Source: Albula goreensis
Lineage: Eukaryota > Chordata > Actinopteri > Albuliformes > Albulidae
Direction of reading: 5' to 3'
Length of the DNA: 64,000 bases
Assembly: GCA_022829145.1 (NCBI GenBank)
Contig: CM040749.1
Location: forward strand, 17,383,987-17,447,986
A program made the position numbers and the translations under genes. Under the pieces are notes generated by a model. The model searched no databases. It was not told where the DNA came from and saw only the letters and a list, made by a program, of their open reading frames with translations. Shown here piece by piece: positions 1 through 64,000 of the stretch; positions within the stretch are counted from its first letter, which is position 1; each line of letters opens with the position of its first letter.

Positions 1-716
1 CTGACCCACAACATAAATGGTTGTACAGAGGATGTCACTGTTCTAAATTGTAGGTGGTTCACTTGCTGATGCTTAATCTACTTTGGTCCTAAAACTAAAA
101 AAAGACATTTCTCCTCTGTTGAATATGGTTAGCTATATCGTGTATCAAAATAACAAGTGAGGGGCTAATAAAAACAGAAAGAAAACAAAAAACAAAAGCT
201 CAAAGAACGTCCTGAACAGATTATGTGATCACCTCCAATTCATTTCAGAGCTTCAGTGTCCCCTACATTGTATGGACTGCACTTCCCATCATTCCAGCTG
301 AAAACAGGGAGAGGCTGCCAGTGACATACAGGGTGGCATCATTCTTATCTTTTCAGGGGGATTGGGCTGGATTGGGGGTGACGGAGAGTTACCTCTCCAT
401 TGATGGCCTGTCTGTTCACCCATCACTAAGGTGTTCTGATCCTCCCAAGGGCCCTCTCAAAGACATAGCTGCCTGTGGGGGGATTCCACGGGCAGGATCC
501 TTGTCAAAGGGCAAACATGCCCACTTAGCACAGCAAGAGCACACTGTAGTCGCCCAAGGAGGGAGCAGCCTTGCAGTATCTATTAGTCACGCAGGAGTGG
601 AGCCCTCCACCTATGTTTCTGTCTGCCCTGATAACGCATTACTACATACAAACTGACAGCTCGTCAGTGATTCTGTGCATCATCTTCCAGTACCAAAGCA
701 GTCCTCTTGGACCTAC
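1..716 (-). other. kcnh5: kcnh5 intron 4 (partial)
   Basis: Sequence downstream of exon 4 on the kcnh5 strand. No further kcnh5 exon is visible. Plus-strand open frames at 225-656 and 571-888 show no recognisable protein and overlap exon 4 in antisense. Nothing else is supported. Confidence 0.7.
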
Positions 717-13590
<12,874 letters not shown>

Positions 13591-16500
13591 CTAAGCATAC
13601 AGTAGCATTAAACAGCTTGTCAATGCCATCTATACTCCATTAGCCATCGTTGTTACGTATTTCGGCTTGAGTGGCCTGTTACACCCGTACGCGGCTAATT
13701 TTATTCTGACGATGACATGTCATGTTTTCACCTTTTCTTCAGTATCATATAATACTAGTTTCCATGAAAAGGTCAGGAAGCATCATGTATGTCTTCAACA
13801 GTCATGCGTTTGTTCACATACAACGTGTTTTAAATATATTAATTCCTTATCGTACAGTACTAAACGGTGGCAGCCAAGACCATCCTTGTTCCCCATCCGT
13901 GCTAATTACATTGTGCACTCCAAGCACACAGCTAGATTCATATTCGCATTTTTCAGCAAATTTATCCTGAAACATGGCTGTCGCTGTAAAATTACTGACC
14001 AAGATGAAGATGGGTGTTTCTGCAACGCTTTTCTCAACAAAGGCTGAGTCATGCGATTGGAACAAGTCTACTGTCATTTTTTGTTCTTGGGCCACATAAT
14101 AGAAACACATTAAAATAATTAAATTAAATTACACTGTCTTTTGATCTGTGAAGGGTATTCGTAAATAAGATGTCATTATCCACATGTAAATTCTATAGTT
14201 AATTCAGGTGACAGAAACTGGCTTCCAATGTATAATGACACTGACATGGAAAAGTAATAGAGTTAAAGTAAAAGATAATATATTTTGGAGTGTAACTCAT
14301 GTTTATTAAAAGTGTGTAATACAGAGATACCATAATATTTGCCTTGGTTTAGCCCAGATTACAGCCTGAATATACAAGGTGTTTTATACAGTTGTGAAAC
14401 TGAATAATTGCATGCTGACATAATTTTAGCAATGTTTATATTTTATTGAGTTTGGTGCTTGTGAGGCTGAAATCATTTCACAGACAAGCAGCAAAAATGT
14501 TCCACCAGAATTATGCCAAGTGCTACGTAGTAGCTGAGTCCCGCAAAGAAGGAATATCATTCCTTGGTGGAAAATGACCATTTCCAACTTTGTGTGGGCA
14601 CTTATATTGAACAATCTGAGGCATACGTATAACTGTGACTCCCCAACAGCTGTCACTGCTTTGACCCATATGCACCTAATGTGGCATTCATGAGGAAATC
14701 CTTGATTTTTTGCCACTGACAAAGCAAAGAATTGGGGAAGACCCAGAACTTTATTGTGATGAATGTGAGAAGAATCTCTGTAACCTAATTGTGGCACAGT
14801 TGCACAATTGGAAAAGAAATAAACAAAAATATTGGCTAGGCATGTGTACAACTACTAATCTCAGACTGCATTTGTCAAATTGCAATTACTGTACATACAC
14901 TCGCACTGATGTTATTAGAAAGGAATACTCAGCCTTTGGGTTTGCAATGAGAGGTATGATTAAGTCTGTTACAGGCCGTACATATCACCAAACTTAGAGC
15001 TGAGCCACACTATCTAGAATATGATATAGTTATCACATTCAAGCTATTTATGAGGCAATCTCAACTAGTACTGCCATACCAATTATGTCAGAAAAGGGAG
15101 TAAATATGTATATCAGTGTGTAGGAGTCCTCAGCCATAGAGCTCCCTCAAGACTCATTTAATTGGCTCTCTCACAGGCAGTGATTTGGACAGCTGCCTTC
15201 CTCATTACAACAAGGTTCAATTCTGGACATAAGCTAACAGATGGGTAGATGGTTTTGTTAATTCTTACTAAGGAAAATATATTTTTATACAACAAATAAT
15301 TTAGCCATTTGCAAAATGTTAATTATAATTGTCAAAACAGTATTGTTTGGTAATTGTGCTACCCAATGTTAGATGTGTGTTAGATTTGGGTATGAGTAAT
15401 ATGAATGACAACAGAACTGCAGGCTGTTCTTGTAGAGACTGCAGATGATGTGAAGAGTACTAAATGTTGCATATTACTTAACCACTCATCTACATATCAT
15501 ATTATTAATGTCTGTTTTACTTCTCTGAGTTTTGCACAGCATGTGCTGACCTGTGGTATAATAAATATGTTTGTCATGTTTAAAGTATAAAAAGGCATTG
15601 CCAGGATTATTGCTGGAGGAAAGGTATTTATCTTTATTTAACTGGATAGATCAGCTGTGGGCTCAATTCAAATTTAATCTGTGCAATCAAAGTGGATATA
15701 TAATACAATGGCATATGACATAAATCAGATGTTGAGAATATTATTAGGATGCCAAATGTTGTGAGCCCATGCCACGGGATCAGTGAAAAACCCACAGGAT
15801 CTTTAATAAATGCATTAAAACAGGACATAGGTTTTAACGTTTCATCTAAGGGATGGGAACCTTCAGACTGGTATTCCATAATTTTCCCGGAGCATTCAGT
15901 TTTATCTTGTGCGAAGAAAAGATTGTCCCCCACTGGTCCAAAAACACTGCTTACAGAAATCATTTTGCCAGGAGGGCTCTGATATAAGCACTAACATCGG
16001 AAGGCTGAAAGGTGGTATCGCTGTCAGCATAATCATACTGAGCACCTTTTTCCATACAGATCTTTCTCAAGGACCAATTATTTGAATGTTAAATCAAGTC
16101 CAGAGACTGAGTAGAGCTTGTTCTCTGATGCATTTAGCTGCATTAGGAAGCCCTGTGAAGTGGTTTGCTCAAGGTAATGTTCATTGCAACAATTAAATGG
16201 TATTTCATTCTTTTCATATTCTATAATTCTATACTAACAGTTTACTCATTGTCTCAGACTGGTTGCCGTAGTCTCTGTAAGTGAATCACTTAAGATACGC
16301 TGAAATTTAATTATGATAGGGTTCAAAACTAAATAATTTTATTCAATGTTAAAATATAAATGAAAACTGTCTCATTAGCTCAGGGAACAAAAAGAGCCAC
16401 AGTTAGTGCCTAAATCTCCACACAGAACTGATGTGAAAGAGTTGTGTGCTGCATCCAGACATTTCACCATCAGACAAAGTATGTATAGAGTGACTCATGG

Positions 16501-16684
16501 AAGTCTGTGGTACAGTTTTACAATTCTATTATCAAAAAGGTGATTAGGTGGTAAACAGGTTTTTTTTCTTGAAAATATAAAAGTGGTTTAAAGCTTAAAC
16601 TTCTGTTAATTGTTGGTTAATTATAAACACAGCTTAAGCATGAATAGACAACTATTGGCAAATTATAAATAAAGTCAGACTTTT
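13591..16684. other. Intergenic, kcnh5 to solo LTR
   Basis: AT-rich intergenic sequence. Open frames such as 13667-14047 and 14710-14997 on the plus strand lack recognisable domains and splice context. No RNA gene or repeat is identified. Confidence 0.6.
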
Positions 16685-17233
16685 TGTCAGTATTGCTTCC
16701 TGATCATGTGTTTTGTTTGGTTTTCGTGTGTTTTGGTTTTTCTGTTTTCCTGTCCATATGCTTTTGTTTTCATTCCCCTTAGTGTCTGCCCTGCCCTCCT
16801 TGTCACCTGCTTAGTTGATTGCTCATTTGTTTCACCTGCCCTGTTGTTCACCTGTGTCTCGTTTGCTCATTAGTCTGTGTATTTAAACCCTGCTTTGTGT
16901 TTGTTTGGTGCAAGTTTGTCTCTGTTGAGTCACCTCTCAGTTACATGATGAGCCTTTTGTTCTGCTTCTGCTTTCCTGGTCTGATCTTTGCCAGTTTTCC
17001 TGTTTCCCGTTTTTGGATTTTGTCTTTGTTGTGCTGCCGTGTCTACCTGGTTTGAACCTTGCCTGTTTTCGTTGATTTTGTTTGTGGATTCTGTTTTTGC
17101 TCTGATTGCTGTGCTCTCCAGGTTTTGGCCCTGTGCCTGTTTTTGACCATGTTTTTGGACCTGCCCTTTATTTTCAATAAACTTTGGTTTATTTTACTCC
17201 TGTCTGCATTTGAATTCATCCTGAAGCCTGACA
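16685..17233 (+). mobile_element. Solo LTR of a retroelement
   Basis: A 549-bp element starting TGTCAG and ending CTGACA (TG...CA termini with a 6-bp inverted terminal match). It is flanked by a 5-bp direct repeat CTTTT at 16680-16684 and 17234-17238, the hallmark of LTR integration. Inside, in the expected order, are a TATA-like TATTTAAA (16880-16887) and an AATAAA polyadenylation signal (17176-17181). No internal retroelement coding sequence adjoins it, so it is a solo LTR left by recombination. The family (Gypsy-like, ERV or other) cannot be named without a repeat library. Confidence 0.75.
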
Positions 17234-17238
17234 CTTTT

Positions 17239-19233
17239 CAAGCCAATGTTAAATATCAAAATAAATAGTGTCAAAAACAAGCATAATATCTGAGACTCAA
17301 AGGAAAAAGCCCCTTGGCCAGGGCTTGCCTAAAAATAGATTTTTAACTCAACAGGACTCGTGTGAATAAATAAAAGTCAAATATTTATTTAGAGCATGAG
17401 GATAATTAAAGTATACAATTGGAATAGTAACTGAAAACCTTGTGGTTTTGTAAGGGGTTGAACACTTTTTTAGTGTTAATATTGAAAAAAAAACTACAGG
17501 AGAAGGAGTTTTCAGACTCCTTCTGAAGTCTTGTCTCCATGTGGATTCTTATAGCCTCCTGTTTCCATGCTCTGTGACTCATTTTCTCACTCTGTGAAAA
17601 TTTACTTTTTCAATGCAGTGACAATGATATTTCCTTTCCAGTGCTGCCTCATATTACCAATAACTCTTAACGGGGATACTGAAGCTGTGCTGTGTAGGTC
17701 ACCAGAGCTATTCCCCTGTGACTGATGCAATACTAGTACCACACCCTGGCAATGTTGTCATCTGTTCACTCTGGCCAAACCTCTCTGGGTGATGCAACTG
17801 TGAATTTTTGAGTTTCAAAAATGTTCTGCTGTCTGGGTCAATCCAAAAGAATTTGCTTGATTTGCTTGGACTCAAATAAATAAATGGAATACATAATGCA
17901 ACCACACACTGTCTCTTCTTGCCATTGGAATCCTTTGCCAAAGGCAGCACTTTTCAATAAACTTATCCACATATGCTGTTCCCCCGCAGAGACATGATTC
18001 CTAGTTTTGATCCAAAACTGTTTTAAAGTCGTTTTGATATCCAATGCACCACAGGCATGTGTTGCCAAAACAAGCAATAGAAGCAACTGTACACAACGTG
18101 AGACAGGAGCTGTTTATGTTATGCCTGAGCTGCTATTTTCTGTATATTTAATTTTCTATCCCTGCCATATAAGGAGTATTTGACTGTTCTAAATTTAGAT
18201 GAAGACACACACACACATAAGCACACACACACACAAATACCACCTTAGCCTTCAAAGGCTAATACAAAGTTTACAAATGTAATGGTAGTTGTTATGTTAG
18301 AAATGTAGAATTAATTGACATCTTAAATTTGTAAAGAAAATTGACCTTACCCGCACCTTCTTGTATCAGCTGTTCCTGGCGTCACGCCCCATCCCCTTCC
18401 ATACCTGTCACTTCTCTATTCCTCTGTCTTATTGGGATCAGTATTGTCCAAGATGCCCAAGTGAGATTACCTCCTCCAAGCCAGACATCTGCATCTTATG
18501 CTTGTATGAATGCTATGAATTTTCACTGTCAGGAACTTCTGGCAAAGAACATCATGAAAGGCTTATGGTTACTGCCTTATTAGCACTTCATGTTGGAAAT
18601 TATTAAGCTCCTTATCTCCTACTCAGCACAATGTCTGGTTCAATAATTAACCATAATTTGTGGAGTTGATAGCCACCCGATGTAAAAGATGCTGGTTGCT
18701 CAGGAACACTGATAAAATGGAAATGGGAAAGTGGTGAAATGGTGACTTAAGAGCACTAAGAGTTGGTAGTTGAAATAGTTACATCCTTACAGCTGTTCAG
18801 TCAGATATTCAGAGATTGCTAACAGCCCCATTGCCTGAAGGAGATGGATACTTCCAGAGGAGCTGCTGCAGAGGAGTCAGACAGATGTACCCACAATTTT
18901 TAGGAATGGGTGCTAGCTAGCCAGCAGCTGAATCACCTTGCTATTTGCTAGTAGCTTGCAAGCTAGTAAGTTACCATTCAGAATAATCACTTGCATAACT
19001 GCACATATTGAGTCAAAATAAAAAAAAAAGAAATAAAATTTGCCAAAGTTTGAGATACAAACAATTCGTAAGGTTTTAGGTACCAAGCTAACTAACATAT
19101 CTCCTTTCACACAGGTGTTTATCCTGGCCATTGTGAATTTTCTTTTAAGGCTGTAACTAATAAACTCTGTTTATAACATGGTTCTACTGTCTTCCAGTTT
19201 GGCCATATATATATAGATATATATATATATATA
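17239..19233. other. Intergenic, solo LTR to palindrome
   Basis: No gene recognised. It contains a short interrupted (CA)n microsatellite at about 18204-18235 and a (TA)n run at about 19205-19233 abutting the palindrome. Minus-strand open frames at 17708-18086 have no recognised homology. Confidence 0.6.
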
Positions 19234-19291
19234 TATGAAATAGCAACTGATTTTGTTATTTATTGTTTCATGGCACATCCCAAAACAGGGA

Positions 19292-19351
<60 letters not shown>

Positions 19352-19409
19352 TCCCTGTTTTGGGATGTGCCATGAAACAATAAATAACAAAATCAGTTGC
19401 TATTTCATA
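19234..19409. repeat. Near-perfect 176-bp palindrome centred on (GT)n(TA)n(AC)n
   Basis: The left arm, beginning TATGAAATAGCAACTG, is mirrored as its reverse complement by the right arm ending CAGTTGCTATTTCATA. Arms are about 87 bp. They include a unique segment (GGCACATCCCAAAACAGG) and a (GT)n tract that passes through (TA)n into (AC)n. The arms differ by one GT unit (12 against 11). The sequence could extrude as a cruciform. The same short open frame appears on both strands because of this symmetry. Confidence 0.95.
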
Positions 19410-20236
19410 GTTAATTCGCTTGAAACAAGAGCATCACCACTGTGGGCACTTTTCCCATTGTGATCTGAAAACAGTTTTGATGTTGGCGGTCAGTTGTGAG
19501 AATAAATCCGTTATTGGCATGGTGCATTCCACAATAAATAACATAAGCAACTTGTCTGATATGTTTTGTGACATGGACAGGATATTTTTAATTTCTCCTG
19601 AATTATTTGGCTCAATGCTATGGTGAACAGAAATAAACTCTGATACCCTTTATAACATTGCTGCCATTTTTACATCCAAAAGGAAATGCAACACAATATT
19701 CCAATCTTATGTCAGCCAGAGGTATATGACTGCATTTCTGTTTTGATAAATGCTTTTAATAGTCACCAACTCAATACCATTCAGCCCTGTTCACCACAAT
19801 TAGCTCCAATACAATGCAAATAGTGATTCCTCTCATCTGATGTCCCAAATCTAAATTAGTCCTGGATTAGATGGGAAGAATGAAAACCAGCAGCACTATT
19901 GTCCCGAAGGGACAGATATGACTTCCACTGCAGTATGGTCAAGTGAATGTTTAGGGGCTGCTTCATAACTTAAATAGTACAGGAAAGGTAAGGTGTAGTG
20001 AGGCTACACGACACTCATGTGCATAAGTTACAAAAGAGTAGTAATGCTTTCATAGCAACAATCACTGGACAAGGAAATCCATCATACAACTAAAAAATAA
20101 AAATAAATCACCAAAAATTCTGGAAGAAATAACAATATAACAACAATTAGATTTTGATTGATTGTTCAGGAAATGTTTCCCCTAAGAGTGATTACATTTG
20201 GAGTTACTGTTTTCATGCACCTGTTTGGCTGTAAAT

Positions 20237-20336
20237 TGATCATGATTATATAGTGATGGCAGCTGTGGACAGGACTTTATTATTTAATCACAATCAAGTC
20301 CTGTCCACAGCTGCCATCACTATATAATCATGATCA
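20237..20336. repeat. Perfect 41-bp inverted repeat with 18-nt loop
   Basis: The left arm 20237-20277 (TGATCATGATTATATAGTGA onward) and right arm 20296-20336 are exact reverse complements over 41 bp, separated by 18 nt. Flanks beyond the arms do not match and no target-site duplication is evident. A fold-back event or a miniature transposable element are both possible. Confidence 0.95.
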
Positions 20337-23300
20337 GAGCATACAAGGAACATAGATGCAGAAGCATAGCCCTGGATCTAATGCAACATTCACTGAAGTT
20401 TGCTGATTAAAGCTAGAAGCCCTTTATTCAAATCACAGAAACCCTCATGATAACAATATTCAGAGAATTTCTACAATTTGATTCCTCAGTTGTATCAATT
20501 CCTATGTTTGTGTTTTAAGTTATTGCATCAGGGAGAAACCAGGAGGGCATTTTTGATTATTCTTGATCGTTTTTTTTTCCAAGATGGCTACTGATGATTC
20601 CACGTAAAGCACCTTTTCATTTGGACTGTCTTTTGCTACTATTTCATGGTTTGCAATATGATTATGAGCGATGCAGCTTGGATAGTCCATAGTGACTCAC
20701 AGACAACTTCTGAGAGTTGAGGGAGGGAGCATCAGGTGCTGTCACCAGGAGGTCTGGCTACCATGCCGGTGACAGAGTGACACAAGTCCCCCACACAGCT
20801 GCTGTTCTGAAGTCACAAAGCCCTGGGAAAGTTGCCGAAATGAGATGGGATCCAGAGGGTGGCAATATGCTGCCTTCACTGGTGAGCAGGGCACCCAGTA
20901 CTAACCCTCACTTTCAATAGCGCTGTCTCCACAGTGCAAGATTTTCACTCCATGCTCTCCAAGTGGTTGCAATAAAAATGGTAAAAAGAACATCCTCTAT
21001 TGCTTTCCCATGTCTGACCCTTCACAAACACATGGGTGTTTCTGTACTTGTCTGTAATCATTGTATCACAGTAAGATTTCTTACTCTTTTCTTAATAGAT
21101 TCTAACACCAACAAGCTAGTCTTTAAGTTCCTGTTTAATTCTACTTTGAGCATCAGCAGTTCAATAGCAGCTAAAAATATCTATCCAATTAGTCATTTTC
21201 AATGCCTTGAGAGAGAAAGCTTCTTAAACATTGTGCAGCAGGAAAAAAAAATCTACAAAACAGATCAATATAGCCTGTGGTCAGACTTGTCGCCTCTTAC
21301 TCTTGAGGTCTACTCAGTCACTGGTCAAGTGGTCTAGTGTACAGCATTCAGACGCTTATTAGTATATCTGAAATGAAACGTATATTCTTAACAGACATGT
21401 GTGGGCAAAGCAATCAGACCACTGTGGTGCTACAAAGGTGCAGTTTCATGTGACACCATCTTGTTCTAAGAAGGACAACACAGATTGGTTAAACAATATA
21501 AATTTGGGGCCCTCTACCATTTGCTGTATTTTCTTACATCCAAAGTTTTTGACAGATGTGGCCTAGTTAACCAACAACTGATTGGCATGGCCAATAACCT
21601 GACCTAGGGTATTTCATTGCTACCCATCCTTTTTGAGAGAGCTACTTTAATGGAAGGTACTTGTGAAACATTGTTCCCATGTGTCAAAAAAATAACCACA
21701 ACATGACATTGCATTATTTTTACTAACCAATAAACTGCAACTGAAGGTTTATTTTCAACCCCACTTTGAATCACTGTATTCCTGCAGTATTGATTGGCAA
21801 GAAGCTTTGGCTTCATCTTCTGTAATTTGGCAAATGTGGGAGAGCAGGAAGGTGATATTGAGCCCTGGGAGGCGCTGCTGTTGTTTTTTCTTTTATATTG
21901 ATCACAAATGGAGGGATCAATGGCACTCGAGTGATGAGGGGATGCTCTGCCAGCACTCCTCCAGCAGCAGCGCAGACCACGCTCCGTACGCCTGTGCAGG
22001 AATTGTCTCGTCTTAATTTAATCACTGGTCTGTCACGGAAGCCGAGAATGAAACATAATAAACCGCATATCTTTCATACTGTGATGGATGTGACTTTGTT
22101 TCATGTTAACCTTTAACTATAAAATGATACAAAGTTCCACAAATATATAATTCAAAACACAAATTTCCAAGGACTTTAACTTTGAGCTAACATCCTGGTA
22201 CAATGAAATAAAAGCAAAGAAGGGCAGGCAACCAACTGACTAGAGGAATCATCCTCTCACCAACACTATGGTTATTGTGTGCCGCCAGTGGCAGTATGGA
22301 CCACAATAAAGTTTCAACTGTTTTGTTAAAAGGTTGGTGAAATTCCAAATACAGAGTTTGAAGTAGAGCAGACATTACGGTTGAGGGTTTTTCAGTTCAC
22401 TGTAGGAGTAAAATAGCTGAGGTGGTTGCAGAATGCAAAAGGAAATTAGGACTGCCCTACCTTTTAATGTGTGAAGCTAGGACTCAGTGAAATCAGCTGA
22501 CTTTGTGTTCTCTTTTAGCTGGACATCCAGCTTAACACATGCTGTGGCAATGTCATTCCAGATTATTCTTTCATCTTTTTCCTTGCTAAGAGATTGTGTC
22601 CATGGGTGTATATCTTCAGTAGGTAAAACATTCCTAGACATGGCAGGAGCTTCTCATGACAGTCTGAACTCAAACCACAATGGTTTAATGATTTAAAAAT
22701 AATTTGCACATCATTCATTTAAAAGCACCATGGATATTTATGGACTATAATGAGATAACAGTATGGCTGCAGTTTATAGCCACTCATTTAGTACTTTTTC
22801 TTTGCTGTTCTGTCCTGTCTTGTACTCTGTTGACACTTTAATGTCTGAAATTGATTTGTACACTCTGCCTCTATATTCCTAACACCTGAGCTTCTCCTCA
22901 GATTATTTAAAAACGATACACGGTATATAATGTGGCCGTTCTGCCATTCTTTTTAGTTCAGAATATTCCTATAGAATAGATGATTCTGTGGTCAGATTCA
23001 GGGAGCCCAGGAAACTCCCCAGGAAGTGCTTCAGCAGGTAGCTACTACAGATACAGCTGAACCAGTCTCCAGAGAATGATCATTGTTTTGCTAAGAACAT
23101 TGTGTTCCAAACAAAGATATGAGTCATGGTTTACGACAAATAAATAACACATTTATTTGTCTTGATAATATTTGAGACTGATCTAATTAGTGTGTTGGAG
23201 GAAATCTTATGAGAGAGACACCAAAGGTCATTTACAGTGGCTGTGAAGTCATTGCTGGGTCAGGAACCAATTTCATATTTCAGTGAAAATAATCCCAGCC

Positions 23301-24604
23301 AAGGAACTAATTACGATTGTGAGTGTCTCTCTTATACCTGGGTTCCCCTCTGTTCTCATCAAGACAGGGAGGACAGCAAGCTTCATTTGGTCCCATGAAC
23401 CCCTTGGATGGTTCCAAAATTCAGAGGTCATAGACCTTGAACCATCCTTATGTAAAGATATTAAGATGGAAAAGCAACAATTTGTAAAACTCTCTGCCAT
23501 ATCTCTAAAGATATTGATGTTAATACACAAAGTAAAAAACAAAGTGAACTACAAAAGTAAAATGTTAATTTTAATAAATTAAAAAATAAAGTGCATTGAC
23601 ATCAGTTTTGAAGTTGCAAGGAACAGCTATTAATCAGAATTTGAGACTCAGCTGCCCTTGGCTGAATAAAAAATTCCCTCCCTGATATTTATTTAAAAAA
23701 CTATGATATATTCATCATGGAAGCTATTACCAAAATCCATATGAAGTCATTACTTACCCATGCTTCGATAACTGTGGAACTGCTGGCATACGTCCTGGAG
23801 GTTATTTCATGTGCGGTTGATACTAGTTACCATTTTCATGAGTCAGTATTAATCCAGTTTCAGTCAAATAATTGACTCTCCTCCCCCACTCCAGCTCAGA
23901 GACGATCTGAGTATAATATGTACATGTAACATAATTGTACGGAATTGCTACATTTACACATTTATACATACAATCCCTGTAAAACAATGGGCTGCATATG
24001 CAGTCATTGTCTACAAAGACCCCTACTCAAAGACTAATGACAGCAGGTGTTTTATGATCTGTAGTGGTTTAATTTTCACTCACAGGCACTGCTCTACAGT
24101 GAGTAAAATGAAAACACAATGAAGATTTGCAATGTAAATTAAGCTGAAAACAGAAGTTATTACCAATGTTTCATGGCACCACTGAACATGTAATTTTAAA
24201 ACAAATCAAATCTGAGTCCATCACTGAGCTTTTAATAATGAAATAGTTTGCTTATTTTACTGTCAAAAATTCATGACTTGCTCTTTTAACACTCAAGAGA
24301 AAAGTACAAATTCTTATAAAACTGGATTACATAAAATGACCATTTCAGAACACCCACAGAATGATTTACTTGAAGCACTTATGAAGAACAAAACAATACA
24401 ATATACCTCTTATCCTTTGCTGTAAAACACAAAGACTATTGGTGTCATCCACATAATTACAGTCTGGCATCTTCTCTTAAAGCCTCACCCCTGCTGTCAC
24501 CCTTTGTCACTACCTGAGTGAGTCAAGGATTCTAGCATGGTACTCATTGGAGCTAGAACAATTCAGCAGCCTTAGTTTGAGGAGAGTAGATGGAAGTGAT
24601 GTCA
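20337..24604. other. Intergenic, inverted repeat to gphb5
   Basis: No gene recognised. No exon of RHOJ, which occupies this interval in human, was found. A less AT-rich block at about 21800-22070 stands out and may be conserved non-coding sequence. An ATTAAA variant on the minus strand near 24230 could serve gphb5 polyadenylation, but this is weak. Confidence 0.55.
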
Positions 24605-24796
24605 TCAGACGGAGGAGATGCACTCGGTGGTACTAGTGACACATACCCCGCAGTCGCACCTCAGGGCCACAGGGTAGGTGTAGAAGGGGTCTACCTGGGC
24701 AGAGCAGTTGGGCAACTTGACTGTCACCATGCGAGTCTCATTGTAGGTGCACACACGCTGGTACGACTCAATGTACGGTGGGTCCAGAACAGGCTT
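24605..24796 (-). CDS. gphb5: gphb5 coding exon 2 (C-terminal half and stop)
   Basis: Encodes residues 94-156, KPVLDPPYIESYQRVC to the end, with stop TGA. The acceptor on the minus strand is CTGTCTCTACAG. It carries the last six cysteines and the N-glycosylation site. The 779-bp intron between the exons (24797-25575) shows nothing notable. Confidence 0.95.
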   Translation of the reverse strand, partial: KPVLDPPYIESYQRVCTYNETRMVTVKLPNCSAQVDPFYTYPVALRCDCGVCVTSTTECISSV

Positions 24797-25854
24797 CTGT
24801 AGAGACAGGGGCATATTATGCTGGGTCACTAATGGAAAGGAAGTGGGGTGCCAAGTGCCCCACTCCACCCCCCAACAATGCATTTCACAGGACCGTTTCA
24901 TGACATTTCCATTCTGTGTGCACAGATAACTAAACACTTTCATGAATGTGTGCTGTACAATGAGGGTCACTGTAATAGGCTGACTAAACTGGACAAAACT
25001 AACAGGACCCTATAAAGATTGCGCACCACAGTAGATAACCCAAAACCCTATGAACGATTCAAATTTTTAACCTGGTGTATTATATAGGATGAAACATAGA
25101 GTCCCTGAAAGGACTTAATTCCCAGTGCATGTACATCTCTGAGGTTCTACTGGACTGTATAAGATATGCAATTACATTATCTCATACAACATGACTCACA
25201 AGTATGGTATAGTATTATTTCATTTGTAACCAATTGCCCAAATATATACATTTTTGATATATGCTATTACTCTATTTTTCTCCATTTCTTTTGACCTAAT
25301 TTACTGCTCAACTTGCTTGTCTGGCTGACAACACATTTTATATTGTGAGTAAAATTAAACTTCTAATTGTGCTTCACATTATTAGAATACCATCTGTACC
25401 ATAATTAAACAAACCCTAACCTATATGGTGGACAGCTTTTGTGGTACATGGACTGAGTACAGTCTACAGTCTCTATTCTACATTTATAAAAGTCAAGATT
25501 CTAAAACTTTACACATTTTTTTAAACTTAAAGCTAGTAGGATGTACTTGCAATTGTGTATTTTTACCCTTCTCACCTCCCAGGTCTCACAGCGCCCCCAA
25601 CAGGCATCAGTGGTGATTTGCAGGCCACCGCAACCTGGTTTCCGAGCCAGGAATGTGAACTCCCGCACAGCACAGCCAATGAAGCGTCTCAGGTTAACAG
25701 TTTCACCTGTTGCCCCAGAACTGAGGCCAGTCAGGAGCACAGCACAGCACAGCACCACCCCACACCACCTCAGACACAGAGAACACAGGACACAGGGTGA
25801 GAACAACCTGCGCTCCAGAGAGTTAAACAAAGCCAGGACTAAGCACATCCACAT
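24605..25854 (-). CDS. gphb5: Glycoprotein hormone beta-5 (thyrostimulin beta subunit), two coding exons
   Basis: Secreted cystine-knot hormone subunit that pairs with GPHA2 to form thyrostimulin, a ligand of the TSH receptor in vertebrates. Exons 25854-25576 and 24796-24605 (TGA at 24605-24607) join at phase 0 to give 156 residues. A hydrophobic signal region lies at about residues 30-46. The mature part has ten cysteines (61, 75, 85, 89, 109, 124, 140, 142, 145, 152), the GPHB5 number, lacking the extra seat-belt pair of classical beta subunits. Family motifs are FIGCAVREFTFLARKPGC, CWGRCETWE, the N-glycosylation site YNET (Asn112) and the DPFYTYPVALRCDCG segment. The protein is longer than human (130) because of the N-terminus; the chosen Met is the first in the open frame and Met3 is an alternative. 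Confidence 0.95.
25576..25854 (-). CDS. gphb5: gphb5 coding exon 1 (signal peptide, first knot cysteines)
   Basis: Encodes residues 1-93, from the signal peptide to CWGRCETWE. The donor GTGAG lies at 25575-25571. The stretch before the hydrophobic core (residues 1-29, Cys- and Arg-containing) is unusual for a signal peptide, so the true start, or an upstream splice into this exon, is uncertain. Confidence 0.88.
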
Positions 25855-27754
25855 TCATCCCAACCTGCTCCTCCCTGGATTCAATTGTGTGAATGCCCTG
25901 TTGTAATGCTATTTCAGGAAATGTATCGCTGAAATCCTGTTCCATTTATTTTGCAGCATTGTAGCTCTGTCATATAAATGTTTGAGTTTATTATTATTAT
26001 GCTTCTGAGAAATCCATCCCAAAAGGCTGGGTGGAAAATGCAAGCAGTTTCAATTGGTTTTGCTAAATTTATTTTCATGATATTTTACTTTCATCGAGGC
26101 TGGCATTGCCAAGATGCGCAAATAAAATTGTGCTGCCTTGAGCAGTTGGTTGGGGAATACACTCTTGATTGCTTACCTTATTTTTGAAGCTTAGATTAAC
26201 CAACTTCATTTTGCAGTCTTTCACGGTATGCTAGTTGGGTATTTTTGTTAATATTTTTATTTTTCACATTATGTTCTACAATTACAACAATTGATTCTCC
26301 CTACTGATTGCCATTGATACACTGGGCTGCACTTGTCATTGACCTTTGTGAGTTTTACTTTGTGAGCACTCTTTATGCTGCAGTCTACTATATTAATTTC
26401 CCTTTTTTCCTCAATGAGCATGCAGTTTACCTCATACTTAAAGAAAGAAAAAGAACATCTTGAGTAGCTGGCCCTGAACTTGGAGGTCTCTGGACTGGAG
26501 AATTATGCATCCAATTGTGCCTGGCTTTTCCAAACCATTCAGGTCATTTTGTAATACCCTGGCAGACCCCTCTTTCAGCCCTAGAACTCCCATGTAACAC
26601 CTGTCTTTCTTGCCTCTCACTGGTCATGTTGGTAAACCATAAAAATCTCTAAATTACCCATATACCTCTAAACCATCATTACACAATGGCTATGTACCTC
26701 TGATTCTGCCCACATACTGTACCCCTCAGTGGCCTCCAATTTGTCTCTCCTCCCTGCTACCCATGGCTGCATTTCCATCACTGTGTCTTAGAACAGCATT
26801 TAGCTTCTATCATCCCTGGAATAGCATATAGATAATTTATGCCCTTCTACTGCATTCTGAAGCCTCAGTCTTTTAAACGGCATCCAAGTTCCTGTACCTT
26901 TGATCAGTCATGAACCTGTCCTATCTCTACAGACTGATGCTGAGACTGACTGAGTCAGCACTCAGATATTCTGGCACATTCTTAAAAGAATGATTGCAAT
27001 ATTTCTGGATTTTCTGAGTGAGTATTGACAATGAAAGCACCAATGCAGTCATGTTACAAGGTGTTTGGCCACTTTTTGCCATATGTATTGCCTGTATGTA
27101 CTGTGGCACAGCTTATCTATGACTGCAATTTTGCAGAAGGAATACAAAACCACACAAAAGCCTGTTCCACACAAAAGCCAACCATCTTAGTGCCAATGGA
27201 GGGAACCTGTCAGAGTAATTCCTCAAAAGCACCAGTTCAGCTATGATGCAGACTGATGTATATACAAAGTAATGCAACGGTTACTTGTTTTCTTTCAACA
27301 GTTAAAGGAAAGAACAAGAAAAAATCACATATAATAATACATTCAAAAAAGCATTCCTAAGTGAAATGATTCATTGTGTTACACTGTTTTTGTCATAATC
27401 ACAGTCCCCGTGAACTATCAATGATTGTATGCACTCCCATTTTCTGTGCATGATATTCAGCTCACTTTCAGCAAAAACCAAGAATAAATATTCTGTACCA
27501 ATATATTACTGGGCAGTATAGTACTTTTTCAGTGCTGTAAACAAAGAAAACTAAGAAAACAAAATAACAGCTCAAGTATGTGGCAAATTCAGTTGCCTCA
27601 GAAGCAAAACAACTGAGCCATATGGTTCCAGAGAATAAGTTAAGAGGAGAATAGAAGACAAAATGAGGGGGCTGAATCTTGGGGTTTCCCATGTTTACTC
27701 ACCATGGGGGCCTGTTTTCCAGATGCCTCATCTGTGCTTTTGTCCCACAGCAGG
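25855..27754. other. Region upstream of gphb5
   Basis: Expected to contain the gphb5 promoter and perhaps a non-coding first exon, but no TATA box or clear exon could be placed. No other gene or repeat is recognised. Confidence 0.5.
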
Positions 27755-28217
27755 TCACACGGGTTTGGGTCTGCGCTGTATATCTTGTGTTTCCTGCAGT
27801 TGCTGTTGATATGATCCTTTGCTCTGTTTCTCCTGTTGCAGCTCTGGGATCTGGGACAGAATGCTATATACACGTTTGTCTTGTCAGTCAAGGCTAAAAT
27901 GGGGCGGTCCCATATGAATATTAATAGATTTTTCCAATAATACACAATGTTATTCTCCAAACCCTCGTAACACACCCACACTCCGTTAATTCCATTACCT
28001 ACAGTGACCTCCCTCCAGGAAGTATTACGCCTGAAGGGAGAGTTTAAGTCAAACACTCTCGTCACCGTATCCAATGTGTCAAAATGTCTTCTTCAGTCTC
28101 TAGGCGTACTGTATGCATATGCTGGGAAATCAAAGGGGTTGAGCTGTCAGCTAAGACGTACCTCTGAAACTCTTCGCCTCTGCTTTCATCACAGACATTT
28201 CTCCACGTCCAGTCCAT
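27755..28217 (-). CDS. Possible small three-exon gene, unrecognised product
   Basis: A hypothesis from splice signals and phase only. Exon a 28217-28162 starts MDWTWRNVCDESRGEEFQ and ends at donor GTACGT. Exon b 28030-28003 follows acceptor CTCCCTTCAG and encodes RNTSWREVT before donor GTAGGT. Exon c 27850-27755 follows acceptor CATTCTGTCCCAG, encodes IPELQQEKQSKG...QRRPKPV and ends at TGA. The three join in frame to a 59-residue, polar, Gln-rich protein. Alternatively exon b reads on to a strong GTGAGT donor after ...ASGKQAPM, at about 27700, which is the longer open frame of this region. No homology is recognised; a 28-nt exon is short, and chance is possible. Confidence 0.2.
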
Positions 28218-30124
28218 TGCACTAAAACCTAACTGACTGACTTTCTCTACATGCATTACTTTTACATCTGGTACCCAAAACATCTGTAGCAACGTCATGG
28301 CAAAAGGCAAAACAATACATGCATAAATCGATCATTCATATACCCCTGTATATACAACATCAATACAACACCTGAAGTACATTCTAGATGATGGATTAAA
28401 AGGCATGTGTTGTTTTACTTTTTACCTTGTGTGAAAATCAGTTGTTTTGGGCATTGTATGTAAAACAAATATCTGTGTTAATGGATTACAAAGTATGATC
28501 CTATTTTGTGTTATATGACATATTCCCCCTACGTGCCTTGTGTGCATGTGGAAATGTAGTGAAAGACCCTGGAAAGATTTTTTCTGTATGCATACAATTG
28601 ATATTACCATTTTTACTTCTGTTTGCTTTGGCATACAGAGTTGGAAGAGTTGAAAACCCATTGGGTAACCAGTCAAGACCAGAGAAGCAGAAATCCAGAC
28701 TAATCTAATATAAAGTTACTCAGCTCTGTGTTAAGTTTTCTGTAGACAGGTATATGTCTGTATTATTCAGTCGCCCTGGGACATTCCCTGACTCCATTTA
28801 ATCTCTCCTTTCCTGGGTGAGGCTGCCCTCCTGACAGAAAAAATAAACAGCTCCTCTAATCCTGCCCCGGAGCCTTGCTACCACTTGTGGCAGCAGCCCA
28901 CAGCTCATCCCCTGTGCTACTGCAAGGCTACATTAGCTTAATTGGGAAAAGTTGGTTCTTTTGTTCATACCCAGCCACATGGAAGGTGTGCAAGAACATC
29001 CATACTCCCATTCTTCCACACTCAAAGTGTTGATGGGCCCACTGATGAGCATGTAATGTTTTCATTGGTGAGGCCTTGCCCTATGGCAAGAACGTGTTAT
29101 TTTTAGGTGTGTTGTGAACTCAGCATCGGTCACCTGGAGACAGTGGATTCTGGGCAGCCTTGTGCATGCCTATGAAAAGAGAAAAGCAGGAGGAGGGAAA
29201 CCAGTCATTTGCACAGACACTTATAGAAAATTCTGGAGTTTGTCTTTGTAACTGTATTGAAGGGATTATATCTGTCGGCACACAAAGATTAAAAAAATGC
29301 TTTTATAGCTTCTACAGAGCCTAAAGGGTGATTGTGGCCCTTTTACACAGTATGTACCACTTAGGTGTGCTCCATTATGGATATGAATCCTAACAGATCT
29401 GCTCTGATTGCTCTTTCCCCTTGCTGGACACCCCCTACATCCCCCAATGATGTGACAGTGGGGTATGTCTTATTGACTCAGATAACAGGGTCAGTTGCGC
29501 AAAGCAGACTGTATGATGCTACAGAGGTGTGACCTCATCTTTTTAAGACCACAATCTCATATCATTTTTGTGTACCGCTGTGTGCCATTTTAAAATGCAA
29601 TAAGAGGCAAAACAATAGAAAGACCAAGCATTGCAGTGTGGGGAAACTAATCAGTCATAAAATTAATGGCAATTTTGCATCCTTTTTAAAATAGAAGTTA
29701 ACTGTCTGTTTACTGTATAGAAGGGTATTGAAGATACCTTTCTTCTTGTTTCAAAACTATGTTTTGACAAAATAATGAATATAGTTAATATTATTTTCAG
29801 AAAATAAAGAATTTGTGAGAAAAGCTAATGACAAAGGAAAGGAAAAAATAAGAGTAGAGCTTAAATATATGCGTTCAACAGTCATCATTTTTCAAGTGCT
29901 GGAAATGCGGAAAACCAGCATGCATGGTGGTCCCAATAGGACTGATTTTGAGAACAACTCTTCTAGAACTGGTCCTGTAAAAATGTAAGGAATAATTAGC
30001 CATAGTATCTCATTTGTGTGTCATGCCACATCAAAACCCTCGCTGGTCAATGAAGTATCCACAGTACATCAGCGCAAGCGCCGCATGAATTCTCTTCCTC
30101 AGATTCACATCTGTGCAAACTTAC
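28218..30124. other. Intergenic
   Basis: No gene recognised. A block at about 28760-28960 is less AT-rich, has no repeat character and could be conserved non-coding DNA. Otherwise nothing is seen. Confidence 0.5.
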
Positions 30125-30262
30125 CTTGAGGACTGCTGTGTGAAAAGAATAACCTGCTGTCCCAACCTGTTTCATAAGGAGATCACCTGCTTGTCTGTTT
30201 TCTCCTGGACTGATAGCAGAGATTGTAGCAATGAGCTTGTAAATACAATGACGTATTCCAAA
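30125..30262 (-). CDS. Putative isolated coding exon, 46 codons, unrecognised
   Basis: On the minus strand a strong acceptor (pyrimidine-rich, TTTTTCTCTCAG) and a consensus donor (CTCAAG followed by GTAAGT) bound exactly 138 nt. The interval is open in phase 0, from FGIRHCIYKLIATISAISPG to GYSFHTAVLK. Both splice signals are near-ideal. I do not recognise the protein and could not find phase-compatible partner exons nearby. It may be one exon of a gene or non-coding transcript between gphb5 and syne2, a decayed exon, or chance. Confidence 0.3.
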
Positions 30263-31039
30263 CTGAGAGAAAAATATGAAAAGGCATTTTAAAAATATAA
30301 GCATACATTTTTCATTGTCTGGACAATTAGGCACCTGACACTGTTACAGATATCAGTTAGGTACCAATCTAGTGGGATTCTTCGAGAACAATAAACCATG
30401 ATCAAAAAGTGCCCTACGCTGGTAGGCTACAGCTTGGCAGGGCAGATATTTCAGTCTGTGTTGTTGCACAGTGCAGGGACATTTTTTTCTGTTCCTTCAA
30501 CAGTTACACAATCATTCTCCAATCATAGGAATATTTATTTTAATGATAATTTACAGACCACAATATTTTTTTTTTCTCTCTCTCTCTTTCTGCATGTCCT
30601 GAAGAGATGTAAGCAAAACTTTGTGAGAGAATAGCCTTGGCTGGTTAATAAAGCATGTTTTAAGACTAACTTATGGCCATGTAAATGATAAATCTAGGCA
30701 GCATTTTCAAAGTAAAGTTTCAATAATTCAGAGCTGCTAATTAATTGTCTGCCAGTTAGCCAAATTAATGTATGTCAATTCAGCACAAACCTAAAGGTCG
30801 AACTTGTGGACTTCTATGTGAGTCAAGCAGAAGCATTTTAAAACCACAAAATACTGGCCAAATACCAGCTGCCTGGTAACCCTAAGAGCTACAGCATTTG
30901 TTCGGCTACAAATTTAGTATTTATTTTGCAGCAAAATTACATTTTTGATTGTGGTTGAAACAAAGTTCAATCAACCAAAAGAACTGCTACCCTCCTGATA
31001 TAAACCATTTGAACGTGCTGAATCCAAAAAAAGGAAATG

Positions 31040-31845
31040 ATAATAAATAGAATGAAGTGGACAGCATTTACTTAGAGTCTCACACAACCACACAGATGCA
31101 TTTCAGCTCAATGGCCTTCTTCAGTGTGCTGGAATCATTGTAATCACCAATTCATATTAAAGTTATATTAATTAAATTCATATTAAATTGCAATGAATTG
31201 ACATCATGGCCTGTTTTATTTAAGTGTCTGGCCTATGAAGTCAATTCATTGTGATTCATGGGCTTGGACATGGTCAATCAGGCATTTAGGGATGGAGACT
31301 GTGAGAACCGCCTCTTACAGAGAGAGGTATGGTATATTTTCACTTTAAATACTGTTACACTACATGGCATGAATGAAGATCTTATCCTTAACTGTTTTTT
31401 GATTTTCAGATTTTTTGTGAGTTGTTTTTGCTTTTTTTTCTTCTGTGATAATGGTGATAAATTGTGAATTCTCCTTGTGGTTGTAATGGTATGTGCATAG
31501 TTGATGCTGCTTTGTTACCACAGGTGTTCTTGATTAATGTTTCATGATCTAATTGACAATTAATTGTCTGAATTATTTCCCACTATTAGTTGTTGGGTTC
31601 TCTACCTATTGACAACTTATAACATCTGATTGTTTGATAAATGGTCAATTCATTTATGTAACTCATACGGCACCACCAGTGGGAGTGTCTGTGCAATCAA
31701 GAGACACTTTAATATGAATAGGTGGTTACAATGATTCTGGTGTGCCGGAGAAGGCCGTGGAGCCGAAATGCAACTGTGTGGTTGTGTGAGACTTCTCTAT
31801 TAAATTTTATTAAGCAAGTGCTGTCCAATTAATTCTATTTATTAT
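31040..31845. mobile_element. 806-bp non-autonomous element with long inverted terminal repeats
   Basis: The left end 31040-31163 and right end 31707-31845 are diverged reverse complements, about 124 and 139 bp. The outermost 14 bp (ATAATAAATAGAAT) are identical. Shared inner stretches include GTCTCACACAACCACACAG. The right arm carries an extra 16-nt block. The interior has no recognisable coding sequence. The terminal repeats contain a GAAGGCC...GAAA pattern reminiscent of the hammerhead-ribozyme core in Penelope-like element terminal repeats. No convincing target-site duplication was seen. It could be a fold-back DNA transposon or an inverted pair of Penelope-type terminal repeats. Confidence 0.7.
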
Positions 31846-34139
31846 GAAACCAAGTTCTAACAATGTCACTGCACTGGCAATAATAACAGTTCAGTTTCCT
31901 CCACGTGCCTCATCTATGATCGCAGACTGCTATCTGTTAGGAAATTCTGTTCAGAGCTCTTGTGTATTGTACAGTTCCACGCCATATCACTACAATTTTT
32001 TTGTCTGTTTGCTAGTGAACAATGTCACTTTTTTTAGTTGGTGAACAGTAAATCATGTCCCATCTCTCGTTGTCTCCTTTTGTATAGACTTAATAGACTT
32101 CCCTTACATTAGCACACTCGGTGACTGGAATTGAAGTTATTAATCAATCCTGCTTTTGACTAACCAGCGGCTGGAAAGGGATTTGCGATGTGCAGAAAGG
32201 CTTTAAAATTAATTGTAAAGGCTGTATTTGTGCCAGCCCCACATTTTATGCCATATTAGATAGATGTACTTCAGTACACATTAGTATATATTTTGTAATG
32301 AGTTCCTTCCTTAGCACATAACCTGATGGGACTTTGTGTGCCACTAAAAAGAGACAAGAAAAGAAAAGTCATCATTATGCTTTTCGAAGGCTGATAACTG
32401 ATTAAGAGAGCAATTTGAACAAGATAAACTGGTTGGGTGGCAAAGGCAGGGACACCAATGTCCAGAGACTTGCAAAGATCCAGTGAGGACAAAGGACAAA
32501 AGCCAGCTGTTTTACAGAGTATTTTGCAAAAAATTGGCAAAACCAAAACATCTTTTGAGCTGTTGTTGAGGAAAAATCTGCAAACTCCAGTTTACTTAAA
32601 TAAGGTCATTTTTTTGTCTTGGATGAGAGCAGACAAACCCACATAGAATCATTGAGAGATGCTGGAAAGGAGAGACCTGGTAAGTAGACCAAGGCTGTGT
32701 CAGAGAGGATGCATCATCTTCATAATGGCATGAGATCTAAGCTGAAATCTCTGCTGCTCTTGAGGTAAATCAAATGGAGACCTGTAAAATGTTTCTGTGC
32801 CTTTACAATGGTCACTTATTGTACCGTAGCCTTTTGCAGACAGGCCCGGTCAGTGCAATATGAAATGGTAAAATGGACACTTTGCTCATTCTCTGAAGGA
32901 AAATATCACATAAGTACGATCGCAACTTTACAAAATTACAAAGGTCTTACATTCAGATTTTCCAAGCTGTGAACTTGAAGCACACAACGTTCAGAAAATA
33001 AGATTTACATGTGGAGAAAATGGCCTCTAGTGTTCATCGCAGGTATTTCCTCAAAAGAAAAATGCACCAGCCAGGTAAAATGAAACATTAAGCCTTCTCA
33101 AGAAAATATGCATATATACACTTAATATACTGTTGAATAATAAACTTCAAACGGTTGTCATTTTTCATAATACAACATTTTAATTTCTACCTTCACTGAA
33201 GTTATGGTTTTAAGAAAGGAGAGGCAGTATTTGGCAAGCTCTGAAAAAAAAGGTGGAAAAAAAACAGATTAAAAAAACGAAAAAGGAGAGTGAAAAAAAT
33301 CAGACGCTACAATCAACAGTCAGTTAAGACAGAAGGACCAGGTTATACATATGTAAATCACAAATGCTAGAAAACACATTCCTTGCGGGAGCACCAGCGT
33401 ACTAAGCCAGTTATGAATTAATGGTACAGTCTTGAAAGAAATTACATGATCATTTAAATTGAGAAATGGTTGTTGATAACTTCAACAATTCACTACTGGC
33501 CAAGATTTTGGACAAAAGTATCGTGCTTGTGTCATGAATAGGAAGGGCAGAACTCAAAGTACCAGAACCGGTTGATTCCTTTTTTAACTACAGATGGCGC
33601 TAATAATCCGGCTTGTCAAGGGAAGCAATGAACATCGCATTACAGTACAACATTCTAATAAATTACAGCTATGACACCAATTCATACAGTTTCAAATAAA
33701 GCGTGTTTCAGTTCCATAGTGCGCTCAGTGCCACATTCTGTTACGAGAAGAAGTACTTATCTTGAAGACATGCAGAATGCAAATAGTCACCACCTTGGCA
33801 ACAAGGCTTAGTGACCATCAATACGCACGATAAATCACAATGTTGTGCATGTGCGTGTGGGAGGATGATAAGACACATGCTGTTGATTGCATATTAGTTG
33901 CAAAATTAAGATAAAATAAAGCTCTGTGAACTCCAAATGTGCTACAGAATACAGTGGCAAAATTGGCACATTTTTAACTCATTGCCTTGAAATGCTGAGG
34001 GAAATGAAGAGCGCTGTCCCCAGATCAGTCTTAATATTTTTTCGCATACATAAAAAAAAAGTTTAAGACTGTGTAAATTGAACATGGATCAGTTTTGGGC
34101 GACCGATAGTATTCAGACCTATATTTAGCTTTTGAATAC
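31846..34139. other. Intergenic
   Basis: No gene recognised; human PPP2R5E, WDR89 and SGPP1 exons were not found. A purine-rich, A-tract segment lies at about 33240-33300. Nothing else is supported. Confidence 0.55.
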
Positions 34140-34760
34140 CAGCTGTTGGTTGGAGGCTCGTCGTTGGTCACAGCGCTTTACTTTCCCTCGAAGGTGTGGA
34201 CCTCTCCAAAATTTGTGCAGTGGGTGGAGTTAACTGTTCTGCACAACCTTCGCAACGCATCTAGTATCAATACCTTCGAATAAACATTGTTTATTGTTGT
34301 TGCTGAACCTGCGTCTAGGTAGAACTGCTGGTCGACTGAAACTTCAAAAGTTCTTGTAAGTACATGCACATTAACTAAAACAATTTTACTCACAAATCTA
34401 CTGGGCCACAGCAGTGATCATCCTGCATGGTCGAGGCTATACTTTTAACATCACAGCGTTTATATTAATTCTGGTGGCGTTCTAAATTTAAGTCTCAGAG
34501 CTAGCTTTTTTATTGTGGAGAATATTAAAATTGTTTTGTCAGTCATCTTGTTTTTGCTGTTTTGTTACCACTTCAGATATAAAAACGGCAGTTTTCGCGG
34601 TGTACATCTTTGGAAAGGCGGCTGATCACATAGCACACGCGCACTGGGAGTCTATTTTTGGCGGTGACAGATTCGTAACGTCCAAGCGTCTCTCCCGGTA
34701 TCTGACATTCCAAGTGTCAAAGTGCGTGGCATTTATTCTCGTCTAACCCTTTTACGGTAA
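34140..34760 (+). promoter_or_regulatory. syne2: Candidate syne2 promoter / non-coding first exon region
   Basis: Locally CpG-richer than its surroundings, with an E2F-like TTTTGGCGG near 34659. A consensus splice donor (TTCTT followed by GTAAGTAC at 34356) could end a non-coding first exon. The first coding exon of syne2 opens with an acceptor at 40861, so at least one upstream exon must exist. This placement is inference. Confidence 0.25.
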
Positions 34761-37700
34761 ACATTTGGGATATCTTACTGGAAAACAACTCGACAAGCTT
34801 GCTAGTAGTCTATAGAATACAGTTGTACTGTTATTTTATGAACCTATATTTAGATTTAGAATAGACTTCAATATGTGTATCGAACCCAACTACAAATGAC
34901 ACTTCTGGAGCAGGGAGTGTAGGTACGACTCTCAAAACGTCCCGGACTAGTATGTTGAAAAAAAGTGTTGAACCTTGGGTCAGCATTTGGTTGTTAAGTC
35001 AAGGTTGAAATATTGTGGAGTAGCAAAGGGTATTTTGCTGACAAACCGTTAGCTATTTTATTTTATTTATTTTTTATATTTTATGAATGGCTTTGTACCT
35101 TAATTTTTAACCCTGACAATGCTATTTATTAATATAAATAAAATGCTCATACATATCCAATGTAACTCATTGTGTTTTCAATGAGACGTCCAACACATTC
35201 AACTAGAGGTTTACTTTTGCACAGAGTAGATGAATTACAGGAACTGGTTGCAAAAGCAGTGTACAGACTTTAGGACAGTTGGTGTGAGCCCTGCTCATCG
35301 TTCATACTTCCTACTTTGTGTTAAAACTCCTCTCTCCACATCTCTCATGTGTTTGGTAATTGATGTGTTTTGGCATGCCTTGCCCTTTAACACTGATCAA
35401 CGCAGTTTCTTGGTAGACGTCCATATAACCACGACCCACAGGGACCACACCTTGAGTCTATGTGAACAGGGCTGGGGCGTGTTGATATTTGGGTATTTTC
35501 TAGCTGTGGATGCTATGGTCTTAGGCTCTAGTCAGAACTGTCAGTTTGTGGCATTGAAAGGCTAATAACTGCTGTGTTTTAAAAGGTACTCTGTTTAAGT
35601 TGGACATAGTATTCACAACCCTGTTCTGGCTTGGTTGTCCAATTATTTTATGCTTGTACTTTCTTGAACCCCTTCTGCAGACTTCAACCAAGTAGTCACA
35701 CGTATGGGATGGCCTGATAATGCGTAATTCTCACTTAGAGTTATATATGGTAAATAAGAACCCCTGTGGACTCTGTGAATGTTACAGCTCATAACTGGAT
35801 CGCATAAATGACTCCCCAAGGAGTCATAATGGAAGTAAGAAAGGAGTGCTTGGGATGTGCTTTATCCATGTTCTCAATGCTGACAGTCCTGCTAAACTTT
35901 TATTTTTGTGGTTTACTGAGTCTCCAGCTGAGCTTTCAGCAAAGTGATTCCATGTGCCAAAATGAGAGTCCTGTTGTTGCTCTGCAGGCACATTCACAGG
36001 TCTGCTCTCACTGTTGCTTTGGCCTCTTTCAGAGGCAGATAGAGCTCATCTCACATTTCAAAATAGCCCCTTGTGAACTGATAAATGGTGAAAATACACC
36101 ATGATAACATCAAAATTATGGTGAAATCATTGTGACTTAGAAACAATAATACGCATGGTGGCCTCAGATGCTTTAGACAAACACAATGGCAGTAAAAGAT
36201 ACTGTAAAACCCTTTTTATTGTTGCTGTTACAGTGTGTTGGTAACTAATACTTTTAATTCTTTGACAGTACACTTCTCTCTTTCCATATCGCAGTATAGT
36301 TACAAGTGTGAAACAACAGTGTGGATCCTAGATTCTGGCTTCCAGAACTTACTTGAAAGAGGTTAAGGGGAGGTGATAGTACTTCTGCTTTGAGTGGCTT
36401 TCGTACCTGGTAATTAAAAGGCAAACATAACACCTTTTGTGGATGGAATGAATTTCATGGCTGAGCTCTGTTTTATTTATAGTTATAATAGAAGTTATGA
36501 GGTTTGACTGTGTGTCAGAAATCAAAGTCTGGCTGCCTGTCATATGTGCAACAATCTGTTTGTAACCTCTAACCAAGTCACAATATCCTTATTTAGAAAT
36601 GTATCGAAAACACAGGACTATACACATCTTTATTTTTAGATGTGAAAGAGTTAATGAAAGTGCTAGAAATGAAAAACATAAAGAAGGTCTCTATTGCCTT
36701 CAGAGAGTGTGGGAGTTGTGGTCTTACCTACTTGGTTTCTGCTCTGTATGGACTGTGCTAAGAAGGTTGCCACATATTGTCCTCTGTAGATATAACAAGC
36801 AACTTTCAGGAAAACAATGTAACTGCCTAGCTACAATCTCCAACACACCCACACTTCCCCTGTGTGAGCTGGTGAGAGTTCTCTGCTGAAGGTGGATCTC
36901 TCAAACAAGTCTGCGTTTGTATAGTGCTAGTGTTTCAGCACAAGCTCTCTGCAAATGTAACTGGAAACAGCTTTATTAGCCTGTGTTATTTCAGTGTTTA
37001 TGTATCCCAGTAAGGTGATCGCTGTAGACCATGCTGCATGTATTTACTGTGGTCCTATGTGACTTTGGGAAATGGATAGACATTGGCAGCTCACTGAGGA
37101 AAAAGGCAGCTGACTTGAACCTCTGGGTAGTACAGATTCCACGCCATACTGGGACAGAAAATAGCAGCACTTCTTACCTCAAGGGCAAACACGCCTGTGT
37201 TACAGTGTTTGGTGCTGAGCATGTTTTGGAATGGAAGCACAAATCTCATGACATGGTATCTTTTCTGGATAATATGTGTATGTGTGTGCATACTGTATGA
37301 CAATGGACACACAGTTTTAGACATGTTCAGGATTTTAAACATGTTTAATTTAATTCACATCTTCGCATATGTTTTTATTGGCTAGTGTTTATTGAATTTA
37401 TATGTATATGAAAGGAGGTAACGACCTTGCCTATGGGTCTGTATGTTACTCAGTGAGTGAATGTGATTGGGCCAACCACCTGCTGCCCTTCCATCTCTGT
37501 CACTCTTGTGTGTATTTCCGCTCATGGCAAAACCTTGTAGAAACTAAAGGCTGTGTCTATACCTTGTGCATTTTCACAGTAAAGGGCACATAGCCATGGC
37601 CTGTTAACATCAGTTAAGTTCTTAAAAAACAATTTCTTTAAACAATGTTTAATTTAAAATAAACAATCATATTAGCCAACATTTATTTTCATTGCACCAT

Positions 37701-39501
37701 CTAGTTGCTGGACCATTCACCCTGGTTCACTTTGTCATGTCACTGCCTGTGTATTTCATGACCTCTTCATTCATGCAGAAAGAAAGCAAACCATAGGGCT
37801 CAGGAGAAATCACTTGGATCCCAGTGAAGTTAAACTGTTGAAGACTTTGGTGGATATAAAAATAATCTTACAAATGGTTCAGTCCACATAGGATCCTCAA
37901 CACAGAAAACATGACAACAGAATCAACTGACTGTGGCAATAACAAATTAAGAATAATGTTTCTTTGAAATACTACAGTTTCAAGAAGCATTAAAACAATA
38001 GTGTGCATTTCACAGGAGCCTCTTGTGTAGAATGCACTAAGAATGGTAAACCTTGCCATTCAGTGCATGTTTAGTTGGAAAGTAGGACTATGTATATCTA
38101 CATAGACATACACATGCAATCACATATATAAAAGTGAATTGCTTTGGCTCTACCCCTTTGTCAGTATTGTTTCACTGTTTACAGTGACGTCTGTAATGCC
38201 TTGCACTCAATGAGTACTTGTGTTAAAGAGAAGTGGGGTTGATTCCCTCTGATCCCTTTCATGACAGGATTTAGATTGGGGTCTAAACATGTACTGTGTT
38301 TGCTCCTTAAAAGGCCAGTTTTTATTGTATAATTTCCTTTTGCCTTTGACAAATGTTTAAATTATTATTAGAACTTGGTATTTATTCAGAACAGGGTAAT
38401 GGATCTTAAGTGAGCATGTATAATTAATTGTACTCATCTATAGGATGCTGTAGAAATTATGACCGAAAAACATATGCTTCAAAGCTGAATGAAACGCTTC
38501 TTACCAACTTGGAAGAAGTCACATATTTTTTTAAAGTTCAAGCTATGGATGTGAAAAATCCTTTTTAGAAATTGAAATCATTTCTGAGAATATTTTGAGC
38601 TAAAAATGAAAATGTCAGGGGTTGTGACCACTTGTTCAATTAAGAGATGAAATAATTAATTGTTCTCAAACGTTTCACTCTACAGGGTTTCAGTGACTTT
38701 TCAGTGGCACCCACATGATTGTTATTTTTTGAAACACCAAAATGGTTAACATTGGTTCACAAAAGCTATGCGGTTTGGCTCAGGCTGTAGTATATCATGA
38801 CACACATAATGCAGATCATAATTTGATGTAAAACTTGATGTAAAATTCTACAATTTATTTGCAATGCAGTCTGTTTTATTTTGAGCTCTACCTGACAGGC
38901 AGCATAAACATAATCACTCAGCCTTATCATATCCTTAGCATATGTAGGGTACTGCAGTGGAAGAGATCTGTGTAGTATACTCACAGCATCAGCGGCTAAG
39001 TGTGGATGTACTTGGTTGTGATAACACAGATAGCGTGCACAGACAAGCACTCTCAGGCTCTATTGAGTCTGAGCCTCCTAGTTAATGTCTTTATCGAGTA
39101 TGTGACGCAGCACAGATTGTTTACAGTGTGTGGATTCAGTGGACCTCAGTGAGCAGATACTGGGCTGGGAGAGGTGGGGCTTGAGTCAAGCTCAACCAGA
39201 CGCCTGTCTTTAGCTGCAAGTCTGTGCCAGGCTTTGACACAGTGGTGAATGTAGAAAATAGAATCCCTCCATAGACTTTATTTCACACACTAGAGAGCTG
39301 TTGGGAGTCACTGGCACTGTCTGTGTGTATATGCATATGAGCAAATGTTAGAGATATGTTTTTGTTTTCCCATATGTATACAATATTGGTTCCTTGTGCA
39401 TGCGTGTGTGTTTGTGTGTTATTTTGTGTGATTGCAGTTGTGATTATGTTTCACAGTTTTGCTTTCATTTTCCATGATTTGCAGTTTTGTTGTTTTTCTA
39501 C

Positions 39502-39515
39502 CCTGTAGAGGGCGC
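39502..39515 (+). promoter_or_regulatory. CTCF-like binding motif
   Basis: CCTGTAGAGGGCGC fits the vertebrate CTCF core consensus (CCNSYAGRKGGCRS) at every defined position. It lies about 1.4 kb upstream of the first syne2 coding exon. A motif match alone does not prove binding. Confidence 0.4.
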
Positions 39516-40008
39516 CAGGCCATGTAACAAGGGTGGCTGCAGGTGTGTGAGAGAAAGTAGTAGAAAATGTGACCCACCCATTTGTATTATAAATTAAGAA
39601 ACCACTGCAATGCTGACCAGATGTACAATTGTCTCTCATGCATGTGGTGTCCTTTACATATGATGTCCCTGTGTCCCAGCAGTCATATTGTGCATTTATT
39701 TTTTGAGCCTTCGTTCAAGGATATGTGTTTGGGTATACTCTATAAGTTTTTATAATACTCTATATGTTTGAAATGTGAAGCATGACTGCAGTCATACTGT
39801 ATTTACCAGTCCTGTGCATTCAGGGTGGACTGGTCTAGATAAAACAGTATGATTCATTTAGCAACAAGGGTTTTCAAATTTGTGACACCCAGAGTCAGTA
39901 GTAAATGCCATCCTCTTTGTGAAGATGTCATATGCACACATTTGGAGCTTTTTTTGAGCATGCTTTTTAAGCATAAACAGTATATTTTTTTAGATTGATA
40001 GGAATGTA

Positions 40009-40083
40009 AGAGACACAGTATGCTCAGATTTATGTTGTATGAATACTTCACATAATGAAGTATTCAAGATTGACTGTGTCTCT
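40009..40083. repeat. Nested hairpin
   Basis: Outer 11-bp arms AGAGACACAGT (40009-40019) and ACTGTGTCTCT (40073-40083). Inner 10-bp arms GAATACTTCA (40041-40050) and TGAAGTATTC (40056-40065) with a 5-nt loop. The inner arm motif recurs imperfectly just downstream (GTGAAGTATGAATG). It may be a remnant of a miniature element. Confidence 0.7.
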
Positions 40084-40905
40084 CACACAATGTGAAGTAT
40101 GAATGTAAAAAATATATTAAGCTGATGGTAATAGCTTACATAAATTTGTTTTCATAACACAAACTCTTCATTATATATTATATGTACATGAAAGTCAGTT
40201 TATTGTTTTGAAAACTGAGTTGGTCAGATTAAATAAGCATATGCCGTGTATCTGTCTCATGAGTTTCAGACCGTTCAGCTGATAATTGATGTCAGCCTTC
40301 TTCCAATTGTTTTTCTTTATGAACATGCATCAGTTTATTGAATAACCTATGCCCACTGTCAGTAATTTCCACTCTGGCATATTTTTTCAATACTTTTTCT
40401 TCATGCAGTTCAAGAGAATTGAAGTGATAGTTTGGCTAAATAAACATATCACAGGGAACAGTGACCTTGCATAGACTACACACATAGTCAGAGATGGAAA
40501 AACCTGGCTTCATAAAGAATGCTACCATGTACTTGTTCCACCCCGGCATTAATTAGCTCCCATTCCTGGCTGAATAGTTGTAATAATACGAATAAGCTGG
40601 TTTAATGCATGGGTGAAAGAAATGCATGGCAGTGCAACTCTGAACAAAATGAAATGGTTTGATTGGTAACTAAGAAAACAAACGAAAAAAGACTAAAATA
40701 ATGGTCAGTTTTAAGCAAAATTAGGGAAAATTAACACCTGTTCTATTTTCAGCACACACCTCTTGACCCACACATCTGTCCCTCCTCCTTTTCTCCACAG
40801 CACACAGGTTTAGAGTGTCGTACTATACTTTGTGTGACTGCTCCTTTCTCTCTCTCCACAGCACTGCCATGCTATCGTAATCTGTGATCCCTCCTGTCAG
40901 GAAGC

Positions 40906-40987
40906 ATGGCATCCAGGAGAGGAGACCCCCTTGTGGAGACAGGGGCCATCCCGCTGGACATTGATGATGTCCACATGCTGCTGCAAG
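40906..40987 (+). CDS. syne2: syne2 coding exon 1 (canonical start)
   Basis: Encodes residues 1-27 ([12 protein letters not shown] to DVHMLLQ) and exits in phase 1 at donor GTCAGT. A 44-nt 5' UTR precedes the ATG after acceptor CTCTCTCCACAG (40861). Two more acceptor-like CAG/CAC sites lie upstream at about 40755 and 40800. Confidence 0.9.
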
Positions 40988-43900
40988 GTCAGTCTGTGGA
41001 GTCTTGATTTTGCTGAACTTTATCAAAGGGGAATAACATGCCCCATCATGACAGTGGGATCCATGCCAGGTTTTCCATGGTGCAGGCAGCTGGGGCACAC
41101 AAATTGAGTCTTCATGCCTCAGATTGTTTTTTGTCTTATTTCCATGTGGACAACTATAACCAGTTTTTTGAAGGACATTTGGATTTATATAAAACTCCTG
41201 TATTTTGTGAAAAAAAAAAAAAAGATAAGGGGTGTTACAATGGAAAGAATGATGTTGTCTACAAGGCTTGTTTGCCTCACCTTTTTATGTTTCTGGCAAG
41301 GGGTCTAAAATACTCATGCTGATCTTTGGTATACATAGCACTGATGTGATTAATCATAGCCCTGAGCAAGGCTGTCATCGTAAATGCAAGAGGAGCTACT
41401 TTCAGAGGGGAACAGTTATCAGAACTCAGGAGCAGTGAGCTTCAGGGGTCTACGAATCATGGACTCCAGCAAGCGCTTAGACCTGTCTCTGATTCTGTAG
41501 CAACATGTCTGATGTGAATATCAATCTCCATTTCTCAGGAGATCTCAATTCATTCCTGTATTAAATAGTGCTTGCTCAGTCCTGTTGAAACAGAGGTATC
41601 TTATTGGGTTATGGGTAGATTAGTGTTGTATGTCGAAATCGGTAGCAGCCGGTAAGATGGAAGCAGAGGAAGAAAGTACTTTACCTTTAAAATTGTTGTT
41701 ATACCCTCTCCCCTTTAGTTTTCTTGATTAATGATAACAATTAATGAATCAATATCAATAGACATAGAGTACATCCACTAATTTAATTCTGTGATAGTAC
41801 TATTTTTCTTTGCTAACTTGTGTAGCATTTGGTATACCCACATATTACTGTCATTTGTAGATAATTCTGTTCTTTCTACTCTGTCTGAAGTCACGGAATA
41901 TTGAAGTAAAATTGATCTGTATCAGCTTTGAATCCAGTGAACAATAAAGCTTAGCACAAAGACCTCACAAAAGCTGTGATGATTCATGAGCTGGCATTTT
42001 GTCGATCATGTTAAAATTAATATTGCCTGAATTTGTAGAGAAAAGCAAGGTACATTTATTGACAGATTGAAACCATTTATGAATATAACAAATGCTGAAC
42101 TAGTTTGCAGTGATATCTTAAAAGGTAAGGTTTTCCCCTTCCTTTTTTCACCTCCACACCTGCCACCACTGTTCAAAATGTAAATCACTCTTGCATTCTG
42201 CCTCATTCAATAAGCAGGTTCCTCCAGGGAGAAAATGAGGAAGTAATACATGCTTGATTATGGGAAAATGTGAGTTTCTCATTACAATTCTTAAATAGGA
42301 CATAGCATTAACCAAACTGCATCTGAGATTTTGACTTTTGTGCCAAACACACTGATTGCCACCCAGAAGGTTTAAATCTTGGGCCTTTAATTACAGTGTA
42401 TGATATTGCTTCGCCGACTCTTGCCTTCTCAAATTCATTGCATTGAAAATGTATCAGTAAATTGAAAGGGATGCATCAACAGAGAAAAAAGTTACTTTAT
42501 GTCTATCATACAAGCATAGTTTATTGTTAGATACTATAAGATAAGATTCTTTGCAATTTTATTTCATTGCACGCTGTGGCATGCTTTCATCTCCTCTGAA
42601 AAACTAGGGAGAAGGTGTTTGTGTGTGTGTGTGTTTAAGTTTTTTGGTCTGTACGTAGGAGGTAGTATCATTGATCATATCAATTAAAACCAATTCATAG
42701 GTCAGTCCAATAAAGTACAAAAGATAGCTCAACATGATAGTTTCTCTTGCGGGTGGTTTGGTGCGTAAGAAACTGGACTGTGTATGACATTGTTAAATAA
42801 ATTCATTCTGTAATCTAAAATAAAATTCTTCTGAAGCAGATGCTGACAGTGATCTGTGATCTCAGGACATTCTTGCTGAAAAGGTTAAAAATATAGAAAT
42901 CTGTCTTTCCATTTGGCTGTTTATGTTCTGTGTTCGAGGAAGCCACACTTGAAGGTCATAAACTGTGCTATTTTTGGCCCCAGTCTGGCTCTCCATTACC
43001 CTTATTTAGGCATGTGTTAGGTCTTTGTGAGTATATTTGTACTGGGTTTTCAGCTGTGTTGGCTGTGGTCTCCAGATGTTCTATTTGGTTAATGTATGTC
43101 TGCTGATGGATGAAGAAGTTTTCAAAACTGTAATGACTAGAGCCCATATTTTCTTTCACAGCTTCTAGACTGGTGTAATGGGAACCAGGATTCCAGTGTT
43201 CTGTCCTCACCCAGTTTCCATTTGTGTTTTTACTCCCTATTGATGAAACAGGCTTCAAAACCAGAGATTGTGTCAGGAGTGGAAGATAAATATTCCCAGC
43301 CAAACACAAAGTCAGTCATGGAAAGGATGCTGTTTGCATAACATTCCCATTTCCATACTTTCACCATACTTTTCCAGTTGCACCTTGAGGAATGTTTACA
43401 TAGATCTGTAATACTTTCTCACAGTGTAATGCACCATTGCAGTTTTATGCTGTTAAACTCATAGTATGGACAGTGCTACAAAAATGCCTATGTCTGCTTT
43501 TGAAAAGCAGTTTAAGAATCAAGGTTCACTTGGTTGATAAGCTAAAGCTTTAGCTCAGTGTCCAGCAAGGTGACTCCAGTGAGCATTGAGGGATTAAAAG
43601 GAGTGTGATGCAGTCCCCTGATGGGTTTATCTCTCCATCCGTCATAAGAGCAGCAGCATCTTTCTCTGCAACAAGAAACACTCAACTAGTATAAAACATG
43701 TATGTAATAGAGTGCATACAGTATATAATACTCTACATTTCTACCTATCATACTTTCTAATTTTTACTGTTTTCCTTTGACCTCTCTGCCCTTGTCAAAA
43801 AAGTGGTTAATTAATACAAAATTTCAGTGTAAATCTGCCAAAACAATAACACTTCAAGTTCAGATGACTAGTGTATGTGAATTAATAGAAGCTTATGCTG

Positions 43901-46900
43901 CCAATGTGTTCTTCAGCGACTGAGTAAATCACCATTATCAGGGCATGTAAACTAACATTAGTTTATTTGTGGTTTTGTGGAAGAGCCAACATTTTCTATA
44001 TAAAAATACCTTGGTTTGATAATAATTTGCAAAACTAAGTGAGTTTAGTGATGAGTCACACTTTGAGAAGTGTATTAACCACCTGTCCCTATGCAGTCAA
44101 TTGTCCAGTGGAGGCAATGGTCCATGTTGCAGAGTAATTCGTAATGTCATTTTGATATTTTGAATTTGAAGCTGAGTCATACTACTGTATTTATATTTAG
44201 TCTGGCACATGCATACTTACTCACAGATTCTAGGAAATGTAAGAAAATATCCAAAATCATGCATGCTAGTATGCATGGTCACAGACACTTAGATACAATT
44301 TAATTTGGAATAATTAAAGTTTGGGCACAGCACAGTACAGACCTCTGAATTTGGTATGATACAATCTTAGTTCTACAAGCCCTGAAAATGCTGTTTTTCT
44401 TTTCTCTGTATTTTAAACACTTTAAATCCTTATTAGCCATCAGAATTTTTGGCAATAACCTGGTTTATCATCCACACTTAATACTTGAGATTAATTATGA
44501 AAGTGAATCCAAAGGCTTCGTCTCTTTCACAGTCGATTTGCATTTAGTTTAAAGTTCTGATCCGCAGAAAGTGATTGAGATGAACTCATATTTCCTGTTT
44601 CGAAAAATTTAAAATACTACCTGAAGCACAAACAGTAGCAGGAAATTTAAAAGTAGAAAAGACCGATTATAAACCACTTTTCATTTTGTTATAATTGCAG
44701 TAAATTAAAAGGTCTTGTGGTTTTGTGCAACAAAGTGGTTACAGAAAGTGGTGGAAAAGGTATGATGTAAGCAGGAGTCATGACAACCAAACTGGAAACA
44801 GTTTTGGTCTCACTGGGCACTGTCACTATAGCCCCTGGAGAGCTTCCTAAAGAGCTCAGGGCTAATCTGGGTGCTAATGAATAAACCAAGTTGAAATAAT
44901 TGGTGGTTATTACATGTCTATTCAGATAATTAAAGTAATTGCTATTGAGCATGGTGAAACAACATACATAATTTTTTTTTCAAAATTGGACATTCACATA
45001 TAGCAGCTCTGACCCTATATAAGCAACTCCACCCTAAATCTCAATACCTGTAACTGACCTGTGGCTGTGTATAATTTAGTATCTGTGAACTAGTAAGGTG
45101 TAATGCTTAATGGGGGGTTCAACAAGAGCAAAAAAAGCAGGCAGCCAGATCCCATGGGTACATCTTGTATCACAAGATCTGATTCACTGATGAATAAGGG
45201 TTACTTACCCACTCATTGAATTAATTGAATTTTGATGGGGATTTAGCAGCAGTGGTATTGTGGGAAAGACTTTGTGGGAGAAAGGTCAGCGTGAATTTGG
45301 GAGTCTAATGATTCCACAAACTGCAAACTAAATCATAGTCATAATCAAATGTCATGTCATATCCTAAACTCAAATCATATTCTGTCTGAACGTAAGCTAG
45401 ACACTGTTATGAGCTCATATGTTTTACAACTTCTTAAGGCTACTTCATCAATTGTGTCTTACACAGGCTGCGTTGTTGATATTGCACTGTACAGTATACC
45501 AATGAAGTTCATTTACATTCATTTACATTCATGACACATTAACTTTTCTTGATCTCAGAATACAATTCAGTAAAGTGGTGATGCTTTTCTCCAGCACCAA
45601 CAATGTGTGACCCACCTGGATGATGCACGGCAGCCATTTTGTGCCAGAATGTTCAGCACATATCGGTTGTGGTGGAATAATATGTACACTATGTTGAACT
45701 GCACTCTCCCTGATCAGTGCTTTCATGGAGGGAGAGTTAGTGTCTTCCTGTATCCAGACCTTTATCTCCTCTGAGATTCCGATCTGGTGATGTTTGAACT
45801 GAAGGTATTGGATTTCATAGAAGAACTGTCTGAAAATAGAGCATAGGATCACTCTGCCTGTAGTGTGCCCATAAGATTGCAGACTGTAGTGCAGAATTAA
45901 CAGAGCAGGGGCTGACACACAATGCATACAACCATCAGTGTGTACAATGCCAGTTGTTTGCATCTAAAGTTATTGACATCTTGACCACAAATAACCGAAT
46001 GCATTGGCTGTGCCCTGGAAGGCAAATATTGCTATTCACAACACAGGATTTGGTATGAATGTGATTATGAATGTGTTGTCTTCTTTTGTTTGTTTGTTTA
46101 TTGTCAATGCGATCAAAGCATACACACCATTCATCATCAGGAGAGTAAATGAAATGTGAATTAAATAGCCTATCTCTGTTTGATTAATCTTGATTAATGC
46201 ATAGCCATCATCCTAATCTGAAATATGAAGTTTAAAATCAGACAGCTGCAGACAACTACTTTTGAGTATTTCTGTAGTGTTTGCTCTAAGGTTGAGATAC
46301 AGATCTGTTCTGCATGGTTGCACGATCTGATTAGAACTGGCTGCCCCACAATATACTTCCACAGAACTCCTATCCACTGACACGGATGTTAGTAAGCACC
46401 ACCCAATTCTGTTGCTTAATTCCTCTGTGGGGGATGGGCTTATATTGTGCCAGTGCCAAGAGGGAAGTGTAAACTGGGTCATAACCACTCCTGTCTGGGC
46501 ATGCATGGCCTATGAGGGAGGAGTCTTCGCATCCACCTGCCTTCAGAACCTGTGGGACAGGTGGTGCACTGGAATCCACGCTTTAACGACAACTTAATGA
46601 GCACCTTATTCTGCATGATTCACCTGCATGATTCACTTCTTTTGACTTGCAGGTTCATGTGGGTGTATTAATTCAAATAAAATACAAAGCGGTTCACATC
46701 TCCATATTTTATTTTCTGGCATGAACTGAAAGGGCTGTCAGAGGTGCTGTTTTTAAGGATTATGTTTGTAAACAATTAGTATGCACCACTGTTCTTCTGT
46801 TGAGCAAAGGAAAGTACCCAGTGGACTGATTATACTGGACTGGTTGATATACATAACATGGGTGAGTGTGTATGGTGCCGCAGGTATTAATGGATGCAAG

Positions 46901-47132
46901 AATTACTGTATATTGTATCTGCATTGTTTCTGCATGACTGTACTATTTTTACAGGATTTATGCAACATTATCAACTGCAAGGTTGTAGTACATAGTACGT
47001 TTGTAAAGAACAGTGTTTTAGTTGTTTAGAATCATCTAAGTACAATTGTGTAATAGGTAAAACATTATTGTTCTGTTACATTGTAATATAGAGGGGATAT
47101 TTGATCAACCCAAATGATTTCTCAGTGCATTT

Positions 47133-47181
<49 letters not shown>

Positions 47182-50100
47182 CGTGCGTGCATGTGTGTGT
47201 GTGTGCATGCTTATGTATAAATGGGGGTGTATATATTAATTGGCAGATCTCCATTAAGTAAAATTTACCTAGCAACAAAGTATTTGGTTTTTATTGTAAG
47301 AAGTGCAGCCAACTTAAGTTGCACTTAAATTACTTATTGCCAAATTATGTTAAGTATAATACATTTATTTAAGCTTCTTAAGCTAATTGTACAAGATAAA
47401 CAGTATCCAATTATTGTCAATCACTATAGTGTCATTGTGAATATGAAAGAACTTAAAACTCACAATTCTATAAAATAAAAGAATGCAATTGGGATAGAAA
47501 AGATTAAAAAAAGCAACTCACATGATGATTTCATTCACACCTTGTGGAAGAATAAAGGAAGTGTATTCAGTAAATCATGAAGAAAAATTCTACAGATGAT
47601 TTACTGTTATAGATCAGGGTAATATATAATGCATTTTGATACTTGGTTTATGCTCAGTTGGTTTATGGTCTTACCACTGTTAAATGCGTCATAGAATAAG
47701 ATGCTAGTCTATTAAATAATCATAAAATCTGACTCCTGCCATGGTTTAAAATTGACATACATAAACATGTCATGCATGAATAACTTATAAGTGTGCTTAA
47801 TATAACAATACATGTTTTTAGAAGTAAGGTGGATCTAGCAGGGGTTAAAAAGTCTGCTGCCTTTGAAATGGTGCATTGAAAGGGTGACCCCAAACGTGTG
47901 TGCAAAGTTACTGCTGTTTCTGTGGTACTGCCTCAAACACCCTGGTCCCCTTGGCCCCTGAGTATGTCTGAGTCACACTTGGAGCACTTCCTGGTGGTTA
48001 ACATTAGATTCTAGTCAGAGCCAAGACTTCAGCCTTCTGTAAAATGCATAAGTAGAAAGCCTCTGCTTGTTCCTTTCGAAAACAACTTTGCACCCAGAGG
48101 TGGTAATGAGTGTGTCTGTGGGTCACTCGTGAGTAAGAAAATCCGTACTCAAAGTGTGCTGGGAATCGACCTGTCTTTGGGAGAGGTAGCTGAGGAATAA
48201 GGTGTTACTTATAGTGAGGGCTTTAAAAGTGTTTGTGAAGGAAAATGAATAGGGAGAAAAGACCACCGTCAGAGACTCTTCGTACTGTTACAGACATCAC
48301 TGACTTTGTTCAGTTCGAAAATGGTAAGTGGATGTCTCCTGCCAAATTCCTGTTCTGTATATATAAAATATGCTGGTTGAAAACTAAATTTGCTTGACTA
48401 CTAGTTTGTAGTTATTATGACTGATTATTTTAGTTTTCTGAAAATGGAGGACATCATCAGGGGAAAGCTGAGCATAGCTATTCTGATTAAAGCTGAAAAA
48501 CACTTCAAAACCATCCTTTTCTCAGTGAAACAGCATACCTCATATGTGCTCTGTATCGTATTCCTGTGTGCTGAGTATATGTCATTTGAGATGTTCCTAA
48601 ACAATATCTGTCTTTTGTAGTGGAGCAAGAGCAGATTCAAAAGAGAACTTTCACCAACTGGATCAATGCTCAGCTTGCAAAGGTGAGTCCAAAGCAAAAA
48701 CACACCATATAAACCTTATTAATACCAGAAGCAATGACCATCAAGCTCATCTTCACTGACTCCTGAACTGATCTAATTTAAAATATGGAGAAAAATGTTG
48801 AGCTAAGACAGCAGGCTGATTTTAAATTCCAAAATCAATCTGTAAAATGCTTTAAAAAGAAGGAGGAGCAATGCTTTTTTGTAACATGTTGACCACAGCA
48901 TCTCCAGTTTGGATTGTGGATTGAGGTCTTTAATGAGGAGTTGACAGCCCATTTCACAGATGATCAGTGCTGGGGACATAGAGAGGTCTCCCTGGTCCAG
49001 CGGAGTATGTCAAAGTGGCTGCTGCAGCTTTGGCTCATGTGCCTGAGCAGAAGTGCTCCTGTCCCATGGGTGGCATGGTCCTCTGCGCATGTGATTGGGG
49101 GGTGTAGTATAAATAGAGCTCTGGTAGCAGGAGGTGCAGATAGACAGCAACATGAGTCACCCACTGAACCTCCCCCTGCCCCCACCCCCCATCTAGCGAA
49201 ACTGACAGAGAGCAAGGGCACCACCTACAAAATGTTTTGGCTCTATTCTCCCCTTTCTGTGCATTTGGATTTCTTTGGAAACAAAGGCTTGCACATATAC
49301 TTCCATTCCACTGTAGACCAAGACACTTTCCGGTGTACCATCTACAGGAAGATACATATGGTACAAGCATTTCTCCTTCATTAAATATGTTTTAAGTATT
49401 GTTGTCATAACATTTGACAATGACAGAAATTCTGTGCATGTAGGGAGTTATATCCTTACCTGCTCTCTTTCTCCCATATGATCCATCAAAAACTCTCCTT
49501 TCATGTTGTTTTAAGATGGCTTATCAATGCTCTCTTTATACTAATTGTGAGATAGTATTCTAAAGTGTTTTCCAAACAATTTAATAACTGACAAGTTCTG
49601 TCAAAGTTAGAGAAAAATGTCCCACTTGTTGCATGTATATTTGCTGGCAGCATTCCCTCATGCTTATCATAGTAATAATAAAATAATGGAGGATAATGAA
49701 AATACAGTTTTAGAGTCTTACAAATTACAGTATTAAAACAAAAGTAAATTTTAACATTGCCAACATCAATGACAAAAATAGCATGAACATGAATAATTCT
49801 ATTAATGAGCATCCAGATTTCAAATTATTTTTCAGCCAAGATAATAAAACAGATTTATTATTTTGGTTGAAAAATGAATCCAAGCGGTTTAATATTCATC
49901 CACGCTTACAATATTCCTGGAGACTTCACAATAGCCTTCAAGGGAACCCCAGGCAGCAGGGCAAGTGTATGTCCTGGAAATGTGCCTTATGACTTTCCTA
50001 GAGTTCTAAGAAATCCATCAAAGCCTTTTGGCTTGGTTTCATTGTGTCATGAGTTTTGTTACCCCATATAACCAGTAATAATGGTGATGAGAGTTAGGAT

Positions 50101-53100
50101 TCATATGGTAGTATATTTTTATGATGGTTGTCTGATAATGTTGGTGCTTATTGCCTGGTGGTGAGGCGAATTCTAAAGACTGCTGTGTCTTCTGCACTTT
50201 AGAGGAAACCGCCCTGTGCGGTGCTGGACCTATTTAATGACTTCCGTGATGGATCACGGCTATTGGACCTGCTGGAGGTGATGAGTGGCCAGCACATGGT
50301 GAGTCTGCCCCTTCACCACCCATTACCAACTGCGAGATCATGGGGAATGGATAGTGTGCTTTCTGCTTGTCCTTGCAGAGGTGTGAGCTTTCCTTTCCCC
50401 CTCACAGAGTCGGGAGAGAGGCCGAGGCGTCTTTCAGCACAGGAGCAACATTGAGACTGCCCTGGCCTTCCTGAGGAGGAAATCGGTTAGAGCTTCTGTC
50501 CGGCTTGTGTTAGGCTGGTGCTGTGGTCTGAACAGCTGAGAAGCCATCTCAAGATCATTCCTCATACTGTTGTCATGGCTAATATGTCAAGAGTACAAGT
50601 TTCAATAAGGCTGTCTGTCTATTGACTTGTGTTCATGCAGATCAAGCTGGTCAACATCAACATTCCGGACATCATGGATGGCAAGCCTTCCATCATCCTG
50701 GGCCTGATATGGACGATCATTCTACACTTTCATGTGAGCGACTCTCTCGTGCCAAGATGGCGCTGGCACAGGATTTTGTTGACATGACTTTGAAACTTAT
50801 ACTGTGGGCAAAGTCATGATTTAAAACTCTTTGATAAATGTTTGATGGTTTTTACAGAAAGAGGAACATACTCAAAGACAGATGAAAGGTTGTTTGAACT
50901 CCAGTAACTTCTTGTTGCATTCAGGGATTGACAGCTGTGATTTTTTTATGGATTTTAATTTATGAGTTTTAGACATTTCTTTGATTATTTGGAAATACTC
51001 GTAGTGGTAAGTGACACTTTTTTCCCTACATGAATTCATATCCTCAATGAGGCAATTAATTTTTCGGAATCAGTTACATAAAATCACAACAATAAATTAC
51101 ACATAAGATTACAATACAGCAATGAAGCAGGTGGACATCACCATGTGTGGAAAGTGCAGGTTTTCTAAAGTGCAATAATGCACAGGATCAACACCAGGTT
51201 GTTTTGTTCACTCATTGCTGCGAGGATCTGCTGTTTGTCCAACCCCGCCAAGTGAATGCCTCACACAGACTCAGGCAGAAGAAGCTGTTCTTGTGACTCG
51301 TCTGTGTAATGTGACGAGAGGTTATTGCTTCTTTCCATACCACAGATGCAACATTTTGCCCATTCTTGAGGAGAAACACAAAGATGCCATATGATGAGTT
51401 AACGCATCTTGCAGCTGCTTGGGCAGCCAGAGGATAGAGACTGATTGAGAGTGATGAGACTGAGGATTTTGACTGGCTTAATTCCTATTCTTCCCCAGAG
51501 AGGCTGAATCAATAATTGCCCTGCCATTGTGGCCATAGTCAGTAATGGTGTAGTGGGGACTTGACTAACCAGCTGTGGGACCCACAACTGCACCACAAAC
51601 AGGCTCTTAACTCCATGAATCACCCAAAGACCTGAGCAATGGAAATTCTACTTGGATTAAATGGAGAATGGGTCTGTCATCGTATCACCTGCTATTTATA
51701 ATTGGCAACTGAAAGACAGATGACATATCCTGTTTCAGAGCTTCAGTATTTGGAGCAGTGTCAGTAATCTGTGATGATAATCCTCTGGTAAAGAGACAGG
51801 ATTTATACAGAGTCCTGATTGCTCTCAGAGTTATTTTTCAGAGTTATTAGTCAGAAGAGCCAGTTCCAATCAGATACATTGTGAAACTGGGAAGGCAGTT
51901 GTGTTTCTGTCTATGTTTTACTGTGGGCATCTGCCACTGTTATGGATCTGGTTCCCTCTGGCTGTTTCAGATCGAGGAACTGGCCTGCACTCTGTCCTTC
52001 AGTTCACGGCAGTCCTCTCTGGAGTCGCTGGCCAGTCTGGACTCCCACAGCACCAGCAGTCGCAGTAGCAGCAGTAGCCCCTTGCCACGGAGAGGGTCAC
52101 CCCTGCATACACGCTTCCGCATCTCCGCCAAGAAGGCTCTGCTGTTGTGGGTCAGGGAACAGTTGCACAAGTGAGCATTCATCCTCGCCACTCTTGTCTC
52201 ACTAACAAGAGTCACAGCCACATCCAAAATAAGCAGTGCCTCACCAGAGGGTGTATTCCCCACGGCTTCAGCCATTTCTCTAATAAAGTGATATGTTCGT
52301 CCTTAGCTTTTTCTTATTAAAGTGTATTTACTTATTAACTAATGCATGTTTTTACCCTCTAAATTCACTGTTAGTTATTATTGTTACATTTATCAAAAAG
52401 CCCTACTGGATTGTTTTCTTTACTTGTAGCTTTTTTTTTCATTGTATTTCTGTTTTTGTATTGTTTAGTATTTGTTTTATTTTTATTAAAAACCTGTTTT
52501 TATGCCTACACGTAATAAATAAGAACACTCCTTGTCTGGCTGCCTTACCCGCACTGTTGTCCTGTGATGTGCTGTCTAGGGTGGGCTGCACTCTCAGTGT
52601 TAAAGACTTCAAGGCCAGCTGGCGAAGCGGGGTGGTGTTCCTGGCCATCCTCTGCGCTCTTCGCCCAGACCTGGTGGACCTGTCAAAGGCCAGAAACAGA
52701 TCTAACAAGCAGAACCTGGAGGAGGCCTTTCGCATGGCTGAGCAGGAGCTTCGAATCCCGAAACTCCTGGAACCAGAGGGTAAGGGTTGACATCAGATTT
52801 GGAGCAGAAAAGGAGTTGCAGTTTCTCAATATGCTTGAATGTATTTCCGTTGTGGTTTAGTTCAGGGAGGCATCCAGCACTCTTGGCTACATGCTTAGGG
52901 AGCCTTAACAGCACTTCCTAAGGCTATTAGGCTGGCATATCAACTTCCAAATTACACTTGAGTTCCAATTCACTCCACCTTTGTAGATGTTGATGTCAGG
53001 GACCCAGATGAGAAGTCCATTATGACCTATGTGGCCCAGTTCCTGCAGTACTCCCAGGACCTGCCTATATCTGAGGTGGAAATGCAGGTAAGATTTTTTG

Positions 53101-56100
53101 TTTCAAGAACAGAAAAAAAAATACATATATGTAATAATATAAAACAGATTGTTTTTCCCTTATTCTGTTGAGCACTGGAGCCATGTACTAGCCTGAACTT
53201 GGGTTCTCTCCCTGTTTTGGTGAAGGTGCACTCTCTCACTCCACCCTGTGTCTCACCTGTCAACCTGCCTACCCACTTTACTCCTGCCATCTCTGCCTCC
53301 CCTCTGCGCCAGGTACACCTCTGCTCTTTCTGTGGATTGCCCTCTGAAACCATGCTATCTCGTACCTGTGGTCTGTATATTGTGCGTATTAACATGCTGA
53401 GATATTTCTCATAAGCTACTGTCTTGTGATGTCTTGATGATGATGGGGATATAAAATAAACAGACCATACATCAGTGCTGAAGACTTTACGCCACAATAT
53501 ATATTTATTTGAAATGATTTGAATCCTTATGTGATGAAACTGCTAAACCCTGGTTTGTTCTCTATTAAATGACTCGATGGACGTACTGATATTCAGTATT
53601 TTGAAAAAAGCCCTGGAGGATCCTTGTGAAGAAGTTGCCATTTACACAATAACTGCCATTGCCCAAAGCAAAGATTATCTTTTAATGTCAAAGTAATTAA
53701 GTGATCCCAGGATTCATCTGATTTGAGGGCTTACTCTCCCTGTTCTACCTCTTACATGCCTTAAGCTACAGAGGGAGTGCTGTCTCTCCCAGAAATGTAG
53801 AATTATGCAGAGGACAAAGATTATGTCTGCTTCAAACAATGACTAGCTTTTATTGGGGCCCAAAAACACATCTCCAGACAAGTCTGTCCTCTGATTAAGC
53901 AGCCCTCTCTGCGTGTCACTTTCTGTTCATCTCCTATTACTAGCCATGTCCCCTGAGGGACCTCACAAACTATTATTACATTTGGAGTTCTGCCAATAGA
54001 GAGAAAGGGTGAACAGACCAGTAAATGATATGTAGGCCTAACTCTCAATGAGCTGGGTGTTTCTGATCAGCACTGTGATGTAGTCAAGTGTATGCTGGCC
54101 TACCTGTCTGTTTTCTGACCAGGCTCACCTGCTCCAACCCTCTCCTATAAGAGCAGATTCTTACTAAAAACCTGAGCACTCGAGACCTTCTCCTCCAGTG
54201 ATAAACACTCTGTCTTTATACCTCCCAATATACCTCCCAATCATGAAAGAGAGGAGTGACCATACGACAGTTTTTTTGCCTACAGTGGATACTGTTCATA
54301 AGAGTTGCCTTATTTTTCTTCCCATGCTTTCTACTGAAGGGTAAAATACATGACTATATATAGTACAATAATATTAGTAGAGAGCTAATGAAGATTTTGT
54401 GAGGTTGACATTTTCAGGGTAACAGAGGTGGTTAGTTAGGCTGCTCTAAGGCTACTGTTGTTGCAGTCACCTACATAGATGTCTTGCCTTTTCTGAAAAG
54501 GCTAAAGTATCATACGACTTTACTTAAATTAATGGAAACCAAATCAAGAAAAGAATGAAAAATGGGGAGAAAGCCCATAATTTAGAAATGACTGCATTTT
54601 ATTTGTCCTTGCAACTGTGATATGCTTCTTTTGTGCTGATGTATCTCATTGTTCCACAATTGACCACTCCTGCCTCTCCTCTCATTAGCATTGCTTTGCT
54701 TTGATTCCAGACCTCTGTCAGTCAGAAGGCTCGAGAAGTGGCCTGTTGGCTGGTCCAAGCCTATCAGGAGCTAATTGAGGGGTGGGAGTCCACAGAAGGG
54801 GAGAGCTATGCAGAGAGATACCATGTAAGAAATTTCAGCTATCTTTGCAACCTCTGCAGAGCTGTAGCATCACTATTGTATAACGTGTCAAATTGAGAAC
54901 AATTATCAGCTTGTTGCAGTTCCAAGGATTTTAACTTGTTCCAAGGGGAGTGAAACCCAGGACACACAGCTGTGGGTCCCTCAGACCCAAGTTTGAATAT
55001 CCGTGCTATGTAAAGAGTGAGTGAAAATGCTGCCATATGCAGATCTATTGATGCTAGCTTTGATATAGATGTAGGTGTAGATTTCAGACATCATACAGGA
55101 CTCGTGGTAATGCTGTGTAAATCTTTTTTCCCACCTGAATTGATACCCTTAATTGCTTTTTATATACTACTGCCATTATGTGCCATTACTTGTCTGAACA
55201 CTGGACTGTGTGTATATCTGTGTGTGGGTGTATATGTGGGCTCCAGGTCTTCCAGACCTTTGTGGTATCATTCAATGAGCAGCGACGGCCAGTGATGCCC
55301 CTGCTAACTGCCATGCGCCGCTCCCCCCAGCTAAGTGAAGACCAGCGTGCCCTACGAAGGGCATGGGATTCCCTTGCTGAAAAGGTTAGTTGCTGCTTCA
55401 AACCTCATTCCCTCTCAATATAACCTACACTCATACAAGGGCACAGACTGAAGCAGTTTCAAGCCTTAAATTAATTAATTAATATTGTCATTTAGCTGAC
55501 GCTTTTATCCAAAGCGACTTACAGTTGCTTAGACTAACCAAGGGCCAATCCCCCCTGGGAGCAATGTGGGGTTAAGGGCCTTGCTCAGGGGCCCAACAGC
55601 AATGGTGTTCTTGCTGTGGCTGGACTGGGACTTGAACCACCAACCTCAGGGGTCCCAGTCATGTACCTTAGCCACTAGACTATAGGCTGCCTAAATTCAA
55701 GGTAACAGGGAAAGTGATGTGCTTTGTTTTGCACGTATATGCGTGTTTGTGTGCATTTGTCTGTTTGTGTGCATGTGAGTACACAGGTATGTGTGTTAAT
55801 GCTTCTATGTGCATGTGTGTATGTGCATGCATCCATGCATGCTTGTGTGTATGCTTCTGTATTTGTGACAGTTTTCTGTTCCATTGACAGTTGCGGGAGT
55901 ACAAGACAGAGCTGGACCTGAGTCTGCCTGCCCCTCTGGATGCAGTGGGTACATGGCTGTTACGTGTGGAGGGTGCGCTGACTGATGAAGACAAGGACAC
56001 AAAGGACCATGCCCAGGCTGCTGAGGATGCCAGGGAAAAGCTGGAGCTGCTCAAGGTCTCAGTCTCTCTCTGTGTCCTTGACAAGCTGCACTCACATTCT

Positions 56101-59100
56101 AATGTTTAACCATTTTTATTCGTGACCACTTATTCTCAGTCATTTAGGATTGCAGTACAGTGGATCTAGAAGTGTACCAAACAAAAACCTGAGATTTTTT
56201 AGCAATATATATTGGAAATGGTGTTGTACAAAGTTCTGTTGACAAGTCAGTAGATGTAGTTTTACTGTAAATTTTATTTTTCTGACGTTTTGTGATTTAT
56301 CTTCTTCAATAGATTGCAGATATGTTGTGTTTGTAAAGTTTCTGAGCAAATTAGGAGGAATCACTTTTCCAGCTATTTTAGTAAACTTATTTGTCACCAA
56401 CCAGGACAGTTTGGGTGTAGAGGGCCATTAAGGCGTACCTTCAACATGTCTGGGTATCTTTTGTTAGACTTCAATGGAGGAAATGAGTCATCAGCTGAAA
56501 ACCTTTAACTCATTCCTAAACATGGATGAGTATGGTGCCATTCTGGTTCCAACAGACAAAATGGAAGAAATTAAAAGAAGGTAGGTCAAAATTTCTCTGC
56601 CCTCTTCTATGTTTCCATGTTCCTGACAGTGCAATAGTTACTGCATATTGACAGTGTGGTCCCTCTCCACAGGTTTACCAGCGTTCGTGTCACAGCCAAG
56701 TATCATGGAATCAAACTGGAGTACCAGGAACATCGGCACACAGTCCTAGACCTCCTAGGCCAGATCAATAATAAGCTGCGCTCATGGAAGAGGCCCTACT
56801 GGTCCCAGGAAGGTGTGCGGTTGCTGCTCCAGGACTGGCATGTGAGTGGCCAGTTAGGGGTGGTCTTCACCCCTAGGGTGCATCTTAAACATCAAGCAGT
56901 GAACACAAATCTTTTCTGAGAACCTTGTAGTCATGCTCACTACAAAGGTTGATGGCAGATTTAAATGGTCAATGAGATCAAAGAGAGTGTTATTGCCGTG
57001 CAAAACTGTATGACACCGTAGTGATTCTCAAGCTAGTGTTCTCTGGTACTCATTATAATGAATCAATCAAACATTAGAGCTAATTATTTGAAGGCTTTGG
57101 TGAAGTGAATGTATTCATTTGTTATCTGTGTCTGATTTAGTGCAATTGTGTGAAGCTCTGCAGTAAAACAGAGGCTACTTAATGTTTCAATGGAGAAGAT
57201 ATCTTTTACTCTCACCTCCGCTTTACTGAGCCAATTAGAGCAATAAAACTCTTTACTGTATTACACAAGATGTAAGTAAGATAAATTGTGGGCCATGGGA
57301 TTTAACAGACCGTAAGGTGAAATATAAAACAGTCAGATATGATCTGGCCTTAAATGTCAAACACCAGGCTGCTTGGGGGACACAGACCTCTTCCAGTAAC
57401 GGTTTGGCAAACAGTAGTGAAATCACACCACGCATGACCAACTCTCAGAGCAGCTGCAAAAACCTGAAGGAATGAGCAGAGTGATGTCATGGGGCATATG
57501 TACAGTGATACTGTGAAGGCTGTGATTGATCTGTTGATATTTTTTCAGGATGCTGTGGACAAGCAGGATCTGGTCTCCCTGCTAGAGGCTGCGCTTGTAA
57601 AACTGAAAATTATCGCTAACAAATACACCAGCAAATCTGCCCTGGGTATGTGTGTGAGTGTGCGTGTGTGTATGTGCGCTGTGTGTGCACGGTGTGCCTG
57701 TGTTCATATTAGAGCATTCTGTTAATAAGGCTTGATGCCATAGAGAAAGTTACTGTACTGTTCCCGATACAGAAAAGGAGGCATTTGCCAAATGGGATTG
57801 CTGCTGTACAGCCTCATTTTCACATGTCAGAGTTTGGAGTTGAGTAGTACTATTTTGCTAAGTCTGCCACTTTCAGTATATATTAATCAACAATGACACA
57901 AGGTCCTCAGAACTGGGCCAGGAACCAGCAGAGGACCAGGGGAACCATTCTACTGTGAAATTGTCCTGTTTGAATGGTAGTGCTGTGTAATAATTATTCT
58001 TTGGGACTTTGTCAGCACTTGCACCTTTTCACAACCCCCAAAATAAATACCTCCCACCCCATACATTTTAGCCGAAAACATAAATTATTGTGGCAGATTA
58101 ATGCCGCCCCAGTTGACGTAGTTGTAGAGCATGCAAATAGAAACCTCTAACGCACTGTAACCTTTTCTCCATTGCGTGTGGGGCCTACAAAGTGTGTTAT
58201 CTCATTTAATACTATGATGACTCTCCAGTTTCTCTCACAGCTCCCTTTAGAATGTATTGCCTGTAGCAGTGTAAACATATTACAATGAATAGTTTTATTT
58301 TTGTGTAAAACTTAAATTTTGTATTTTTTTGTTTGCAATACTTTTTGCATTGAAAACCAGTGTCTTTATATTACTTTTAATGACTGGATGTCTAATTACT
58401 GATTTTAATGAGTGAATGTCTTTGTTTAGTATACTGTACTGTATATGGTGCACCACATGGCATAATGAATAGAAGATGAGTACAATTCTCAATATATAGG
58501 AGTTACTAACAGGTCAGCAGTAATATTGGCAGCAGGCTGTTCTGGGATTTAAAGCCTTTTGTGTCCAGTTTACTGTATTGAAAGCATTAATATGCAAGCC
58601 ATATTGAAAGGTTAAAAGTCTTTCAAATGCTTTTCATTGCACTCTCAGCTGAAGTGTAGTGATTTACCAGATACATTACTGATTTATGACCCTCCCAGCA
58701 CACACATAAACACTCAATCATACACACACACATACACACACATCTCCCCTCCTCCATGACTCTGTCTGCACCTCTCATTCCCGCAGCTGCAGACTCACAG
58801 CACATAATCCAGCAGATGAAGAGTCTGGAAGGTGAAACTGCAGCAAGTCTGGAGGCGGTGTCATCAGTGAAGAGCACCATGGGCCGTGTGCTTTCTGCCT
58901 GGGACTCTTACAGTGACTGCCTCAGCTCTCTGCAGGCATGGCTTTACCAGGAGTCACAGTCCCACACCCACTCCCAAAGAGCAGAGGTACCCCTCTAAGC
59001 TGGGCCTTCACCCCCAACACTCAACATAACACTGGAATAATTCATATGTTCCACATTTACAGTTTCAGATATTTTAAAGAAAATGATGTATTTAGTACAT

Positions 59101-62100
59101 TGTACAGAGAAAAATACTCTAGCTTAATTTATTATAGAGTGTGACAGCAGATAAGGGGTGTTGATTTTGTATTTTATATATCTTATAGCAAAACACATTT
59201 TTGTATATTGGGAGCCCAGTAATACTGTGCAGCATATAAGGGCATACATTTAAAAAGAAAGAATATGAGTTGTACAGTATGATGTTCGATTTAACTGCGG
59301 CAGCTTAGATGCCTCTTCTGTATGATCAAAGAATCTTGTTTGTTGTTTGAAAAGAACAGGTTTTCATCCTGAAATGTGTCCTCTCTTCACCAGATGACAC
59401 CTGAGTGTCTGTCAGAATGGACTGCCCATCAGGCTCACTTGAATGAGGTGGGGAACTTCCTCACCAAAATGACGGCTCCACAGATTAGCCGGGTCCTGGC
59501 AGATGAAATGCGCAAAGTCAACATGCAGTGGGCTGACTTTGTCAAGAGAACCAAATTTGTAAGCCTTGATCTTAACCAAGTTTGTTTTATGGAGGCTCCT
59601 CTGTAAGACCAGATGTACCTCTTTCAGTATTTTTGACAAATCTGTATGAACTCTTTAAGTGTGCAACCCATTTTACTATATCATAAACATAAGGTGTGTT
59701 ATGTTTGGACAAACAGCAACAGTTATATGTTACGATAAAGTTCATATGTCCTTATCGTGCTTTAATCTTAAAGTTGAAACTATAAGCAATATAAACTGGA
59801 CTCGTTATAATACTTATGACCATGCACCCTCTCAGACTTTATCTTTAGAGCCCAGCAGTAGCCTGCCAAGTCCCCAGGCTGTGCAGGCCCTCTTCCGTGA
59901 AGCAGGCCAGTTGTTGAAAGAACCAATAGAGGTTTTGTCTGGACCTTTGCACACCTACAGGAAGAGGTTACAGGTATTGAGTGTCTTTGAGATGACTTTT
60001 TTGTGTTTCTAATGCTAGCCTTTGTGGCAGAGCCTCAGTGTGTCAGTTGTGATGGATGCTGTAGTAGTGCTCTGCTCCAGATTAGCTGGCCAAGTCCTCA
60101 GCCCCGGAAAAGACACTTGTGGTTCTTGTCATCTAAATGAGCTATTCCTAAAATATCTGTGAAACACTAACTTTGACAACACTTTAGCCTGTAGTTGTAT
60201 AAAAGGTGTATTACAACATCCTACCATCAAACATTGAGCATGCTTAAATGGACCACTCTTACGAACATTTCAAGATTATCTTTCTGCTGTCTTTTGTCAT
60301 ATCAGTATCTTTGTCATGTGCATGGTGTGATGTATTTGTGTAATCTGAAATGATTCATCGCTATTCAGTGTAAGTTCACTGGATAATGGTTCCATCCCTC
60401 TGTTTCAGTTCATGATGAAGAAGATAAAGGAGGTGGACTTTGACTCTCTCTCCCAGTCCCCAGACTGCTCATCTGAACTTTTACAGAAACTCAAGCACAC
60501 AGTGCCTGAGGTACAGCATGCTGGCTCAATATATATATTACCTTCCTAAATGTATGTTTATGAATAGCTAAACTAAAGCATTGCTCATATGGAAATTCTG
60601 GTTGTTGTAAATCCTTTGAAGATTAAAGAATTATCATTATAAGTTTTTGTGCAGACAGCATGAATGGTGACATTCTTTGTGTGTCTTTGTAGATGTGTAT
60701 TTATTTGCATGTGTGTGTATGCAGGTAATGCTTACACTGGGTGGAGCAGAACAGGTATGTGAAGAGCTGCAGCAGAGTGTATCTGGCCTGAATAGTCGTT
60801 TGGCAGAGTTACAGCACTGTGAGACAGAAGCCAGAGAGGTCTACGAGCTCCTAAAGGAGGAGTGGAAGTATGGCCAAAATCAAGACCCCAGGGCCAGAGT
60901 AAGTACCATTATTTCATAGAACATCATGTTGCCCTTTCTGTTTCATGACTTTTGGGTGTTAAGTTGAATCCATAAAATGATTTTAACACAGATCTCCCTC
61001 TGTTAAAAGTTAAGTAGCTGTAGATATATGCAACTAATTGTATATGCCTTTTTCATTCCATTAGATGTTCATCTCTCGAGGCTTGCAGCTGGAAGGTCAG
61101 GTAGTGACTGAGGAACAAGATCTCCAAGTTATGGTGATGACTGCCCAGAAGAACTCCCCCCTGCAATACTTGATTGCATCTGCAATGCAAGACAGGGTCA
61201 GAGCTGCTGTTTCCCACTCACAGGTGCTATAGTTTGTTTCCTTTTCTGTACCATTTTATGATGAAAGATAGCAATGTTGATGATAAGGATGATGATGAAT
61301 GTCTATAGATGCAGTATGTTTGCCTAATTTTCCTTTATATGGTATCAATAAATTAAGGACAGAGCTCTTATATACTCCTCCAGGAGGCTGTTGGGATGCT
61401 CAGCTCTCTTGGGGCTCGACGAGATCGAAGTCCAGCTGAAGATCAGCCACCTCCTAAGATCTTTATCCAATCTTTCACGGAGGATGAGCCCCAAAGTCAA
61501 GCAGATGTCAAGGCTCAAACTGTTTCTGAGGCCCAGGCTTTGACTGAGCCCCAGGCTTTGGTCGAGCCCTGGGTTATGCCTGAGACCCATCCCCAAGAAG
61601 AGCCTAAACCCCCAACTCAACCCAAGCCCACAGAGCAACACCGGCCTGATCCCAAACCTTTAACTGACGCCCAACCCCCTCCTGAACCTCAAGTGCAGAC
61701 ACAGTCCCAAGTTGTGTCTCACCCTGCTGAATTAGCTAAGTGTCAAGTTCAACCTCAACCTGAGCCTAAGACCCAACCTCAATCCACATCTCTTCCTCAG
61801 GGTCAGCCTTATCCCCATCCTTTGCCACAGATCCACATCCAGGATTACACAGAGTCCCAGCCTCAGCTGCCAGCCTTCACATATGCACAGGCAGTGACTC
61901 AGTCACTGCCTCAATCACAGCCACCGTCACAGCATAAAATAGAAAGCCAAGTTCAAACCCCAGCTCACACCCCAGTTTACAGCCAAGCAGTCTCTAAATC
62001 TCTGGCCTACAACCAAGATGAAGTGCAGACTAAAACTAAGGCCCCAGTTCAGTCTGTATCACAGACCCAAGCCCATATGATAACCCAGGATCAATCTCAA

Positions 62101-64000: not shown

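What the first reader, a model, noticed from the sequence alone, without database searches (positions are those of the whole stretch)
61384..63777. About 745-residue Gln/Pro-rich disordered insert inside the nesprin-2 spectrin rod, encoded by one giant exon
A 2,394-nt open exon joins in phase to conserved spectrin-like exons on both sides and encodes a long Gln-alternating, Pro/Ala/His/Thr-rich sequence. Mammalian SYNE2, as I know it, has only about 20 residues between the corresponding helices. A flexible spacer this long near the actin-binding end could add reach, act as a binding or phase-separating region, or mark a tissue-specific isoform. The exon is symmetric, so inclusion could be regulated. 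This is the best candidate here for an undescribed system.
Basis: partly seen in the sequence, partly recalled or inferred. Interest (0 to 1): 0.8.

Follow-up and report, generated by a model that had tools for sequence, protein, structure and literature searches.

The report
Teleost nesprin-2 alternating-glutamine disordered insert
A bonefish gene for a giant protein that ties the cell nucleus to the actin skeleton carries a 725-residue floppy, glutamine-rich stretch in its rod; related stretches occur in many bony fishes and in both copies of the gene, with glutamine at every second position and a few recurring short motifs.

Summary
Exon 61384-63777 (798 codons, phase 0/0, no stop) lies between spectrin exons of a syne2 gene that has CH exons upstream and, in the same assembly, a KASH exon 93 kb past the exon. 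The insert proper is 725 residues (61435-63609). It is not unique: 32 teleost syne2b-type models have it (173-1209 aa), syne2a-type models mostly have shorter ones, and the assembly's second syne2 copy has it in the same exon. The one gar model seen lacks it, so it probably arose on the teleost stem, before the two copies parted. It is mostly disordered but patterned: 173 of 177 Gln share one two-residue register, and islands (PPxKIFIQ, IVVQEY, PYTYAQAV, NRPWLQ) recur in order across fishes. The exon's ends encode rod sequence, so regulated skipping of the whole exon is unlikely. Best reading: a teleost hinge or tether with docking motifs, grown by duplication of six-nucleotide-multiple units. 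Function is untested; nearly neutral growth is the main rival. In passing: the same gene has a retained-intron C-terminus ending in a CaaX-like box (CTIS), shared with public models of five other fishes.

The parts
61065..61223 (+). Spectrin-rod exon immediately upstream ([12 protein letters not shown]...AAVSHSQ), phase 0
   Evidence: 100% identical to Albula P0001 766-818
61384..63777 (+). Giant exon, 798 codons, phase 0/0
61384..61434 (+). N-terminal 17 codons [17 protein letters not shown], rod sequence; alignable in the gar model
61435..63609 (+). Insert proper, 725 residues, mostly disordered, Gln in a strict two-residue register
61447..61470 (+). Island 1, PPPKIFIQ
   Evidence: related start in the second syne2 copy on C7 (PPPKILI) and in 17 of 85 syne2a-type rows
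61825..61848 (+). Island 2, PQIHIQDY (consensus VPxIVVQEY)
   Evidence: 28 of 37 rows
61876..61896 (+). Island 3, FTYAQAV (consensus PYTYAQAV)
   Evidence: 22 of 37 rows matched a loose pattern, at least one of them (P0083) spuriously; [11 protein letters not shown] on C7
62203..62244 (+). Weak short helix predicted just before island 4, residues 274-287 (ten-residue block means 47 and 58)
   Evidence: not predicted from the single sequence
62245..62262 (+). Island 4, NRPWLQ
   Evidence: 29 of 37 rows match [NHT]RPW; NRPWL in 22 of 32 syne2b-type inserts, in none of 200 shuffled sets
62560..62814 (+). 84-nt tandem repeat, 3.0 copies
62758..63036 (+). 78-nt tandem repeat, 3.6 copies
63296..63458 (+). 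66-nt tandem repeat, 2.5 copies
63610..63777 (+). C-terminal 56 codons: conserved [21 protein letters not shown] and a long spectrin helix (model helix 748-795, about 63625-63768)
   Evidence: last 40 codons align with gar
63942..64000 (+). Next rod exon ([20 protein letters not shown]...), runs past the window end (protein match to window-scale 64079)
52572..52778 (+). CH domain exon of the same gene (second CH)

Best explanation
The exon encodes a teleost-type disordered hinge in nesprin-2. On the teleost stem, before the two fish syne2 copies parted, a short stretch inside an ordinary spectrin exon was filled by an array of two-residue units, [P/T/A/V/S/I]-[Q/H/K/E], that grew by in-frame duplication of units whose length is a multiple of six nucleotides. 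Both gene copies kept it, and syne2b enlarged it. Shown here: the exon, its position, the register, its spread among the teleost models seen, its presence in both syne2 copies of this assembly, and recurrent ordered islands. Inferred: it works as a flexible, extensible tether that uncouples the actin-binding CH domains and first spectrin repeats from the rest of the rod, and the islands (above all the basic stretch plus NRPWLQ) are docking sites for cytoskeletal or signalling partners, while the Gln array keeps the chain soluble, nearly uncharged and extended between them. Identity of the exon is about 0.95 sure, common origin in both copies about 0.85, teleost-stem dating about 0.65 (one gar model), tether-plus-docking about 0.5. 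These were set apart, and the dating lowered, after checking the gar alignment.
For: Open frame and splice sites. CH-to-KASH gene. Same insert site in 32 syne2b-type rows, median 866.5 aa, range 173-1209. Albula glossodonta P0001 is identical at 479 of 496 aligned insert residues. The second syne2 copy of the same assembly (C7:27096158 onward) has [19 protein letters not shown] and 92% even Gln gaps, z 6.3. Megalops P0045 matches that C7 copy better than the window copy (63% against 55%) and has 99% even gaps; an Albula+Megalops clade is rejected (p-AU 1.2e-5), so these are different copies and the insert predates their split. Island counts in 32 syne2b-type inserts: NRPWL 22 (shuffles 0), I[VIHL][VI]Q[ED] 23 (shuffle mean 0.21), [YF][TSA]YA[QED]A 17 (shuffles 0). 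In the 12-row alignment A1 the islands stand out: P148, I150, V171 invariant, R289-P290-W291 at 90% or more. Disorder: hydropathy 0.379 against a Uversky limit of 0.415 at near-zero net charge; 677 of 798 residues below pLDDT 50 with alignment, 537 without. At Gln-register positions one-step neighbours of CAA/CAG are 35 His, 33 Lys, 21 Glu, 10 Pro, 6 Arg, 5 Leu and 0 stops; Arg and stop are the transition outcomes, so their rarity suggests a filter at protein level.
Against: No RNA, protein, binding or mechanical data. Length varies about sevenfold among models, which fits weak constraint (some short ones may be gene-prediction artefacts). Internal repeats differ more by nonsynonymous than synonymous codons (522 against 126 over 34 overlapping blocks), with only a modest third-position excess (321, 229, 406 differences at positions 1, 2, 3). 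The residue filter is not clean: Leu and Pro, which are transversions, are also rare, and His/Lys/Glu may have spread by duplication. Islands are missing in many rows: 10 of 32 lack NRPWL and 15 of 32 lack the YAQA form; island 3 is not recognisable in most otophysan rows and altered in poeciliids. Even-gap excess is weak (z below 2.5) in 4 of the 32 rows. Docking partners are unknown: the string NRPWLQ occurs in no held paper and the exon has no Pfam hit at E 0.01. The gar row is one 'partial' predicted protein with an internal duplication; its model could have spliced an insert out. The C7 copy is not cleanly tied to syne2a: of the five rows tried only Megalops matches it better than the window copy; P0051 (syne2a), P0009, P0129 (gar) and P0001 match the window copy better, and the tree does not settle where Megalops goes (p 0.265 with 2a, 0.112 with 2b).
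Confidence: 0.55

Rival explanations
1. A nearly neutral low-complexity expansion: slippage and unequal crossing-over in hexanucleotide-type repeats enlarged a tolerant loop, and the chain has no specific role beyond not disturbing the rod.
For: The six distinct tandem-repeat periods in the eight rows found are all multiples of six (18, 24, 84, 78, 156, 66). Length is very variable. The register alone can follow from duplication of six-nt units. Nonsynonymous differences dominate between repeat copies.
Against: The same islands recur in the same order across distant teleosts, and two of them on both copies in this assembly. Codons are mixed (71 CAA, 106 CAG at Gln), so the register is old yet kept. 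Arg is rare and stops absent among one-step neighbours.
Confidence: 0.3
2. A regulated cassette exon: inclusion makes a long-hinge isoform and skipping a short one.
For: The exon is phase 0/0. Some public models have shortened inserts; the gap in P0001 at LQSP|KMQ is what splicing between GT and AG sites inside the window exon (345, 429 or 513 nt, all in frame) would give.
Against: Whole-exon skipping would delete the 73 end codons, of which 57 align with gar and the last part is a confident helix. The internal 'introns' remove the NRPWLQ island and look like gene-prediction artefacts in repeats (judgement, no RNA data).
Confidence: 0.06
3. A self-assembling region: the alternating pattern makes amphipathic beta strands or a Gln-based condensate.
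For: Alternation places small and beta-branched residues on one side and Gln/His/Lys on the other. The single-sequence model draws strands at residues 320-550 (block means about 42-64).
Against: With a 12-row alignment no strand of three or more residues remains and pLDDT there is below 50, so the strands are probably a repeat artefact. Neighbouring Gln are almost absent (lag-1 ratio 0.02) and Asn is 1.5%, unlike polyQ or Q/N prion-like domains. No prion-propensity program was run.
Confidence: 0.07
4. Not translated: an open stretch without a product.
For: No transcript or peptide was available here.
Against: Zero stops in 798 codons, consensus splice sites, in-frame islands shared by many teleosts, and protein models that include it.
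Confidence: 0.02

Closest known systems
Nesprin-2 giant (SYNE2) rod
   Same: CH actin-binding end, spectrin rod and KASH end in the same gene
   Different: A 725-residue disordered insert near the actin end; in the gar model one residue separates the two anchor alignments, and the first 16 residues of the downstream anchor have no counterpart.
Dystrophin-type hinges (recalled)
   Same: Flexible, Pro-rich spacer between spectrin repeats
   Different: Recalled to be tens of residues; this one is 725 aa, sits inside one exon, and carries a two-residue Gln register and islands
Titin PEVK-type springs (recalled)
   Same: Long repeated disordered segment in a load-bearing giant protein
   Different: Different composition; here almost no net charge (+3 in 725 residues) and Gln in place of Glu/Lys; mechanics untested
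Unstructured stretch between the C-terminal nesprin repeat triplets (PMC3646009, passages)
   Same: Unstructured stretch with an invariant motif inside a nesprin rod
   Different: It lies near KASH in nesprin-1alpha and -2beta; the present insert is at the actin end
PolyQ / Q-N prion-like domains (recalled)
   Same: Gln-rich, disordered
   Different: Adjacent Gln are avoided (lag-1 ratio 0.02); Asn 1.5%

Membership tests
Nesprin-2 (SYNE2) | N-terminal CH domains | tested here: met
   Pfam CH on one window exon; further exons match the CH region of P0001 and P0009 in order; P0001 has two CH stretches
Nesprin-2 (SYNE2) | Nesprin-type spectrin repeats | tested here: met
   PF25034 above cut-off in two window exons
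Nesprin-2 (SYNE2) | C-terminal KASH domain in the same gene | tested here: met
   KASH exon with ...YTNGPPPT stop at window-scale 156703-156876, E 4.8e-26, with homologous rod exons between
Nesprin-2 (SYNE2) | Nuclear-envelope location, SUN binding | not testable with these tools
   Needs experiments
Spectrin-rod hinge (dystrophin-like) | Non-spectrin, flexible segment between rod helices | tested here: met
   Flanked by rod sequence; mostly below pLDDT 50 with alignment. Low confidence is indirect evidence of flexibility
Spectrin-rod hinge (dystrophin-like) | Adds flexibility under load | not testable with these tools
   No mechanical data
PolyQ / Q-N prion-like domain | Gln runs or high Gln+Asn | tested here: not met
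   Lag-1 Gln-Gln ratio 0.02; Asn 1.5%. Gln alone is 24.4%
Beta-solenoid or other folded repeat | Confident repeated fold | tested here: not met
   Strands only in the single-sequence model, below pLDDT 70, absent with alignment
Titin PEVK-type spring | PEVK composition, Glu-rich and Lys-rich | tested here: not met
   Glu 3.7%, Lys 5.0%, Gln 24.4%

The most novel reading that the evidence does not exclude
The two-residue register is itself the selected feature: [small/beta-branched/Pro]-[Gln/His/Lys/Glu] units make a nearly uncharged, extended polar spring of about 260 nm contour length (725 residues at a recalled 0.36 nm each) between the actin-binding end and the rest of a LINC-complex rod. 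Its docking islands would be exposed only when the chain is pulled out, giving teleost nesprin-2 a force sensor that the short gar-type linker lacks.
Probability: 0.12. Interest if true: 0.75.

Novelty: new variant of a known kind. Interest (0 to 1): 0.5.

Why it matters
Nesprins transmit force between actin and nucleus through what is drawn as a continuous spectrin rod. A recurring disordered insert of hundreds of residues near the actin end, in both fish copies of the gene, means that fish (a zebrafish syne2b mutant has been used to study epiboly, PMC8248263 passages) may run a nesprin-2 with different reach and partners from the mammalian one. It also offers a clean case of a disordered region whose residue-level register and a few short motifs persist while length and sequence drift.

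Tried and rejected
Considered and rejected: an alternative-frame product of 391 codons at 62492-63664, a by-product of the repeats in a frame that is not open over the whole exon. PDB matches of the exon to ribosomal protein L29 (two sequences, best E 0.0003) read as low-complexity hits. The strands of the single-sequence model were dropped after the alignment-based model. The shorter insert of P0001 was first read as a species difference; its LQSP|KMQ junction is what GT-AG pairs in the window exon would give, so I treat it as a predicted intron. Whether Megalops P0045 is syne2a was not settled by the tree (33 of the 129 proteins; held with 2a p 0.265, with 2b p 0.112). That it is not Albula's syne2b rests on the rejected Albula+Megalops clade and its closer match to the C7 copy.

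Grouping: the '2b' set of 32 was made by alignment score and insert length (150-1500 aa). P0043/P0044, named syne2b, fell into the '2a' set of 84. P0028, a syne2b-type row, was in the 86-row set and is one of its 18 hits, hence 17 of 85. P0005, P0021, P0027 and P0049 were outside the 32. P0005, P0072 and P0074 gave no usable insert; P0129 was treated apart.

Led nowhere: PDB search of the spliced flanks (one hit at E 0.5); paper search for the NRPWLQ string (no paper); a mammalian sequence for this site (one search listed 120 of 442 hits; the rest were not seen).

Full report
What is there. Window 61384-63777 is one exon of 798 codons with consensus splice sites and phase 0 at both ends. The frame has no stop; the other two + frames have 11 and 44, and 500 order-2 simulations of the same composition never gave an open run above 439 codons. 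The neighbouring exons are nesprin rod: Pfam finds CH in one and PF25034 spectrin in two other window exons. Fetching the same contig downstream (C9) shows the gene running on to a KASH exon at window-scale 156703-156876, ending ...YTNGPPPT. The species is a bonefish or close kin: Albula glossodonta P0001 is identical at 597 of 638 aligned positions (14 partly overlapping pieces) in the 600 residues before the insert.

Anatomy. The first 17 codons ([17 protein letters not shown]) and the last 56 (LAQAPPQAY...EKE) are shared with other fish nesprin-2 rods; in gar the 17 and the last 40 find counterparts. Between them lie 725 residues, 61435-63609, with Gln 24.4%, Pro 13.2%, net charge +3. The last part of the exon is a confident helix (748-795; block means 91-94 over its core). 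The exon is therefore best seen as a spectrin exon with an internal expansion rather than a stand-alone cassette.

The register. 173 of 177 Gln share one parity over 725 residues; register positions hold Gln 48%, His 10%, Lys 9%, Glu 6%, and the others Pro 23%, Thr 16%, Ala 15%, Val 12%, Ser 11%, Ile 7%. At DNA level the second codon base is A in 278 of 362 register codons and C or T in 311 of 363 others. The six distinct tandem periods found are multiples of six nucleotides. Even Gln-Gln gaps make 97.7% here, 94% in P0001, 99% in Megalops P0045, 93% in Scleropages P0012 and 45-88% in the other 30 of 32 syne2b-type rows (shuffled 42-46%; P0010, P0023, P0029 and P0076 have z below 2.5); the mean over 83 syne2a-type rows is 63% against 47% shuffled. 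I read the register as ancestral and decayed in derived fishes.

Islands. In 32 syne2b-type inserts NRPWL occurs in 22, an IVVQE-like motif in 23 and YAQA in 17; shuffles give 0, 0.21 and 0 on average. Printed rows show the order PPxK[IV]F[IV]Q, VPxIVVQEY, PYTYAQAV, then a (K/R)-rich stretch with NRPWLQ. With a 12-row alignment AlphaFold2 leaves 677 of 798 residues below pLDDT 50, draws a weak helix at 274-287 directly before NRPWLQ (block means 47 and 58) and no strand of three or more residues. The single-sequence model had drawn strands in the repeats.

Spread and age. One search found 8 teleost nesprin-2 proteins, 70, and 442, of which 120 were listed; all rows listed are teleosts except one gar (P0129), and the 322 unlisted rows were not seen. 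In the gar model one residue separates the two anchor alignments; it is a 'partial' model with a duplicated stretch, so it is moderate evidence of absence. The window's assembly holds a second syne2 locus on C7 (KASH at C7:27169539). Its exon at C7:27096158 starts with the same GAGGCTGTT and carries [21 protein letters not shown] and 92% even Gln gaps (z 6.3); RPW and the IVVQ motif were not found in the piece read there. Its frame is interrupted once near the 3' end (assembly error, unseen intron or decay, not resolved). Megalops P0045 matches the C7 copy better than the window copy (63% against 55%), but the trout syne2a row P0051 (51 against 57%), P0009 (51 against 62%), gar (50 against 57%) and P0001 (53 against 94%) match the window copy better, so either the C7 copy evolves fast or its link to syne2a is open. 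An Albula+Megalops clade is rejected (p-AU 1.2e-5). Both copies hence had the insert when they parted; that this was the teleost genome duplication is inferred. 17 of 85 syne2a-type rows still show the first island (shuffle mean 0.22 for the 86-row set).

How it most likely works. Shown: a probably disordered, nearly uncharged chain inside a rod, with recurrent islands. Inferred: a hinge or tether that frees the actin-binding end from the rest of the rod and presents docking motifs. Among one-step neighbours of Gln codons at register positions there are 89 His/Lys/Glu, 6 Arg, no stop, but also few Leu (5) and Pro (10): residues that stay polar are kept, which argues for selection on the protein, unless they spread by duplication. 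The sevenfold length range and the excess of nonsynonymous differences between repeat copies (522 against 126 codons over 34 overlapping blocks) argue that much of the array is loosely constrained. I put tether-plus-docking at about 0.5-0.55 and mostly neutral growth at about 0.3.

What is known. Paper searches listed no title or abstract about such an insert; I saw passages of four papers and only listings of the rest. PMC8248263 (passages) gives zebrafish syne2b as 131 exons, 9,853 aa with KASH, which leaves room for such inserts, though I did not see its sequence.

A side finding. Downstream in the same gene an exon (window-scale 106698-106799) ends at ATG|GTAAAC. Reading on into the intron gives VNKSPSVNLSKTSTKPQQKCTIS and a stop at 106869-106871. 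Six public syne2b-type models from five species end in homologous tails (...QQKCVVS...EQKCVVS...QHRCVVS...QQWCLVS, and ...QQRCSLC in two isoforms of one species). P0021 shows the spliced form at the same place (SLPESM|GSQPEP); P0027 and P0049 read through the Cys into other sequence. 85 of the 129 proteins fetched end in the KASH PPPT instead. In this genome exons homologous to the KASH-bearing models follow. Nesprin isoforms that end in retained introns are reported (PMC3388047, passage), and KASH-less N-terminal nesprin-2 variants too (PMC4948682, passages). A CaaX box at such an end was not seen in the listings (20 of 105 listed) or in the PMC3388047 text (0 hits for CAAX and prenyl). Prenylation is a prediction from the motif alone. 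It deserves its own study.

Noticed in passing
C9 downstream of the window, window-scale 106698-106871 (loci L009-L016 joined): Retained-intron C-terminus of syne2b encodes ...KPQQKCTIS stop, a CaaX-like box; homologous tails end P0005, P0009, P0024, P0025, P0043 and P0044 (five species, carp to percomorphs). Predicts a KASH-less, possibly prenylated nesprin-2b isoform.
   Followed up: partly
C9, window-scale about 83767-85761: A second giant exon of the same gene with disorder-type composition (665 codons, Glu 11.6%, Thr 9.8%, Asp 8.3%); large stretches without syne2a match also occur in P0009 (about 4466-6006) and P0001 (about 2330-3740).
   Followed up: partly
G000:C7:27096158-27097500 (L030): Insert exon of the second syne2 copy; its open frame stops once near the 3' end and resumes in another frame, which may be an assembly error, an unseen intron or decay.
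   Followed up: partly
window 24608-25009, minus strand: Cystine-knot ORF (PF00007, E 4.8e-13) that looks like glycoprotein hormone beta 5 (recalled, as is its place near SYNE2 in vertebrates).
   Followed up: no
window 5797-6334: Minisatellite-like repeat open in three frames ([20 protein letters not shown] units).
   Followed up: no
P0010, P0021, P0023, P0024, P0001: Several public models have shortened inserts or lack NRPWLQ (P0023 is short but keeps it); they could be false introns or true splicing within the exon.
   Followed up: partly
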